From assembly GCF_000722875.1 (NCBI RefSeq), contig NZ_JFHR01000002.1, positions 62,001-126,000 on the forward strand: a stretch of DNA of 64,000 bases, read 5' to 3'. The stretch is from Sphingobium chlorophenolicum (GTDB lineage: Bacteria; Pseudomonadota; Alphaproteobacteria; Sphingomonadales; Sphingomonadaceae). The notes below the pieces were generated by a model. The model was not told the origin of the DNA and did not search any database. It worked only from the letters and a program-made list of their open reading frames with translations. Position 1 is the first letter of the stretch; each line of letters starts with the position of its first letter. The translations under genes were made by a program, and so were the position numbers. Positions 1-64,000 of the stretch are shown one piece after another.

Positions 1-2
1 CT

Positions 3-2528
3 TCCGCCTCCTTGCTGTGCTGCATGCTGCTGGCGTCGGTTTCCGCGCCCGCGCTGGCCAGCGCCGCGGCCGATCAGCAGCCTGTCGACACGACCGCCGC
101 CGCCGAAGATGCCGGTCTGGGCACCATCGTCGTCACCGCGACCAAGCGTGAAACCAACCTGCAGGAAACGCCGATCTCCATGGCGGTGATGAGCACCGAG
201 GCGCTCAAGGATCGCCACGTCGCCAGCCTGTACGACCTTGCGGACGGCGCCGTCCCGTCGCTGCGCATCGCTACCTTCGAAGCGCGCCAGTCGGCCCTCA
301 CCATCGGCATTCGCGGCATCGTGCCGCTCGACGCCAACCAGCCTGCCCGCGAACAGGGCGTCGGCATCTATGTCGACGGCGTCTATATGGGCCGCCAGCA
401 CGGCCTGAACGCCGCGCTGTTCGACATCGAGCGCGTCGAAGTGCTGAAGGGCCCGCAGGGCACGCTGTTCGGCCGCAACACCGAAGGTGGCGCGCTCAGC
501 ATCGTCAGCAAGGCGCCGACCGGCGAATGGGGCGGCCGCGTCGAAGCGGGCGCGGGCAATTATGGCGGCCGCACCGCCAACGCCCATATCAACCTGCCCT
601 CCATTGCTGGCTTCTCGATCAAGCTGGACGGCGTGATCCAGCATCAGGACGCCACCACCCGAAACCCGATGGCGGGCCAGGCCGGCTGGAATTATTATAA
701 CCGCAAGGGCGGCCGCGCCGCCGTGCGCTGGCAGCCGACCAGCACCATCACCAACGACTTCGCCTATGATGTGGCGAAGGACGAAAATACGCCCTTCTAC
801 AGCCAGTTGCTGAACTTCGACCCCAATCATTGCGTCAACGGCACGCAGGCTTCGCAGCCGAACTGCAAGCTGCCGGGTACCAACTATACCGATCTGACCG
901 GCGGCCCGGTCAAGCCGCTGCTGCCCGGCGTCGTCGTCAACGGCGACACGCGCATGGGCGTCGCCGACATCGGCGTGCCGCAGCAGGTCAGCGTCGACAA
1001 GACTCACGGCTTCACCAACACGCTGAAGTGGGAAGTCTCGCCGGAGATCGAGCTGCGCTCCATCACCGCATGGCGCGGCGTCGACGCGACCCAGTGGGAC
1101 AATAGCGGCGGCGCGCACCGTCCGCCGCTGGTGAGCCCGTCTATCGGGAGCACCGCCGCCGGTTGCACTACTGCCTCGCCCTGCACCTTCAGCCGCTACA
1201 GCCTTGCCGATCTGCGCCAGCGCCAGTTCAGCCAGGAATTGCAGGCCGTCGGCACCGTGGGCAGCATCGACTATGTCTTGGGCGGCTTCTACTTCAACGA
1301 ACATGTCAGTGACGATGCCGCGACCCCCAGTTCGATGGGCGCGGTCGCCGTCCGCAACTCGGCGGGCGCGATCACAGGTTTCAACTATGTCACCGTCCCC
1401 TTCTGCACCGCGTCCACCCCGGCCTTCGTCGGCTCGGCGGTCAACGGCTGCTCGATCGACCGCGCTTCTGAAGTCTGGTCGAAGAGCTACGCCGCCTATG
1501 GCCAGATTACCTGGAACGCCACCGATGCGCTGCACATCACCGTGGGCGGCCGCTACACGCATGACGATAAGAAGGGCGTCCTGCACTATTCGCGCAACGT
1601 CAACTATGACACGACGCCGCCCGCTCCCAGCGTCGGCTACAAGCCGCTGGACGCCAAGTGGAACCGCTTCAACCCGATGGCGACCGTCGCCTATGACGTC
1701 AGCAACGACGTTCATGTCTACGCCAAATATGCGACCGGCTATCGCGCAGGCGGCGCCAGCTCGCGCACGTCCAACTATCAGGCCTTCAATCCTGAAGACG
1801 TGAAGTCGTATGAAGTCGGTCTGAAGTCGGACTTCTGGAACAATCGTGCCCGCTTCAACCTGGCCGGTTACATCATGGACCGCAAGAACAGCCAGGTCGA
1901 CATCAGCTCTATCCAGTTCGTGGGAAGCAGCAGCTTCAACAATCTGGTCACGATCAACGCGCCCGGCATCACCAAGATCCGCGGCATCGAGGCTGACCTG
2001 ACCGTCGAGCCGATCGACGGGCTGACGCTGAACGCCAGCTATGCCTACACCTATACGAAGATACCGCCGGTGCTGATCACCGCCACGGACTCTGCGGGTC
2101 GCCGCACGGACGTCTATCAGAACTTCTACATCGTGTTCACGCCGCGCAACGCCGCGAGCGGGTCGATCGACTATGCCCTGCCGATCGGCGGCGGCGACAC
2201 GAAGCTGAAGTTCCACTTCGACGGCAATTATTCGCAGGCCACCCAGGCCTTCGACCAGTTCGCCACGAAGAATGACAGTTCGCTGATCTTCAATGGCCGC
2301 ATCTCGCTGGCGGACATCGGCACGGGCAATGGTCACAGCCTGACCCTCAGCCTCTGGGGCCGCAACCTGTTCAACGAGCAATATGTGTTCCGTCGCGACC
2401 CGTCGAACAGCCTGCCGGGCGCTCCGACGAGCAACGTGACGCAGGGCAGCATCGCCAACGTGCTGGGCGATTACGGCAACTTCAACGCGCCGCGCACCTA
2501 CGGCGTGGAAGCCAGCATCAAATTCTGA
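3..2528 (+). CDS. TonB-dependent outer-membrane receptor (5' end outside window)
   Basis: An outer-membrane, ligand-gated beta-barrel receptor energised by TonB-ExbBD; the ligand cannot be read from sequence. The reading frame is open at the left edge. The first visible residues are the hydrophobic end of a signal peptide (CCMLLASVSAPALA), so the true start lies upstream. A TonB-box/plug entry (IVVTATKRE) comes about 40 residues in. The plug signature VEVLKGPQGTLFGRNTEGG lies near residue 150, and a long barrel follows to a C-terminal phenylalanine (ASIKF), the usual sorting end. At more than 838 residues it has normal family length. It is followed directly by a strong bidirectional terminator. 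The iron/steroid/aromatic receptor clades of sphingomonads look like this, but I do not assign a substrate. Confidence 0.93.
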   Translation, partial: SASLLCCMLLASVSAPALASAAADQQPVDTTAAAEDAGLGTIVVTATKRETNLQETPISMAVMSTEALKDRHVASLYDLADGAVPSLRIATFEARQSALTIGIRGIVPLDANQPAREQGVGIYVDGVYMGRQHGLNAALFDIERVEVLKGPQGTLFGRNTEGGALSIVSKAPTGEWGGRVEAGAGNYGGRTANAHINLPSIAGFSIKLDGVIQHQDATTRNPMAGQAGWNYYNRKGGRAAVRWQPTSTITNDFAYDVAKDENTPFYSQLLNFDPNHCVNGTQASQPNCKLPGTNYTDLTGGPVKPLLPGVVVNGDTRMGVADIGVPQQVSVDKTHGFTNTLKWEVSPEIELRSITAWRGVDATQWDNSGGAHRPPLVSPSIGSTAAGCTTASPCTFSRYSLADLRQRQFSQELQAVGTVGSIDYVLGGFYFNEHVSDDAATPSSMGAVAVRNSAGAITGFNYVTVPFCTASTPAFVGSAVNGCSIDRASEVWSKSYAAYGQITWNATDALHITVGGRYTHDDKKGVLHYSRNVNYDTTPPAPSVGYKPLDAKWNRFNPMATVAYDVSNDVHVYAKYATGYRAGGASSRTSNYQAFNPEDVKSYEVGLKSDFWNNRARFNLAGYIMDRKNSQVDISSIQFVGSSSFNNLVTINAPGITKIRGIEADLTVEPIDGLTLNASYAYTYTKIPPVLITATDSAGRRTDVYQNFYIVFTPRNAASGSIDYALPIGGGDTKLKFHFDGNYSQATQAFDQFATKNDSSLIFNGRISLADIGTGNGHSLTLSLWGRNLFNEQYVFRRDPSNSLPGAPTSNVTQGSIANVLGDYGNFNAPRTYGVEASIKF

Positions 2529-2546
2529 TCATCGGAAAAGAGAAAA

Positions 2547-2578
2547 GGGGCTGCGGCGGGCGCCGCAGCCCCTTTTTT
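2547..2578. terminator. Bidirectional Rho-independent terminator
   Basis: A perfect 11-bp stem (GGGGCTGCGGC / GCCGCAGCCCC) with a 4-base loop is followed by six T on the plus strand. The plus-strand bases before it (AAAAGAGAAAA) give a T-rich tract on the minus strand. It can therefore end both the receptor gene (plus) and the SDR gene (minus), which converge here. Confidence 0.9.
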
Positions 2579-2591
2579 CATGCGCGGGAAA

Positions 2592-3341
2592 TTAGGCTTC
2601 GCGAGCGACCTGAAACCCCGCGAAGGACTGGCTGACCGGCATCAACTCGATGCGGTTGAGGTTGAGATGCGCGGGCTGCGTGGCGACCCAGAACAGGGTT
2701 TCCGCAATGTCCTCCGCCGTCATCGGATTGGCGGCATTGTAAAGCGCGTCGGAAGCCGTCTGGCTGCCGGTGCGGACCAGCGTGAATTCGGTTTCGACCA
2801 TGCCCGGCTCGATCGACGTCACGCGGACGCCCGTGCCGTGCAGGTCCGACCTCAGGCCCAGCGAGAATTGGCTGACGAACGCCTTGGTCCCGCCATAGAC
2901 GTTGCCGCCCGCGTAGGGGTAGGTCGCCGCGACCGAACTCAGGTTGATGATCGCGCCCTTCCGCTCGATCAGGCGGGGCAGCAGCTTCTGGGTGATCGTG
3001 ACCAGCCCAGTGATGTTGGTGTCGATCATCTGACGCCATTGGTCCAGATCGGCCTGTTGCGCGGGCGCGGTGCCCAGCGCCAGCCCGGCATTGTTGATCA
3101 GCAGGTCGATATCGGCAAAATCGGTGGGCAGGGCGGCCAGCGCCGCGTCGATGGCCGCTTCGTTGCGCATGTCGAAGCTGACCGCATGCACCTTGTCCGC
3201 GCCCAGTTCCGACACCAGCGCATCCAGCCGTTCGGCGCGGCGTCCGGTGACGATCACCTTCCATCCCGCCGCCGTGAAACGCCGGGCCGCCGCCGCGCCG
3301 ATTCCTGCGGTCGCTCCGGTAATCAGCGCGGTTCCTGCCAT
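2592..3341 (-). CDS. Short-chain dehydrogenase/reductase (YdfG-like)
   Basis: A classical cytoplasmic SDR of 249 residues. It has a Rossmann nucleotide-binding motif (TGATAGIG, residues 9-15), the NNAG motif at 83-86 and the catalytic Ser136 / Tyr149 / Lys153 (YGGTK). Arg34-Arg35 after the second strand suggests NADPH preference. The sequence style (INNAGLALG, SVAATYPYAGGNVYGGTKA) matches the YdfG/serine-3-dehydrogenase subgroup, which reduces 3-hydroxy-acid-type substrates. The actual substrate here is unknown. A purine-rich GAAAGGAT ribosome site precedes the ATG. It is the third gene in a minus-strand run after the debranching-type enzyme, with a 70-base gap, so co-transcription is possible but not shown. 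Confidence 0.88.
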   Translation of the reverse strand: MAGTALITGATAGIGAAAARRFTAAGWKVIVTGRRAERLDALVSELGADKVHAVSFDMRNEAAIDAALAALPTDFADIDLLINNAGLALGTAPAQQADLDQWRQMIDTNITGLVTITQKLLPRLIERKGAIINLSSVAATYPYAGGNVYGGTKAFVSQFSLGLRSDLHGTGVRVTSIEPGMVETEFTLVRTGSQTASDALYNAANPMTAEDIAETLFWVATQPAHLNLNRIELMPVSQSFAGFQVAREA

Positions 3342-3411
3342 GCTCGTTCCATCCTTTCAGCCCAATGGGCCGGGATGTAAGCCTATTTACCGCAATGCCA
3401 AGCGCCAGTTT

Positions 3412-5646
3412 TCAGGCAATGGTCACGACTCGCGCCCGGCCCTTCCGGTCGAGCGGTTTCACCACCACCTTGTCGCCCATCCGGTCGAAGGCGATGTCGA
3501 CCGAAGCGTCCCCCACCCTTAGTCCATAGAGGGTGAGCTGGTCTATGAAACGGGGCAGGGTGGGTTCCTGCAACGAAATCTCGGCGCCGCGGACATCGAA
3601 GCCCAGGCCCAGGCTCGACTGGATCAGCGACAGCGGCGCGGCGGCCGACCATGCCTGCGGGCTGCAAGCGACGGGATAGAAGGTCGGCCCCTGCGCCCGC
3701 CGCCGGGGGAAGCCGCAGAAAAGTTCCGGCAGGCGCATCAGGTCGACATAGGTCGCCGCCGCGAACAGCCCTTCGAATATCTGCGCCGCCTGCGCCCGAT
3801 AGCCGTAGCGGGAGAAGCCAGCCGCGATCAGCGCATTGTCGTGCGGCCAGATGGACCCGTTATGATAGCTCATCGGATTGTAACGCGCCTCGGTCGAGGC
3901 CACGGTCCGAACGCCCCATCCGGAAAAGGAGGCCGGGGCCATCAGCGTGCGCACCACCATGTCGGCCCGCTCTTCCTTCGCGAGTCCGGTGAACAGCACA
4001 TGCCCCGCATTGGACGAGCGGACGCGGCAGGGCCGTTTCTCCCCGTCCAGCGCCAGCACATAGGTGCCGATCCCGGCGTCGAAAAAGGCGGCGTCGAACC
4101 GTTCCCGCAGATCGTCGGCGCGGGCGTGAAAGTGCAGAGCCTTGTCCGGATCGCCCAGCGTGACGAAGATCGCCTCTGCCGCCCGCCAGGCGCCGTAGAC
4201 ATAAGCTTGCACCTCCGCCAGCGCGATTGGCCCCCGCGCTATGCCGCCGTCGGCGTGGAAGACGGAGTCATGACTGTCCTTCCAGCCCTGATTGACCAAT
4301 CCCTGATCGGTTAGCCGTCCATATTCGACGAAGCCGTCGCCGTCGCGGTCGCCATGTTCGTCTATCCATGTCAGCGCCGCCCGGACGTGGGCCAGGATGG
4401 AGGCGATGAAGGCGCTGTCCCCTGTCCGCTCCAGATAGGCCCCCGCCAGCATCACGAACAGGGGCGTGGAATCGATGCTGCCATAATAATGGCGGAACGG
4501 CACTTCGCCCAGTTCCGCCATTTCGCCATGGCGCACTTCGTGCAGGATCTTGCCCGGCTCTGCATCGGCGGCGGCGTTGAACTCTGTCGCCTGATGCGCG
4601 GCAAGATAGCCCAGAACGCCCCGGCTGATCGCCGGGTCCAGCCAGAGCGTCTCCAGCGCGGTGATGATCGCGTCGCGCCCGAACACCGTGCTGAACCAGG
4701 GAATGCCCGCATAGGGATAGGGGCCATATTCGGTGTCGGTCGACAACATGGTGATGTCCGCCACGGACCGCCGCGCAACTTCATTGAACAGTGAGTTGGA
4801 GGATCGCACTGTCGCCCCGCGCGACCGTGCCAGCTTCAGAGCCTGCATCGATTCCCGAAGGGTCTTCAGGAAATGCTTGGACAGTTCGCCCGTGGGCTGT
4901 TCGCTGGGCTGGCAGCATATCAGCAGGTAGATGGTGCGCCGTTCGCCCGGCGGCACCGTCACTTCGAAACGGGCCTGGCTCTCGGTCAGGGACTGGGGGA
5001 CGGGGTCGAAGCGCAGCAGCGTTTCCCGCCGCCTGGCGTCCCGCCCGTCATAGCCCAGCAGCACCCTGTCCGCGCCCACCACAGGCTCCCGCATCGCGCC
5101 GCGGCGCAGCCGGGTCATGCCGCGTATCTCGAACAGGTCGGCGAAATCGGCGGCGAAGCCGATATTCACGGTGATCGTGCGGATGTCCGTATCGAAATTG
5201 CGGATGGTGATCCGCTCATGCACGGCCCCTTCCCACAGGAAGCGGGTGCGGCGCAGGTGGATCAGGTCATGTTCCACCGACACCCGGTCGTCCCCTCCCG
5301 TGAAGTCGGGATTGGTAAGGTCGCAGGTCAGCATCGCATTGTCGTCGCGCAGCCCGGAACTTAGCAGGATGGGCCGCGTGTTGTTGATGGTGAGGTAAAG
5401 ATGGGAAAGGTGCCGGGTGTCGCGGTGATACAGCCCCTCCGGACTGCCCGGTCCGGCGATGGCGTCGCCGCTATGGTCGAACACGGCGAAGCTGTCCCCA
5501 TGTTTCAGCGTCCGGGGGCGCCGCTCATGCAGGGACGCCGTGGCGGGGATGAAGAACTGGGTCTGCGCCTGCGACAGGGCCTGTCCGGCGTTGACGTTCT
5601 GGACCGAAGGGCTGGGATTTTCGGGCTGCAACTGGCTTGCCGTCAT
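3412..5646 (-). CDS. Amylo-alpha-1,6-glucosidase / glycogen-debranching-like protein
   Basis: 744 residues with the two-domain plan of bacterial amylo-alpha-1,6-glucosidase-like proteins. The N-terminal beta-rich domain (about 35-240) carries GLYHRDTRHLSHLYL. The C-terminal six-hairpin toroid (about 290-720) carries PWFSTVFGRDAIITALE, IDSTPLFVMLAGAY and YHNGSIWPHDNALIAAGF, which hold the acidic residues typical of this glucosidase fold. Family members are annotated as releasing alpha-1,6-linked glucose, but many are uncharacterised. No other glycogen gene (glgA, glgB, glgC) is nearby, and no clear signal peptide is visible. A strong AGGAAAGGAG ribosome site fixes the ATG. It follows the GT4 gene by 14 bases, so the two form an operon and probably act on the same glycan or glucoside. 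Confidence 0.87.
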   Translation of the reverse strand: MTASQLQPENPSPSVQNVNAGQALSQAQTQFFIPATASLHERRPRTLKHGDSFAVFDHSGDAIAGPGSPEGLYHRDTRHLSHLYLTINNTRPILLSSGLRDDNAMLTCDLTNPDFTGGDDRVSVEHDLIHLRRTRFLWEGAVHERITIRNFDTDIRTITVNIGFAADFADLFEIRGMTRLRRGAMREPVVGADRVLLGYDGRDARRRETLLRFDPVPQSLTESQARFEVTVPPGERRTIYLLICCQPSEQPTGELSKHFLKTLRESMQALKLARSRGATVRSSNSLFNEVARRSVADITMLSTDTEYGPYPYAGIPWFSTVFGRDAIITALETLWLDPAISRGVLGYLAAHQATEFNAAADAEPGKILHEVRHGEMAELGEVPFRHYYGSIDSTPLFVMLAGAYLERTGDSAFIASILAHVRAALTWIDEHGDRDGDGFVEYGRLTDQGLVNQGWKDSHDSVFHADGGIARGPIALAEVQAYVYGAWRAAEAIFVTLGDPDKALHFHARADDLRERFDAAFFDAGIGTYVLALDGEKRPCRVRSSNAGHVLFTGLAKEERADMVVRTLMAPASFSGWGVRTVASTEARYNPMSYHNGSIWPHDNALIAAGFSRYGYRAQAAQIFEGLFAAATYVDLMRLPELFCGFPRRRAQGPTFYPVACSPQAWSAAAPLSLIQSSLGLGFDVRGAEISLQEPTLPRFIDQLTLYGLRVGDASVDIAFDRMGDKVVVKPLDRKGRARVVTIA

Positions 5647-5660
5647 GCGCCTCTCCTTTC

Positions 5661-6755
5661 CTAACCGACGACCTGAAGTTCCGCGCCTTTCCCGCGCAGC
5701 CTGCGCAGCATGGCGGCTTCGGTCCGCGCACCGGGAAGGTCATGATAGAGTTGGACATAATCCGCCGCCATCCGTTCCGCCGTGAAGCGTGCGTCAAAGG
5801 CGGCGCGCACCATCCGGCGGTCCAGTTCGTGCAGGCGGCGGACGGCCTGCACCGCCTCGTCCTCGCTTTCGACGATGAAACCCGACACGCCATGGTCGAT
5901 CACTTCCGGCACCGATCCGCAGCGGAAGGCGACGACCGGAGTGGCGCAGGCCATGGCCTCTATCATCACCAGCCCGAAGGGTTCCGGCCAGTCGATGGGA
6001 AAGAGCAGGGCGGCCGCCCGACCCAGAAATTCGGCCTTCTGCGCTTCGTTGATCTCTCCGATATAGTCGATATTCGGGTACCGCTCGACCAGCGGGGCGA
6101 TCTCCTGTTCCCAATAGAGCCGGTCCACCGCGTCGATCTTCGCCGCTATGCGCAGCGGCATGCCGGTTCTCGCAGCGATGCGGATCGCCCGGTCGGGTCG
6201 CTTTTCGGGGGAAATGCGCCCCAGAAAGGCCAGATAGCCGTCGCTGGGGCCGGTACGGCCCGGCAGCAGGTTGGCGGGCAGGCCGTGATGGATCGTCCCG
6301 GCCCAGTTGACCGGCGGCATCGGCAGCCGCTGATGGTCGGAGATCGACACCAGGCTATGATCGGAAAAGGCGCGGTAGAAGGCGGGCAGGTCCGGCAGGT
6401 CCAGCCGCCCGTGCAGCGTGGTCACGCAGCGTCCGATGAAATCCTGCACCAGCGGCATGTGAATGAGGTCGATGTGGAAATGCAGCGCGTCGAACTCGTC
6501 CGCCCGGCGGCGCACCGCGTCCAGCATCATCATATGATAGGGAATGGGATCGCGCACGGCGGGGTTCAGCCGCAGGGCCATTTCCGTCACCGGGACCAGT
6601 TCGGCCCGCGTCATCGAATCGCCGCTGGCGAACAGCGTCACTTCATGGCCCTGGCGGACCAGTTCCTCGGTCAGATAGGAAACGATACGTTCGGTGCCGC
6701 CATAAAGGCGGGGCGGCACGCTTTCGGCAAGCGGGGCGATCTGCGCGATTTTCAT
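5661..6755 (-). CDS. GT4-family glycosyltransferase
   Basis: A cytoplasmic or membrane-associated retaining glycosyltransferase with two Rossmann-like domains (GT-B fold), 364 residues. The N-terminal glycine-rich acceptor loop is LYGGTERIVSYLTEELVRQGH (residues 18-38). The C-terminal donor-binding part has the group-1 signature EPFGLVMIEAMACATPVVA (about 274-292), including the E-x7-E pair, and GRISPEKRPDRAI, the usual start of the donor domain. The donor sugar is probably nucleotide-activated; the acceptor is unknown. It is the first gene of a minus-strand operon with the debranching-type enzyme, a pairing that suggests synthesis and trimming of one glucan or glucosyl solute. Confidence 0.88.
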   Translation of the reverse strand: MKIAQIAPLAESVPPRLYGGTERIVSYLTEELVRQGHEVTLFASGDSMTRAELVPVTEMALRLNPAVRDPIPYHMMMLDAVRRRADEFDALHFHIDLIHMPLVQDFIGRCVTTLHGRLDLPDLPAFYRAFSDHSLVSISDHQRLPMPPVNWAGTIHHGLPANLLPGRTGPSDGYLAFLGRISPEKRPDRAIRIAARTGMPLRIAAKIDAVDRLYWEQEIAPLVERYPNIDYIGEINEAQKAEFLGRAAALLFPIDWPEPFGLVMIEAMACATPVVAFRCGSVPEVIDHGVSGFIVESEDEAVQAVRRLHELDRRMVRAAFDARFTAERMAADYVQLYHDLPGARTEAAMLRRLRGKGAELQVVG

Positions 6756-7248
6756 GGCCGGACATTCCTCTCGATGGTCGCGCCGTCACCGATCCCCCGA
6801 CCAGCCGGCGGGCGCCCTCGTTAAAAGCGTGAAAGCCGCGCAAGTTGCATGACGATTGCAGTCGCATGATGATTGGCCGGATAGCGCGCATGATTGGGTT
6901 GTTAGCCGTCATTCCCCCTCCCGCAGGCGTTCAAACGAGGCGCGTGACTCGTTTGAAGGGTTAGCGGGTGGGCTGGCGCGACATCCGCGTTGTTTGGCAA
7001 TGGCTAGGTCAGAAGCTCGCTTCGCTCGCGCCCACCCCCCGGCCCCTCCCGTCTACGGGAGGGGAGAAGAATGTCCGCTATTGGCCATTTCCCGGCATTT
7101 TCGAATTGTCCAAGCTGCCCATGTGCTGCTCCGATCCCGCATCCGGAAAATGCTTGAGCAACAATTTGTAACATCCGGCAAATTACGGAGACATTCAGCC
7201 TGCCTAAACCCCGACCGACCATTTCCGGTTATCGAGGAGAAGGCCCCC
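6756..7248. other. 493-base divergent intergenic region
   Basis: This lies between the minus-strand GT4 gene and the plus-strand small exported protein. Open frames crossing it show no recognisable protein. It contains a block of hairpins (6914-7064, listed separately). The stretch after that (7065-7248) is less GC-rich than its surroundings, includes CAACAATTTGTAACAT around 7161, and ends in an AGGAGAAGG ribosome site at 7236-7243. The promoters for both flanking genes should lie here, but I cannot place -35/-10 boxes with confidence. Confidence 0.5.
6914..7064. repeat. Composite palindromic (REP-like) element
   Basis: A run of stem-loops. TTCAAACGAG / CTCGTTTGAA is a perfect 10-bp stem at 6930-6957. 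CCCCTCCCGT / ACGGGAGGGG is a perfect 10-bp stem at 7043-7064, preceded by AGCTCGCTTCGCTCGCGCC. The building blocks (C-rich CCCCTCCC ends and a GCTCGCTTCGCTCGC core) resemble the two longer composite elements at 27029 and 59490, but the sequence is not a close copy. It is probably a non-coding repeat, with possible roles in mRNA stability or gyrase/IHF binding. Confidence 0.6.
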
Positions 7249-7701
7249 ATGTTTCTCATTCTCGCTGCCAGCGCGGCGGCTTTGACCGTCGCTACCCCGA
7301 TCCACAGCGCTGAAATCGCCCACGCATCCAACGCCTATCTGGCGAGCTACGAGACGGAATCGACCGTCCGCCTGCGCGAAGTCGAATCCCGTTTCGCCAA
7401 CCGCCCGTCAGTGCCGGTGTGCCGCTGGCAGGCCGAACTGGTCGTGAACCGCGACGTCGCCGCGCAAGGCCACGCCGTTGCCGCCGTCGCCAAGCCGATC
7501 CACCGTTTTGCCCCGCTGTCGGGCAGCCACGCCGGCAACTGCACCGCTGCCCGCGGCCAGATCGAGGCGGAAGTGGCGCGCCATAAGGATGCCCGCTCGG
7601 CCGAGGCAGTCGCCGTCGCGCAGCAGGACCGCGCCGTTCTGGTCAGGGAACTTGACGGCATCCACGCACTGTCCGCGAAGGGCGCCGTAACAGGCGGATG
7701 A
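7249..7701 (+). CDS. Small exported protein of unknown function
   Basis: 150 residues. I do not recognise the family. It starts with a hydrophobic segment (MFLILAASAAALTVATPIHSA) that looks like a Sec signal peptide, so it is probably periplasmic. The mature part is Ala/Val/Arg-rich, has two cysteines (PVCRW and AGNCTAA) that could form a disulfide, and ends in a helical, charged region (IEAEVARHKDARSAEAVAVA, then VRELDGI). The start is set by AGGAGAAGG just upstream of ATG 7249; longer frames upstream run through a repeat and are unlikely. Its stop overlaps the start of the next gene (ATGA at 7698), so it is translationally coupled to the orphan response regulator and may be functionally tied to it. 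Confidence 0.65.
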   Translation: MFLILAASAAALTVATPIHSAEIAHASNAYLASYETESTVRLREVESRFANRPSVPVCRWQAELVVNRDVAAQGHAVAAVAKPIHRFAPLSGSHAGNCTAARGQIEAEVARHKDARSAEAVAVAQQDRAVLVRELDGIHALSAKGAVTGG

Positions 7702-8408
7702 GTCCACCGCTGATATTGATAGCGGAGGCCCAGCAGGAGGTGCGCCATGAGGTGCGCCAATCGCTGGAGGAGAGCGGGTTTCGCGCCCTCTCCGCCGCCT
7801 CCGCCAGCGACATCTGGGATGCGATCGACAGCATGGCCGTGGGCGCGGTCGTGCTGGACGCCGCGCTGCGCGGGCCGGACGGCATGGATTTGTGTCGCGA
7901 CGTCCGGGAACGCAGCGACGTGCCGATCATCCTGGTCGGCGCCAACAGCAGCGAGGTCGACCGGGTGGTCGGGCTGGAGCTGGGCGCCGACGATTATATG
8001 GCGAAACCCTATTCCATCCGCGAGTTGGCCGCCCGGCTGCGCGCAGTGCTGCGCCGCAGCCGCAACGAACGCGCATTGGGCCAGCACCGCCCGGCGGAGG
8101 CGCGCTTCGACGGCTGGGTGGTCAATTCCTCCCGGCGGGAAGTGCTCGATCCCGATGGCGTGCAGGTCGACCTGACCGCGGCTGAATTTTCGCTGCTGCT
8201 CGCATTGCTCGACCATGCGCAGGTGGTGATCGCCCGGTCGCGCCTGATGGAACTGGCCGGGGTGCGCGACACGCCGTCCTCCGACCGCAGCGTTGACGTG
8301 CTGGTCAGCCGACTGCGGCGCAAGCTCAGCCATGGCGGACGGCCCGCGCCCATCGTCACGGTGCGGGGCGGGGGATATATGTTCAGCGCCGTGGTCGACC
8401 GGCGTTAG
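7698..8408 (+). CDS. OmpR-family response regulator with degenerate receiver (orphan)
   Basis: 236 residues: a receiver domain (about 5-120) and a winged-helix DNA-binding domain (about 135-232, with SSDRSVDVLVSRLRRKL and VRGGGYMF). The receiver keeps the phospho-acceptor Asp54 and Lys103. Compared position by position with the paralogue at 12072, the acidic pocket Glu10-Asp11 has become Glu10-Ala11, and the conserved Ser/Thr at position 81 is Gly. Both changes should weaken Mg2+ binding and phosphorylation-dependent switching. No histidine kinase lies next to it. Regulators with such receivers often work without phosphorylation or are controlled by ligands or partners. It is coupled by ATGA overlap to the exported protein and sits upstream of the carbonic anhydrase/SulP pair, which may be a target. 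Confidence 0.88.
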   Translation: MSPPLILIAEAQQEVRHEVRQSLEESGFRALSAASASDIWDAIDSMAVGAVVLDAALRGPDGMDLCRDVRERSDVPIILVGANSSEVDRVVGLELGADDYMAKPYSIRELAARLRAVLRRSRNERALGQHRPAEARFDGWVVNSSRREVLDPDGVQVDLTAAEFSLLLALLDHAQVVIARSRLMELAGVRDTPSSDRSVDVLVSRLRRKLSHGGRPAPIVTVRGGGYMFSAVVDRR

Positions 8409-8443
8409 GCTGTAGCGACACCGGTCAAGCGCATGACCGAACT

Positions 8444-8455
8444 GGAAAATTTTCC
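8444..8455. promoter_or_regulatory. Perfect 12-bp palindrome upstream of carbonic anhydrase gene
   Basis: GGAAAATTTTCC is a perfect palindrome in an otherwise GC-rich region, and most of the flank also matches (CTGGAAAATTTTCCGG). It lies 36 bases after the orphan regulator gene and about 113 bases before the carbonic anhydrase start. That is a sensible place for an operator or an AT-rich upstream promoter element. No binding protein can be assigned from sequence. Confidence 0.4.
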
Positions 8456-8567
8456 GGACACATTATTTAACAAAACTGCTGCGCCGCAGCAAAACCGCGT
8501 CCCTATCCTTCATAGTCAAGGCCGGTCTGCCCCCTGACCGGCCATCAGACAAGAAGGATGCAATGAC

Positions 8568-9266
8568 ATGAACGATCTGATCGGTCGCGTCTTCAGCTTC
8601 GAAAGCCACGTCTTTCCGAACCAGAGCGCGCTCTACAACCGCCTGGTCAGCGAAGGGCAAAGCCCCAAGGCCTTGATGATATCCTGCGCGGATTCGCGCA
8701 TCGTGCCCGAACATATCATGCAGGCCGATCCCGGCGACCTGTTCGTCTGCCGCAACGCGGGCAATATCGTTCCGCCCCATGCGACGCAGAATGGCGGCGT
8801 CACATCGACCGTCGAATATGCGGTCATGGTGCTGGGCGTGCGCGACATCATCGTCTGCGGCCACAGCGATTGCGGCGCAATGAAGGCGCTGTCCACCAAC
8901 GCCGACCTGACGTCGATGCCCAATGTCGCCGCCTGGCTGCGCCACAGCCACGCCGCGCAAAAGGTCTGCCGCGAAAGCTATCCCGACGATCTTTCCGACG
9001 CGGACAAGCTGCGCAACATGGCGCTGGAAAATGTCGTGGTGCAGCTTGCCCATCTGCGCACCCATCCCTCGGTCGCGTCCGGCATCGCCCGTGGCGAGAT
9101 CGCGCTGCACGGCTGGTATGTCGACATTCATGCGGGTCAGGTTCTGGGTCTGGATGGAGAGACCGGCCGCTTCCTGCCGCTGCGCGAAGGCCAGCCGCTG
9201 CCGGTCGCGCTGCCGCACGCCAAGCGTCTGGCCGCCGACATCGCCTATGCGCAGGCGGCGGAGTAA
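8568..9266 (+). CDS. Beta-class carbonic anhydrase
   Basis: Interconverts CO2 and bicarbonate in the cytoplasm. The protein has 232 residues, normal for bacterial beta enzymes. The zinc ligands are visible as Cys40 (SCADSR), His99 and Cys102 (CGHSDCGAM), and the Asp42-Arg44 catalytic dyad is intact. The start is ATG 8568 with AGAAGG at 8552-8557; the nearer ATG at 8563 hits a stop after two codons. The gene is 4 bases from the SulP transporter start, so the two form a tight unit for bicarbonate supply to carboxylases or pH control. Confidence 0.95.
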   Translation: MNDLIGRVFSFESHVFPNQSALYNRLVSEGQSPKALMISCADSRIVPEHIMQADPGDLFVCRNAGNIVPPHATQNGGVTSTVEYAVMVLGVRDIIVCGHSDCGAMKALSTNADLTSMPNVAAWLRHSHAAQKVCRESYPDDLSDADKLRNMALENVVVQLAHLRTHPSVASGIARGEIALHGWYVDIHAGQVLGLDGETGRFLPLREGQPLPVALPHAKRLAADIAYAQAAE

Positions 9267-9270
9267 GCCC

Positions 9271-10767
9271 ATGCTCAAGGCATTTTCCGGCGGCACGTTC
9301 AGCCGCGACTTCACGGCCTCCATCGTCGTCTTCCTGGTGGCGATGCCGCTGTGCATGGGCATTGCCATCGCCTCCGGCGTGCCGCCGGAAAAGGGGCTGA
9401 TCACTGGGATGATCGGCGGCCTGATCGTCGGTCTGCTGGCGGGATCGCCGCTTCAGGTCAGCGGCCCGGCGGCTGGGCTGGCGGTCATCGTCTTCGAAAT
9501 CGTGCAGAAACAGGGGCTGTCCGCGCTGGGACCGATCCTGATCCTGGCGGGCGCGATTCAGGTGGTCGCGGGCCTGCTGCGCGTCGGCGGCTGGTTCCGC
9601 GCCATCTCGCCTGCCGTGGTGCACGGCATGTTGGCGGGCATCGGCGTGCTGATCGTCGTGGGGCAGTTCCACGTTCTGTTCGACGACAAGCCGCTCTCCA
9701 GCGGTCTCGCCAATCTGGTAGCCATGCCGGGGCAGATTTTCGGTCTTTCCAATCAGGATGCGGCGACTGCCTTCGCGGTGGGTCTGGTCACGATCGGCGG
9801 CATGCTGGGCTGGGAAAAGCTGCGTCCCGCTTCGATGAAGCTGTTGCCCGGCGCATTGGTCGGCGTGGTGCTGGCGACGCTGGTCGCCTTTTTCCTCAGC
9901 CTGCCGGTCGCCCGCGTCGTCGTGCCGGAATCGATCGTCGCCGCCATTTCGCTGCCCGAACAGGGGCTGCTCCAGCAGCTTATGAACCCGACGGTCATCA
10001 CCACGGCCATCGCCATCGCCTTCATCGCCAGCGCCGAAACATTGCTGTCGGCGGCGGCGGTCGACCGTATGCATGATGGCGTGCGCACCAATTACAACCG
10101 CGAACTGAGCGCGCAGGGCGTGGGCAACCTGCTCTGCGGCGTGGCGGGCGCCTTGCCGATGACCGGCGTCATCGTCCGCAGTTCGGCCAACGTCCAGGCG
10201 GGGGCGAAGACGCGGTTGTCGACCATCCTGCACGGCGTCTGGATATTGGGCTTCGTCGCCTTGCTGCCGTGGCTGCTGCGGGAAATTCCTATGGCGGCGC
10301 TGGCGGGCATATTGGTCGTTACCGGCATCCGCCTGGTCAGCGTCGACCATGTGAAGCATCTCCTCCACCGCTACGGCCCGCTCCCGGCCGTGGTGTGGGC
10401 GGCGACGCTGATCTGCGTCGTGGCGACCGACCTGTTGACCGGCGTCCTGGTCGGCATCGGCCTGTCGCTGGTCGAGCTTCTGCCCCATGCCCGCCGCCTG
10501 CGGCTTGGCATGGATGAGGAAGCCCGCGACGACGCGCATGAAGTGGCGCTGCACGGCACCGCCACCTTCCTCAGCCTGCCCAAGCTGTCGGCCAAGCTGG
10601 AATCCGTGCCTGCCGGACGCCTCGTCATCCTGAATGTCGAGCGGTTGAGCCATATCGACCATACTTGCGCGGAAATGGTCCGCGAATGGGTGGACCGCCG
10701 CCGGGGCACGGGCGGGCAGGTCGAACTGTTCGGCGCGACCGGCCGGATGCGCCATCTCGCCGCCTGA
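9271..10767 (+). CDS. SulP-family anion (bicarbonate) transporter
   Basis: An inner-membrane SulP/SLC26 carrier of 498 residues. There are roughly 10-14 hydrophobic segments in the first ~410 residues, with the N-terminal SulP signature region (FLVAMPLCMGIAIASGVPPE and GLLAGSPLQVSGPAAGLAV). A cytoplasmic STAS-type domain follows from about 420 (ATFLSLPKLSAKLESVP, VILNVERLSHIDHT). The start is ATG 9271, just after the carbonic anhydrase stop. The pairing with a beta-carbonic anhydrase argues for bicarbonate as the main substrate rather than sulfate; this is inference from context. A terminator follows at 10800. Confidence 0.9.
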   Translation: MLKAFSGGTFSRDFTASIVVFLVAMPLCMGIAIASGVPPEKGLITGMIGGLIVGLLAGSPLQVSGPAAGLAVIVFEIVQKQGLSALGPILILAGAIQVVAGLLRVGGWFRAISPAVVHGMLAGIGVLIVVGQFHVLFDDKPLSSGLANLVAMPGQIFGLSNQDAATAFAVGLVTIGGMLGWEKLRPASMKLLPGALVGVVLATLVAFFLSLPVARVVVPESIVAAISLPEQGLLQQLMNPTVITTAIAIAFIASAETLLSAAAVDRMHDGVRTNYNRELSAQGVGNLLCGVAGALPMTGVIVRSSANVQAGAKTRLSTILHGVWILGFVALLPWLLREIPMAALAGILVVTGIRLVSVDHVKHLLHRYGPLPAVVWAATLICVVATDLLTGVLVGIGLSLVELLPHARRLRLGMDEEARDDAHEVALHGTATFLSLPKLSAKLESVPAGRLVILNVERLSHIDHTCAEMVREWVDRRRGTGGQVELFGATGRMRHLAA

Positions 10768-10799
10768 CGTTAAACCCCCTCATCAGGCGACAATGGGAA

Positions 10800-10834
10800 C
10801 CGCCGCATCACCTCCCAGTGATGCGGCGGTTTTC
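10800..10834 (+). terminator. Rho-independent terminator after SulP gene
   Basis: A perfect 12-bp stem CCGCCGCATCAC / GTGATGCGGCGG with a 6-base loop, followed by TTTTCT. It closes the carbonic anhydrase/SulP transcription unit. Confidence 0.88.
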
Positions 10835-10850
10835 TATTGCGGAATAGAAA
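10831..10850. promoter_or_regulatory. Inverted repeat and candidate -10 box ahead of the porin gene
   Basis: TTTCTATT-GCGG-AATAGAAA is a perfect 8-bp inverted repeat that begins inside the T-tract of the preceding terminator. It is followed at once by TATAAT (10851-10856), a consensus-like -10 box in an AT-rich patch. If transcription starts just after it, the porin mRNA would have a ~200-base leader (to 11058). No good -35 box is visible 17 bases upstream, so a regulator-dependent promoter is possible. Confidence 0.4.
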
Positions 10851-11058
10851 TATAATAGAAACATTCGGAAGGAGATAAGAAAATTATCGTGTTGCCTACG
10901 CCACAGTGCGGTCATTCCCTTTTGCATCTGCGAAAAAGCCGTTTCCCCAATCCTTCCTGACCCCATAATCTGCTTCCGATCCGCCGGTATCGAGGACGAA
11001 AGATCTTCGGACGGAGCGGACGCAGGAAGGAACATTCTTACCTAAAAGGGGAATGTTC

Positions 11059-11901
11059 ATGAAGTATCAGATTGCCTGTGCCGCGCTTGCGCTGCTTTCC
11101 AGCGCTCCGGCTTTCGCTCAGGAAGAGCCCGCAGGCCCCATCACCGTTTCCGGCAGCGTCGGCCTGGTTTCCGATTACCGCTTCCGCGGCGTGTCGCAGT
11201 CCGACAAGGGTATGGCCGTTCAGGGCGGCGTCACCGTTTCCCATGAGAGCGGCCTTTATGCCGGCACCTGGGGTTCGAACCTGGGCGGCTGGGGCCGGTT
11301 CGGCGGCTCCAACATGGAACTCGACCTGTTCGCGGGCTATGCGGCCTCGCTGGGCGAAGCCACGACCCTGGACGTCGGTCTGACCTGGTACATGTATCCG
11401 TCGGGCGCGGACACCACCGACTTCGCCGAACCCTATGCGAAGCTGTCGCACGAGTTCGGTCCGGGCAAGGTTCTGCTGGGCGTCGCCTATGCGCCGAAGC
11501 AGAAAGCGCTGGGCACGGTTTGCAGTGATTCGGCCTGCACCGTGTTCGATCCGGGCGCTAAGGGCGACAACCTCTACATCTGGGGCGACGTCAGCGGCGC
11601 CATCCCCAACACGCCTCTCACGCTGAAGGCGCATCTGGGTTATTCGGACGGCAATCCCGGCCTTGGCCCGCGCGGCACGTCGATCGCGCCGACTGGCAAA
11701 TATCTCGACTGGATGATCGGTGCCGACGCCGCCATTTCGGGTACGCCGCTGACCGTCGGCGTTGCTTATGTAGACACCGACATCTCCAAGGCCGACCGCG
11801 CCCATCTGGTGGGCGCCTTCGAAGTGCTGGAAAACAGCAAGGGCCTGGGCAAGTCGATTTCGAGCGGGCAAGTCGTCTTCTCGCTGACCGCTGCCTTCTG
11901 A
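11059..11901 (+). CDS. TorF-like putative outer-membrane porin
   Basis: 280 residues with a clear Sec signal peptide (MKYQIACAALALLSSAPAFA, cleavage after AFA). The body is a beta-barrel: alternating hydrophobic strands, many Gly/Tyr/Trp, and a C-terminal Phe (VVFSLTAAF). The opening SGSVGLVSDYRFRGVSQSD and later LSHEFGPGKVLLGVAY are typical of the TorF / Gcw_chp family of putative porins. The substrate is unknown. I chose ATG 11059 over 11053 because AGGGG at 11047-11051 is only one base from 11053 but seven from 11059. It sits between the bicarbonate transporter unit and the complete two-component system, which might control it as OmpR/EnvZ does porins. Confidence 0.88.
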   Translation: MKYQIACAALALLSSAPAFAQEEPAGPITVSGSVGLVSDYRFRGVSQSDKGMAVQGGVTVSHESGLYAGTWGSNLGGWGRFGGSNMELDLFAGYAASLGEATTLDVGLTWYMYPSGADTTDFAEPYAKLSHEFGPGKVLLGVAYAPKQKALGTVCSDSACTVFDPGAKGDNLYIWGDVSGAIPNTPLTLKAHLGYSDGNPGLGPRGTSIAPTGKYLDWMIGADAAISGTPLTVGVAYVDTDISKADRAHLVGAFEVLENSKGLGKSISSGQVVFSLTAAF

Positions 11902-11913
11902 TAATGTGAAGAT

Positions 11914-11951
11914 GCCGGGCCTGGTTCGCCAGGCCCGGCGCATGCTTTTTT
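11914..11951 (+). terminator. Rho-independent terminator after porin gene
   Basis: A perfect 11-bp GC stem GCCGGGCCTGG / CCAGGCCCGGC with a TTCG tetraloop, then six T after a short spacer. It ends the porin transcript 12 bases past the stop codon. Confidence 0.9.
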
Positions 11952-12071
11952 CCCGGACGTGACAAATTGTTTCTGTTGTCGCGTCCGGAGCTTTCCGGCG
12001 GCCCGTGCGGTTGACCCTGGCTCCGGCCGTCCCTATCCCGCTGTCATGTCCTTAGCCGTGCCGACATTTTC

Positions 12072-12782
12072 ATGACCGCGCCGACCATCATCCTTGTCGA
12101 AGACGATCCGCCGCTGCGCACATTGACGGCGCGGGCCTTGCAGGAACATGGCTATCAGGTTCGTCCGGCCTCCTCCGGTCCGGAAATGTGGGTGGCGTTC
12201 GATGCGGGTCCGGTCGATCTGGTCGTGCTGGACGTCATGCTGCCGGGCACCAACGGCATCGACCTGTGCCGCCAGATCCGGCGCAAGAGCGACGTCCCCA
12301 TCATCTTCATCAGCGCCAAGGGCAGCGAGACGGATCGCATCGTCGGGCTGGAACTGGGCGCGGACGATTATCTGCCAAAGCCGTTCGGCACCCGCGAACT
12401 GATCGCCCGCATCCGCGCCATATTGCGCCGCGTCGGCGTGGAACGCGGCCCGGACGAACATCGCGAGAATGAGGCGCGCTTCGACGGCTGGGTCGTCAAT
12501 TTCCCCCGCCGCGAACTGCGTTCGCCCACTGGTGCGGTCGTGGACCTGACAGGCGCGGAATTCGACCTGCTCGGCAGCTTCCTCAGCCACCCGCAGCGCG
12601 TCATCGCCCGCGAAAGGCTGATCGAACTGTCCCGCACCCGCATGGGCGACAGCAGCGACCGCAGCATCGACGTGCTGGTCAGCCGCCTGCGCCGGAAACT
12701 GACGACGGACGATCGTTCGGCGCCGATCACCACGGTCCGCGGCGTCGGCTACATGTTCAACGCGGAGGTCAGCCGCGCTTGA
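12072..12782 (+). CDS. OmpR-family response regulator (canonical)
   Basis: 236 residues. The receiver has a complete phosphorylation site: acidic Glu10-Asp11, Asp54 (VVLDVMLPG), Ser81 and Lys103 (LPKP). The winged-helix domain follows (SSDRSIDVLVSRLRRKL, VRGVGYMF). It is close in sequence along its whole length to the orphan regulator at 7698, including the linker EARFDGWVVN, so the two are paralogues. The stop codon overlaps the TTG start of the kinase gene (TTGA), which makes an obvious cognate pair. The adjacent porin is a plausible target. Confidence 0.95.
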   Translation: MTAPTIILVEDDPPLRTLTARALQEHGYQVRPASSGPEMWVAFDAGPVDLVVLDVMLPGTNGIDLCRQIRRKSDVPIIFISAKGSETDRIVGLELGADDYLPKPFGTRELIARIRAILRRVGVERGPDEHRENEARFDGWVVNFPRRELRSPTGAVVDLTGAEFDLLGSFLSHPQRVIARERLIELSRTRMGDSSDRSIDVLVSRLRRKLTTDDRSAPITTVRGVGYMFNAEVSRA

Positions 12783-14101
12783 GGCGGCATGTCAGCCTGG
12801 TCGGGCAAATCTTCGCGATCCTGTTGCTGACCCTGACGCTGGAATTTGCGGTCGGCATCTTCCTCAACGAGCGGGCCAACCATCTCTCGCTTCAGGATGA
12901 CGAGGCGCGCCGCCTGGCGGAGCATCTGGTCATCGCCCGCAAGCTGCTGATCGAACAGCCGCCCGAACAGCGGCACGCATTGGCGCTGCAACTGACCACC
13001 GACCGCTACGACGTGCACTGGACCCCGTCCTCCCCGCCGCCGCCGCCGCTGGCGCCGGGGCTGGAACGGATGCGTCGCCAGATCATCACCTGGGAACCGA
13101 CGCTGGAACAGTCGGGCCTGTGGCTGCGGCTCGCCTCCCCCGGCCGCTCGGTGTCGGAAATCAACGGCGGACTGCGGCTGGCGGACGGAAGCTGGCTTTA
13201 TTTCGGGGCGCGGCATAGCGGCGGCAAATGGACCTTCGCCATCGGCCGCATGGGATTGGCGCTGATCCCGGTGCTGGCGCTGCTGATCGGCGGCGGTATT
13301 TTGATCCGGCGCACCCTGGCGCCGCTGCGCGACCTGACCAGGGCGACGGAGCGCATCGGGCTGAGCGATGAGGTGGTGGTGCGGGAGAGCGGCTCCAACG
13401 ACGTCCGCAACCTCATCCGCGCCTTCAATGCGATGCAGACGCGCATCCACCGCCTGATCACCGAACGGACGGAGACGCTGGCGGCGGTCGGTCACGACAT
13501 GCGGACGCCGCTGGCCCGGTTGCGGCTGCGGCTGGAAAATCTTCCCGAAAATGAGGCGCGGGAGGGGATAGAGGACGACCTCACCGAAATGGGGGAGATG
13601 ATCGATTCGCTGCTCGCCTTCCTGGGGGGCGAGAAAAATGGCGAGCCGCCCGTGCGCACCGATCTGGCGGTGCTGGTGGCGACGGTGGTGGACGCCTTCC
13701 AGGATCAGGGCAGGCTGGTCGACTATGCGGGGCCGGATCATCTGGAAATGGCGGTGCGTTCGCTCAGCTTGCGGCGGGCCATCATCAACCTCATCGAAAA
13801 CGCCCTGCATTATGGCGGCCGCGCCCGCGTCACGCTTGCGCGGCAGGAGCGGGAAGTGCTGATCCGCGTCGACGACGACGGCCCTGGCATCCCCCGCGAC
13901 AAGCTGGAAGAGGTATTGAAGCCCTTTGCCCGCCTGGACGAGGCGCGGCAGCGCAACACGCGCGGGCTGGGCCTGGGTCTGGCCATCGTGGCGCGGGCGG
14001 TCGAGCTGGAGGGCGGGCAACTGACCCTGGCCAACCGGCCGGAGGGCGGGTTGCGGGCGGAAATCTGCCTGTATCTTCCGCCCGACGCCGGGAGGCGCTG
14101 A
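12779..14101 (+). CDS. EnvZ-type sensor histidine kinase
   Basis: 440 residues. One TM helix lies near residues 7-27. A periplasmic loop of about 130 residues with a proline-rich stretch (SSPPPPPLAPG) comes next, then a second TM around 160-180 and a HAMP region to ~225. The phospho-acceptor is His239 (VGHDMRTPLARL), and the ATPase domain has the N-box (NLIENALHYGG, ~337) and G-boxes (DDDGPGIP, GLGLGLAIV). The start is an uncommon TTG overlapping the TGA of the regulator. It is supported by the TM helix beginning seven residues later and by the lack of a usable ATG before that helix. It should phosphorylate and dephosphorylate the regulator encoded just upstream. Confidence 0.93.
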   Translation: MRRHVSLVGQIFAILLLTLTLEFAVGIFLNERANHLSLQDDEARRLAEHLVIARKLLIEQPPEQRHALALQLTTDRYDVHWTPSSPPPPPLAPGLERMRRQIITWEPTLEQSGLWLRLASPGRSVSEINGGLRLADGSWLYFGARHSGGKWTFAIGRMGLALIPVLALLIGGGILIRRTLAPLRDLTRATERIGLSDEVVVRESGSNDVRNLIRAFNAMQTRIHRLITERTETLAAVGHDMRTPLARLRLRLENLPENEAREGIEDDLTEMGEMIDSLLAFLGGEKNGEPPVRTDLAVLVATVVDAFQDQGRLVDYAGPDHLEMAVRSLSLRRAIINLIENALHYGGRARVTLARQEREVLIRVDDDGPGIPRDKLEEVLKPFARLDEARQRNTRGLGLGLAIVARAVELEGGQLTLANRPEGGLRAEICLYLPPDAGRR

Positions 14102-14192
14102 CAAAGAGAATCTCCCCGCCCCCAAGCAAAACTCATTTACCGTGGAGCGATATGCCGCGCTATGCCGGGCGCCTGTACGAGAAGAGGCGCAT

Positions 14193-15197
14193 ATGACGGC
14201 AGAAGGCGAAAAGGAAATCGCCCAGGGTTATTGGGATATCGACCGGCTTGCGGCCGAACTGGGCGCGGTGCGGCGGCGCTGGCGGCAGGGGCAGGACCAT
14301 CATGCCGAATATGGCGCAGAGGGTTTTCCGTCTCGCGCCACGCTGACGAAGATTATGGAGGCTTTGTGCGGCGCGCTGTTTCCGCTGCGCCTTGGCCCCA
14401 GTTTCGTGCGCGTGCATAATGAAGACGCCTATGTCGCCCAGACGCTGCAGACGGCGCTGAGCCGCCTGTACGGGCAGATCAGGCTCGAACTTCTCTATGC
14501 GATGAAGGATGATCCGGTCGAGCAGGTGGATGGGGAAGCGAGCCGCATCATCGGCGCCTTCGCGAAAGACCTTCCGGCGCTGCGCGAACTGCTGGACAGC
14601 GATGTGGAGGCGGCCTTTCTGGGCGATCCGGCGGCGCGCAGCGTGGATGAGGTGCTGATCTGCTATCCCTCCATGATGGCAATCACCCATCATCGGCTGG
14701 CGCACCGGCTCTACCGGCTGGGCGCGCCGCTGGTAGCGCGGATCATTTCCGAAATCGCGCATGGCAGCACGGGGATCGACATCCATCCCGGCGCGCAGAT
14801 CGGCCACAGCTTCTTCATCGACCATGGCACCGGCGTGGTCATCGGGGAAACCGCCATCGTCGGCGACCGGGTGCGCATCTATCAGGGCGTGACGCTGGGC
14901 GCGCGCAGTTTCCCGGCGGATGAGAAGGGGGCGTTGGAAAAGGCCCTGCCGCGCCATCCGATCATTGAGGACGATGTGGTGATCTATGCCGGGGCAACGA
15001 TATTGGGGCGCATCATCATCGGCAGCCGGTCGGTGATCGGCGGCAATGTCTGGCTGACCGACAGCGTGCCCGCGGACAGCAATGTCCGTCAGGCCAAAGC
15101 GCATTATGAAGTGACGAGCCGGGTCGAGGTTTCCGCGCCGCACCGCGTCCACGCGCTGTTGGAGGAGGGGCGTGACGGGATCGCGGAGAATATCTGA
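14193..15197 (+). CDS. Serine O-acetyltransferase (EpsC/CysE family)
   Basis: Transfers acetyl from acetyl-CoA to L-serine, the first step of cysteine synthesis. The protein has 334 residues with a helical N-terminal part (~1-190) and a left-handed beta-helix from about 195 (GIDIHPGAQIGHSFFIDHG, TGVVIGETAIVGD, YQGVTLGARSF). The catalytic Asp/His surroundings (FFIDHGTGVVIGE) are those of the family. The longer N-terminus resembles the EpsC-type proteins of Gram-negatives. I chose ATG 14193 because AGAAGAGG precedes it. The gene is transcribed towards the phosphatase gene, with a palindromic repeat between them. Confidence 0.9.
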   Translation: MTAEGEKEIAQGYWDIDRLAAELGAVRRRWRQGQDHHAEYGAEGFPSRATLTKIMEALCGALFPLRLGPSFVRVHNEDAYVAQTLQTALSRLYGQIRLELLYAMKDDPVEQVDGEASRIIGAFAKDLPALRELLDSDVEAAFLGDPAARSVDEVLICYPSMMAITHHRLAHRLYRLGAPLVARIISEIAHGSTGIDIHPGAQIGHSFFIDHGTGVVIGETAIVGDRVRIYQGVTLGARSFPADEKGALEKALPRHPIIEDDVVIYAGATILGRIIIGSRSVIGGNVWLTDSVPADSNVRQAKAHYEVTSRVEVSAPHRVHALLEEGRDGIAENI

Positions 15198-15224
15198 GGC
15201 AAGGCGTTTCGTTCTTAAAATTCA

Positions 15225-15314
15225 CGTCATTCCCGCGAAAGCGGGAATCCATCTCCTGACGCTGCACCAAGCCAATCTTATGGGAGATGGATTCCCGCCT
15301 TCGCGGGAATGACG
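15225..15314. repeat. 90-bp inverted repeat (REP/MITE-like) between convergent genes
   Basis: Two long arms beginning CGTCATTCCCGCG and ending CGCGGGAATGACG. Each arm is itself a hairpin (TTCCCGCGAAAGCGGGAA and TTCCCGCCTTCGCGGGAA), and the arms extend into GGATTC/CCATCTCC on either side of a ~25-base centre. The TTCCCGCGAAAGCGGGAATCC type is widespread in proteobacterial genomes. It fills the gap between the convergent serine acetyltransferase and phosphatase genes and could stop transcription in both directions. Confidence 0.9.
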
Positions 15315-15320
15315 GGGTGT

Positions 15321-17000
15321 TTATTGCGCCGCGCAGCTATCCCCATCGCCCGCAATCAGGTCAAGGCAACGTCCGTCGATCTGATCCTTCGCCACCGGCA
15401 ATTTGATCAGCGCGGCCAGCGTCGGCAATATGTCGACCGTCTCCACGCCCAGCGGCTGTTCGAAATGCGTCAGCCCCTTGCGCCAGAACAGGATCGGCAC
15501 GCGCCGGTCCGTGTCCCAGGGCGAACCATGGGTCGCGACATAGCCCATCACCGCCGCTTCGGGAATCGACATGACGCGGGGTTTCAGCAGCAGCAGCAGG
15601 TCGCCCGAACGCTGCGGGTCGAAGCTGGCGCGGGCCTCCTGAATCAGCGACCAGCTTTCCGGCGGGCCGGAGGGGGAGGGGGTCGCCGCGATCTCCGCTT
15701 TGGTGAAGACGGTCTGCACCTGGGGGTGGGCGCGCAGCAGGACCAGCGTCGCCGCCTCCACCTTGGCCCGCTGAGCAGCAGTCAGGCCGCGGTCGAAATA
15801 AAGATCGCCCGCCGGACCGTCGCCCCAGATCAACGTGTTGCCGGTAATGCCGGTCTTCTGCGCAATGGCGGCGGACAGCGCCTTGGGCATCAGCGCCGCG
15901 TCGACGCGCTGCTCCATCGGCATGGCGTTCAGCCGGTGGCGTTCGGGCAGGTCATGGCCGCCATGGTCGGCGGTCAGCACCACCGCATAGTCCAGCCCAT
16001 CCTTGTCCAACCGGTCGAAAAAGGCCCCGAGTTCGCGGTCCAGCCGGTCGACCTGGATACAGCTTTCCGTTCCTTCCGTGCCGTAGGCGTGGCCGATATA
16101 GTCGGTGGCCGACAGGCCGATGGAAATGATGTCTGTCTGCGCCTGACGCCCAAGCGCCATATTCTCGATGGCGGCGGCGGCAAAGGCCAGCGTCATCGCG
16201 TCCTGCTCCGGCGAGACGCGGAAGGCCTTATAGTCGCCCGCCTCCCGCGCAAAGCGGCCGGTGCCGACGGTCAGGCTGCCCGCCTTGACCGGAAAATCCT
16301 TGGCCGCGCATTGCGGCGGCAGTTCGAAGCCGGGATTCGGTTGGGCCAGACGCTGGGCCATGACTTCATTGACCTTGGCCACCAGCGGCGGCGTTGCCAC
16401 GCCCTTGTAGCTGACATAGCCCTGCGGCCCGCCCAGCCACCAGACCTGATCGGCGGTCGATCCGCCCATCATGATGGCGGCGCGATCCTTCCCAGCCACC
16501 GACACGACGCGGGTGGCGGGATTGGCGGCCTTCATCCGTCCGCCCAGCGTCGGCACCTTCAGATGCACCGGCGAAGCCTGATAATTGGCGCTGCTCGTGC
16601 CCGGCTGCGTCTCATCCTCCGCGCAATAGACCAGCTTGTCGGCACGGGCGGCGGTCAGATCGTACCAGCTATTGGCGATGATGCCGGTGCGCGACGGGCG
16701 GCTGCCGGTCAGGATCGTGCTGTGGCCGGGGCAGGTTTCAGTCGCGGCATGGGCCTGATAGCCGCGGGGAAAGACGATGCCCTGCTCCGTCAGCCGCCGC
16801 AGGCCGCCCGTATAATATTGGCGATATTCGCTGAACAGGTCGGCGGAAAACTGGTCGACGGAGATGGCGACGATCAGTTTGGGCGGAGCGGCGGGAGCGG
16901 CTGCCGCCGTGGATGGGGCCGCCGGGGGAGTCGCCGGGCTTTGGGCCAAGGCCGGCAGGGAACTGGCGAGAAGCAGGGCAGCCGCGACATTTTTCAACAT
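15321..17000 (-). CDS. phoK: PhoK-like alkaline phosphatase
   Basis: A periplasmic phosphomonoesterase of the alkaline phosphatase superfamily, 559 residues. There is a signal peptide (MLKNVAAALLLASSLPALA) and a Pro/Ala-rich spacer to residue 40. Metal ligand Asp49 (AISVDQF) and a threonine nucleophile at Thr89 (ATETCPGHST) are visible, followed by NSWYD (the Asn that binds phosphate) and TADHGGHD (metal-binding Asp-His pair). The length and the Thr89 position agree with what I recall of the PhoK enzyme of Sphingomonas sp. BSAR-1, which uses Zn/Ca and is known for metal phosphate precipitation. No pho-box is visible in the 76-base divergent gap upstream. An orthologue with different substrate preference cannot be excluded. 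Confidence 0.85.
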   Translation of the reverse strand: MLKNVAAALLLASSLPALAQSPATPPAAPSTAAAAPAAPPKLIVAISVDQFSADLFSEYRQYYTGGLRRLTEQGIVFPRGYQAHAATETCPGHSTILTGSRPSRTGIIANSWYDLTAARADKLVYCAEDETQPGTSSANYQASPVHLKVPTLGGRMKAANPATRVVSVAGKDRAAIMMGGSTADQVWWLGGPQGYVSYKGVATPPLVAKVNEVMAQRLAQPNPGFELPPQCAAKDFPVKAGSLTVGTGRFAREAGDYKAFRVSPEQDAMTLAFAAAAIENMALGRQAQTDIISIGLSATDYIGHAYGTEGTESCIQVDRLDRELGAFFDRLDKDGLDYAVVLTADHGGHDLPERHRLNAMPMEQRVDAALMPKALSAAIAQKTGITGNTLIWGDGPAGDLYFDRGLTAAQRAKVEAATLVLLRAHPQVQTVFTKAEIAATPSPSGPPESWSLIQEARASFDPQRSGDLLLLLKPRVMSIPEAAVMGYVATHGSPWDTDRRVPILFWRKGLTHFEQPLGVETVDILPTLAALIKLPVAKDQIDGRCLDLIAGDGDSCAAQ

Positions 17001-17076
17001 TATGGATACCTTCTCATGCCTTGACGGCGGTTATAACGCGACCTAGCCCGCTTCCGTCCACTGGAACAGAGACCCG

Positions 17077-19110
17077 ATGCGGCTTTTTCATGTCCTTCTG
17101 ATGACGGTCCTTTCGCTTTTGGCGTCGGCGGGGACGGGGGCTGACGCGCAGGCGCAGGGCGCGTTCGGCGGGGGTGCGCCGCATATCGCGGCGGAATTGA
17201 CGGCGGAAAGCGCCGCGCCGCAGCCGGGCAAGAGCGCCGCCATCGCCTTTTCCATGACGCCGGAGCCGGGCTGGCACGGCTATTGGCAGAATCCGGGTGA
17301 CGCGGGTCTGGGCATGACCGTCAAATGGACGCTGCCAAAGGGCGTCGCCATCGGCCCGCTCCGCTATCCGGTGCCGGAGACATTGCTGATCTCCGGCCTG
17401 ATGAACCATGTCTATGAAGGCCCCTATGGGGTGCTGGCGAACCTGACCGTTGCGCCGGACGTGCCCGTGGGCACGAAGCTGCCGATCCGGGTCCGCGCCG
17501 ACTGGCTGGCCTGCACCGACAAGGTCTGCGTTCCCGAAGGGGCCGAACTGACGCTGGATCTGATCGCAGGGGACGGCGCGATCCTGCCCGGCAGCAGGGC
17601 GCAGTTCGACGGCTGGCGAAGCCACCTGCCGCGCCCGCTGGGCAGCGAGGCAGCCTATGCCGTCGCCGATGGCCGCCTGCGCCTGTCCGTGCCCTTTCCC
17701 GCGGCGGCCAGCGCCCGCGACGTCCATCTCTTCGCGCTGGCCGACGGCCTGACCCGCTACGCCGCCCCGCAGAGCGTCACGCGGCAGGGCGACCGGCTGC
17801 TGATCGAAACCGAAGCAGGGGAGGGGGCGAAATCCGGCCCGGTTCAGGCCGTGCTGCGTACCGGCGATCATGTCGGATTTCTGCTGACGGCCCGGCCGGG
17901 CAACGTCCCCGCCGCCCGCTCCGCCACGGTGCAGACCGTCCTGATCGCGCTGGGCGGCGCGGTACTCGGCGGGTTGTTGCTCAACGTCATGCCCTGCGTC
18001 TTTCCCATTCTCGGCCTCAAGGCGATGAAACTCGCCCGCGCAGGCGGCGACGAGCGCACCCTCTGGCGGGAGGCGCTGGCCTACAGCTTGGGCATCATCC
18101 TCACCTGCCTCGCGCTGGGCGGCCTGCTTCTGGGCCTGCGCGCCGCCGGAGCGGCGGTGGGCTGGGCCTTCCAGTTGCAGGATTCGCGCATCATCCTGCT
18201 GTTGCTGCTGCTGGTGACGGCGATCACGCTCAACCTTGCCGGATTGTTCGAACTGAGCGCTTTCGGCGGCGGCGACAGGCTGGCGGGGAAGGGCGGCGCG
18301 ACCGGCGCATTCTGGACCGGCGCGCTGGTCGCCTTCGTCGCGACGCCCTGCACCGGGCCGTTCATGGGCGCGGCGATGGGGGCTGCCCTCGTCCTGCCGA
18401 TTGGCGTGGCGCTGGCGATCTTCGCGGGGCTTGGTCTTGGGCTGGCGCTGCCCTTCCTGGCATTGGCCTATATTCCCGCGCTCCGCACCCGCTTGCCCCG
18501 GCCGGGGGCTTGGATGGGCCGCCTCCAGAAAATCCTTGCCATCCCCATGGCGTTGACCGCGCTCGGCCTGCTGTGGCTGCTCGGCCAGCAAAGGGGCGTT
18601 CCGGCCATCCTGCTCGGCCTCGGCGCGGCGCTGGCTCTTGCAATCGGCCTTTGGTGGCTGGGGCGTCGGCAGATTCATGGCCAGCGCGGTGGACTGGCGG
18701 TGGTCTGTGCGGCGTTGATCCTCTTCGCCGGAGCCGCAAGCCTGCTCCCCACCCATGCGCCTGCTGCTGCGGCTTCGGCCCATGGCATCCCGTTCGACGA
18801 AGCTCGCCTTGCCAGCCTGCGCGCCCAAAAGAAGCCGGTCTTCCTCTATTTCACCGCCGACTGGTGCCTCACCTGCAAGGCGAATGAAGCCGCCGCCATC
18901 GACCGCGACGAAACCCGCGCCGCCTTCGAAAAGGCGGGCGTCACGGTGATGGTGGGCGACTGGACCAGCGCGGACCCCGCCATCACCCGCTTCCTCGAAG
19001 GTCAGGGGCGTTCCGGCGTCCCCCTCTACCTCTGGTACGCGCCGGGCAAGGAGGCGCGGACATTGCCCCAGCTTCTGACCCCCGCCACCCTGACGGCATT
19101 GGTGTCCTGA
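17077..19110 (+). CDS. DsbD-like thiol:disulfide interchange protein
   Basis: An inner-membrane reductase that moves electrons from cytoplasmic thioredoxin to periplasmic disulfides, 677 residues. It has a signal sequence and an N-terminal beta-sandwich periplasmic domain (to ~270) of the ScsB-like type (HGYWQNPGDAGL; WLACTDKVCVPEGAELTL). Eight or so TM helices (~280-560) carry the two redox cysteines (MPCVFPILGLKAM ~307, ATPCTGPFMG ~424). A C-terminal thioredoxin-like domain has WCLTC at ~595. The extended N-domain suggests the ScsB/DsbD subgroup that serves several periplasmic partners. It overlaps the next gene by one base (TGATG). Confidence 0.92.
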   Translation: MRLFHVLLMTVLSLLASAGTGADAQAQGAFGGGAPHIAAELTAESAAPQPGKSAAIAFSMTPEPGWHGYWQNPGDAGLGMTVKWTLPKGVAIGPLRYPVPETLLISGLMNHVYEGPYGVLANLTVAPDVPVGTKLPIRVRADWLACTDKVCVPEGAELTLDLIAGDGAILPGSRAQFDGWRSHLPRPLGSEAAYAVADGRLRLSVPFPAAASARDVHLFALADGLTRYAAPQSVTRQGDRLLIETEAGEGAKSGPVQAVLRTGDHVGFLLTARPGNVPAARSATVQTVLIALGGAVLGGLLLNVMPCVFPILGLKAMKLARAGGDERTLWREALAYSLGIILTCLALGGLLLGLRAAGAAVGWAFQLQDSRIILLLLLLVTAITLNLAGLFELSAFGGGDRLAGKGGATGAFWTGALVAFVATPCTGPFMGAAMGAALVLPIGVALAIFAGLGLGLALPFLALAYIPALRTRLPRPGAWMGRLQKILAIPMALTALGLLWLLGQQRGVPAILLGLGAALALAIGLWWLGRRQIHGQRGGLAVVCAALILFAGAASLLPTHAPAAAASAHGIPFDEARLASLRAQKKPVFLYFTADWCLTCKANEAAAIDRDETRAAFEKAGVTVMVGDWTSADPAITRFLEGQGRSGVPLYLWYAPGKEARTLPQLLTPATLTALVS

Positions 19111-19874
19111 TGGCCAAGGTTCGCGCCGATCAGTTGCTTGTCGACAATGGACTGGCGGAAAGCCGCGCCCGCGCACAGGCGCTGATCCTCGCGGGTCTCG
19201 TCTTCCTGGGCGACCGGAAGATCGACAAGGCCGGGCAGCAGGTCGCCCCCGACGCCGAACTGGAGGTGAAGGGCCGCGACCATCCCTGGGTGTCGCGCGG
19301 CGGCATCAAGCTCGCCCATGCGCTGGAGTATTTCCAGATCGACGTGACCGGCGCCGTCGCCATCGATGTCGGCAGTTCGACCGGCGGCTTCACCGACGTC
19401 CTGCTCACCCATGGCGCGGCGCGGGTCTATGCGGTGGACAGCGGTACCAACCAGCTTGCGTGGAAGCTGCGATCCGATCCCCGCGTCATCGTCCATGAAC
19501 AGACCAGCGCCCGCATCCTGACCGCCGATCATATCCCGGAACCGGTGGACATCATCGTCTGCGACGCCAGCTTCATCTCGCTCGCTAAGGTGCTGGACCG
19601 CCCGTTGAGCTTCGCCCGCCCCGGCGCCCGCCTGATCGCCCTCATCAAGCCGCAGTTCGAGGCGGGGCGGGAGGAAGTCGGCAAGGGCGGCGTCGTGCGC
19701 GATCCCGCCATCCATGAACGCGTGTGCGGCGAAGTGCGGGACTGGGCGCTTTCGAAGGGATGGCAGGTCGAAGGCATCGTCGCCAGCCCGATCACCGGAC
19801 CGCAAGGCAATGTCGAATTTCTCCTCTCCGCATATTTGGCGGATAATCCCCCCCTGTTCGTTTCGCCGCTATAG
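19110..19874 (+). CDS. TlyA-family rRNA 2'-O-methyltransferase
   Basis: 254 residues: an N-terminal S4 RNA-binding domain (~1-60, RADQLLVDNGLAESRARAQA) and an FtsJ-like Rossmann methyltransferase domain with SAM motif AIDVGSSTGGFTDVLL (~85-100) and the catalytic K-D-K-type residues (KPQFEAGREEVGKGG). TlyA proteins methylate riboses of 16S/23S rRNA and are often misnamed hemolysin A. The start codon overlaps the DsbD stop, so they are co-transcribed although functionally unrelated. Confidence 0.92.
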   Translation: MAKVRADQLLVDNGLAESRARAQALILAGLVFLGDRKIDKAGQQVAPDAELEVKGRDHPWVSRGGIKLAHALEYFQIDVTGAVAIDVGSSTGGFTDVLLTHGAARVYAVDSGTNQLAWKLRSDPRVIVHEQTSARILTADHIPEPVDIIVCDASFISLAKVLDRPLSFARPGARLIALIKPQFEAGREEVGKGGVVRDPAIHERVCGEVRDWALSKGWQVEGIVASPITGPQGNVEFLLSAYLADNPPLFVSPL

Positions 19875-19933
19875 TAACCATCTGCGACAAATGCCCGTCT
19901 GAGTCGCTTGCAAAGGCCGATTAGCTCGATCCC

Positions 19934-20992
19934 ATGCGTAATATTTCGCCCATCCTCCTGATCGCGCTGACCCTTTCCGCTTGTGGCGGTCAAAAGGAGA
20001 AGAAGGCGCGCCCTCCGGCTTTGGTGGAGGCCGCGCCGATCGCGTCCGAAACCTTCACCGACAATCTGGACGCCGTCGGCACCGCCTTCGCCAATGAACA
20101 GGTGGTGCTGTCCGCCCCGGTGACGGAGCGCATCACCTCCCTCAATTTCAGCGACGGGGGCTATGTCGGCAAGGGTCAGGTGATCGCGACCCTGGCGGCG
20201 GGGCAGGAGCGGGCCGAACTCGCCGCCGCCCAGGCGCAGGCGCTCGCGGCCCAGCAGCAACTGGACCGCATCCAGGCGTTGAAGGCGCGTGGTTTCGCCA
20301 CCGCCGCCAGCCTCGACAGCCAGGTCGCGCTGGCCAATGCCGCCCGCGCCAGCGCGCAGCAGGCCCGCGCCTCCATCGGCGACCGGGTGGTCCGCGCTCC
20401 CTTCTCCGGCTGGGTCAGCCTGCGCACCGTATCGCCCGGCGCCATCGTCACCGCCGGGACGCCGATTGCCACGGTCAGCGACATTTCGCGGATCAAGCTG
20501 GACTTCACCATTCCCGAAACCCGCCTGTCGATGGTTCGGGAAGGGCAGGCGATCAAGGCGGTTTCCGCCGCCTGGCCCGACCGGCCCTTCACCGGCACCA
20601 TCGCCACTATCGACCCGGTGATCGACCCCGCCACCCGCGCCGTCAGGATCAGGGCGATCCTGCCCAATCCCGACCGTGCCTTGAAGCCCGGCATGTTGCT
20701 GACCGTCAATGTGATCGCGAAGGAGCGTCAGTCGCTGTCCGTTCCCGAACTGGCGGTGGTGGGCGATGGGGAGGATCGCTTCGTGTTCGTGGTGGAGGAC
20801 AGGAAGGCCAAGCGGATCAAGGTCGACACCGGCATCCGCCAGAACGGCCTGGTCGAGATATTGGGCGGCGTGAAGCAGGGCCAGACGGTCGTCACCGACG
20901 GCGTCGTCAAGCTGACCGACGGCGTGCCGGTGCGCCTGCCGGGCGACAAGCCGGAGGCGAAGAGCGCGAGCGTCGGCCGGGCGGCCGGTTAA
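19934..20992 (+). CDS. RND efflux periplasmic adaptor (membrane fusion lipoprotein)
   Basis: 352 residues. A lipoprotein signal peptide ends at Cys17 (LTLSAC). The mature protein has the barrel-sandwich/lipoyl hybrid (VTERITSLNFSDGGYVGKGQVIATL), a short alpha-hairpin, and beta-barrel and membrane-proximal domains (PGMLLTVNVIAKE). It links the inner-membrane pump to an outer-membrane channel. The permease gene starts 12 bases downstream. No TolC-like gene is adjacent, so a shared channel is expected. Confidence 0.93.
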   Translation: MRNISPILLIALTLSACGGQKEKKARPPALVEAAPIASETFTDNLDAVGTAFANEQVVLSAPVTERITSLNFSDGGYVGKGQVIATLAAGQERAELAAAQAQALAAQQQLDRIQALKARGFATAASLDSQVALANAARASAQQARASIGDRVVRAPFSGWVSLRTVSPGAIVTAGTPIATVSDISRIKLDFTIPETRLSMVREGQAIKAVSAAWPDRPFTGTIATIDPVIDPATRAVRIRAILPNPDRALKPGMLLTVNVIAKERQSLSVPELAVVGDGEDRFVFVVEDRKAKRIKVDTGIRQNGLVEILGGVKQGQTVVTDGVVKLTDGVPVRLPGDKPEAKSASVGRAAG

Positions 20993-21004
20993 GGGAGGCG
21001 AGCC

Positions 21005-24000
21005 ATGCAGCTTTCGGACCTGTCCGTTCGCCGTCCGGTATTCGCGGCGGTCGTCGCGGTGTTGCTCTGCATCGTCGGGGTGGTCGGCTATCTCAGCCTG
21101 TCCATCCGCGAATATCCCGACACCGACCCGCCGATCGTCTCGGTCGAGACCAGCTATACCGGCGCGGCGGCCTCGGTCGTGGAAACCCGCATCACCCAGA
21201 TCATCGAGGATGGCGTCGCGGGCGTCCAGGGCATCCAGAACATCAATTCCACCTCGCGGGACGGCGTTTCCTCGGTCAATATCGAATTCGACCCGTCGCG
21301 GGACATCGATTCCGCCGCCAATGACGTGCGCGATCGCGTCAGCGGCATCGTGGAGGATTTGCCGGAGGACGCGCTGGCCCCCGAAATCCGGAAGGTCGAC
21401 GCCGATGCGCGGGCGATCCTGTTCATCGTCTTCACCAGGGACGGCTGGACCCCTACGCAGATCGCCGATTATCTGGACCGCAACGTGCTGGACCGCTTTT
21501 CGGCTATTGACGGCGTCGCCCGCGTCACCGGCGGCGGCGATGAACGGCCCTCCACCCGCATCTGGCTGAACGCTGAAAAGCTGACTGCCTTCGGCATCAC
21601 GCCCGGCGACATCGAAAGCGCCCTGCGTGCCCAGAATGTGGAACTGCCCGCCGGCCGTTTCGAATCCAAGGACCAGAACCAGACGCTGCGCGTCGAGCGC
21701 GCCTTTTCCACGCCCGAACAATTCGCTCAATTGGTGGTCGGACGCGGGGCAGACGGTTATCAGGTGAAGCTGGGCGATGTGGCGCGGATCGAGCAGGGCG
21801 CGGAAAATCCCTACACCTCCTTCCGCTCCAATGCCGCGACCGGCGTGGGCGTCGGCATCATCCGCCAGTCGGGCGCGAACACGCTGGAGGTCGCGGAAAA
21901 GGCGAAGGCGCTGATCGCCGAACTGCGGACCACTCTGCCCCCCGGCATGAAGGTCACCATCGGATCGGACGAATCGCTGTTCATCAGCCGCGCCATCGAG
22001 AATGTCTATGACACGCTGGGCGAAGCGGCCCTGCTGGTGGTGCTGGTCATCTTCCTCTTCCTGGGATCGATGCGGGCGACGATCATTCCGTCGATCACCG
22101 TGCCGATCTGCCTGCTGGCGACCTGCGCCGTCATGTGGCTGCTGGGGCTGTCGATCAATCTGCTGACCCTGCTCGCCTTCGTGCTGGCGATCGGGCTGGT
22201 GGTGGATGACGCCATCGTCGTGCTGGAAAATGTCTATCACCGCATAGAGCAGGGGGAAGACCCGCTGGCGGCCGCCTATCTCGGCACGCGGCAGGTGGGT
22301 TTCGCCATCATCTCGACGACTCTGGTCGTTTGCGCGGTGTTCGTGCCGGTGATGTTCCTGGCCGGGCAGACCGGCCTGCTGTTCCGCGAACTCGCCATCG
22401 CGATGATCGCCGCCATCGCCTTTTCCGGCTTTATTTCCCTCAGCCTCGCGCCGATGCTCTGTTCGAAGCTGCTGCGTCATTCCGAACGGTCGCGCCTGTC
22501 GCGCTGGGTGGACGACCGGTTTCAGCGGCTGGAAATGGCCTATGGGCGCCTGCTGGACAGCGTGCTGAAACGGCCTGCCATGGCCATCGTCCCCGTCGTG
22601 CTCTTCCTGGCGGTTGCGGGCGCGCTGTTCACCATGCTGCCAACTGAACTCGCCCCGGCGGAGGATACCGGCGTGGTCGACGGGCAGGTGTCCGCGCCCG
22701 AAGGCACCGGCTTCGACCGCATGAAACTCTATATGCAGCGGATCGAAACCGATCTTCAGCCCCTGCGCGACAAGGGCATACTTCAGGTGCTGAACATGCG
22801 CGCGCCGGCCGGTTTCGGGGCCAGCGACGATTTCAACGGCGGCAACATCATCGCCTTCCTGCGTCCGTGGGAGGACCGCACCGTCACCACGGCGGAGGTT
22901 GCCGACACGATCAACAAGATCATCGCCAGCCAGCCGGGCGTGCGCGGCAATGTCGCGCCGCGTTCGGGGCTTGGCCGGGGACGCGGCCTGCCGGTCAATC
23001 TGGTGCTGGCCGGATCGACCTATGAGGGGCTGGTCGCCGCGCGCGACCGCATCATGGCCGCCGCCGCGACCAATCCGGGCCTCATCAACCTCGATTCCGA
23101 CTATAAGGAAACCAAGCCGCAGATGCGGATCGAGGTGGATCAGCAGCGGGCGGGCGACCTGGGCGTATCGGCCAACGACATCAGCCAGGCCTTGCAGACC
23201 CTGCTCGGTTCCCGCCGCGTCACCACCTATGTCGACCGGGGCGAGGAATATCGCGTGCTGGTGCAGGCGGAGCGGGAAGGGCGGCAGACCCAGGCCGACC
23301 TGGAACGCATCAACGTGCGCAGCCGCACTGGCGCGCTGGTGCCCCTGTCCGCCGTCGTCACGGTCCGCGAAGTCGCCGGACCACGTCAGCTCAACCGCTA
23401 CAACAAGCTGCGCGCCATCACCCTGACAGCCGCTCTGGCGCCGGGCTATTCGCTGGGCGAGGCGCTGAACTTCCTGGAGGATCAGGCCCGCCAGTCGCCC
23501 GAAGTGCTGGCGCTCGGCTATCGCGGCGAAAGCCAGTCGCTGCGCGAGACCGGCGGGTCGATCTGGCTGGTCTTCGGCCTTACCATATTGATCGTCTATC
23601 TGCTGCTGGCCGCGCAGTTCGAAAGCTTCATCCATCATCCCGGCGTCATCATCGCCACGGTTCCGCTGGCGGTCGCTGGCGGCGTGCTGGGCCTTGCGCT
23701 GACGGGCGGGTCGGTCAATCTCTATAGCCAGATCGGCATCGTCATGCTGGTGGGACTGGCGGCGAAGAACGGCATCCTGATCGTCGAATTCGCCAACCAG
23801 TTGCGCGACGAGGGGCTGGAGATCGGCGCGGCCATCCGCCAGGCGGCCGCTCGCCGCCTGCGCCCGATCCTGATGACCTCCATCGCCACGGTCATCGGCG
23901 CGGTGCCGCTGGTCATACGCGGCGGCGCGGGCGCGGCGGCGCGCCATTCCATCGGCGTGGTGGTGGTGTCCGGCGTCAGCCTGGCGACGCTGATCACGCT

Positions 24001-24112
24001 GTTCCTGATCCCGATCCTCTATTCGCGGGTTGCAGGACGAACCGTTTCACCGCAAACCGTCAGTCGGCGGCTTGACTCGGCCTTGAAGGATTCGCCCGAA
24101 GCCGCCGAGTAA
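21005..24112 (+). CDS. RND-family efflux permease (AcrB/MexF-like)
   Basis: A proton-driven inner-membrane exporter of 1035 residues, full length for hydrophobe/amphiphile efflux RND pumps. Twelve TM helices are arranged 1+5 and 1+5 with two large periplasmic loops. The proton-relay Asp-Asp pair is visible in TM4 (GLVVDDAIVVLENVYHRIE, ~400), and the second-half motif is GLAAKNGILIVEFANQLRD. The N-terminus (LSVRRPVFAAVVAVLLCIVG) is typical. It forms an operon with the adaptor. Substrates cannot be inferred. Confidence 0.95.
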   Translation: MQLSDLSVRRPVFAAVVAVLLCIVGVVGYLSLSIREYPDTDPPIVSVETSYTGAAASVVETRITQIIEDGVAGVQGIQNINSTSRDGVSSVNIEFDPSRDIDSAANDVRDRVSGIVEDLPEDALAPEIRKVDADARAILFIVFTRDGWTPTQIADYLDRNVLDRFSAIDGVARVTGGGDERPSTRIWLNAEKLTAFGITPGDIESALRAQNVELPAGRFESKDQNQTLRVERAFSTPEQFAQLVVGRGADGYQVKLGDVARIEQGAENPYTSFRSNAATGVGVGIIRQSGANTLEVAEKAKALIAELRTTLPPGMKVTIGSDESLFISRAIENVYDTLGEAALLVVLVIFLFLGSMRATIIPSITVPICLLATCAVMWLLGLSINLLTLLAFVLAIGLVVDDAIVVLENVYHRIEQGEDPLAAAYLGTRQVGFAIISTTLVVCAVFVPVMFLAGQTGLLFRELAIAMIAAIAFSGFISLSLAPMLCSKLLRHSERSRLSRWVDDRFQRLEMAYGRLLDSVLKRPAMAIVPVVLFLAVAGALFTMLPTELAPAEDTGVVDGQVSAPEGTGFDRMKLYMQRIETDLQPLRDKGILQVLNMRAPAGFGASDDFNGGNIIAFLRPWEDRTVTTAEVADTINKIIASQPGVRGNVAPRSGLGRGRGLPVNLVLAGSTYEGLVAARDRIMAAAATNPGLINLDSDYKETKPQMRIEVDQQRAGDLGVSANDISQALQTLLGSRRVTTYVDRGEEYRVLVQAEREGRQTQADLERINVRSRTGALVPLSAVVTVREVAGPRQLNRYNKLRAITLTAALAPGYSLGEALNFLEDQARQSPEVLALGYRGESQSLRETGGSIWLVFGLTILIVYLLLAAQFESFIHHPGVIIATVPLAVAGGVLGLALTGGSVNLYSQIGIVMLVGLAAKNGILIVEFANQLRDEGLEIGAAIRQAAARRLRPILMTSIATVIGAVPLVIRGGAGAAARHSIGVVVVSGVSLATLITLFLIPILYSRVAGRTVSPQTVSRRLDSALKDSPEAAE

Positions 24113-24126
24113 AAGGTGGAGCTTCG

Positions 24127-24681
24127 TTGCCGATGAACGAGATTGCGTCTCCGGGTCAATTGCGTCTTGCCTATGCGCGCTGGGCGCTGGTTACTGTGCC
24201 CGTGATTGTTTTCCTTGGCTTTCTTTCGGGCAAGCTCGCCAATAGTGGCTATGGCAATCGCTGGTTCGATGCTCTGGCCAAGCCCGATCTGATCCCGCCC
24301 GGCTGGGTCTTCGGCGCTGCCTGGACCGTGCTTTATATCCTGATGGCGCTGGCTTTCGCCATCGTCCTCCATGCTCGCGGCGCAAGGGGCAGGGGCGCGG
24401 CGATCGGCGCCTTCGTCGTGCAATTCATCCTCAATCTCCTCTGGTCGCCGCTTTTCTTCCGCGCGCATCAGGTGGATCAGGCCCTGGTCCTGATCGTCGT
24501 CCTGTTTGTCCTCGTCGCCGTCACGACCGCGCTTTTCTGGCGCGTTCGCCGGGTCGCGGGACTTCTGCTGTTGCCCTATCTGTGCTGGCTGGCCTTCGCC
24601 TCCTACCTCAACTATGAGATCGGCCGCCTCAATCCGGACGCGGAAAGCCTTGGCAAACCCGCGCTCCAGACCCAGATATGA
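24127..24681 (+). CDS. TspO/MBR-family membrane protein
   Basis: 184 residues with five TM helices. It carries the Trp/Pro-rich TspO signatures (PDLIPPGWVFGAAWTVLYIL, LNLLWSPLFF, LPYLCWLAFASYLNYEI). TspO proteins bind tetrapyrroles or cholesterol-like ligands and act in porphyrin and stress homeostasis. I kept TTG 24127 because AGGTGGA lies six bases before it; ATG 24133, two codons later, is equally possible. It follows the RND permease by 14 bases and may be read through from it. Confidence 0.9.
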   Translation: MPMNEIASPGQLRLAYARWALVTVPVIVFLGFLSGKLANSGYGNRWFDALAKPDLIPPGWVFGAAWTVLYILMALAFAIVLHARGARGRGAAIGAFVVQFILNLLWSPLFFRAHQVDQALVLIVVLFVLVAVTTALFWRVRRVAGLLLLPYLCWLAFASYLNYEIGRLNPDAESLGKPALQTQI

Positions 24682-24726
24682 TTTTTGGTGCCCGATGAAG
24701 GGCGCCGCACGGAAGGACGAAGCATC

Positions 24727-25017
24727 ATGCAGAGCGAAAACCGCTTTTTCGACGATCTTGCCAAGCTGGTGAACGGCGCGGCCGGAACGGTCGCGGGCAT
24801 GAGCCGCGAATTCGAAACCAACGCCCGCGAAAAGGCCAAGCAGTGGATCGGCGGCATGGATTTCGTCAGCCGCGACGAATTCGATGCGGTCAAGGCGCTG
24901 GCCGCCGCCGCCCGCGAGGAGGTGGAATTGCTGAAGGCCCGCCTCGACGCGCTGGAGGGCAAGGCGCCCGAACCGGTCAAGAAGACGGTCCGTGCCAAGC
25001 CCAAGGACGAAGCATAA
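24727..25017 (+). CDS. UbiK/BMFP-type accessory factor
   Basis: 96 residues, mostly helical. The N-terminal part (FFDDLAKLVNGAAGTVAGM) and the C-terminal coiled coil (SRDEFDAVKALAAAAREEVE...LKARLDALEG) match the YqiC/UbiK membrane-fusogenic accessory family. In Enterobacteria UbiK helps aerobic ubiquinone synthesis by binding UbiJ. Here the role is inferred by family only. The start ATG 24727 is set by GGAAGGA; the last residues are a Lys-rich tail. Confidence 0.85.
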   Translation: MQSENRFFDDLAKLVNGAAGTVAGMSREFETNAREKAKQWIGGMDFVSRDEFDAVKALAAAAREEVELLKARLDALEGKAPEPVKKTVRAKPKDEA

Positions 25018-25087
25018 GCGAACTTGTCCACGCATTTTCTACGCTGCCCGCTTTCCTGTAGCGGCAGAAATGCTTTAAGGCGCGCAG

Positions 25088-25594
25088 ATGATGGACAGCG
25101 ACGAATTTGAAAATGGCGGCCAAGAAGCCGCGCCGATCGACATGTTGGCCGCCTATTTCGAGGCGCATGGCTGGAGCTACGACCAGGTCGGCGAGGATGA
25201 GATCGTCGCCAGCACGCAGGGTTCGTGGGCGCAATATGAATTGCGTGGCATCTGGCGGGACGAGGATCAGGTGCTGCAGATGCTGGCCCTGCCCGACATT
25301 CGCGTGAATGAGGACAAGCGCCCGGCCATCTACGAAACGCTGGGCCTGATCAACGAACAGCTTTGGCTCGGCCATTTCGAACTTTGGTCGTCCAGCGGCA
25401 TCGTGTTGTTCCGGCACGGTGCGCTGTTGGGGGCAGGGGGTACGCTGACGCTCGATCAGGCGCAGATATTGGTCGAAACGGCCATCGACGAATGCGAACG
25501 TTTCTATCCCGTGTTCCAGTTCGTCCTCTGGGGCGGCAAAACTCCTGCCGAGGCGCTTTCCGCCAGCCTGATCGAAACCCGCGGCGAAGCCTGA
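25088..25594 (+). CDS. YbjN-domain protein
   Basis: 168 residues, soluble, acidic. Its pattern (MLAAYFEAHGWSYDQVGEDEIV, QVLQMLALPDIRVNEDKRP, YETLGLINEQLWLGHFEL, LVETAIDECERFYP) is that of the YbjN superfamily, a type III secretion chaperone-like fold. The family is poorly understood; in E. coli it affects motility and stress responses. It lies 10 bases upstream of proC and is likely co-transcribed with it, an arrangement I associate with alphaproteobacteria. Confidence 0.85.
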   Translation: MMDSDEFENGGQEAAPIDMLAAYFEAHGWSYDQVGEDEIVASTQGSWAQYELRGIWRDEDQVLQMLALPDIRVNEDKRPAIYETLGLINEQLWLGHFELWSSSGIVLFRHGALLGAGGTLTLDQAQILVETAIDECERFYPVFQFVLWGGKTPAEALSASLIETRGEA

Positions 25595-25604
25595 GGCCTT
25601 TCCC

Positions 25605-26417
25605 ATGACCGATATCTGGCCCGATCACCTGTTCCTTGTCGGCTGCGGCAATATGGCGGGGCAGATGCTGGCCCGCTGGCTGGCCTGCGGGATCGATCCG
25701 GCACGCGTGACCGTGCTGCGTCCCAGCGGCAAGGCGGTGGCGGACGGTGTTCGCGTGATCACCGACTATCCGACTGCACTGCCAGCCGGAACGACCGTGT
25801 TGCTCGGCATGAAGCCCTATCAGCTTGCCGACGTGGCGGCATCGCTTGCGCCGCTGTGCGTAGCGGACATGCGCATCCTCTCGATCCTGGCGGGCACGCC
25901 GCTCGCCGACCTGCGCGCCGCCCTACCGGCGGCTGGGGAGATCGTGCGCGCCATGCCGAACCTGCCGGTGGGCATAGGGGAGGGCGTGACGGCGCTTTAT
26001 GCCGATGCCGCCGTTCCTCCGGCTTCCCGGCAAGCGGTGGAGGCGTTCATCGCCTCGCTCGGCCTTGCCGAATGGATCGCGGACGAAGGGCAGTTCAACG
26101 AAGTCACGGCGCTTTCCGGCTGCGGCCCGGCCTTTCTGTTCCGTTTCATCGACGCTTTCGCCCGCGCTGGCGAAGCACTGGGCTTGCCCGCCGATCAGGC
26201 GGCGCGCATGGCGCTGGCCACGGTGCGCGGCTCGGCCAGCATGGCGGCGCTGGCGAGTGAAAGCCCCGCCGTCCTGGCCGACCGCGTGGCCAGCCCCGGC
26301 GGCATGACGCGACAGGGTTTGAACGTGCTCGACGCCGACGACCGGCTGCTGAAGCTGCTGACCGACACTCTGGCTGCCGCCCGCGACCGGGGCGAGGAAA
26401 TGGCCAGGGGCGAATAG
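25605..26417 (+). CDS. proC: Pyrroline-5-carboxylate reductase
   Basis: The last step of proline synthesis, NAD(P)H-dependent reduction of pyrroline-5-carboxylate, in the cytoplasm. The protein has 270 residues with an N-terminal Rossmann motif (LVGCGNMAGQMLARWL) and a C-terminal dimerisation/catalytic region with the family signature (NEVTALSGCGPAFLFRFIDA; ASPGGMTRQGLNVL). Length and motifs are normal. Confidence 0.95.
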   Translation: MTDIWPDHLFLVGCGNMAGQMLARWLACGIDPARVTVLRPSGKAVADGVRVITDYPTALPAGTTVLLGMKPYQLADVAASLAPLCVADMRILSILAGTPLADLRAALPAAGEIVRAMPNLPVGIGEGVTALYADAAVPPASRQAVEAFIASLGLAEWIADEGQFNEVTALSGCGPAFLFRFIDAFARAGEALGLPADQAARMALATVRGSASMAALASESPAVLADRVASPGGMTRQGLNVLDADDRLLKLLTDTLAAARDRGEEMARGE

Positions 26418-26485
26418 GGCCGCCACTGTTCACCTCCGCATGTAAATCGCCTAAAGGGGACGGCCTTCTCCCCTGGAGTCCTGCG

Positions 26486-26989
26486 ATGCTGTCCCCCGAA
26501 ACGCCTATTCTTGTCCTCACCACCGGCGGGACGATCGATAAAATCTATTTCGATGCGCTATCGGACTATCAGGTCGGGGAGACGGTGATGGCGAAACTGC
26601 TCGACATCGCCCGCGTCAAGCGGCCCTTCCGCATTGAGGAAGTGACGCGCAAGGATAGCCTGGAACTGGATGACGCCGACCGCGCCCTGATCCGCGACCG
26701 CGTCTCGGCCGCGCCGGAAAGCCATATCATCATCACCCATGGCACCGATACGATGACGGAAACGGCGAAGCTGCTTTCCGCCATTCCGGGCAAAACGGTG
26801 GTGCTGGTCGGCGCGCTGGCCCCGGCGCGTTTTGGGGAGAGCGACGCCAGCTTCAATCTGGGCATGGCCTTCGCGACCGTGCAGGTCGCTGAACCGGGCG
26901 TCTACATCACGATGAGCGGGTCAGTATTCCGCGCGGACAGGGTGGTGAAGGATCGCGCCAAGGGCGCCTTCGTCCTGGTCGGGGATTGA
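26486..26989 (+). CDS. Single-domain asparaginase-like protein
   Basis: 167 residues. It has both N-terminal asparaginase signatures: TGGTIDK (residues 12-18, the nucleophilic Thr) and HGTDTM (~84-89, Thr-Asp). A later VKD lysine (~152) lies at the place of the third catalytic Lys. The C-terminal domain (about 120 residues) found in normal ~330-residue asparaginases is missing: the frame closes cleanly after FVLVGD, with a repeat element beyond. In full-length enzymes the second domain supplies residues to the neighbour's active site, so activity here is uncertain. Similar short forms are annotated in other proteobacteria, so it may be a stable subfamily rather than a truncation. Confidence 0.82.
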   Translation: MLSPETPILVLTTGGTIDKIYFDALSDYQVGETVMAKLLDIARVKRPFRIEEVTRKDSLELDDADRALIRDRVSAAPESHIIITHGTDTMTETAKLLSAIPGKTVVLVGALAPARFGESDASFNLGMAFATVQVAEPGVYITMSGSVFRADRVVKDRAKGAFVLVGD

Positions 26990-27028
26990 GTTCGCTTTCA
27001 AGCGGTTTGGCCATCAGGTGACATGAAA

Positions 27029-27195
27029 TCCTCCCTACGCGAAGCGTGGGGAGGGGGACCGCTCGCGAAGCGAGTGGTGGAGGGGAAATTCGGAGGTCGT
27101 GCCCCCTTCCCCTCCACCACGCTTCGGCCGTCGAAGAGAGTCACGTGCCTCTCTTCGACCCTCCCCATCTCTCGATGGGGAGGAATAGGAGAGGT
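27029..27195. repeat. Composite multi-hairpin repeat, copy 1
   Basis: About 165 bp, over 90% identical by eye to 59490-59655. It contains five nested stem-loops in order: CTCCCTACGC-GAA-GCGTGGGGAG; CTCGC-GAA-GCGAG; a long-range stem GTGGTGGAGGGGAA / TTCCCCTCCACCAC; TCGAAGAGAG / CTCTCTTCGA; and CCTCCCCAT / ATGGGGAGG. It occupies the gap between the convergent asparaginase and DUF2147 genes. No protein frame crosses it sensibly. Confidence 0.9.
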
Positions 27196-27220
27196 CAGCT
27201 CTCACACCAACCGCACTAAC

Positions 27221-27652
27221 TTACCGTACCGGCGTCCAAGTCTGCGTCTTGCAGAAGAACATGACGCAGCCCTGCACTTTCAACGTGCCGTCGCCATTGC
27301 GACTGACCTTGCTATTATAGGTCTTGCCGCTTTCCGGGTCGTAGATCGACCCTTTCCAAAGGTCGCCTGCATCCTCGAACCCGGTGAGCAGGGCCAATCC
27401 CGTCAGCGGTTTTGCGCGCTGGGTCGGGTCCGGATTCTTGATGTCGGTCTGCGGCCTGCCGGGGGTGGGTTTCAGGATTTTCTCTATCCGTCCGCACAGC
27501 GTCTTTCCGCAAGGAGCGATCTGGACGATGGCCTTGCCCTCCACCGTGGCCCAGCGGCCGGCGATGGACTGCGCGGCTTGCGCGGGCAGGGCAGCGGACA
27601 GGGGCAGGATGAACAGCGCGGCGCGGGTGGCGATGCGGGGGATGGCGACCAT
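27221..27652 (-). CDS. DUF2147 periplasmic protein
   Basis: 143 residues with a Sec signal peptide (LFILPLSAALPAQA). The mature part matches the DUF2147 family: GRWATVEGKAIVQIAPCGKTLCGRI at the start and DPESGKTYNSKVSRNG, VQGCVMFFCKTQTW at the end, giving a small beta-sandwich with two Cys pairs. The function is unknown; relatives are often next to envelope or stress genes. I placed the start at the ATG preceded by GGAGAGG, not at the longer upstream frame, because the signal peptide then begins near the N-terminus. Confidence 0.85.
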   Translation of the reverse strand: MVAIPRIATRAALFILPLSAALPAQAAQSIAGRWATVEGKAIVQIAPCGKTLCGRIEKILKPTPGRPQTDIKNPDPTQRAKPLTGLALLTGFEDAGDLWKGSIYDPESGKTYNSKVSRNGDGTLKVQGCVMFFCKTQTWTPVR

Positions 27653-27741
27653 GGACCTCTCCAAATTGCGTCTCGCGACAGGAGATAAGGCAGGACCGGG
27701 CGCTTCGCCAAGGCGGAAAATCAACGGCTTTCCAGGGATTT

Positions 27742-27770
27742 CGAAGGGACGCTACGGCAGCGTCCCTTCG
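27742..27770. other. Stem-loop downstream of tadC
   Basis: A perfect 12-bp stem CGAAGGGACGCT / AGCGTCCCTTCG with a 5-base loop lies 15 bases past the tadC stop codon. No T-tract follows on the minus strand, so it is more likely an RNA-stabilising or Rho-related hairpin than a classic terminator. Confidence 0.6.
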
Positions 27771-27784
27771 CCCCTCTCAACTTT

Positions 27785-28777
27785 TTAGAAGGCCTTGCTG
27801 ATCGAGCAGGCCGCCGGACCCAGAATGACGACGAACAGCGTTGGCAGGATGAAGAGAATCAGCGGCACGGTCATGATCGCGGGCAGCCGAGCGGCCTTTT
27901 CCTCGGCGCGCATCATGCGTTCATGGCGGAACTCGGCGGACAGCACCCGCAGCGCCGACGCCAGCGGCGTGCCGTATTTTTCCGTCTGGATCATGGTCGT
28001 CACCACGCCCTTGACCGCGTCCAGCTTGACGCGGGTGGCCAGATTCTCGAACGCCATGCGCCGTTCGGTCAGGAAGCTGAGTTCGATGGCCGTCAGGTGG
28101 AATTCGTCGCCCAGTTCCGGATAGGCCTTGCCCAGTTCGCGGGCCACGCGGCTGAAGGCGGCGTCCACGGTCAGGCCCGCTTCGGCGCAGATCACCAGCA
28201 GGTCGAGCGCGTCGGGCAGCCCCTTGCGGATTGCGGCGGAACGCTTCTGGACCTTGTTGTCGATGAAGAGGTCGGGCGCCTTGTAGGACAGCAGCAGCGC
28301 CGCGGCAAAGGCCATGAAGCGCTTTGCCCCGCCCCATTCGGGGAAGATGCCCACCGCATAGAGCAGCAAAGCCGCCATGCCGCCGATCACGATCGGCAGG
28401 ATCATGCGGCCGAAGATCACAGCGACCGCCCAGTCCTTCGACCGGATGCCCGCTTGCGCCAGCTTGATCTGCGCTTCCTTGAGCTGGTCGTCCTGCAAAA
28501 CCTTCAGGCTGGACAGCATCGACCGCATCTGGTCGGTCGCCTGGTTCTTCTTCACCAGCTTGGCGCGGCGGCGGGCGGTGGAGGCGGTGATGCCCGCCTT
28601 CAACTGCTCGCGCCGTTCGTTCAGCGCCTTGACGCGCTTCGCCATCGGATCGCGCACGGTCATCACCGCATAGAGCGCGAACAGCGTCGCGAGCGTCGCA
28701 AGGGCGGCGAGCAGCGTGCCGAAATCCGTGGCGGTCAGACCGAACAGGGTGCCGGCGGGGACGGGAGCGGTTTCCAT
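27785..28777 (-). CDS. tadC: Tad pilus inner-membrane protein TadC (T2SS F family)
   Basis: 330 residues. Hydrophobic segments lie at the N-terminus (LLAALATLATLFALYAVM), in the middle (ILPIVIGGMAALLLYAVGI and FMAFAAALLLS) and at the C-terminus (TVPLILFILPTLFVVIL). The GspF-type helical domain lies between (LPDALDLLVICAEAGLTVDAAFSRVA...). TadB and TadC form the membrane platform of the Flp/Tad pilus machine. It is the last gene of the cpa operon, 13 bases after tadB. Confidence 0.92.
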   Translation of the reverse strand: METAPVPAGTLFGLTATDFGTLLAALATLATLFALYAVMTVRDPMAKRVKALNERREQLKAGITASTARRRAKLVKKNQATDQMRSMLSSLKVLQDDQLKEAQIKLAQAGIRSKDWAVAVIFGRMILPIVIGGMAALLLYAVGIFPEWGGAKRFMAFAAALLLSYKAPDLFIDNKVQKRSAAIRKGLPDALDLLVICAEAGLTVDAAFSRVARELGKAYPELGDEFHLTAIELSFLTERRMAFENLATRVKLDAVKGVVTTMIQTEKYGTPLASALRVLSAEFRHERMMRAEEKAARLPAIMTVPLILFILPTLFVVILGPAACSISKAF

Positions 28778-28790
28778 CTTGTCGGCTTCC

Positions 28791-29789
28791 TCAGATTTCG
28801 AAGTTGATCATCTGCGCCATGATGAAGGCGCCGATGCTCATCCAGATCATGCCGCCGATGCCGACGACCTGCATTGTCGAAAGGCCGAACAGTCCGACTG
28901 GATCGGGCGTGAAGAAGGGCGACATATAATCATAGTTGATGTAGCAAATCAGGCCGAAGACGGTGAACGGCAGCACGCCGATGATATAGGCCGACGCCTT
29001 CGATTCCGAGGACATGGCCCGGATCTTGAGCTTCATCTGAGAACGTTGGCGCAGCACGGTGGCCAGATTCGACAGCGTCTCCGCCAGGTTGCCGCCAGTT
29101 TCCCGCTGGATCGCCAAGCTGATCACGAAGAACTGGAATTCCGCCGTGCCCAGCCGGTCGGCGGTCTCCTGCAACGCCTGGTCCATGGTCTTGCCGATCT
29201 TGATGCGTTCGGTGATCAGCTTGAATTCCTCGCCCACCGGGCCGGGAACTTCGCTCGATACAACGCCTAGCGTTTCCGCGATGGGAAGGCCGGAGCGCAG
29301 GCCGCGGGTCAGCAGTTCCAGCGCATCGGGGAATTTGGCGGTGAACTGCTGCACGCGCTTGTTGATCAGGCGGCTGACCCACATGTGCGGCAGGCCAAGC
29401 CCGGCGGCCAGGCCCAGCATCACTGCGAACAGCGGCGCGAAGCCGCGCAGCATCAGCAGGGCGCACAGCACCAGGAATATGACGGCGCAGGAGGTCATAT
29501 ATTGGCTGACCGTCCATTTCTTGCCGGTCATGCGGATGCGCTTGGCCAGATTTTCCGGATTGGGCACCAGCGACACCAGCATGGTCGATTCCGTGCCGGT
29601 GGGGCGGTTGGAAATCGCCTTGCGCATGCGCGCTTCCAGGATCGCGTCGGCGGAATCGCTGTGCCGTCCCCGGATCAGCTCCATGCGGCGCTTGCGCGCC
29701 TTGTCGGGCGAGGGACCGGCAAAGGCCATGGCGATCAGGCCCAGCATCGTCGTGAGCAGCACCGCCATCAGGATCAAATTGCCGTTCAT
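28791..29789 (-). CDS. tadB: Tad pilus inner-membrane protein TadB (T2SS F family)
   Basis: 332 residues. An N-terminal TM helix, a pair in the middle (SQYMTSCAVIFLVLCALLML; FAVMLGLAAGLGLP) and a C-terminal pair surround a GspF-like domain with the usual LTRGLRSGLPIAETLGVVSSE and IQRETGGNLAETLSNLA motifs. It partners TadC. Only 71 bases separate it from cpaE, where the cpaF/tadA ATPase gene would normally sit. Confidence 0.92.
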   Translation of the reverse strand: MNGNLILMAVLLTTMLGLIAMAFAGPSPDKARKRRMELIRGRHSDSADAILEARMRKAISNRPTGTESTMLVSLVPNPENLAKRIRMTGKKWTVSQYMTSCAVIFLVLCALLMLRGFAPLFAVMLGLAAGLGLPHMWVSRLINKRVQQFTAKFPDALELLTRGLRSGLPIAETLGVVSSEVPGPVGEEFKLITERIKIGKTMDQALQETADRLGTAEFQFFVISLAIQRETGGNLAETLSNLATVLRQRSQMKLKIRAMSSESKASAYIIGVLPFTVFGLICYINYDYMSPFFTPDPVGLFGLSTMQVVGIGGMIWMSIGAFIMAQMINFEI

Positions 29790-29860
29790 ATGCCTGCCCG
29801 TTCCAAATCCGCTTCCGTCATGGGAGCCGCGCCACTTTACATCGGCGCGACCCGTACCGA

Positions 29861-31147
29861 TCAGGCCGAAGCCTTGTCCTTGCGGCGCGAGGGGATCATG
29901 CTCTTGAGATCGGTGATCTTGCCGAGCAGGGAATCGCCTTTTCTGGCCGAGGGCGCGCCGCTTTGCGCATCCTCGCCTTCCTCCGCCGCGCCCAGCACGC
30001 TGTCGAGCAGCATGGCGCAGGCCGCGCCGACCTTGCTGCCCTTGGCCGCTTCAGCCAGCGTCTTGCCCAGCTTCGCCGCCTGCGCCGCGATCTTGAGGTC
30101 GAAGGGGATAAGGATGTCGACCTTGCGCTCTATCGACTGTTCGAAATCCTTGCGGCTGATTTCCGGCGATCCCGGATGGACGCGGTTGGCGACCACCAGC
30201 ACGCGGGATTGCGGCGCGTTGGTCTTCAGCCAGGACAGGATGCGGATCGAATCCCGCGCCGCTGCCAGCGTCAGTTCGGTGACGACCACCGCGACATTCA
30301 CGTCGCTCATCAGATGCGGATGCTGGATCAGCATGCCGCGCGGCAGGTCAATGACGCTGCATTCGAAGGCGGCGCGGAATTCCTCCAGCAACTGGTAGAA
30401 TGCGCCGCCGTCGGTCAGCATCGGCTGGCTGATCGGCGCCTCGGCCGACAGGATCGCCAGATTGTCGCTGGCGCGGACCATGGCGCGTTCGATGAACAGC
30501 CCGTCGATGCGGCTGGGATTTTCGATGGCGTCGGTCAGGCCCCGGCCCGGCTCCAGATCCATCGCCAGCGCGTTGGTGCCGAAATGGACGTCCAGGTCAA
30601 GTAGGGCGGTCGGCCGGTTTTTCTTGTCGCTCAGCAACCAGGCGAGCGAGGTGGCGATGCTGGATGCGCCCACGCCGCCGCGCGTGCCGATGATCGCGGC
30701 CGTCATATGCGGGCGTTCAGGACCGGCGTCGCGGGGGGCGAAGAATACCGCTTGCGCCTGCGCCAGCGCGTCGCGCAACTGGTCGGCGCCGAAGGGCTTC
30801 AGCAGATAATCTTGAATGCCGCTGGCCAGCAGGTCGCGATAGAGGCGCACGTCATTGACCTGGCCCGCCGCGATGACGACCGTGCCGGGTTCGCACACTT
30901 CGGCCAGGCTGTTGATGTCGCCCAGCGGATCGCCGCTTTCCGACATGTCGATGAACAATATCTGGGGCGAGGCGGTGATCGACAGGCTCTGCACTGCGTT
31001 GCGCATGCCGCCCTTGCTGACCTTTTCGGGCGCCCAGCCCATTTCGGCGGCGACCACGCGCAACAGGTCGAAGCTGTGGTCGTCGCAGACGAAGGCATGG
31101 AAGGGATCACGCTGGCCGGATGCGCCGGGCTTCCAGGGTGCGTTCAT
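29861..31147 (-). CDS. cpaE: Pilus localisation/assembly ATPase CpaE (TadZ)
   Basis: 428 residues: an N-terminal receiver-like pseudo-domain (~15-130, FLLKPFGADQLRDAL style end) and a ParA/MinD-type ATPase domain with a deviant Walker A (GTRGGVGASSIATSLAWLL, ~150). The DLDVHFG and DLPRGMLIQHP motifs are those of CpaE/TadZ. It directs the Tad apparatus to a cell pole. The ATG lies one base past the cpaD stop, with GGGAGG inside the end of cpaD. It cannot replace CpaF, which belongs to the VirB11-type ATPases. Confidence 0.92.
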   Translation of the reverse strand: MNAPWKPGASGQRDPFHAFVCDDHSFDLLRVVAAEMGWAPEKVSKGGMRNAVQSLSITASPQILFIDMSESGDPLGDINSLAEVCEPGTVVIAAGQVNDVRLYRDLLASGIQDYLLKPFGADQLRDALAQAQAVFFAPRDAGPERPHMTAAIIGTRGGVGASSIATSLAWLLSDKKNRPTALLDLDVHFGTNALAMDLEPGRGLTDAIENPSRIDGLFIERAMVRASDNLAILSAEAPISQPMLTDGGAFYQLLEEFRAAFECSVIDLPRGMLIQHPHLMSDVNVAVVVTELTLAAARDSIRILSWLKTNAPQSRVLVVANRVHPGSPEISRKDFEQSIERKVDILIPFDLKIAAQAAKLGKTLAEAAKGSKVGAACAMLLDSVLGAAEEGEDAQSGAPSARKGDSLLGKITDLKSMIPSRRKDKASA

Positions 31148-31148
31148 G

Positions 31149-31805
31149 TCAATTGCCTCCCGACAGGGTCTTGAGGTCGCCGGAACCGGTCGGCGCCTTT
31201 TCGCGATAGGTGGAGATGGCGCGGTTCGACGTGGCGGTGCGCAGGTCGCTGTCGGTGGTCTGGCCGCGGACCAGATCCTCCGGATTGGCGATCATGGCGG
31301 CCAGGTTGCCGTTGACGCCGCAGCCGAAATTGGCGGATGCGCCCAATTGCTGGTCGGTTTCGGGCTTGTCTGACCAGTCGGGACAGCCCGGCACGCGCGC
31401 GGTGGCGCGGCGCACGATCAGGCGGACGGCGCCCTGCGGCGCGGACCCGGCGGCGGCCGAACTGTCTTCGCCCACCAGCATGCCATGGCGGGCGACGATA
31501 TCGGCTATGCCCTCCCGCAGGGCGGGGGCGTAATAGCTGGCGTCGGTGGCAAGGGCGACCTGGTCGCCATAGCCAAGGCCAATGGAGACGAACCAATCGT
31601 CCAGGCGACGGGCTTCCGACGGGGTCAGGCCGCCATCGGGACCGGCCTGCACGTCATAGGTGAAGGCGGTGTGGCTGACGACCGGCTGATGGATCGACTG
31701 CACGCCGCGATTGGCGCCCTGATCGGTCTGGCAGGCGGCGAGCGGCAGCACCATCAAGGCGAGAGCGCCGAAGCGGACGATATTTTTGCGAGACTGGAAA
31801 GTCAT
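31149..31805 (-). CDS. cpaD: Pilus assembly lipoprotein CpaD
   Basis: 218 residues. A lipoprotein signal with lipobox cysteine Cys25 (VLPLAAC). The mature part carries the CpaD-family sequence (LDDWFVSIGLGYGDQVAL, CPDWSDKPE, SANFGCGVNGNLAAMIANPEDLVRG). It is thought to assist the secretin in the outer membrane. It sits between cpaC (17 bases upstream) and cpaE. Confidence 0.92.
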   Translation of the reverse strand: MTFQSRKNIVRFGALALMVLPLAACQTDQGANRGVQSIHQPVVSHTAFTYDVQAGPDGGLTPSEARRLDDWFVSIGLGYGDQVALATDASYYAPALREGIADIVARHGMLVGEDSSAAAGSAPQGAVRLIVRRATARVPGCPDWSDKPETDQQLGASANFGCGVNGNLAAMIANPEDLVRGQTTDSDLRTATSNRAISTYREKAPTGSGDLKTLSGGN

Positions 31806-31822
31806 GTCTTTCGTCCTTCGGA

Positions 31823-33322
31823 TCAGAAGCTGAAGCCCGGCGCGGCGTCTTTCGAACGCTTGCCAGTGTCTCGGGCGGCGATGGGCGGCAGGGCGACCGA
31901 CGATTGCGGACCGGGCGCTGGCGCCGGACCGCCCGGCAGGCGGCTAGGCATCGGCGAGCGGGCGCCGCTGACGCCGTCCTGCATCTGCTGCAGAAACAGG
32001 CCCTGGCCCTCATTGGCGTTGCGGAAGCCGTCGGTCGGCAGGCGCACGTCGGACGCGTTCATCGGCTTCACCAGATAGGGGGTGACGACGATGACCAGTT
32101 CGGTCTCATGGCGCTGGAAACTGCGCGACTTGAACAGGCTGCCCAGGATCGGCAGGTTGCCGATGCCGGGCACTTTGTTGATATTGTTGGCGGTGTCGTT
32201 GTTGAGCAGGCCCGCGATCATGAAGGCCTGACCCGAACCCAGTTCCACGGTGGTTTCAGCCGTACGGCTCCTGAGCGCAGGCACGCTGGAGCTAACCGAG
32301 AAGTCCAGGCTGGACACGGTCGGACGAACACGCAGCGAGATGCGGCCATCGGCCAGCACGGTCGGCGTGAAGGCCAACTGCACGCCATATTGCTTGAACT
32401 CGATGCTGTTGCCCTGGGTGCCGTTGCTGACCGTATAGGGATATTCGCCGCCCGCGAGGAAGCTGGCGGTTTCACCCGACAGGGAGGTCAGGTTGGGCTG
32501 GGCAAGGGTGGTGGCGAGGCCGCTCGATTCCGCCAAATCCAGCACGGCGCCAAGGTCCAGGCCCAGCACGCGCGCGACACCGGCCAGGCTGTAGCCGCCA
32601 TCCGTGGTGAAGTTGAACGTTCCCCCACCGCCGCTGTTGAAGGTAATGGCGTCCCGCGTGCCGCCGCCGATGCCGCCAGCCCATTTGCCGCCGGTCAAAT
32701 CCTGCGACTTCCAGTTCATGCCGATCTTGTGGCCGACATCCTTGCTGACTTCGGCGATCTTGACCTGCAAATTGACCTGAAGCGGCGTCGCGGTGCGCAG
32801 GCGGCTCACCACCGTCACCTCCTTGCCGACGAAGGCCTGGGTCAGCCGTTCGGCTTCCGCCGCGTCTTCCGGCGCGGCGATGGTGCCGGTCAGCAGGACC
32901 ATGCCGTTCATCTTGTTGACCGCGATCTCCGCGTTCGGCATCGCCAGCTTCAGCATGTCGTCGATGCTGGTCAGATTGTTGCCGACGCGCACCGTGCCGG
33001 AAAACAGCACCTTGCCGTTGGTCGCCGTGGCGAAGACGGTGGTTTCGCCCGCCTTCTTCGCGATCAGGTAAAGCTGGTTCTGCGAACGGACATGGACATC
33101 GACCACGTCGGGATCGCCGATCACCACGTCCGACATCTTGGCGGGCAGGTTGATGACCTTGCTGCCGCCCACGGAGAGCAGGATCGCATTGTCCTGCATG
33201 GAGGCGGGCGCGGCGTTGAGCGCGGCGGTCGGCGCAGCGGCGGCGGCAACCGCCAGGCCGAGCGCGATGGCCGGGCTGATCAGCGGCCGGGCCGCGCCGG
33301 AGTGAATGTTGAACCCCTTCAT
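31823..33322 (-). CDS. cpaC: Tad secretin CpaC (RcpA)
   Basis: The outer-membrane channel of the Tad pilus, 499 residues. Signal peptide, an N-terminal pilus-assembly domain (SKVINLPAKMSDVVIGDPDVVDV), a BON/secretin N-domain (MNGMVLLTGTIAAPEDAAEAE), and a C-terminal secretin domain (~235-440) with FLAGGEYPY, QYGVQLAFTPTVL and VPGIGNLPILGSLFKSRSF. The tail after ~445 is Pro/Gly-rich. The gene lies one base after the cpaB stop. Confidence 0.94.
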   Translation of the reverse strand: MKGFNIHSGAARPLISPAIALGLAVAAAAAPTAALNAAPASMQDNAILLSVGGSKVINLPAKMSDVVIGDPDVVDVHVRSQNQLYLIAKKAGETTVFATATNGKVLFSGTVRVGNNLTSIDDMLKLAMPNAEIAVNKMNGMVLLTGTIAAPEDAAEAERLTQAFVGKEVTVVSRLRTATPLQVNLQVKIAEVSKDVGHKIGMNWKSQDLTGGKWAGGIGGGTRDAITFNSGGGGTFNFTTDGGYSLAGVARVLGLDLGAVLDLAESSGLATTLAQPNLTSLSGETASFLAGGEYPYTVSNGTQGNSIEFKQYGVQLAFTPTVLADGRISLRVRPTVSSLDFSVSSSVPALRSRTAETTVELGSGQAFMIAGLLNNDTANNINKVPGIGNLPILGSLFKSRSFQRHETELVIVVTPYLVKPMNASDVRLPTDGFRNANEGQGLFLQQMQDGVSGARSPMPSRLPGGPAPAPGPQSSVALPPIAARDTGKRSKDAAPGFSF

Positions 33323-33323
33323 C

Positions 33324-34361
33324 TTACTTCCCCCCGACCGGAACGACGGTCACGCTGGTTCCGCGAGCGACGCGGATCACTGGCCCCTGGCCGGCAATGG
33401 CTCCGCCAACCGGCACGCCCATGGTCAGACCCCCAGCGCCCATGCTCTGCAAAGGTTTGGCGGGGACGCTGCTGCGCTGATAGCGCGAGACGTCGGCGCC
33501 TGTGGAATAAGTGCCGCCCTTGTCGACCGGACGGGCCGCCAGGCTGGCCAGCAGCTTCTTTTCGGCATTGGGATTGTTGGCGGCGGACAGGTCGACATCG
33601 CTGCCCGCAATGGCCGCATCCAGTTCCGAACTATTGTCGGCCAGCGAACGCAGCGAAAGCGAGAGCGAGCCGATGGTCTGTGCCACCGCGATCTTCTCCG
33701 CGATCTTGGGCGTCACTTCAATGGTGACGTTGGAATAGGTTTGCACGACCGGCTTGCCGTCGTCGCCCAGCGCGTCCATGCGCTGGTCGGTGGCGAGCAC
33801 GCGCAGGTTGCGCAGGATGGTTTCCGATACCTTCAGAGGTTCACCGTCGCCGCCGCCGCTGACGCTCTGCGTCAGCATCAGGTCGACGCGGTCGCCCGGA
33901 AAGACAAAGCCCGCAACCGAATTCTGCGCCGATACCGGCACGGTCACGGCGCGCATGCCGGGCCCCAGGGCGGCGGCCAGGAAGCCGCGCTCGCCCGGCT
34001 TGATCACCGAACCCAGCGTCATCGGCTGACCGGCGGAAATGGCGGTGCGGATGACGCTACCCACCAGCTTCTGCGGATCGGACTGGCCCTTCAGATAATA
34101 GGCCTGCTCGACAAGCTCCTTGGGCCAGGGCTGAAAGCGAAAGCTTTCTGCGTCCAATATGGTGCCCACCGGCAACGCCTTGGTCGCGACCAGCACATGG
34201 GGCTGGTCCGCCTCGACCGGCATGGACGATGCGCTTGCCTGCGGCGCGCTCGACGAACTCAGCATGTTGCGTGCAAGCAAGGCTGTAGTGACCGCTATGA
34301 TCAGCGCCCCCACCAGCAGCACGATCTTCTTGGCATCCATGATGAAATTCGCCTCCCTCAA
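33324..34361 (-). CDS. cpaB: Pilus assembly protein CpaB (RcpC)
   Basis: 345 residues. One N-terminal TM anchor (KIVLLVGALIIAVTTALLA), a SAF domain (HVLVATKALPVGTILDAESF) and an RcpC/CpaB domain (VTVPVSAQNSVAGFVFPGDRVDLML; VLATDQRMDAL). It is a periplasmic component of the Tad machine that contacts the secretin. It starts 31 bases after cpaA. Confidence 0.93.
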   Translation of the reverse strand: MREANFIMDAKKIVLLVGALIIAVTTALLARNMLSSSSAPQASASSMPVEADQPHVLVATKALPVGTILDAESFRFQPWPKELVEQAYYLKGQSDPQKLVGSVIRTAISAGQPMTLGSVIKPGERGFLAAALGPGMRAVTVPVSAQNSVAGFVFPGDRVDLMLTQSVSGGGDGEPLKVSETILRNLRVLATDQRMDALGDDGKPVVQTYSNVTIEVTPKIAEKIAVAQTIGSLSLSLRSLADNSSELDAAIAGSDVDLSAANNPNAEKKLLASLAARPVDKGGTYSTGADVSRYQRSSVPAKPLQSMGAGGLTMGVPVGGAIAGQGPVIRVARGTSVTVVPVGGK

Positions 34362-34392
34362 TCAGACGAGTTGCGCCTGAGCCCCCGTTTAT

Positions 34393-34866
34393 TCACGCAA
34401 ATTGGTTAATATATCGTTCGCCAAGCAACCACAGCGCTGCGAACGAAATGGCGATGCCATAGGGGATTTGCGGCTGCCCCAGCCGCCGGGTCATGCGATG
34501 GTGCACGACGGTCACGATGGTGACGATGCCCCCCAGCACCGCCATCAGCATCAGCATCGACAAGGTCGCCTGCCACGGGAACCACAGCGCCAGCGCGCCG
34601 AGCAGCTTCACATCGCCGCCGCCCATGCATCCCAGGGCGAACAGCGCGGCAAAGACGATGAACACGATCAGCGCCACCAGCAACTGCACCGCCATGCCCG
34701 GCCAGAGCGGCAGGCCGCAGGCCAGCCACCAGAGCGGCGCCAGCGCGGCAACCGTCAGGTTCAGCCGGTTGGAGATGATGCGTGACCGCAGATCGGTGAC
34801 CGAAGCCACGATCAGCAGCAGTGCCAGGGCGCCGATCAGCGCCATTCTGAAAATATCCCCCATCAT
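34393..34866 (-). CDS. cpaA: Prepilin peptidase CpaA (A24 family)
   Basis: 157 residues, about five to six TM helices. Both catalytic aspartates of A24 peptidases are visible: DLRSRIISN (Asp25) and GGGDVKLLG (GxGD, about Asp85). It cleaves Flp-type prepilins at the inner membrane. A much longer upstream frame on this strand is antisense to the hydrolase gene and is not real. Start is ATG 34866 or 34863; a third choice, ATG 34845, has GGGGA at better spacing. First gene of the minus-strand tad operon; no flp pilin gene accompanies it. Confidence 0.9.
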   Translation of the reverse strand: MMGDIFRMALIGALALLLIVASVTDLRSRIISNRLNLTVAALAPLWWLACGLPLWPGMAVQLLVALIVFIVFAALFALGCMGGGDVKLLGALALWFPWQATLSMLMLMAVLGGIVTIVTVVHHRMTRRLGQPQIPYGIAISFAALWLLGERYINQFA

Positions 34867-34887
34867 GGGTTCGAAACTGTAGACCCG

Positions 34888-35904
34888 ATGGCTTACCAAA
34901 GCGTAACCATGCCGCCGATGGATTCGCCCCGCTCCGTTCCTGCCCCAATTGACCGCCCCATTTTCGACAGGCGCGCCTGGCCGATGGACGGGCGGCTGGA
35001 CTATTGGAACGCGCCTGACGGTTGGCCGCTGCGGCGCTATCGGCTGGGCGACGGCCAGCGCGGGCGGATGCTGGTGCTGGGCGGCCGGGGCGACATGATC
35101 GAGAAATATCTCGAAGTCATCCGCCATTGGGCCGACCGGGGCTGGGCCGTAACCAGCTTCGACTGGCGCGGGCAGGGTGGATCGCGGCGGCTGACCGACG
35201 ATCCGCTCTGTGGACATATAGAGGATTTCGGCCAGTGGATCGCCGACCTCACCGCCTTCACCGCCGATTGGCGCGCCGAAGGGGATGGGCCGACCGTGAT
35301 CGTCGCGCACAGCATGGGCGGCCACCTGCTGCTGCGCGCTCTGGCGGAGGGGATGGCGCCGCCCGATGCCGCCGTGACGGTCGCGCCGATGATGGGCGTG
35401 CACAGCGCGCCCCTGCCCCGATGGCTGGCGGTGGCGATCGCGCGAACGATGTGTGCGCTGGGCTTCGACCGGAAGCAGGCCTGGACGCAGAAGGAGGATT
35501 CGGAACGCCAGCGGCACATGCGGCAGAAGCGGCTGACCCATGATCCGGACCGCTATGCCGACGAACTCTGGTGGCGCGATCATAGCCGCGATGTGGCGTT
35601 GGGTGCGCCAAGTTGGAGATGGGTCGCGCAGGCGCTGCATTCGACCCGCGCGATGGAAACGCATGCGGGATTGGAGCGGCTGTCCGTGCCGCTGTTGATT
35701 TTGGCGGCGCGGAACGACCGGCTGGTGTCGACTGCGGCGATCAGGCGCACGGCGGCGCGGGTGCCAGGTGCGCGCCTGCATGTCTACGGGCGCGAGGCGG
35801 CGCATGAAATCCTGCGGGAGCTTGATCTGGTGCGGCTGGACGCGCTGTCGCGGATCGACGGCTTTCTGGATGAAGTCGCCCCGAACCGGATCATCGCTGG
35901 ATGA
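34888..35904 (+). CDS. Alpha/beta hydrolase (monoglyceride lipase-like)
   Basis: 338 residues, serine hydrolase fold with nucleophile elbow AHSMGGHLLL (Ser ~144) and late Asp and His (LLILAARNDRLVS; GREAAHEILRE). The layout (YWNAPDGWPLRRYRL, SFDWRGQGGSRRL) matches Hydrolase_4 / lysophospholipase L2-like (PldB) proteins. The substrate may be a lysophospholipid or monoglyceride. The start could be ATG 34888, 34909 or 34918; none has a strong ribosome site, and a start at 34888 leaves only 21 bases to divergent cpaA. It overlaps the FAD oxidoreductase gene by ATGA. Confidence 0.85.
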   Translation: MAYQSVTMPPMDSPRSVPAPIDRPIFDRRAWPMDGRLDYWNAPDGWPLRRYRLGDGQRGRMLVLGGRGDMIEKYLEVIRHWADRGWAVTSFDWRGQGGSRRLTDDPLCGHIEDFGQWIADLTAFTADWRAEGDGPTVIVAHSMGGHLLLRALAEGMAPPDAAVTVAPMMGVHSAPLPRWLAVAIARTMCALGFDRKQAWTQKEDSERQRHMRQKRLTHDPDRYADELWWRDHSRDVALGAPSWRWVAQALHSTRAMETHAGLERLSVPLLILAARNDRLVSTAAIRRTAARVPGARLHVYGREAAHEILRELDLVRLDALSRIDGFLDEVAPNRIIAG

Positions 35905-37004
35905 CAAGGCCCGACATCGTCATCGTCGGCGGCGGGATCGCCGGGGCCAGCCTTGGCGCGGTGCTGGCGGAGCAGGCCAGCGTGCTGATGCTGGAGATGG
36001 AGGCGAACGCCGGTTACCACGCCACCGGGCGGGCGGTCTCCTTCTGGGAGGAAACCTATGGCGGGCTGGCGGTCCAGCCGCTGACCACCGCGTCGGGGCC
36101 GATGCTGTCGTCGCCCGATCCGGAATTTTCCAGGTCCTCCTTCCTGTCGCCGCGCCGGACGCTGCATATCGGGCGGCCGGACGATGCGGCGGCCCGCGAC
36201 CGGCTGCTGGAGGAATTTGACGGCAAGGTGGCCTTGCACGGGGTCGATCCGGCAATGCTGGTGCCGGGGCTGCGCCCGGAATGGACGCTGGGCGTGCTGG
36301 AGCCGGGGGTGTGCGACATCGACGTGGCGGCGCTGCACCAAGCCTGGCTGCGGCGGTTCCGACGGCTGGGCGGGCAGGTCCGGTTGGCGACGGCCCTGCG
36401 GGGCGCAGAGGCGCGAGACGGCGGCTGGCGCATCGAAACGGATGGGGGGGTGATCGATTGCGGCCTGATCGTCAATGCGGCGGGCGCCTGGGCGGACGAT
36501 GTCGCCGTGGCATGCGGCGTGGAACCCATCGGCATCGCGCCGCTGCGGCGGACGGTGGTGCAATTGCGCGTGCCCACCATGCCCTCGGCCGATCTGCCGC
36601 TGATCATGGACATCTGCTCGCAATTTTATTTCAAGCCGGAGGGGGAGGGGCGCGTGTGGCTGACTCCTCATGATGAAGAACCGTCGCTCCCGTGCGACGC
36701 CGCGCCCGAAGAGTTGGCAGTGGCGGAGGCGATCACCCGGTTCGAGGCGGTGGTGGATTGGCCGGTTGCGGCGGTGGAGCGCAAATGGGCGGGTCTGCGC
36801 AGCTTCTCTCGCGACCGGGCGCCGGTCTATGGGTTCGATTCCGCGACGCGGGGCTTCTTCTGGTTCGCGGGACAGGGCGGCTTCGGCATCCAGACCTCCC
36901 CCGCCGCCGCTTTGCTGGGGGCCGCTATCCTCAAGGGAGAGGCCTTGCCGCCCGCCGTCGCGAAAATCGACCCGACGCCTTATTCTCCTGCCCGTTTCAG
37001 CTAG
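35901..37004 (+). CDS. FAD-dependent oxidoreductase (DAO family)
   Basis: 367 residues. N-terminal FAD-binding motif IVIVGGGIAGASLGAVLAE (residues 5-23), FAD-domain motif LIVNAAGAWADDVA (~190) and C-terminal FWFAGQGGFGIQTSPAAALL. It looks like the glycine/D-amino-acid oxidase group, possibly a D-arginine dehydrogenase-like enzyme; the substrate is not certain. It is translationally coupled to the hydrolase upstream. Its last 8 bases overlap the end of the convergent flippase gene. Confidence 0.87.
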   Translation: MTRPDIVIVGGGIAGASLGAVLAEQASVLMLEMEANAGYHATGRAVSFWEETYGGLAVQPLTTASGPMLSSPDPEFSRSSFLSPRRTLHIGRPDDAAARDRLLEEFDGKVALHGVDPAMLVPGLRPEWTLGVLEPGVCDIDVAALHQAWLRRFRRLGGQVRLATALRGAEARDGGWRIETDGGVIDCGLIVNAAGAWADDVAVACGVEPIGIAPLRRTVVQLRVPTMPSADLPLIMDICSQFYFKPEGEGRVWLTPHDEEPSLPCDAAPEELAVAEAITRFEAVVDWPVAAVERKWAGLRSFSRDRAPVYGFDSATRGFFWFAGQGGFGIQTSPAAALLGAAILKGEALPPAVAKIDPTPYSPARFS

Positions 37005-38322
37005 CGTGCCGCCCCACGGCTTTTCGGCTCGCCAGCCCCATCATCGCAAAGCCCGCGATGGCCGCTATGATGTTCGCGCTCGCCGCCCCCACCGTTCCAT
37101 AGACGGGTAGCAGCGCCGCCTGCATCCCCAGCAGCAGCGCGGTGGAAATCACCGTGATGCGCAGCGACAGGCTTGCCCGGTCGGTCGCCATCAGCAGCGG
37201 GCGGTAACTCACCCCGACCAGGTCGATGCAGGCCGCGATGCCCAGCAGCAGCAGCAGCGGATAGGCCGGAAGAAATTCCCTGCCCGCGATCAGCCCCAGC
37301 AACGGATGCCCGATGGTCAGGATCAGCGCGATGATCGCGGCGCCCGCGATCATCGCCAGCCGGTTCGTCCGCCGGAACAGCGTGCCCAGCGCCTCATGGC
37401 CATGGCTCGAATGGGTTCGGCTCAATTCCACGAAGATGCTGCGCGATAGCAGGCCGGAAATCTTCGTCAGCGAATTGGCGAGCTGATTGGCCAGCCGGTA
37501 AAGCCCCGCCCCGGCCGGACCGACGAACAGGCCCACCACCAGCACGGCCACCTGCTGCCCCACGGAGGAAAGGGTGGTCTGCAAATTGGTGGCGGTAAGG
37601 AAGCTGACGATGCCCGGATTTTCCGCCCGCGCATCCCAGGCGCTGCCCGCCCGCCAGTTCCCCAGCTTCTCGCCCCCCAAGCGCAGCGCCAGCCACCAAT
37701 AGCTGACGGCGCACAGCAGTTCCGCCGCGCCCCAGGCGATCAGGAAGCCGGTTATGCCGGGCATCAGTATCCAGGCCAGCCCCGCGCCGATCATGCGCCC
37801 CACGGGAATCATCGTTTCGGCAAAGGCACCTGAATCGAACCGGTCGAACAGCCGCAGCACGCCCATCGGGCTGGACCGGATGGTGATCATCATCACCATG
37901 CAGAAGATCCAGGCCTGCCACCCCATTTCGGCCGACAATTGCATCAACGGCCCGAAGACGAGGATGATGAACCCGGCGACCAGCCCGCCCGCAACCGCCG
38001 AACCAAGGTCGATCAGGATGCAGAAACGCAGCACCCGGTTCAGCGCGTCGCCATTGCCGGACGCCAGATGCGGCTGACCATAGCGCACGACGATCTGCCA
38101 ACTATCGAAGCTCACCAGCGTCTGGATAAGGCCGGATGCGCTCAGCACCAGCGCGAACCGGCCGAAATCCGCTACGCCCAATGTCCGAGTGACGATGGCC
38201 AGATAGGCCAGGCTCAACACCGCGCCCACGCCCTTGCCGCCCAGCAGCCAACCGGTATTCGCCAGAATGCGGGCGAAGCCTTCCTGAGCGCTACCCAATT
38301 CGCGCTTGCTGTCCCCTGACAT
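36997..38322 (-). CDS. Polysaccharide/oligosaccharide flippase (Wzx/MATE-like)
   Basis: 441 residues, almost entirely hydrophobic with about 12-14 TM helices. It opens with RILANTGWLLGGKGVGAVL and LAYLAIVTRTLGVADFG, typical of Wzx/PST flippases. It would move a lipid-linked glycan or similar substrate across the inner membrane. I placed the start at ATG 38322 because AAAGG lies six bases before it; an upstream ATG would add nine residues. It is divergent from the nucleotidyltransferase gene at 38436 and borders the cytidylyl/phosphotransferase genes, which suggests a shared envelope pathway. Confidence 0.86.
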   Translation of the reverse strand: MSGDSKRELGSAQEGFARILANTGWLLGGKGVGAVLSLAYLAIVTRTLGVADFGRFALVLSASGLIQTLVSFDSWQIVVRYGQPHLASGNGDALNRVLRFCILIDLGSAVAGGLVAGFIILVFGPLMQLSAEMGWQAWIFCMVMMITIRSSPMGVLRLFDRFDSGAFAETMIPVGRMIGAGLAWILMPGITGFLIAWGAAELLCAVSYWWLALRLGGEKLGNWRAGSAWDARAENPGIVSFLTATNLQTTLSSVGQQVAVLVVGLFVGPAGAGLYRLANQLANSLTKISGLLSRSIFVELSRTHSSHGHEALGTLFRRTNRLAMIAGAAIIALILTIGHPLLGLIAGREFLPAYPLLLLLGIAACIDLVGVSYRPLLMATDRASLSLRITVISTALLLGMQAALLPVYGTVGAASANIIAAIAGFAMMGLASRKAVGRHAS

Positions 38323-38435
38323 TCCGGCCTTTCGATGCGACGCCTTCAATGGCGCGCGGGCCTATCTAGGATCGGGCAGGGTGTGATGCAACACACCCTG
38401 TCCATCCGCCCGTCTTTGCTTTAATGCCCCCGGCC

Positions 38436-39203
38436 ATGACCATTTCGAAAGCCATCATCCTTTCCGCGGGCCAGGGTTCGCGCCTGTTGCCGCTGACCCG
38501 CGACGTGCCCAAATGCATGATCGACTTCAACGGCCGCACCCTGATCAGTTGGCAGGTCGCGGCTCTGGTGGCGAATGGCGTGACCGACATCGTCGTCGTC
38601 ACCGGCTTCCGCACCGAACGGGTGGAGGATCATGCGCTGCAACTCTATCGCGACACTGGCGCGCGCATCCGCACCGTCTTCAATCCCTTCTTCCAGGTGG
38701 CGGATAACCTTGGCACCTGCTGGATCGTGCGGGAGGAGATGGACCGCGACTTCATCATCCTGAACGGCGACACCATCGTCTCGGACGAGATCGTGGGCAA
38801 GCTGATCGCGGAGGCGCAGGACGCCATCACCGTCACCGTGGACGTCAAGCAGGACGGCTATGACGATGACGACATGAAGGTGAACCGGGACGAGACGGGC
38901 CGCCTCCACGCCATCGGCAAGCGGCTGCTGCCGCATGACACCAATGCCGAATCCATCGGCATGCTGGCTTTCCGGGGCGAAGGCCCCGCGATCTTCCGAA
39001 ACCAGATCGACCAGATGATGCGCACGCCCGAAGGCGTGGAGCGCTGGTATCTGCGCGCCATCGACATCATCGCCAAGGGCAACCGCGTCGGCACCGTCTC
39101 CATCGAGGGACTGGACTGGCAGGAAGTCGACTTCCCGCAGGATGTCGAGGCGGCGAAGGCGCTCACTGCCCGCTGGCTGGCCGAGGGCCGTTACGCGAAA
39201 TAA
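38436..39203 (+). CDS. Sugar/alcohol-phosphate nucleotidyltransferase (LicC-like)
   Basis: 255 residues, NTP_transferase fold. The N-terminal nucleotide loop AIILSAGQGSRLLPLT is followed by PKCMIDFNGRTLISWQ, and an acidic metal motif (LNGDTIVSDEIV) lies near 110. The NLGTCWIVREEM element is typical of phosphocholine/inositol-phosphate cytidylyltransferases. The likely reaction is CTP + alcohol phosphate to CDP-alcohol, which the CDP-alcohol phosphotransferase at 39616 could then use. ATG 38424 is an alternative start, four residues longer. The end overlaps the convergent HIT gene by 13 bases. Confidence 0.83.
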   Translation: MTISKAIILSAGQGSRLLPLTRDVPKCMIDFNGRTLISWQVAALVANGVTDIVVVTGFRTERVEDHALQLYRDTGARIRTVFNPFFQVADNLGTCWIVREEMDRDFIILNGDTIVSDEIVGKLIAEAQDAITVTVDVKQDGYDDDDMKVNRDETGRLHAIGKRLLPHDTNAESIGMLAFRGEGPAIFRNQIDQMMRTPEGVERWYLRAIDIIAKGNRVGTVSIEGLDWQEVDFPQDVEAAKALTARWLAEGRYAK

Positions 39204-39619
39204 GGCTTGAGCCAGCCGGTCAGCATGGCGATCTGCTCCGGCGAGAGCTTCGCCGCGCTGCCGAGGTCAGGCTGTCCCGGCCATCCGGCATCGGGGACCA
39301 GGATGCCCGCATGTTCGCGGCTGCCCTCATAACGGGGCAGCACATGGAAATGGACATGCGGGTCCACCATCATCAGCATCAGATAATTGATCTTCTCATA
39401 GCCCACTGCCTGAGCAAGCGCGCTTTCGATGGCCTTCGTCACTGTCGCCAGTTCGGCATGCGCCTCCGCCGGAAGGTCGCCAAAGGCCATGGCGTCGGAT
39501 TTGGCCGCCAGCACCAGCGCCCCCAGAGTAGGCTGCGCGGGGCGCAGCAGCACCACCCAATGCCCGAAATCCGCTATCAAAGTGGCGGGAAAGCCGAATT
39601 TCTCGATGGTCGCGTTCAT
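39191..39619 (-). CDS. HIT-family hydrolase
   Basis: 142 residues. It has the histidine triad signature HVHFHVLPRY preceded by MVDP, about residue 90. HIT proteins hydrolyse or transfer nucleotidyl groups from nucleoside phosphates or dinucleotides. Its start codon overlaps the stop of the CDP-alcohol phosphotransferase gene (ATGA), so it may clear a nucleotide by-product (CMP-type adduct) of that pathway. The specific substrate is unknown. The 3' end overlaps the convergent nucleotidyltransferase gene. Confidence 0.87.
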   Translation of the reverse strand: MNATIEKFGFPATLIADFGHWVVLLRPAQPTLGALVLAAKSDAMAFGDLPAEAHAELATVTKAIESALAQAVGYEKINYLMLMMVDPHVHFHVLPRYEGSREHAGILVPDAGWPGQPDLGSAAKLSPEQIAMLTGWLKPYFA

Positions 39620-40728
39620 GCCGTCGCCTCCATCCAACTGACGATGGGCCGTCCGGCGCGCTTAACGCCATAGGCTTGCAACAGCCGCACCGCATGGACG
39701 ACCAGCGAGATGACGGTCCACCAGGCAAGAGCAATCAGTCCGACATCCGGCCGCCCGATGAGCAACGCGACGAACAGAATCACCATATTGGGATTGCGCC
39801 GCGCCGTGATCAGTCGGAACCGGCTATCGAACCGCTCCCAGACATGGATGTCCATCCCGAAATCCTTGATGAACATTCCCTCGATAAGCCGTTGCAGCAC
39901 ATAGCCCGCGATCACCGCCGCCATCACCAGCGCGAAGCTCTGCGTCGACAGCGCCAGCCCCCAGGCCGACAGCCCCACGCCCCAGAAATACCACCAGAAG
40001 GGCGGATGGATCAGGTCGACCCCATGGTCCGCGATGTTGCCCCATTTGGACGATGTGACGGTGCATCGGGCGAGCTTCCCGTCCACCGTATCCAGCACCA
40101 TGAAGACGAACCCGGCGAGCAGGCCGGTCCAGTACAGCCCCTGCGCAAACAAATAGGTCGCCACCACGCACAGCGTTGCGCCGATGGCTGTCACCATATT
40201 GGGCGTCATCCCGATGGATGCGGCCAGCCGCGTCAGCCACAGCGCCAGTTCGGGCCAGAGATATTTCGTCAGCAGGTCGGTCACACCCTTATAGGCGCCG
40301 AAATAGCTGTGCCGCTCGATCTCCCGGCGGGTGGCGGGGGTCAGGCGCTGGATGAAGGGGCAATCCAGCTTCCGCAACTGCCGGTTATAGATTTGCGGTC
40401 CGGTGCGGTAATCGATGACGGTCAAATTCTCGCCATGCCGGGCGATGTCGTCAGGGGTCGGATCGATCCCGGCGGGCAGATGCGCCATGACCAGCGCATC
40501 CCCGTCGACGACCACCGTGCAGGGATGGGCCAGCACATGGCGCAACCACACCGGATCGAAGACATAATCCAGATTGACGTGCAGCCGCGCGCTGCTCGCC
40601 CTGTCGTCCGCGGCCAGTCCCTCCGCCCGCGCCAGCCGGTGCAGGCGTTCGGCATTGGTCATGCCCCAGAGCAGGGCGGGATTGTCGCCGATCAGCGACA
40701 GGCTTGGCGGGGAGGAGAGTTGGTTCAT
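39616..40728 (-). CDS. CDP-alcohol phosphotransferase with extra N-terminal domain
   Basis: 370 residues. The catalytic motif of the CDP-alcohol phosphotransferase family is complete (DTVDGKLAR, then G and two Asp in GNIADHGVD at the right spacing, residues ~216-241). Several TM helices are present. Before it lies a ~125-residue soluble region (LIGDNPALLWGMTNAERLHR..., VVVDGDALVMAHLP) that looks like a worn-down nucleotidyltransferase domain, recalling the fused inositol-phosphate cytidylyltransferase/phosphotransferases. It would join an alcohol phosphate from a CDP carrier to another alcohol, making a phosphodiester. It sits between the TagF-like gene (12 bases upstream) and the HIT gene. 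Confidence 0.83.
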   Translation of the reverse strand: MNQLSSPPSLSLIGDNPALLWGMTNAERLHRLARAEGLAADDRASSARLHVNLDYVFDPVWLRHVLAHPCTVVVDGDALVMAHLPAGIDPTPDDIARHGENLTVIDYRTGPQIYNRQLRKLDCPFIQRLTPATRREIERHSYFGAYKGVTDLLTKYLWPELALWLTRLAASIGMTPNMVTAIGATLCVVATYLFAQGLYWTGLLAGFVFMVLDTVDGKLARCTVTSSKWGNIADHGVDLIHPPFWWYFWGVGLSAWGLALSTQSFALVMAAVIAGYVLQRLIEGMFIKDFGMDIHVWERFDSRFRLITARRNPNMVILFVALLIGRPDVGLIALAWWTVISLVVHAVRLLQAYGVKRAGRPIVSWMEATA

Positions 40729-40740
40729 GATCGCCTGCTC

Positions 40741-41862
40741 TTATCGTCTGGCCTTTTCAAGGAAAGCGCAAATCGCGTCCGCGCCGCGCCTCGCCGCGCC
40801 ATGGGGATCGCCGCCGACCGATTCCGCCACCCGCTTCCGTTGCGCTTCGGCGTAAAATCCGTGTCGCTCCCTCGCCCGGTCCAGCGCGCCGGGCAAGGAG
40901 GCAAGGTCATCCAGCACGTCGCCCAAGGTCCAGAACAGATAGTCGGGATCGTCCCGCCAGGACACGCCATTGGCATTGAGGAACAGGCAAGGCCGAGGAA
41001 AGGCTAGAAATTCGTAAACCTGGCTGCTGACATCGCCCAGATAGATGTCGGCACCGCTGGTGTAGCTCATGTCGAACAGCCGGTCAGAATCGAGATCGAT
41101 CAGAATCTTGCCCGGCTCCGCCAGGGCCATGACATCATCCTTCGCCGCTTGAGATGCCTCAGCGAACAGCCGGACATGCGGCGCGACCACCAGATTGTAG
41201 CGGTCCTGCCGCCGGAACCATTCGATCAGGCCAGGTCCAAACCTGTCCCATGAGGAAAGCGAGCGGCGGAAATGCGGCGCATACAGGACTGTCGGCCGAT
41301 CATTGTCGAACAGGCGGCCGCGCTGCTTCTGCATGCGCAGCATCAGGTCGAGCTTCACATAACCATTGGTGGCATAATGGCCGGGACGAATGGTGCCCGC
41401 CTCCAGCAATCGTCGCTCGCTCTTTTCCCCCGCAACCAGCACGAAATCGAAATGGCGGTCGCGCGGGTCGAGCATGATCGCGCGATCGCCCGCGCCATGA
41501 GGGGTGAAGATCAGTTTCGTCCGGCGCGGCAGGAAGTGACGGATGGCTGTCGTGGTCCGTTCCGGAACGACGATCGCGTCGAAGCGCCGCAAATATGGCA
41601 GGGCGCCGATCAGTGTGGGAATACGAGGATTGCGGCCGAATTTCATCCGGCGGGCGATGGCGGCCGGACCGGAGCGGCCCAGAATCCTGACCTGGGGCTG
41701 GAAATCGGGATAGATATCCGCCAGCCGCGCCAGGATCGGCAAATGATCCGCGCTCGATACCGCGATTTCGGGAGAGTGGCCCATGGCGGCCATTTCCGCC
41801 GCAATCGGCAGGGCATGGAACAGATGGTGCGGCTCGCCGATGAAAAGGAAAAGGATGCGCAT
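40741..41862 (-). CDS. CDP-glycerol glycerophosphotransferase-like (TagF-like) protein
   Basis: 373 residues, GT-B-like fold. The C-terminal half shows features of the glycerophosphotransferase family: FTPHGAGDR (~120), VLYAPHFRRS (~193, cf. YAPT-R), and YLGDVSSQVYEFLAFPRPCLF (the D-SS...EFL...P motif, ~275-295). Such enzymes transfer glycerol-phosphate or similar units from CDP carriers, as in teichoic acids and some Gram-negative capsules. No TM anchor is visible. First gene of a three-gene minus-strand operon with the CDP-alcohol phosphotransferase and HIT genes. A capsule-type glycosyltransferase function is an alternative reading. Confidence 0.75.
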   Translation of the reverse strand: MRILFLFIGEPHHLFHALPIAAEMAAMGHSPEIAVSSADHLPILARLADIYPDFQPQVRILGRSGPAAIARRMKFGRNPRIPTLIGALPYLRRFDAIVVPERTTTAIRHFLPRRTKLIFTPHGAGDRAIMLDPRDRHFDFVLVAGEKSERRLLEAGTIRPGHYATNGYVKLDLMLRMQKQRGRLFDNDRPTVLYAPHFRRSLSSWDRFGPGLIEWFRRQDRYNLVVAPHVRLFAEASQAAKDDVMALAEPGKILIDLDSDRLFDMSYTSGADIYLGDVSSQVYEFLAFPRPCLFLNANGVSWRDDPDYLFWTLGDVLDDLASLPGALDRARERHGFYAEAQRKRVAESVGGDPHGAARRGADAICAFLEKARR

Positions 41863-42027
41863 GCATGGACGATCGTTGAAAGATCGAACCTCTTGGCACG
41901 GGCAGTTGCGAATGACCAGAAGGATGACCTGGCGCCGCGTTCGCTCGGCAAAAAGCTACGCCGCCGCTTGACTAACCGGTGCCTATATTGTTGAGGGGCG
42001 GGAAACGGGATAGCAGGACTTATCGAA

Positions 42028-42816
42028 ATGGCCGAATTTGCGTTGCCCAAGAACAGCAAGATCAGCGCCAAGGGCGTTACCCACAAGGCGCCGGACGGGG
42101 CCACCAACGTCAAGAGCTTCAAGGTCTATCGCTACGACCCCGACTCCGGGCAGAATCCCCGCTACGACACGTTCGAGATCGATCTGGACAGTTGCGGTCC
42201 GATGGTTCTGGACGCGCTGCTGAAGATCAAGAATGAATATGATCCGACGCTGACCTTCCGCCGGTCCTGCCGCGAGGGTATTTGCGGCTCCTGCTCGATG
42301 AACATGAACGGCCGCAATGGCCTGGCCTGCACCACCTCCATCGAGGAGTGCGCGGGCAAGGAAGTGCGCGTCACGCCGCTGCCGCACATGGACGTGATCA
42401 AGGATCTGGTCCCCGACTTCACCCACTTCTACGCCCAGTACAACAGCATCAAGCCCTGGCTGCAAACCGTCAGCCCGGCGCCCAGCGGCAAGGAACGGCT
42501 CCAGTCGCCCGCCGACCGCGAGAAGCTGGACGGCCTCTATGAGTGCATTCTGTGCGCCTGCTGCTCGACCTCCTGCCCCAGCTACTGGTGGAACAGCGAC
42601 AAGTTCCTGGGCCCGGCGATCCTGCTCCAGGCCTATCGCTGGCTGGCCGACAGCCGCGACGAATATACAGGCGAGCGTCTGGACGAGCTGGAAGATCCCT
42701 TCCGCCTCTACCGCTGCCACACCATCATGAACTGCGCGAACGTCTGCCCGAAGGGGCTCAGCCCCGCCAAGGCGATCGCCGAAACCAAGAAGATGATGGT
42801 CGAACGGCAGCTCTGA
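42028..42816 (+). CDS. sdhB: Succinate dehydrogenase iron-sulfur subunit
   Basis: The electron-transfer subunit of complex II, 262 residues. The [2Fe-2S] cysteines are visible ([15 protein letters not shown]...LACTT), as are the [4Fe-4S]/[3Fe-4S] sets ([27 protein letters not shown]). Length and motifs are complete. sdhC, sdhD and sdhA, normally just upstream, are not in the window: the next gene upstream is on the opposite strand. The 165-base divergent gap must therefore carry sdhB's own promoter. Confidence 0.96.
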
Positions 42817-42821
42817 TCGAC

Positions 42822-43295
42822 GTGGGCGGCGAAGCGGGGCATCTCAGCCCTGTGGCCGACGGCCCCTGGGCCGGCTGGCTGTCATGGACCGACACGATGC
42901 GGGGGACGTTCCTCGATTCGGCGATCGGCACCAGCTATTCGCGCAGCGATGCGGCGGGCAAGGCGACGGTCATGCTGGAAAGCCTGCCGTCGCACGCCAA
43001 TCGGCTGGGCGCGCTGCATGGCGGCTTCCTTGCCGGTTTCGCCGATCACGCCTATTTCGCCGCGCTGGCCGCCATGGGGCGGCCGGAACAGGCGGCGGCG
43101 GTGACCGTTGACCTTGGCATGCAATATTGCGGTTCCGGAAAGGTCGGACCGGCCCTGCGCGCCGAGATCGAATTGTTGCGGGAGACGGGGCGGCTGATGT
43201 TCCTTCGCCTCACCATTTCCCAGGACGGGAATCTGATCGCGGCGTCGACCGCGACCCTGCGCAAGGCGCCCGAATCTCAAAAGCCGCAAAAGTGA
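42822..43295 (+). CDS. PaaI-type hotdog thioesterase
   Basis: About 157 residues, hotdog fold. The signature SHANRLGALHGGFLAGFADH holds the conserved H-x2-LG-xx-HGG and a later acidic residue (AAAVTVDLGMQYC). Such enzymes hydrolyse acyl-CoA thioesters. There is no ATG before the domain; I chose GTG 42822, but GTG 42852 or CTG 42813 (overlapping the sdhB stop) are possible. It is squeezed between sdhB and zapE; its stop overlaps the zapE GTG start. Confidence 0.8.
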   Translation: MGGEAGHLSPVADGPWAGWLSWTDTMRGTFLDSAIGTSYSRSDAAGKATVMLESLPSHANRLGALHGGFLAGFADHAYFAALAAMGRPEQAAAVTVDLGMQYCGSGKVGPALRAEIELLRETGRLMFLRLTISQDGNLIAASTATLRKAPESQKPQK

Positions 43296-44404
43296 CCAGC
43301 GTCATCGCCCGTTACGACGCGCTCGTTGCCGCGGGCGAATTGCGGCCCGATCCGGACCAGCGGGCGGCGGCCGAGCGACTCGACCGGCTGCAACAGGAAC
43401 TGGAAGCCGCGCCGCCGCGGGGATCGACCTTGTGGAAATTGCTGCGCAAGGCGCCGGAACCGCCGCGCGGCCTCTATATGTGGGGCGGCGTCGGGCGCGG
43501 CAAATCGATGCTGATGGACCTGTTCTTCGACACGGTTCATGTCCAGCGGAAAAAGCGTGCCCATTTCCACGAATTCATGCTCGACGTGCATGCGCGCCTT
43601 GCCGAAGCGCGCAAGTCGGAGACGGGCGATCCCATTCCCCCGGTGGTCGATTCGCTGGCGGAAGAGGCGCGGTTGCTCTGCTTCGACGAGATGGTCGTGA
43701 ACAATATGGCCGACGCCGCCATCATGTCGCGGCTGTTCACGGGCCTGCTGGAAAAGCGGGTGACGATCGTCACCACTTCCAACCGCGAGCCGGATGAACT
43801 CTACAAGAATGGCCTCAACCGCCAGCTTTTTCTGCCCTTCATCGACCTGATCAAGGTGAAGCTGGACGTCATGACCCTGAACGGGCCGACCGATTATCGC
43901 AGGGATCGGCTGGGGGACGCGACCTTGTGGCATGCGCCCAACGGCCCGGAGGCGACCAGGGCGCTGTCGGAGGCTTTTTTCCGCCTCACCGACTATCCGG
44001 TCGAGGATCGCGCCAAGGTTCCGGCCGAGGAGATTGCGGTGCAGGGCGGGCGCATGCTGCATGTGCCCAAGAGCCTGAAGGGCGTCGCCGTCTTTTCCTT
44101 CAAGCGCCTCTGCGTCGAGGCGCGGGGCGCGCCGGACTATCTGGCTATCGCCCGCAAATATCACACCGTCATCATCGTCGGCATCCCCGTGCTGGGGCCG
44201 GAAAACCGCAATGAGGCGGCGCGTTTTGTGACGCTGATCGACGCGCTCTACGAATATAAGGTGAAGTTGCTCGCCTCTGCCGACGCGGAACCTGCGCGCC
44301 TCTATCCCGAAGGCGACGGCGCGTTCGAATTCGAGCGCACCGTGTCGCGCCTGATGGAGATGCAGTCGGACGATTATCTGGCGCTGGGTCACGGCGAGAA
44401 ATAA
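43292..44404 (+). CDS. zapE: ZapE/AFG1-like ATPase
   Basis: 370 residues. Walker A GGVGRGKSMLMD (~66-77), Walker B LLCFDEMVV and a sensor TSNREPDELY identify the AFG1/LACE1/ZapE P-loop family. In E. coli ZapE acts on FtsZ rings; in mitochondria the homologue aids respiratory complex turnover, which fits this location among TCA and respiration genes. The start is GTG 43292 overlapping the TGA of the thioesterase gene (GTGA). Confidence 0.9.
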   Translation: MTSVIARYDALVAAGELRPDPDQRAAAERLDRLQQELEAAPPRGSTLWKLLRKAPEPPRGLYMWGGVGRGKSMLMDLFFDTVHVQRKKRAHFHEFMLDVHARLAEARKSETGDPIPPVVDSLAEEARLLCFDEMVVNNMADAAIMSRLFTGLLEKRVTIVTTSNREPDELYKNGLNRQLFLPFIDLIKVKLDVMTLNGPTDYRRDRLGDATLWHAPNGPEATRALSEAFFRLTDYPVEDRAKVPAEEIAVQGGRMLHVPKSLKGVAVFSFKRLCVEARGAPDYLAIARKYHTVIIVGIPVLGPENRNEAARFVTLIDALYEYKVKLLASADAEPARLYPEGDGAFEFERTVSRLMEMQSDDYLALGHGEK

Positions 44405-45690
<1,286 letters not shown>

Positions 45691-45712
45691 GCCTTTCAAG
45701 AGCTGCACCAGT

Positions 45713-45743
45713 CCGTCCCAGGTAAGTGCGCAGCCTGGGACGG
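45713..45743 (+). other. Intercistronic stem-loop, mdh-sucD
   Basis: A perfect 10-bp stem CCGTCCCAGG / CCTGGGACGG with an 11-base loop, followed by TCTGACTTT. The weak T-run suggests partial attenuation or an RNase-processing/stability hairpin between mdh and sucD rather than full termination. Confidence 0.7.
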
Positions 45744-45793
45744 TCTGACTTTAGACCCAAAGTGCCACGTCCACAGAAGATAAAGGGACTGAC

Positions 45794-46678
45794 ATGTCCA
45801 TTCTGGTGAACAAGAACACCAAGGTCATCACCCAGGGTATGACCGGTGCCACCGGTACCTTCCACACTGAAACCGCGTTGGCCTATGGCACGCAGATGGT
45901 CGGCGGCGTCACGCCGGGCAAGGGCGGCACCAGCCATATCGGCCTGCCCATGTTCGACACCGTGGCCGAAGCCAAGTCGAAGACCGGCGCCGACGCATCG
46001 GTCATCTACGTTCCGCCGCCGTTCGCGGCCGACTCGATCCTGGAAGCCATCGACGCGGAAATCCCGCTGATCGTCTGCATCACCGAAGGCATTCCGGTGC
46101 TGGACATGGTGAAGGTGAAGCGCTCCCTTTCCGGCAGCAAGTCGCGCCTGATCGGCCCGAACTGCCCCGGCCTGCTGACCCCCGGCGAATGCAAGATCGG
46201 CATCATGCCCGGCAACATCTTCTCGAAGGGCAGCGTCGGCGTCGTGTCGCGTTCGGGCACGCTGACCTATGAAGCCGTGTTCCAGACCACCAATGCGGGC
46301 CTGGGCCAGACCACGGCCGTCGGAATCGGCGGCGATCCGGTCAACGGCACCAACTTCATCGATGTGCTGGAACTGTTCCTGGCCGACGACGCCACCGAAT
46401 CGATCATCATGATCGGCGAAATCGGCGGCGACGCGGAAGAGCAGGCTGCCCAGTTCCTGATCGACGAAGCCAAGAAGGGCCGCAAGAAGCCGATGGCAGG
46501 CTTCATCGCGGGCCGCACGGCGCCTCCGGGCCGCCGCATGGGCCATGCCGGCGCGATCGTGTCGGGCGGCAAGGGCGATGCGGAAAGCAAGATCGCCGCG
46601 ATGGAAGCGGCCGGCATCAAGGTCGCCGCCAGCCCCTCCGAACTGGGCACGACCCTGCTGGAAGTGCTGAAGGGCTGA
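45794..46678 (+). CDS. sucD: Succinyl-CoA synthetase alpha subunit
   Basis: 294 residues. CoA-binding N-terminus ([15 protein letters not shown]), ligase domain with [15 protein letters not shown], and the phospho-histidine in [14 protein letters not shown] (~His250). It couples succinyl-CoA cleavage to NTP formation together with SucC. The sucC gene, usually immediately upstream, is absent: only 103 bases separate mdh and sucD. Confidence 0.96.
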
Positions 46679-46689
46679 TCGGCCGAAGG

Positions 46690-46717
46690 CGATGGCCGGG
46701 CTGCACCCCGGCCATCG
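46690..46717 (+). other. Intercistronic stem-loop, sucD-sucA
   Basis: A perfect 11-bp stem CGATGGCCGGG / CCCGGCCATCG with a 6-base loop, 12 bases after the sucD stop. No T-tract. Probably a transcript-processing or stabilising hairpin in the operon. Confidence 0.7.
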
Positions 46718-46763
46718 GTTACCCCGCTCCGCGACTGCACGCGGCACGGATGGGACGTGAAAA

Positions 46764-49574
46764 ATGGGTTACGAGAATCAGGATTTCCCTCTCCCGGCAG
46801 ATGACGCCGAGCGCGGGCCGAGCTGGGCGCGCACCAACTGGCCGCCGATCGACACCGACGACCTGACCGGGGCGCTGGACCCCACGCAGATGCAAGTGGC
46901 CGTGAAGGCCGCCGCCAAGGCCAATGGCAAGGCGGTTTCTGACGCTGATGCCGTAAGTGCGGCCGACGATGCAATCCGCGCGCAGATGTTGATCCGCACA
47001 TATCGCGTACGTGGTCATCTGGCTGCCAATCTCGACCCGCTGGGGCTGACCCAGCGCGACCTGCCCGCCGATCTGACGCCGGAATATCACGGCCTGACCG
47101 ACCTGGACAAGAAAGTCTATCTGGGCGGCACGCTGGGCCTGCAATATGCCACCGTGCGCGAGATCGTGGCGATCCTGCGCGCCAATTATTGCGGCAATGT
47201 CGGCCTGGAATATATGCATATTTCGGACGTGGAGGAACGCCGCTTCCTCCAGGACCGTCTGGAAGGCAAGGACAAGGAAATCCACTTCACGCCGGAAGGC
47301 AAGAAGGCGATCCTGTCCAAGGTGATCCACGCCGAACAATATGAAAAGTTCCTGGGCCGCAAATATGTCGGCACCAAGCGCTTCGGCCTGGACGGCGGCG
47401 AATCCATGATCCCCGCGCTGGAAGCCATCATCAAATATGGCGGCGCGCAGGGCGTTCGGGAGATCGTCTACGGCATGGCCCATCGCGGCCGCCTGAACGT
47501 GCTGGCCAATGTCATGGCCAAGGGCTTCCGCGTCATCTTCCACGAATTTTCCGGCGGCACCGCCAATCCGGAGGATGTCGGCGGTTCGGGCGACGTGAAA
47601 TATCACCTCGGCACCTCGACCGACCGCGAATTCGACGGCGTCAAGGTCCATATGTCGCTGGTCCCCAACCCGTCGCACCTCGAAACCGTCGATCCGGTGG
47701 TGCTGGGCAAGGTCCGCGCGCAGCAAACCTTCCGCGACGACCTGACCAAGCATGAGCAGGTGCTGCCCGTGCTGATCCACGGTGACGCGGCCTTTGCGGG
47801 GCAGGGCATCGTCTGGGAATGCCTCGGCTTCTCCGGCGTGTCGGGCTACAATACCGGCGGCTGCATCCACTTCATCGTCAACAACCAGATCGGCTTCACC
47901 ACCAGCCCGCAATTCTCGCGCGGCTCGCCCTATCCGAGCGACGTGGCGAAGGGCGTTCAGGCGCCGATCCTGCACATCAACGGCGACGATCCGGAAGCGG
48001 TCACCTTCGCGTGCAAGCTGGCGATGGAATATCGCCAGACCTTCCATCGCGACATCGTGATCGACATGTGGTGCTATCGCCGCTTCGGCCACAATGAAGG
48101 CGACGAGCCGTCCTTCACCCAGCCGCAAATGTACGCGAAGATCCGCCAGCATCCGCCGGTCAGCGACGTCTATTCGGCGCGCTTGAAGGCCGAAGGCGTG
48201 GTCGACGACGATTTCGTCAACCAGGTGACGGGCGATTTCGTCAATCATCTGGAGGAAGAGTTCGAGGCGGCGAAGAGCTACAAGCCCAACAAGGCCGACT
48301 GGTTCGCAGGTCGCTGGTCGGGCCTGCACAAGCCTGCCGACGCCGAAACCACCCGCCAGAGCGTGGAGTCCGCCGTCAGCCAGAAGCTGTTCGACAGCCT
48401 GGGCAAGACGCTGACGACGATCCCGGAAGGGCACAATGTCCACAAGACGCTGAAGCGCGTGATCGACGCCAAGGCGGAGATGTTCAAGTCTGGCGAGAAT
48501 TTCGACTGGGCGACCGGCGAGGCTTTGGCCTTCGGTTCGCTGCTGTCGGAGGGCTATGGCGTCCGCCTGTCGGGTCAGGACTCCGGGCGCGGCACCTTCA
48601 GTCAGCGTCACGCCGTCTGGACCGACCAGGATACGGAGAACAAGTACATCCCGCTCTCCACCGTCCCGCACGGCCGGTTCGAGGTGCTGGATTCGCCGCT
48701 CTCCGAATATGGCGTGCTGGGCTTCGAATATGGCTTCGCGCTGGCGGACCCCAAGAGCCTCGTGCTGTGGGAAGCGCAGTTCGGCGACTTCGCCAACGGT
48801 GCGCAGATCATCTTCGACCAGTATATCGCTTCGTCGGAAACCAAATGGCTGCGTTCCAACGGCCTCGTCTGCCTGCTGCCGCACGGCTATGAAGGGCAGG
48901 GTCCGGAACATAGTTCAGCCCGTCTGGAGCGTTATCTGCAGCTCTGCGCGGAAGGAAATATCCAGGTCGCGAACATCACGACACCGGCCAATTATTTCCA
49001 CGTTCTGCGCCGTCAGATGCTGCGGCCCTTCCGCAAGCCGCTGATCATCATGGCGCCCAAGTCGCTGCTGCGCCACAAGCTGGCGGTCAGCAAGGCAGAG
49101 GACTTCCTAGGCGAAACGCACTTCAAGCGCATCCTGTCCGACCCCAACGGGTCGGCCGACAAGGATACGAAGCGCCTGGTGCTCTGCTCCGGCAAGGTCT
49201 TCTACGACCTGATGGAGGCCCGCGACGCCGCTGGCGACACGGACGTGCAGATCGTTCGCATCGAACAGATCTACCCGTTCGCGACCGACGCCCTCGCCAA
49301 GCGCATCGAGCGCATGACGAATCTGGAAGAGGTCGTCTGGTGTCAGGAAGAACCGCGCAACAACGGCGCCTGGTTCTTCGTGGAACCCTATGTCGAGGAA
49401 GCGCTGGCCGCCGCCGGCAAGGCGCCGATGCGTGCCCGCTATGCGGGTCGCAAGGCGTCGGCGTCGCCCGCCACGGGCCTCGCCAAGCGCCATGTCGCCG
49501 AACAGGGCGCTCTCGTCGCCGATGCGCTGGGTCACAGCGTCCGTGAAGAAATCCGTCGCCAGAAGAAAGGCTGA
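46764..49574 (+). CDS. sucA: 2-oxoglutarate dehydrogenase E1 component
   Basis: Thiamine-diphosphate-dependent decarboxylation of 2-oxoglutarate. The protein has 936 residues, full length. It starts with the short region that docks E2, then [18 protein letters not shown]. The active-site regions [23 protein letters not shown] and [10 protein letters not shown] and the metal-binding [17 protein letters not shown] are all present, as is the C-terminal [14 protein letters not shown]. It forms a complex with odhB and lpd just downstream. Confidence 0.97.
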
Positions 49575-49582
49575 ACAAGCTC

Positions 49583-50818
49583 ATGGCTACCGAAGTCAAA
49601 GTCCCCACTCTGGGCGAATCCGTTACCGAAGCAACCGTCGGCCAGTGGCTGAAGAAGCCCGGCGATGCCGTGAAGGCCGACGAGCCGATCGTGTCCCTTG
49701 AAACCGACAAGGTCGCGGTCGACGTGCCCGCGCCTGTCGCTGGCGTGCTGGGCGATATCGTCGCCAAGGAAGGCGATACGGTCGAGGTCGGCGCTCTGCT
49801 GGCCTATGTGAACGAGGGCGCGGCCGCTGCGGCTGCCCCTGCCGCCGCGCCCGCCGCCAAGGCGGAAGCAGCCGCTCCGGCGCCCGCCGCTTCGGCCCCG
49901 GCCGATGACGAGGAAGGCGGCAATCTGACCCTGTCGCCCGCCGTCCGCCGTCTGGTGCTGGAACATGGCCTGGACCCCAGCAAGATCAAGGGCACCGGCA
50001 AGGATGGCCGTCTGACCAAGGACGATGTCGTCGCCGCCGCCGCCGCGGGCACTGCCAAGGCCGCCGCTTCGGCCCCGGTCGCCGCGCCTGCCGCTGCTGC
50101 TCCCGCCGCTGGCCCCAGCCGCGCGCAGGAACGCGTCAAGATGACCCGCCTGCGCCAGACCGTCGCCAAGCGGCTCAAGGAAGCGCAGAACAACGCGGCG
50201 CTGCTTACCACCTATAATGACGTCGACATGACCAACGTCATTGAGGCGCGCGCGAAATATAAGGACCTGTTCGAAAAGAAGCATGGCGTCCGCCTGGGCT
50301 TCATGGGCTTCTTCACAAAGGCCGTCTGCATGGCGCTCCGCGACATTCCGGGCGTCAACGCGCAGATCGAGGGCGATGAGATCGTCTATAACGACTTCGC
50401 CGACATTTCGGTCGCCGTCTCGGCCCCGAACGGCCTGGTCGTGCCGGTCATCCGCAACGCCGAATCGCTGAGCGTGGCCGAGATCGAAAAGACCATCGGC
50501 AGCTTCGGCAAGAAGGCGAAGGAAGGCGCGCTCACCATGGAAGATATGAAGGGCGGCACCTTCACCATCTCCAATGGCGGCGTCTTCGGTTCGCTGCTGT
50601 CCAGCCCGATAATCAATCCGCCGCAGTCGGCGGTGCTGGGTCTCCACCGCATAGAGGACCGCCCGGTCGTCCGCGACGGCCAGATCGTCATCCGCCCGAT
50701 GATGTATCTGGCGCTCAGCTACGACCATCGCCTGATCGATGGTCGCGAGGCGGTGACCTTCCTCGTCGCGGTGAAGAACGCGATCGAGGATCCGACCCGC
50801 CTGCTGATCGACCTGTAA
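49583..50818 (+). CDS. odhB: Dihydrolipoyllysine succinyltransferase (E2o)
   Basis: 411 residues: one lipoyl domain (lipoyl-Lys in [12 protein letters not shown], ~Lys43), an Ala/Pro-rich linker, an E3-binding domain ([16 protein letters not shown]...[14 protein letters not shown], ~115-155), a second Ala/Pro linker and the catalytic domain ending in the HxxxDG site ([12 protein letters not shown]). It starts 8 bases after sucA. A palindromic repeat separates it from lpd. Confidence 0.96.
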
Positions 50819-50838
50819 GAAGATCAAGCCAACCCATC

Positions 50839-50924
50839 CCGTTCGGGCTGAGCCTGTCGAAGCCCCGTCCCTGATATGGGACAAAAGAAGAAGCAATGCC
50901 CTTCGACAGGCTCAGGGCGAACGG
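50839..50924. repeat. Palindromic repeat between odhB and lpd
   Basis: Arms CCGTTCGGGCTGAGCCTGTC and GACAGGCTCAGGGCGAACGG pair almost perfectly over more than 22 bp around a ~35-base centre. The GAGCCTGTCGAAG / CTTCGACAGGCTC type is common in sphingomonad and other proteobacterial genomes. It lies inside the TCA operon, co-directional with its neighbours. The right arm ends in CGG that runs straight into GGAG, the ribosome site of lpd. Confidence 0.88.
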
Positions 50925-50932
50925 AGATTGTT

Positions 50933-52333
50933 ATGGCAGACTTCGATTATGACGTTCTGGTGATCGGCGCCGGTCCGGGCGGCTATGTTGCGGCGATCCG
51001 CGCCGCGCAGCTTGGCCTCAAGACCGCCTGCGCCGAGAGCCGCGAGACGCTGGGCGGTACCTGCCTCAATGTCGGCTGCATCCCGTCCAAGGCGCTGCTG
51101 CACGCATCGGAACTCTATGAGGAAGCCGCGAACGGCGCGCTCGCCAAGCTGGGCGTGAAGATCGACAAGATGAGCCTGGACCTCGACACCATGCAGGGCC
51201 AGCGCAAGGATGCGGTGAAGGGCCTGACCGGCGGCGTCGAGTTCCTGTTCAAGAAGAACAAGGTCGACTGGCTGAAAGGCCTGGCCACCTTCACCGGCGC
51301 CAACACCGTGCAGGTCGCGGGCAAGACCGTCACCGCGAAGAATATCGTCATCGCCACCGGATCGTCGGTGACGCCGCTTCCCGGCGTTCAGGTCGACAAT
51401 GAAGGCGGCAGGATCGTCGATTCGACCGGCGCGCTGGAACTGGACAAGGTGCCGGGTCATCTGGTGGTCGTCGGCGGCGGCGTCATCGGCCTGGAACTGG
51501 GTTCGGTGTGGCGCCGCGTCGGCGCGAAGGTCACTGTCGTTGAGTTTCTCGACCAGATCCTGCCCGGCATGGACGGCGAAGTCCGCAAGGAAGCGAATAA
51601 GATCTTCAAGAAGCAGGGCTTCGAGTACAAGCTCGGCACGAAGGTCACGGGCGCGGAAGTCGGCAAGAAGGGCGTGACCCTGACCGTCGAACCCGCCGCC
51701 GGCGGTGCGGCCGAGAAGATCGAGGCCGACGTCGTGCTGGTGTCCATCGGCCGCCGTCCAAACACGGAAGGGTTGGGCCTCGACAAGATCGGCCTGGAAC
51801 TCAACGCTCGCGGCCAGATCGAAACCGACCATGACTTCGCGACCAAGGTTCCGGGCGTCTGGGCCATCGGCGACGTCATTCCCGGCCCGATGCTGGCGCA
51901 CAAGGCGGAGGATGAAGGCATCGCCGTGGCCGAGAATATCGCGGGCCTGACCGGCATCGTGAACCATGACGTGATCCCGTCGGTCGTCTATACCAAGCCG
52001 GAAATCGCGGGCGTCGGCCTGACCGAAGAGGCCGCCAAGGAAAAGGGCGCCGTCAAGGTCGGCAAGTTCCCGATGATGGCGAACAGCCGCGCCAAGACCA
52101 ATCATGAGCCGGACGGCTTTGTGAAGATCATCGCCGATGCCGAAACCGACAAGGTGCTGGGCGTCTGGATCATTGCCACGGTAGCGGGCACGATGATCGC
52201 GCAGGCAGCGCAGGCGATGGAATTCGGCGCTTCGAGCGAGGATATCGCCTATACCTGCCATGCCCACCCGACGCACAGCGAAGCGATCAAGGAAGCGGCC
52301 ATGGCCGTGACCGGCAAGCCGATCCATATGTGA
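50933..52333 (+). CDS. lpd: Dihydrolipoyl dehydrogenase (E3)
   Basis: An FAD flavoprotein that re-oxidises lipoyl groups of E2 and reduces NAD, 466 residues. FAD motif VLVIGAGPGGYVAAIRAAQL, redox disulfide GGTCLNVGCIPSKALL (Cys ~41/46), NAD motif VVVGGGVIGLELGSVW, and C-terminal catalytic His (CHAHPTHSEAIKEAA). I placed the start at ATG 50933, preceded by GGAG; an upstream ATG at 50876 would translate through the repeat arm and is unlikely. Confidence 0.96.
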   Translation: MADFDYDVLVIGAGPGGYVAAIRAAQLGLKTACAESRETLGGTCLNVGCIPSKALLHASELYEEAANGALAKLGVKIDKMSLDLDTMQGQRKDAVKGLTGGVEFLFKKNKVDWLKGLATFTGANTVQVAGKTVTAKNIVIATGSSVTPLPGVQVDNEGGRIVDSTGALELDKVPGHLVVVGGGVIGLELGSVWRRVGAKVTVVEFLDQILPGMDGEVRKEANKIFKKQGFEYKLGTKVTGAEVGKKGVTLTVEPAAGGAAEKIEADVVLVSIGRRPNTEGLGLDKIGLELNARGQIETDHDFATKVPGVWAIGDVIPGPMLAHKAEDEGIAVAENIAGLTGIVNHDVIPSVVYTKPEIAGVGLTEEAAKEKGAVKVGKFPMMANSRAKTNHEPDGFVKIIADAETDKVLGVWIIATVAGTMIAQAAQAMEFGASSEDIAYTCHAHPTHSEAIKEAAMAVTGKPIHM

Positions 52334-52360
52334 CGGACTTTCGCTCCGTGCGAAAATGAG

Positions 52361-52388
52361 AAGGCCGTCCTTCGTGGCGGCCTTTTTT
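52361..52388 (+). terminator. Rho-independent terminator of TCA operon
   Basis: Stem AAGGCCGTC / GGCGGCCTT (one G-T pair) around a TTCG-containing loop, followed by TTTTTT. It lies 27 bases past the lpd stop. Confidence 0.85.
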
Positions 52389-52452
52389 CATGGCGGCATC
52401 GATGATCGGGGGCGTTGCGTGGAGGTTGCGCCGCTTGATGGAAGCGCGGCTT

Positions 52453-52512
52453 ATCCTGCGAAGGCGGGAATTCAGTTCCGGCGTCTGGATTGGGTTCCTG
52501 CCTTCGCAGGAA
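52453..52512. repeat. Degenerate palindromic repeat between convergent genes
   Basis: Two hairpin-type arms, ATCCTGCGAAGGCGGGAA (52453-52470) and TTCCTGCCTTCGCAGGAA (52495-52512), complementary apart from a couple of mismatches. Same general type as 15225-15314 (TTCCYGCGAARGCRGGAA). It fills the convergent gap between lpd and the diguanylate cyclase gene. Confidence 0.75.
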
Positions 52513-52525
52513 CACGCTCTGAACC

Positions 52526-53698
52526 CTATCCGCTCCGGGCGCGGGACGTTGGGCTGACGGCGGGCGCATCCGGCACCGCGAGCGCCCGCCGCACGCAGAC
52601 CCGGTTGCGGCCCCGCGTCTTGGCTTCATAGAGGGCCGCGTCCGCCCGCGCGATAGCCTCATGGATCGCGGCATCGCCCGGCTGGACGGCAGACAGGCCG
52701 AAGCTGGCGGTCAGGGGCTGCGCAAGGCCGATCTGGCCAGAGACCTCCTGCGCGATGCTCTCGCGAATGTCGTTGGCGATGGCTGCCGCTCTGGCTGCGT
52801 GGGTGTCGGGCAGGAACAGGATGAATTCCTCTCCGCCGAAACGGGCCGTGACGGCGTCGGCGGGCGCGAACTGCACCAATATCCGCGCCAATGCGACGAT
52901 CACGCGATCCCCCAGGGCATGGCCATGGGCATCGTTGACCGCCTTGAAATGATCGATGTCGCAGACGATCAGGCTGCCCCGCATCGGCTGCTTGCGCGTC
53001 CGTTGCGCGATGGCCTCGTCGAAGCCCCGCCGGTTGAGCAGGCCGGAAAGCGGATCGTGCAGCGCATCGCGCCGGTAGCGGGCCAGCAGGTCCAGCATGT
53101 TCGCCGCGAGCGCCGCCAGCGCCAGGAACAGGCCAAGGACGCAGGCCAGCGCCTGCATCAGAAAGGCATAGTCGCTGTTCAGGAAACTGCCACCCGACAG
53201 GGTGAGCGGCACGGTGCTGCCGCGTATCAGATTGTCCAGCGCGACCAATGCCGCCGCGCTGAACAGGATGCGGTCCGACCAGTTGCCCAGGCGATCCCTG
53301 CCCGCGATCAGCGGCAGGCCGATCATCAGGAAGCAGCCGAAATCGGACGCTGCCAATTCAAGCGGCAGATTGTCCAGCACCAGCGCGGCCGCGCAGAACA
53401 GCAGGGACAAGGCCCACATCCCCACTCGCGCCCACAGCATCCAGTTCGGCCGCCAGCGTTCCAGCAGCGCCTGGCTGAACAGCAGGAAACCGCTGGCGAA
53501 CAGCAGGTCCGCCACGAAACCCCAAAGGGGCGTGGGAAGGAGCGCGAATCCCGCCGGCACCGCAAAGCCGCCCGCAACGCTGAAAAAAGCGCCGCTCCAA
53601 TATCCGGCGGCGCGTATGCGCAGGCTCCAGACGAAAGCGAAAACCACGCCGAAACTGGCCATCATAACGGGCAGGAAAAAGGCGTAATTCTCTCCCAC
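52526..53698 (-). CDS. Membrane diguanylate cyclase (GGDEF)
   Basis: 390 residues. Seven or so TM helices in the first ~205 residues form a membrane sensor, then a GGDEF domain (~215-370) with DPLSGLLNRRGFDEAI, the metal/substrate loop CDIDHFKAVNDAHGH and an intact active site FGGEEF. It should make cyclic di-GMP from two GTP. The usual RxxD inhibitory site just ahead of GGEEF is not present (PADAVTARF there), so product inhibition may be weak. The N-terminal sensor signal is unknown. Confidence 0.92.
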   Translation of the reverse strand: MGENYAFFLPVMMASFGVVFAFVWSLRIRAAGYWSGAFFSVAGGFAVPAGFALLPTPLWGFVADLLFASGFLLFSQALLERWRPNWMLWARVGMWALSLLFCAAALVLDNLPLELAASDFGCFLMIGLPLIAGRDRLGNWSDRILFSAAALVALDNLIRGSTVPLTLSGGSFLNSDYAFLMQALACVLGLFLALAALAANMLDLLARYRRDALHDPLSGLLNRRGFDEAIAQRTRKQPMRGSLIVCDIDHFKAVNDAHGHALGDRVIVALARILVQFAPADAVTARFGGEEFILFLPDTHAARAAAIANDIRESIAQEVSGQIGLAQPLTASFGLSAVQPGDAAIHEAIARADAALYEAKTRGRNRVCVRRALAVPDAPAVSPTSRARSG

Positions 53699-53840
53699 GC
53701 TGTTTTGCCTGTTCCTTTTGTCGGTCGAAAATCATGCGCCCGTTTCGCGCCGGGGAAGGCGGTAGATGCTGATTCTTAACAAATTTTTCCGGATCGGATG
53801 AGTTGTTGATCCGTTTCGGATGAAATAATCGATAGTGACG

Positions 53841-54602
53841 TCAGAAGCGGGGACGCCGCTTCTCCCGAAAGGCCTGCACCCCTTCCCGGAAATCGGGCCG
53901 GATGAAGGCGTCGCGGAACATGGCCAATGTGTCGGCGTCGTCATCGGCCTGTCCGTCCAGGATGCGACGGACGATCACCTTGGACGAACGGATCGAATGC
54001 TGGGCATTGGCCGCCATTACATGAGCCAGTTCCATTGCCGCCTTCAGCGGGGCAGGCGAAATCTGGTCGATCAGCCCAATGGCCAGCGCGTCCTCCGCAT
54101 TGTGGAGCGCGGCGGTAAACAATATGCGCTTGGCCCGCGCCGGTCCGACCAGATCGACCAGCAATTTGGTGTCGAACAGCGAATAGACGATGCCCAGCTT
54201 GGCCGGAGTGATGCCCAGTCGGGCAGCGGGGGAGGCGATCCGCAGGTCGCAGGCGATGGCAAGCCCGCACCCGCCACCGACCGCGTCCCCGTCTATCGCC
54301 GCGATCACCGGCTTTTCGGCATGGACCAGGGCATATTGGGTGGCGCGGATCGCGGCCTGATTGGCGATGCGCCATTCCTCCTCGCCCGAACAGCGCGCAA
54401 ATTCATGGATGTCTGCCCCCGCGCAGAACAGGCCCGGCGTCGCGGAGGTCAGGATCAGCACGCGGATCGCCTCGTCCGCCATCGCCTCGTCAACCAGACC
54501 GGGAAACCGCTCCCACATCTCCTGGCTCAGCGCATTATGCTGCCGGGGCCGGTCGATCAGCAGCGTGGCGACCGCGCCGTCGCGTTCCAGCCGCAGCGTC
54601 AT
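53841..54602 (-). CDS. Enoyl-CoA hydratase/isomerase family protein
   Basis: 253 residues, crotonase fold. Oxyanion-hole region CAGADIHEFA (~63-72) and GGGCGLAIACDLRIAS (~107-122) are clear. The following loop PAARLGITPAKLGI takes the place of the usual glutamate-rich loop, so whether it hydrates, isomerises or hydrolyses is open. Its ATG overlaps the stop of the gph-like gene (4 bases), so the two are co-transcribed. Confidence 0.87.
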   Translation of the reverse strand: MTLRLERDGAVATLLIDRPRQHNALSQEMWERFPGLVDEAMADEAIRVLILTSATPGLFCAGADIHEFARCSGEEEWRIANQAAIRATQYALVHAEKPVIAAIDGDAVGGGCGLAIACDLRIASPAARLGITPAKLGIVYSLFDTKLLVDLVGPARAKRILFTAALHNAEDALAIGLIDQISPAPLKAAMELAHVMAANAQHSIRSSKVIVRRILDGQADDDADTLAMFRDAFIRPDFREGVQAFREKRRPRF

Positions 54603-55267
54603 GCCCGCCAGCCTTCCAGCAGCGGCAGCAGATCGTCATAATGGTGGATGACGGCGTCCGCCTCCAACTCCTCCACCGGCCCGTCGAGGAAACCGAAGCT
54701 GACGGCGATGCTGGGGATGCCCGCATTGCGCGCCCCGGCGATGTCGTTGATCGTGTCGCCCAGGAAGATCGTCCGCCCGCCCCCTGCGCGCTCAATCATG
54801 GCGTGGATCGGCGCCGGATCGGGCTTGGCGATGCCCACCGTGTCGCCGCCGACCACGCTGGCGAAGCGATCCGACAGGCCGATCTGGTGCAGCAGCGGAA
54901 TGGTGAAGCGCTCCGCCTTGTTGGTGCAGATGGCCAGCTTCACGCCCGCCGCCTCCAGCGCGTCCATCGCCGCGATCAGGCCGGGATAGGGCAGCGAATG
55001 GATCGCCAGATTCTGCTCGTAATAATCCAGCAGGATCGGCAGCATCCTGTCCAGCATCGCCTCGTCATAGCCGCCCGAAGCGTCCAGCGCCCGCTGGAGC
55101 ATAACCTTCGCCCCCTTGCCGACGAAGGGGTGGATCGCCTCCACCGGAAAGGGCGGGCGGCCGTCGGTGGCGATGGCGTAATTGACCGCCGCCGCCAGAT
55201 CGCCGCTGGTGTCGAGCAGGGTGCCGTCAAGGTCGAAACCGACAATATCGAAGGGGATGGTCGTCAT
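54599..55267 (-). CDS. gph: Phosphoglycolate phosphatase (HAD family)
   Basis: 222 residues. HAD motif I DLDGTLLDTSGDLAAAVN (Asp nucleophile ~10), motif II ICTNKAERF, and motif III/IV KPDPAPIHAM...FLGDTINDI. It removes 2-phosphoglycolate, a by-product of DNA repair and oxygenase side reactions. The true start is ATG 55267 (MTTIPFDIVGFDLDG); the longer frame runs into the divergent intergenic region. Divergent to glmU. Confidence 0.88.
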   Translation of the reverse strand: MTTIPFDIVGFDLDGTLLDTSGDLAAAVNYAIATDGRPPFPVEAIHPFVGKGAKVMLQRALDASGGYDEAMLDRMLPILLDYYEQNLAIHSLPYPGLIAAMDALEAAGVKLAICTNKAERFTIPLLHQIGLSDRFASVVGGDTVGIAKPDPAPIHAMIERAGGGRTIFLGDTINDIAGARNAGIPSIAVSFGFLDGPVEELEADAVIHHYDDLLPLLEGWRA

Positions 55268-55359
55268 GGCTGGCTCATGCCGCCTGGGCAGTGGCAAAGG
55301 CAAGTCAAACATGGCAGAGAGCGCTCAGATTCTTGGCCTCTTTTGTGAAGGATGCCCCT

Positions 55360-56709
55360 GTGACCGCCAGCCGTCCCCTCGCCGTGATCATCCTTGCCGC
55401 CGGGCAGGGCACGCGCATGAAATCCGCCAAGCATAAGGTGCTGCACCCCATAGCGGGGCGGCCGATGCTGCTCCATCTGCTCGCCAGCGTGGCGGAATTG
55501 CAGCCGGAACGGCAGGTCGTCGTGGTCGGCGCAGGTCGCGATCAGGTGGAAAAGGCGGTGGAGGGCAGCGGCGCCGTCATCGCCGTGCAGGAACAGCAGC
55601 ACGGCACGGGCCATGCCGTGGCGCAGGCGCATGATGCGCTGGCCGGTTTCGCGGGCGACATATTGATCCTTTACGGCGACGTGCCGCTGGTGCGCACCGA
55701 AACCCTGCGGGCCATGCTGGACCGCCTGAACTGGGGCGATGAACCGCGCGCCGTGGTGCTGGGCTTCCGGCCGGAGGATGCCGCCGCCTATGGCCGGATC
55801 ATCGCCCGCGATCAGGGCGTCATCGAAAAGATGGTCGAATATAAGGACGCCAATGCGGAGGAGCGGGCGGTGACGCTCTGCAATTCGGGGCTGATGGCGG
55901 TGCGCTCCACCGACCTGTTCGTGCTGCTCGACCAGATCGGCAATAATAATGCGGCGGGCGAATATTATCTGCCCGACATCGTCATGCTGCCCGGCGCGCA
56001 GAGCGCGGTGATCGAGGCGGAGGCATGGGAAGTGGCGGGCGTCAACAGCCGCGCCGAACTGGCGGGGGTGGAGGCCGTCTGGCAGGACCGCCGCCGGGCC
56101 GAGGCGATGCGCGACGGCGTGACGCTGATCGCGCCGGAAACGGTGTTCTTCGCGCATGACACGGTGCTGGGCCGCGACGTGGTGATAGAACCCAATGTCG
56201 TCTTCGGCCCCGGCGTTAGCGTGGCGGACGACGCGACGATCCACGCCTTTTCCCATCTGGAGGGCGCGACCGTCGGCCAGGGCGCGGAAATCGGCCCCTA
56301 TGCCCGCCTGCGTCCCGGCGCGAAGATCGGCGTCAAGGCCAAGGTCGGCAATTTCGTCGAAATGAAGAAGGCCGAACTGGGCGAAGGCGCCAAGGCCAAC
56401 CACCTGTCCTATATCGGCGACGCCAGCATAGGGGCGGGGGCCAATATCGGGGCGGGCACCATCACCTGCAATTATGACGGTTTCTTCAAATATAAGACGG
56501 AGATCGGCGCGGGCGCATTCATCGGCTCCAACAGCGCCCTGGTCGCCCCGGTGAAGATCGGCGACGGCGCCATCGTCGCGGCGGGCAGCGTGGTGACGCA
56601 GGCGGTAGAGGCTGACGCGCTATGCCTCGTCCGGCCGAAGCAGGAGGCGAAACCCGGCTGGGCGGCCCGCTTCCGGGCGCGGATGCAGGCGCGCAAAGCC
56701 GCCAAGTGA
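55360..56709 (+). CDS. glmU: Bifunctional UDP-GlcNAc pyrophosphorylase / glucosamine-1-P acetyltransferase
   Basis: 449 residues. The N-terminal uridyltransferase has LAAGQGTRMKSAKHKVLHP and YGDVPLVRTETL. The C-terminal left-handed beta-helix acetyltransferase has VGNFVEMKKAELGEGAKAN and GAGTITCNYDG. It makes UDP-GlcNAc for peptidoglycan and lipid A. The start is GTG 55360 preceded by GAAGGA; a further 23 upstream residues in the same frame do not belong to the family. The stop overlaps the next gene (GTGA). Confidence 0.95.
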   Translation: MTASRPLAVIILAAGQGTRMKSAKHKVLHPIAGRPMLLHLLASVAELQPERQVVVVGAGRDQVEKAVEGSGAVIAVQEQQHGTGHAVAQAHDALAGFAGDILILYGDVPLVRTETLRAMLDRLNWGDEPRAVVLGFRPEDAAAYGRIIARDQGVIEKMVEYKDANAEERAVTLCNSGLMAVRSTDLFVLLDQIGNNNAAGEYYLPDIVMLPGAQSAVIEAEAWEVAGVNSRAELAGVEAVWQDRRRAEAMRDGVTLIAPETVFFAHDTVLGRDVVIEPNVVFGPGVSVADDATIHAFSHLEGATVGQGAEIGPYARLRPGAKIGVKAKVGNFVEMKKAELGEGAKANHLSYIGDASIGAGANIGAGTITCNYDGFFKYKTEIGAGAFIGSNSALVAPVKIGDGAIVAAGSVVTQAVEADALCLVRPKQEAKPGWAARFRARMQARKAAK

Positions 56710-57563
56710 CGGCTTTCTTCCGAAGGCGGCGCTGGCTCGCGGCGCTGCTGCTCATCCTTCTGGTCGTGTCGGGCGGGGTGGTCTGGCTCTTCGCCAATGC
56801 GCGGGCGATGCCGGTGGTGCGGCGGCTGGACGTCGCGCTGCCCTTTCCGGCCGACGCGCCCGGCCGCCCGGTGACGGTGGCACTGCTGACCGACAGCCAT
56901 TTGTCCGGCCCGGACAACAGCCCGGAGCGGATGGCGCGGATCGTCGCTTTGGTGAATGGCCTCCACCCCGACCTCATCGTGCTGGGCGGCGACTATATCG
57001 GCGATGACAAGGGTGGCGCGACCTATGATCCGGCGCAAAGCATCGCGCCTTTCGCCGAATTGCGCGCCCCGCTGGGGGTGGTGGCGGTGCTGGGCAATCA
57101 TGATGCGCGCAAGCATACGGGGCTCAGCCGCCGCCAATGGGGTGGCCTGTTCGCCCGGATCGGCATCCGCCTGCTCGACAATCAGGCGGTGCGGCGCGGT
57201 CCGCTGGCCATCGGCGGACTGCGCGACATCTATACCGGGCGGCCCGACATTCCCAAGACGCTGGGCGCGATGCAGGCGCTGGGGGGCGCGCCGCTGATGC
57301 TGTCCCATGGGCCGGATGCCTTTCCGCTGCTGCCCGACCGGCCGATGCTGACGCTGGTGGGGCACACCCATTGCGGGCAGGTGGCCTTGCCCTTTGCGGG
57401 CATCGTCTATGTGCCCTCGCGCTATGGCACGCGCTATGCCTGCGGGGTCTATCGGGATGGGGCCAGGACTATGGTCGTGTCGGCGGGGCTCGGCACCAGC
57501 GGCCTGCCGATCCGGCTGCTGGCGCCCCCCGATGTCTGGCTGGTTACAATTCGTCCACGATGA
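56706..57563 (+). CDS. Membrane-anchored metallophosphoesterase
   Basis: 285 residues. One N-terminal TM helix (WLAALLLILLVVSGGVVWLF) after an Arg-rich start, then a calcineurin-like domain with metal-binding motifs LTDSHLSG, GGDYIGDD, LGNHDAR and GHTHCGQ. This is the YaeI/UDP-2,3-diacylglucosamine-type subgroup; a role in lipid or cell-wall precursor turnover is plausible given glmU and glmS on both sides, but not proven. The GTG start overlaps the glmU stop. Confidence 0.86.
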   Translation: MTAFFRRRRWLAALLLILLVVSGGVVWLFANARAMPVVRRLDVALPFPADAPGRPVTVALLTDSHLSGPDNSPERMARIVALVNGLHPDLIVLGGDYIGDDKGGATYDPAQSIAPFAELRAPLGVVAVLGNHDARKHTGLSRRQWGGLFARIGIRLLDNQAVRRGPLAIGGLRDIYTGRPDIPKTLGAMQALGGAPLMLSHGPDAFPLLPDRPMLTLVGHTHCGQVALPFAGIVYVPSRYGTRYACGVYRDGARTMVVSAGLGTSGLPIRLLAPPDVWLVTIRPR

Positions 57564-57646
57564 TGCGCTACCCCTGTCACCCGCCGCATGATCGTGGCAT
57601 AGGCGGCATAAGCGTAGAGTTTTCACGGCTTTGGGACTGACTATCC

Positions 57647-59470
57647 ATGTGCGGCATCATCGGAATCATCGGCAAGGACGACGTGGCGGACCGGCTGGTC
57701 GAGGGCCTCAGGCGCCTCGAATATCGCGGCTATGACAGCGCGGGCGTCGCCACCGTCCATGACGCGCAGATCGACCGCCGCCGGGCGGAGGGCAAACTCG
57801 CCAATCTGGTGAAGGAACTGGAATCCGCGCCCCTGCCCGGCACCACCGGCATCGCCCATACCCGCTGGGCCACCCATGGCGCGCCGACGACCAGCAACGC
57901 CCACCCCCACGCCACGAAGGAAGTGGCGCTGGTCCACAACGGCATCATCGAAAATTTCAAGCCGCTGCGCGAGGAACTGATGGCGCGGGGCCGCGTGTTC
58001 GACAGCCAGACCGATACGGAGGTCGTCGCCCATCTGGTGAGCGAACTGGTGGAGCAGGGAGCGTCGCCGAAGGACGCGGTGGCGCAGGTGCTGCCCCGCC
58101 TGCATGGCGCCTTCGCGCTGGCGATCCTGTTCCGCAGCCACCCCGACATGCTGATCGGCGCGCGCCTGGGGTCGCCGTTGGTGGTGGGTTATGGCGAGGG
58201 GGAGACCTATCTCGGGTCCGACGCCCTGGCGCTTGCCCCGCTGACCCAGCGCATCGCCTATCTGGAGGAGGGCGACTGGGTCGTCATCACCCGCGACGGC
58301 GCGGAGATTTTCGACAAGGACAACAATGTCGTCGAGCGCCCCGTCACCATTTCCGGCGTGACCGGCGAGCTGATCTCCAAGGGCAATCACCGCCACTATA
58401 TGCTCAAGGAAATTTACGAGCAGCCGGTGGTCGTGGCGCAGACTCTGCGCTCCTACCTCCAGCGGATGGAGGATCGGGTGTCGCTGCCGGTGCCCGATTT
58501 CGACCTGAGCACGATCCGCCGCGTGACGATCGTTGCTTGCGGCACCAGCTATTATGCCGGGATGGTCGCCAAATATTGGGTGGAGCAGTTCGCCCGTGTT
58601 CCCGTCGACATCGATGTGGCCAGCGAGTTCCGCTACCGCGCCCCGGTGATGGAAGATGGCGGCCTGATGATCGTCATCAGCCAGTCGGGCGAGACCGCCG
58701 ACACGCTGGCGGCGCTACGCCATGCAAGGGCGGAGGGGCAGAAGATCGCCGCCGTCGTGAACGTGCCGACCAGCACCATGGCACGGGAGGCGGACTTGCT
58801 GCTGCCCACCAATGCCGGGCCGGAAATCGGCGTGGCCTCGACCAAGGCCTTCACCTGCCAGTTGGCGGTGCTGGCGGCGTTCGCGGCGAACTTGGCGCGG
58901 GCCAAGGGGCGGCTGGACGCGAAGGCGGAGAAGGAACTGGTCCGGCATTTGTCCGAAGCGCCTGCCGCGCTCAACGGCGCGCTGGCCTATGACGAATCCA
59001 TCGAGGCGATGGCGCATCTGATCGCGGGAGCGCGGGACGTGCTCTATCTGGGGCGCGGTCCGGACTATCCGCTGGCGCTGGAGGGCGCGCTAAAGCTCAA
59101 GGAAATCAGCTATATCCATGCCGAGGGTTATGCCGCGGGCGAGATGAAGCACGGCCCCATCGCCCTGATCGACGACAAGGTGCCGGTGATCGTCCTCGCG
59201 CCCAGCGGGCCGCTGTTCGAAAAGACCGTCAGCAACATGCAGGAAGTGCAGGCGCGCGGCGGCAAGGTGGTGCTGATTTCCGACTATGACGGCGTGCAGG
59301 CGGCGGGGGAGGGTTGCATGGCGACCATCACCATGCCCAAGGTCCATCCCCTGATCGCCCCGATGGTCTACGCCGTGCCGGTGCAGTTGCTGGCCTATCA
59401 CGTCGCCGTGGCGAAAGGCACCGACGTCGACCAGCCAAGAAACCTCGCCAAGTCCGTCACCGTCGAGTGA
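57647..59470 (+). CDS. glmS: Glutamine:fructose-6-phosphate aminotransferase
   Basis: 607 residues, full length. N-terminal Cys2 (MCGIIGIIG) is the glutaminase nucleophile. Two SIS domains follow (VACGTSYYAGMVAKYW; SQSGETADTL; LYLGRGPDYPLALEGALKLKE), with the C-terminal DQPRNLAKSVTVE. It makes glucosamine-6-phosphate for the GlmU step. No obvious glmS ribozyme is present in the short 83-base leader, as expected for Gram-negatives. Confidence 0.97.
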   Translation: MCGIIGIIGKDDVADRLVEGLRRLEYRGYDSAGVATVHDAQIDRRRAEGKLANLVKELESAPLPGTTGIAHTRWATHGAPTTSNAHPHATKEVALVHNGIIENFKPLREELMARGRVFDSQTDTEVVAHLVSELVEQGASPKDAVAQVLPRLHGAFALAILFRSHPDMLIGARLGSPLVVGYGEGETYLGSDALALAPLTQRIAYLEEGDWVVITRDGAEIFDKDNNVVERPVTISGVTGELISKGNHRHYMLKEIYEQPVVVAQTLRSYLQRMEDRVSLPVPDFDLSTIRRVTIVACGTSYYAGMVAKYWVEQFARVPVDIDVASEFRYRAPVMEDGGLMIVISQSGETADTLAALRHARAEGQKIAAVVNVPTSTMAREADLLLPTNAGPEIGVASTKAFTCQLAVLAAFAANLARAKGRLDAKAEKELVRHLSEAPAALNGALAYDESIEAMAHLIAGARDVLYLGRGPDYPLALEGALKLKEISYIHAEGYAAGEMKHGPIALIDDKVPVIVLAPSGPLFEKTVSNMQEVQARGGKVVLISDYDGVQAAGEGCMATITMPKVHPLIAPMVYAVPVQLLAYHVAVAKGTDVDQPRNLAKSVTVE

Positions 59471-59489
59471 AGCGGGTTTTCGTTTAAAA

Positions 59490-59655
59490 TTCCTCCCTAC
59501 GCGCAGCGTGGGGAGGGGGACCGCTCGCGAAGCGAGTGGTGGAGGGGAAATTCGGAGGTCGTGCCCCATTCCCCTCCACCAGCCTTCGGCTGTCGAAGAG
59601 AGTCACGTGCCTCCTCTTCGACCCTCCCCATCTATCGATGGGGAGGATTAGAAAA
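59490..59655. repeat. Composite multi-hairpin repeat, copy 2
   Basis: Near-identical copy of 27029-27195, same orientation, with scattered substitutions and one small insertion (CCTCTCTTCG becomes CCTCCTCTTCG). The central CCGCTCGCGAAGCGAGTGG and the AATTCGGAGGTCGTGCCCC loop are conserved exactly. It fills the convergent gap between glmS and the GNAT-nitrilase gene. Confidence 0.9.
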
Positions 59656-59673
59656 GTCCGCTCTCCACCCCAA

Positions 59674-61287
59674 TCACCCCCCACCGGGCGCGTTATGCCC
59701 GCCCGCTGGCACCGGCCCTCCGCTCGGCGCGTGGCTATGGTCGGGATTGCTGTCCCAGTCGATATGATAGAGGTCGAACCGCCGGTCGCGCAGGTTGCGC
59801 ACCGTGCCTTCCGCCCGCGCCCAGCTCAGGTCCGCCAGGTTCACGTCGGCCATGGTCAGCGTCTCGACATTCTCCGTCGATTCCGCCGCGATCCCGTCCC
59901 GTGCAAAGGGCAGGTCGCAGGGCGTCAATATCGCGCTCTGCGCATATTGAATGTCCATATTGTCGACATTGGGCAGATTGCCGACATTGCCCGACATCAC
60001 GACATAGCATTGATTCTCGATGGCCCGGGCCTGCGCGCAATAACGTACGCGCATATAACCCAGCCGCGAGTCGGTGCAGAAGGGCACGAAGATGATCCGC
60101 GCGCCCTGGTCCACCAGCCGCCGCGCCAGTTCCGGAAACTCGCTGTCATAGCAGATCAGCACGCCGATCGGCCCGCAGTCGGTCTGGATCACGTCCAGTG
60201 AATCCCCGCCCTTGATGTTCCACCAAAAGGCTTCGTTGGGCGTCGGGTGGATCTTCTCCTGCGTGTGCAGAGATCCGTCGCGCAACGCGACATAGGCGAT
60301 ATTCTGGATATCCCCATCCTCGGCCCGCGTCGGGTGGGAGCCGCCGATGATGTTGATATTATATTCCAGCGCCATCCGCTCCAGTTCCCTGGTCAGGCGC
60401 GGCGTATAGCCGGTCAGCCTGTCAATAGCCTCCGCCGGGGAGAGCTTCTTCGTCTCGTAGGACAACAGCGGCAGCGTGAACAATTCGGGAAAGACGATGA
60501 AGTCCGACCGATAATCCGCCGCGACGTCGACGAAATATTCTATGTTGCGGATGAATTCGTCGAAATCCTTCACGGCGCGGGCTTGCAACTGGCAGGTGGC
60601 AAGGCGGACGCTCTCCACTCCGCGAGGCACCCGCATTTCGGGCGCTTCGTCGGGATCGACATAGGGATTGCGCCACACCAGATGGGCGGCGTGGCCGTCT
60701 GACTGCCTGTCTTCGGGCAGATAATTTTCTAGCACCCCCAGCGGCTCAAACTGATTCTTGAGCTGGAAACTGATCACCTGGTCGCGCAGCTTGCCGTGCA
60801 CGACCTTGTCCAGATAATCGGCCGGCCCGTCGACGCGCCGCTTGGCGCGGGCATAGCCGGGCATGCGCCCCGCGATGATGATGCCGTGCAGGTCCAGTTC
60901 CTCGGCCAGTTCCTTGCGCTCATCATAGAGGCGCTGGCCGATCCGCAGCCCGCGCAGCTTGGGATCGACCGCCATCTCATAGCCGTAAAGCCATTCGCCC
61001 GCCGCGCTGTGCCGCGTGCCGAAGCCGTTGGCGGTGATCTCCTCCCAGTCGTGCGCGGAAAAGGCCATGCTCTTGCTGACGCGCATGGTCGCGCAATAGC
61101 CCACAATCTTGTGGTCATAGAGCGCGACGAAGCAGCCGGTCGGGAAATTGTTGATCTGGCCGCGCAGCGTGGCCAGCGAATAATTGGGCATTCCGGGATA
61201 GACGCGGGCGATCAGCCGCTGAATGCCGCGCACGTCCGCGGGGACCGCGGCCCGGACTTCCAGGCGTTTCTTGGCCGTCGTCGTCAT
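59674..61287 (-). CDS. GNAT acetyltransferase-carbon-nitrogen hydrolase fusion
   Basis: 537 residues. The N-terminal GNAT domain (~8-175) contains RRGIQRLIARVYPGM-type start and LRGLRIGQRLYDERKELAEE (acetyl-CoA loop). The C-terminal nitrilase-superfamily domain (~220-510) has the Glu-Lys-Cys triad: FPELFTLP (Glu ~267), EKIHPTPNE (Lys ~345) and LICYDSEFPE (Cys ~377). Fusions of this type are known in many bacteria, and the physiological amide is unknown. The Pro/Gly/His-rich C-terminal tail is not conserved. Confidence 0.9.
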   Translation of the reverse strand: MTTTAKKRLEVRAAVPADVRGIQRLIARVYPGMPNYSLATLRGQINNFPTGCFVALYDHKIVGYCATMRVSKSMAFSAHDWEEITANGFGTRHSAAGEWLYGYEMAVDPKLRGLRIGQRLYDERKELAEELDLHGIIIAGRMPGYARAKRRVDGPADYLDKVVHGKLRDQVISFQLKNQFEPLGVLENYLPEDRQSDGHAAHLVWRNPYVDPDEAPEMRVPRGVESVRLATCQLQARAVKDFDEFIRNIEYFVDVAADYRSDFIVFPELFTLPLLSYETKKLSPAEAIDRLTGYTPRLTRELERMALEYNINIIGGSHPTRAEDGDIQNIAYVALRDGSLHTQEKIHPTPNEAFWWNIKGGDSLDVIQTDCGPIGVLICYDSEFPELARRLVDQGARIIFVPFCTDSRLGYMRVRYCAQARAIENQCYVVMSGNVGNLPNVDNMDIQYAQSAILTPCDLPFARDGIAAESTENVETLTMADVNLADLSWARAEGTVRNLRDRRFDLYHIDWDSNPDHSHAPSGGPVPAGGHNAPGGG

Positions 61288-61337
61288 CTGGTCGCCTCCT
61301 GTTGCATATAATCGGGACGGCAGCTTGCCCGGATATG

Positions 61338-61368
61338 AAAAAGGCGGCGCCGGGATGCGGCGCCGCCT
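61338..61368 (-). terminator. Rho-independent terminator of icd
   Basis: On the minus strand a 10-bp stem (AGGCGGCGCC / GGCGCCGCCT) with a 7-base loop is followed by TTTTT. It lies about 58 bases past the icd stop. Confidence 0.85.
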
Positions 61369-61425
61369 CGTTCCGTTATCGTATTGAACCGCGCAAATCC
61401 GGTTCAGTTCCAGCAGGCGGGTGGA

Positions 61426-62646
61426 TCAGGCCCACTTGCCCATGGCTTCTTCCAGGTTCACGCGGATCGCCTCGAAGAACTGCTCGGTGGTCATCCACGC
61501 CTGTTCCGGACCGATCAGCAGGGCCAGATCCTTGGTCATCGCGCCGCTCTCGACGGTTTCGATGCAGACCTTCTCCAGCGTTTCGGCGAACTTGGTGACT
61601 TCCGGCGTCTCGTCGAACTTGCCGCGATAGGCCAGGCCCTGTGTCCAGGCGAAGATCGACGCGATCGGGTTGGTCGACGTCTGCTTGCCCTGCTGGTGCT
61701 GGCGATAGTGGCGGGTGACGGTGCCGTGCGCCGCTTCGGCCTCGACCGTCTTGCCGTCGGGCGAGAGCAGGACGGAGGTCATGAGGCCCAGCGAGCCGAA
61801 GCCCTGCGCCACGGTGTCCGACTGGACGTCGCCGTCATAATTTTTGCACGCCCAGACGAACTTGCCGCTCCACTTCAGGGCGGACGCGACCATGTCGTCG
61901 ATCAGGCGATGCTCGTAGACGGCGCCGACAGCCTTGAACTGGTCGGCGAATTCGGCGTCGAACACTTCCTGGAACAGATCCTTGAAGCGGCCGTCATAGG
62001 CCTTGAGGATGGTGTTCTTGGTCGACAGATAGAGCGGCCAGCCGCGGCCCAGCGCATAGTTCATGCTGGCGCGGGCGAAATCGCGGATCGAATCGTCCAG
62101 ATTGTACATGCCCATGGCGACGCCGGAGCTGGGGAAGTTGAAGACGTCCTTCTCGATCTTCTCGCCATTGGCGCCGTCCCACACCATGCGCAGCTTGCCG
62201 GGGCCGGGGACCAGGAAGTCGGTGGCGCGATACTGGTCGCCGAATGCGTGACGGCCGATGACGATCGGGTCGGTCCAGCCGGGCACCAGACGCGGCACGT
62301 TGCGGATCACGATGGGTTCGCGGAACACCACGCCGCCCAGGATGTTGCGGATCGTGCCGTTGGGCGACTTCCACATTTCCTTCAGGCCGAATTCCTCGAC
62401 GCGGGCTTCGTCGGGGGTGATGGTGGCGCACTTCACGCCGACGCCATGTTCCTTGATCGCGTTGGCGGAATCGATGGTGATCTGGTCGTTGGTCTCGTCG
62501 CGCTTCTCGACGCCCAGATCATAATATTTCAGGTCGACGTCGAGATAAGGGAGAATGAGGCGCTCGCGAATCCACTGCCAGATGATCCGCGTCATTTCGT
62601 CGCCGTCGATCTCCACGACGGGGTTTTTCACCTTGATCTTAGCCAT
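61426..62646 (-). CDS. icd: NADP-dependent isocitrate dehydrogenase
   Basis: 406 residues of the homodimeric, eukaryote-like NADP type ([20 protein letters not shown]). Substrate and metal regions ([37 protein letters not shown]) and the coenzyme loop [17 protein letters not shown] are present. It makes 2-oxoglutarate for the SucA complex. The start is ATG 62646; upstream residues in frame lack a ribosome site. Confidence 0.96.
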
Positions 62647-62893
62647 AGCGCCTGTTCCGCTTTCTTCGTTCGGGTGGAATTGGGACCGCACTAGGCAAAG
62701 CGGCGGCAATGTTCAACTGGGGTGTGCAGGGATTCGACCGGAAATGGGAAGTCTTGCCTCAACTCTCGTGCTCTTGCGAAGCAGGAGCAGCTATATGCCT
62801 CGATAGGATGCCCACGTCCTGGGATCAGGATCATTTCATCGCGCTTCCACCAGCATCGGACGTTGTCACTCCAACCGACTGTGCCTAAAGACG

Positions 62894-63634
62894 ATGTCCA
62901 TGGAAAATGACGAACTGACCGTCGCGCTGGGCGGCAATGTGAAATGGCGCTTCCCCTCCGTCCATCCGGAGGGCGTCAAATTCGGCCTGATCGCGGCGGC
63001 CATCACCGCGCTGCTGTTCCTGGTCGGCTGGGAATTTCCCGGCTGGCTGATGGTGATGGTGACGATCTGGGTGCTGGCCTTCTTCCGCGATCCGGTCCGC
63101 GCCGTGCCGCAGGACGAACGCGCCATCGTCGCGCCCGCCGACGGACTGGTGACGCTGATCCAACGGGTGCCGCCGCCGCGCGAGATGGCGGGGCCGGACG
63201 GGCTGGGCGACCAGCCGATGATCCGCGTGTCGATCTTCATGAGCGTGTTCGACGTGCACATCAACCGCACGCCCATCGGCGGTACGGTGAAGTCGGTCGT
63301 CTATATCTCCGGCAAGTTCCTGAACGCGGACCTCGACAAGGCGAGCGAGGATAATGAGCGCCAGCATATCCTGGTCGAGCGCCATGACGGCGTGCGCATC
63401 GGCTTCACCCAGATCGCCGGGCTGGTGGCGCGGCGGATCGTGCCCTTCGTGAAGCCGGGCGACATGGTCGCCGCCGGGCAGCGAATCGGCCTGATCCGCT
63501 TCGGCAGCCGGGTCGACGTCTATCTGCCCGCCGGAACCGCGCCCCGCGTGGTGCTGGGGCAGCGGACGGTCGCGGGCGAGACGATCCTGGGTCAGATGGG
63601 CGACATGCGGGTGATTTCGGGAATTCAGCAATAA
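62894..63634 (+). CDS. psd: Phosphatidylserine decarboxylase proenzyme (short type)
   Basis: 246 residues, the short form common in alphaproteobacteria. One or two TM helices lie near 32-65. The Asp (APADGLV) and His (FDVHINRTP) of the self-cleavage triad and the cleavage site Gly-Ser ([11 protein letters not shown], ~Ser204) that makes the pyruvoyl cofactor are visible. It converts phosphatidylserine to phosphatidylethanolamine. The stop overlaps the pssA start by one base (TAATG). Confidence 0.94.
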
Positions 63635-64000
63635 TGCGGCAGCGGCGCGCCATCCCGCGAGGCCTGCGCCGGGGGATCACCCTGCGGATGGTGGCGCCCA
63701 ACGCCGTGACGGCGATGGCGCTGTGCTTCGGCCTGACCGGCGTGCGCTACGGCATTTCCGGCGAGTGGGAGCGGGCGGTGCTCGCCATCCTGATCGCCGG
63801 GGTGCTGGACGGACTGGACGGCCGCATCGCCCGGCTGCTGCGGGGCGAGAGCCGCTTCGGCGCGGAACTGGATTCGCTGTCGGACTCCATCGCTTTCGGT
63901 GTTGCGCCCGCATTGGTGCTCTATCTCTGGTCGCTCCACGCCATGCCGAAATTCGGCTGGATCTTTGCGCTCGCCCATGCGCTGTCCTGCGCGCTGCGGC
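63634..64000 (+). CDS. pssA: CDP-diacylglycerol-serine O-phosphatidyltransferase (3' end outside window)
   Basis: The first 122 codons are visible. After a short Arg-rich start ([14 protein letters not shown]), TM helices begin and the CDP-alcohol phosphotransferase motif is complete (DGLDGRIARLLRG, then GAELDSLSD). The neighbouring psd and the PssA-style N-terminus LRMVAPNAVTAMALCFGLTG make phosphatidylserine synthase the right call. The gene is cut by the window end. Confidence 0.9.
   Translation, partial: MRQRRAIPRGLRRGITLRMVAPNAVTAMALCFGLTGVRYGISGEWERAVLAILIAGVLDGLDGRIARLLRGESRFGAELDSLSDSIAFGVAPALVLYLWSLHAMPKFGWIFALAHALSCALR

What the first reader, a model, noticed from the sequence alone, without database searches (positions are those of the whole stretch)
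36997..41862. Cytidylyl-activated alcohol-phosphate transfer cluster (possible new envelope polymer or lipid head-group pathway)
Five genes in a tight block: Wzx-like flippase, LicC-like nucleotidyltransferase, HIT hydrolase, CDP-alcohol phosphotransferase with a worn nucleotidyltransferase-like N-domain, and a TagF-like glycerophosphotransferase. Seen in sequence: motifs for each family and operon overlaps (ATGA between phosphotransferase and HIT; 12-base gap to the TagF-like gene). Family knowledge: such enzymes make CDP-alcohols, join them by phosphodiester bonds and polymerise polyol phosphates. Inference: together they could make a teichoic-acid-like or phospho-polyol decoration, or an anionic lipid head group, which would be unusual for a Gram-negative with sphingolipids.
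Basis: partly seen in the sequence, partly recalled or inferred. Interest (0 to 1): 0.62.

Follow-up and report, generated by a model that had tools for sequence, protein, structure and literature searches.

The report
Sphingolipid head-group genes with swap cassette
These five genes look like part of the machinery that puts charged phosphoglycerate groups on a bacterial sphingolipid, of a kind that helps Caulobacter survive without LPS, plus an exchangeable enzyme cassette suggesting that the finished lipid differs between strains.

Summary
The five genes are real, at the stated places, and conserved, but the core is not a new pathway. Nucleotidyltransferase (NT), CDP-alcohol phosphotransferase (CAP), HIT protein and flippase match the Caulobacter ceramide-diphosphoglycerate (CPG2) route. 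NT has 12 of the 13 residues named for CpgD (CTP:phosphoglycerate cytidylyltransferase), matched by position, not by alignment, as no Caulobacter sequence was available. CAP fits CC_1159/CpgA by motif and gene order. The same contig holds serine palmitoyltransferase, LptF/LptG-type permeases and distant homologues of genes that stand at the CerS, CpgB and CpgC positions elsewhere. No inositol-phosphate synthase or TagD was found. Two things look new. (1) HIT, whose Caulobacter slot (CC_1157) is called 'probably unrelated', occurs in 28 of 196 Sphingomonadales genomes, all with CAP and NT; in 11 it is not near either. Outside the order the link is looser (11 of 23 loci). (2) The TagF-like gene and CAP's nucleotidyltransferase-like N-domain travel together as an allele between Sphingobium and Sphingopyxis; the rest of CAP follows genus, so there is a recombination junction inside CAP. 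The head group is therefore probably polymorphic. Whether TagF-like lengthens it is untested; no chemistry was seen.

The parts
40741..41862 (-). TagF-like GT-B transferase (373 aa), first gene of the TagF-CAP-HIT run; exchangeable part
   Evidence: PF04464 23.7 bits vs cut-off 22.1; 13 of 24 aligned sequences, window included, match it at E 0.01; profile hits Cps3D (7e-5) and TarL (0.005) in the PDB; GT-B model, TagF 3l7i among the best, UDP-GlcNAc 2-epimerases as good
40294..40728 (-). CAP residues 1-145: degenerate nucleotidyltransferase-like N-domain, exchanged together with TagF-like
   Evidence: fold, signature lost, allele concordance and trees
40290..40377 (-). approximate recombination junction in CAP (residues 118-146; position not sharp)
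   Evidence: switch from allele-wise to genus-wise identity; AU tests
39616..40293 (-). CAP residues 146-370 and stop: membrane CDP-alcohol phosphotransferase domain, motif DTVDGKLAR...GNIADHGVD from residue 213; matches CC_1159/CpgA by family and gene order
   Evidence: PF01066, motif pattern recalled and found, gene order in L179-L182 and L194-L213
39191..39619 (-). HIT-superfamily protein, start overlaps CAP stop (ATGA); by gene order the counterpart of CC_1157
   Evidence: PF01230; H90 and H92 invariant in 16 aligned sequences; co-occurrence 28 of 28 in the order
38424..39203 (+). NT: CpgD-type CTP:phosphoglycerate cytidylyltransferase (predicted)
   Evidence: 12 of 13 residues named for CpgD found at matching positions; best PDB sequence hit LicC
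36997..38322 (-). Wzx/MOP-type flippase, 34% identical to the protein beside SPT in Roseomonas (compare the potential flippase CC_1166)
   Evidence: PF01943, blastp

Best explanation
The block is the second-unit module of a ceramide-phosphoglycerate head-group pathway in a Sphingobium-like sphingomonad. Predicted course: ceramide is phosphorylated by a CpgB-type kinase and turned into ceramide phosphoglycerate with CpgC, from genes elsewhere on the same contig. NT makes CDP-glycerate from CTP and phosphoglycerate. CAP, in the membrane, transfers phosphoglycerate from it to the lipid, giving CPG2. The flippase and LptF/LptG-type permeases move the lipid outwards. HIT probably cleaves a nucleotide-diphosphate intermediate (leftover CDP-glycerate or a nucleotide-capped lipid), perhaps sharing the job of the phosphoesterase CC_1158. 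The TagF-like transferase, matched to CAP's N-domain, adds a strain-specific group or further units. Shown here: gene content, homology, residues, co-occurrence, gene order, recombination. Inferred: every reaction.
For: CpgD residues G12, R16, K26, N90, T93, N110, G111, D112, M147, K161, S170 and W201 (PMC13228409, PMC12275187) have counterparts in NT; in 17 aligned sequences, window included, 11 are invariant and T93 is T or S. Same contig C2: SPT over its NCBIfam cut-off (795 vs 670 bits), LptG and LptF, and homologues of the genes at the CerS (42%), CpgB (29%) and CpgC (40%) positions of other clusters; NT2 (compare CC_1153) on contig C19. Of 23 CAP loci outside the order, nearby are CpgB-type in 18, CpgC-type 17, LptF 15, LptG 15, MPE 15, ACS 14, SPT 13, CerS-type 12, NT2 12, HIT 11, NT 7. 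L213 reads ACS-SPT-CpgC-CpgB-CAP-MPE-HIT-LptF-LptG-CerS-NT2-NT, which fits the published gene roles from CC_1165 to CC_1152. Annotated Roseomonas and Diaphorobacter plasmids agree. In 196 genomes NT (31) and CAP (36) share 30.
Against: No Caulobacter protein could be aligned; CerS, CpgB, CpgC and HIT are named from gene order and published domain descriptions. The CpgD residues were matched by offset (4 to 7, rising and falling), and the 13th named residue, Thr88 (a backbone contact), is Ala in NT. Homologues at the CpgB and CpgC positions are distant. LptF/LptG pass the ordinary LPS-export models, so they may be the housekeeping pair. Of 23 class loci only 7 have NT and 11 HIT nearby; 7 of the 15 with MPE lack HIT nearby, four of them from one family; several loci are cut by contig ends. 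HIT is on 14 of the 16 plasmids with CAP, not on the two Pseudomonas ones, and one Arthrobacter plasmid has a 35% HIT match without CAP. Six of 36 CAP genomes lack NT at E 1e-40 and eight lack HIT; one of the six (G172) has an NT-like gene below the threshold. No CC_1158-type phosphoesterase was sought genome-wide. TagF-like is not in the Caulobacter list.
Confidence: 0.8

Rival explanations
1. A di-myo-inositol-phosphate or inositol-lipid pathway: NT and CAP are the split halves of IPCT/DIPPS and make CDP-inositol and an inositol phosphodiester.
For: NCBIfam NF041135 (IPCT/DIPPS) is hit by both NT (56 bits) and CAP (29 bits); the CAP model resembles 4mnd.
Against: Scores far below the cut-off of 580. 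No Inos-1-P synthase match in this genome, while 72 of 196 genomes have one; only 6 of 36 CAP genomes do. In several Sphingomonadales a longer CAP homologue lies beside MIPS. Uptake of inositol was not tested.
Confidence: 0.05
2. A teichoic-acid-like glycerol-phosphate or O-antigen polymer unrelated to sphingolipids, with TagF-like as polymerase and the flippase as Wzx.
For: PF04464 match, Cps3D and TarL as profile hits; Wzx-like flippase.
Against: No TagD: the three PF01467 proteins found read as CoaD, NadD and RibF (identified by eye). TagF-like is in 21 of 36 CAP genomes and 39 of 160 others. The core sits in ceramide-type clusters elsewhere.
Confidence: 0.08
3. Phosphocholine or phosphonate head group: NT is a LicC- or PntC-type enzyme.
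For: Best PDB profile hits are 1jyk (CTP:phosphocholine cytidylyltransferase) and 6pd1 (NTase-aminotransferase fusion, PntC by recall).
Against: The only PEP mutase family match reads as isocitrate lyase (by eye). Counterparts of CpgD M147 and K161, which contact phosphoglycerate, are present.
Confidence: 0.05

Closest known systems
Ceramide diphosphoglycerate (CPG2) pathway of Caulobacter crescentus, CC_1152-CC_1168 (CpgA-D)
   Same: NT, CAP, HIT position, flippase; SPT, LptF/LptG, NT2 and homologues at the CerS, CpgB and CpgC positions in the same genome; order contiguous in relatives
   Different: Scattered in this genome, as the 2024 paper reports for S. wittichii; no metallophosphoesterase in the block; extra TagF-like gene in the CAP-HIT run, exchanged together with the CAP N-domain
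AF2299 and IPCT-DIPPS of Archaeoglobus (CDP-alcohol phosphotransferases with nucleotidyltransferase domain)
   Same: Two-domain architecture and fold of CAP
   Different: 14-16% identity; CAP N-domain without the nucleotidyltransferase signature; no inositol-phosphate synthase found in the genome
TagF/TarL teichoic acid polymerases and Cps3D-type capsule polymerase
   Same: PF04464 and GT-B fold of the TagF-like gene
   Different: 373 aa only, weak score, no TagD found, sits with CPG2-type genes

Membership tests
CPG2 phosphosphingolipid pathway | CpgD-type cytidylyltransferase with the published ligand and catalytic residues | tested here: met
   12 of 13 named residues, by offset; Thr88 (backbone contact) is Ala
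CPG2 phosphosphingolipid pathway | CDP-alcohol phosphotransferase (CC_1159/CpgA) | tested here: met
   family and motif, gene order
CPG2 phosphosphingolipid pathway | Serine palmitoyltransferase in the genome | tested here: met
   NF047603 795 vs 670 bits
CPG2 phosphosphingolipid pathway | CpgB, CpgC, CC_1153 and CerS in the genome | tested here: inconclusive
   homologues of the genes at those positions, 29-80% identical, orthology to Caulobacter not tested
CPG2 phosphosphingolipid pathway | Direct orthology with the Caulobacter proteins | not testable with these tools
   no named Caulobacter sequence was fetched
CPG2 phosphosphingolipid pathway | Phosphoesterase CC_1158 | not tested
   not sought genome-wide; reported missing in S. 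wittichii
CPG2 phosphosphingolipid pathway | CPG/CPG2 lipid made | not testable with these tools
   needs lipid mass spectrometry
IPCT/DIPPS inositol pathway | Inositol-1-phosphate synthase in the genome | tested here: not met
   no PF01658 match; the same search found it in 6 of 14 control genomes
IPCT/DIPPS inositol pathway | NCBIfam cut-off 580 bits | tested here: not met
   56 and 29 bits
TagF teichoic acid polymerase | PF04464 gathering score | tested here: met
   23.7 vs 22.1 bits
TagF teichoic acid polymerase | TagD-type CDP-glycerol supply | tested here: not met
   three PF01467 proteins, none TagD by eye
TagF teichoic acid polymerase | Fold specific to TagF rather than GT-B in general | tested here: inconclusive

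The most novel reading that the evidence does not exclude
The TagF-like enzyme, docking on CAP's degenerate nucleotidyltransferase domain, uses CDP-glycerate to extend ceramide phosphoglycerate into a chain: a sphingolipid-anchored, teichoic-acid-like polymer. Its building cassette (TagF + CAP N-domain, or a GT4 in its place) is exchanged between genera like an O-antigen locus and gives sphingomonads strain-specific surfaces.
Probability: 0.2. Interest if true: 0.8.

Novelty: new variant of a known kind. Interest (0 to 1): 0.55.

Why it matters
CPG2 helps Caulobacter live without LPS (PMC12275187) and is the presumptive target of polymyxin there (PMC11324152). The roles of CpgA and CpgC and the order of the last steps are open questions in those papers. 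This work gives a genome-wide argument, within Sphingomonadales, that the HIT gene belongs to the pathway, and a natural domain-swap experiment showing which half of the phosphotransferase goes with a variable partner enzyme. Both can be tested in Sphingobium or Caulobacter laboratory strains.

Tried and rejected
Inositol: no MIPS match. Phosphonate: the PEP mutase match reads as isocitrate lyase. CDP-glycerol by TagD: none. LicC naming: best PDB sequence hit, but no proof of substrate. Papers holding 'CDP-alcohol phosphotransferase' and 'Sphingomonadales': none. 'CC_1157' with 'HIT family' in print: only PMC11324152, whose main text has no word beginning with 'hit'; its supplement could not be read. 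NT2 as part of the CAP-specific core: it is in 133 of 196 genomes at E 1e-6; CpgC-type in 132 (E 1e-5) and CpgB-type in 127 (E 1e-10), so these are wider than CAP. A CpgD structure in the PDB copy: not among the 11 hits. Strict HIT requirement outside the order: not supported (HIT near 11 of 23 CAP loci; on 14 of 16 CAP plasmids). L053 breaks the allele rule (N-domain 69% like the window, GT4 in the TagF slot). One search used 46 of 81 sequences (window plus 80 loci); loci without TagF-like, without NT nearby, or outside Sphingobium and Sphingopyxis were left out; groups were set by TagF allele and record title; L037, L045 and L072 are MAGs without genus name, placed by similarity; the window counts as Sphingobium because G188, called 'same genus', has the contig length of L035 (S. 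wenxiniae). CAP was counted at E 1e-30 (36 genomes); at E 0.001 the search lists 102, mostly other CDP-alcohol phosphotransferases by coverage.
Full report
OBSERVATION. TagF-like, CAP and HIT run together on the minus strand (12-base gap, ATGA overlap); NT is on plus and meets HIT tail to tail; the flippase is on minus.

CONSERVATION. A scan of one genome per species found 213 stretches encoding a CAP relative and kept the best 80 as loci. Within 10 kb, tblastn finds HIT in 78, NT in 63, TagF-like in 61 and this flippase in 36 of 80. In 196 genomes of the order, CAP (E below 1e-30, my threshold) is in 36, NT (E 1e-40) in 31, HIT (E 1e-15) in 28. NT and CAP share 30; all 28 HIT genomes have both; Fisher p values are 4.6e-27 or smaller but ignore relatedness. 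In 11 of the 28, HIT is more than 10 kb from, or on another contig than, both CAP and NT; these 11 come from few lineages, and in G023 the contigs are too short to exclude linkage. TagF-like (E 1e-8) is in 60 genomes, 21 of the 36 with CAP and 39 of the other 160.

WHAT IT IS. Sixteen annotated plasmid records carry a CAP relative; 16 carry NT and 14 of them HIT. In the four regions opened, CAP stands with NT2, a lipid kinase, LptF/LptG and a metallophosphoesterase, and in R. marmotae with an SPT-like aminotransferase, acyl carrier protein and fatty acyl-AMP ligase. This led to the Caulobacter phosphosphingolipid papers. PMC11324152 (abstract, section 8 part 1 of 2, sections 9 and 13, and passages) assigns CC_1162-1165 and CC_1154 to ceramide, CC_1160 and CC_1161 to CPG, CC_1159, CC_1158, CC_1153 and CC_1152 to CPG2, calls CC_1157 and CC_1167 probably unrelated, and notes that Z. 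mobilis lacks both CC_1159 and CC_1157. PMC12275187 (abstract, results, discussion) shows that CpgD (CCNA_01210, CC_1152 by numbering) makes CDP-glycerate. PMC13228409 (abstract, results, discussion) names its residues. Twelve of thirteen have counterparts in the window NT, the phosphoglycerate contacts M147 and K161 included; Thr88, a backbone contact, does not. PMC10331486 (passages) describes CpgB as a ceramide kinase; PMC9386255 (passages) describes sphingomonad SPT genes. Other papers were seen in listings only.

GENOME. On the window's own contig lie a CerS-position homologue, LptG, LptF and a CpgB-position homologue (C2:188-6494), and a CpgC-position homologue and SPT (C2:49402-53769); NT2 is on C19. 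The CpgC-type protein looks like Tam41 to me by recall only; Pfam and NCBIfam gave nothing. In the class, CAP was found in 24 of 385 genomes, own included. For all 23 others the surroundings were fetched, several cut by contig ends, with the counts given under Best explanation. HIT and MPE: both in 8, MPE alone in 7, HIT alone in 3, neither in 5 of 23, which allows the idea that they can replace each other. L213 shows the twelve genes searched for in the Caulobacter order, with HIT between MPE and LptF, the slot of CC_1157; acyl carrier protein and CerR were not searched for.

STRUCTURE. CAP: membrane domain with intact motif and a nucleotidyltransferase-fold N-domain as in AF2299. TagF-like: GT-B, TagF among the best matches but not alone; invariant H122, H197 and H229 recall TagF's catalytic histidines, not tested.

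MOSAIC. Two TagF-like alleles (about 37% identical) occur in both Sphingobium and Sphingopyxis. CAP residues 1-117 are 66-72% identical between genera within an allele and 30-50% within a genus between alleles; NT is 91-94% within a genus against 87% between, and CAP 211-370 does not follow the allele either. Two qualifications: allele A in Sphingobium is only the window and L035, and over CAP 146-210 these two are closer to Sphingopyxis (86%) than to other Sphingobium (79%), so the junction is not sharp. Groups were defined by TagF, so only the CAP result is independent. Trees agree: the N-domain puts allele A together (support 100) and rejects the genus grouping (p-AU 2e-7); the rest of CAP puts the Sphingopyxis type together (97) and rejects the allele (p-AU 0.003) (quick trees, groups named). 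GT4 genes fill or flank the TagF slot in L053, L093 and L098 (L098 was typed by clustering only); L053 keeps an allele-A-like N-domain and is an exception.

READING. The core reactions are inferred from Caulobacter. The new elements are HIT as a probable pathway member and the exchangeable TagF + N-domain cassette. The mechanism of both is inference.

Noticed in passing
G007:C25:67789-70732; similar in G117, G155: Inositol-1-phosphate synthase next to a CAP homologue in a long open frame (508-580 aa) and a second CAP homologue in a frame of 303-403 aa: a possible inositol-lipid cluster.
   Followed up: no
L157:6231-7802, L162:5347-6912: MobA-like NT2 with an extra HAD-like half (by eye) beside a TagF-like gene in genomes without CAP.
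   Followed up: partly
L179 (pDCB2, conjugative IncP), L181 (pPNP1): Head-group genes of the phosphosphingolipid type on plasmids, one near mercury resistance genes, one near sul1 and intI1.
   Followed up: no
L179, L197, L201, L202, L206, L208, L212: A second CAP (32-37% identical to the window's) inside the cluster, between the Lpt permeases and the CerS position.
   Followed up: no
window 27785-34866: Genes that look like a Tad/Flp pilus operon next to the finding, identified by eye only.
   Followed up: no
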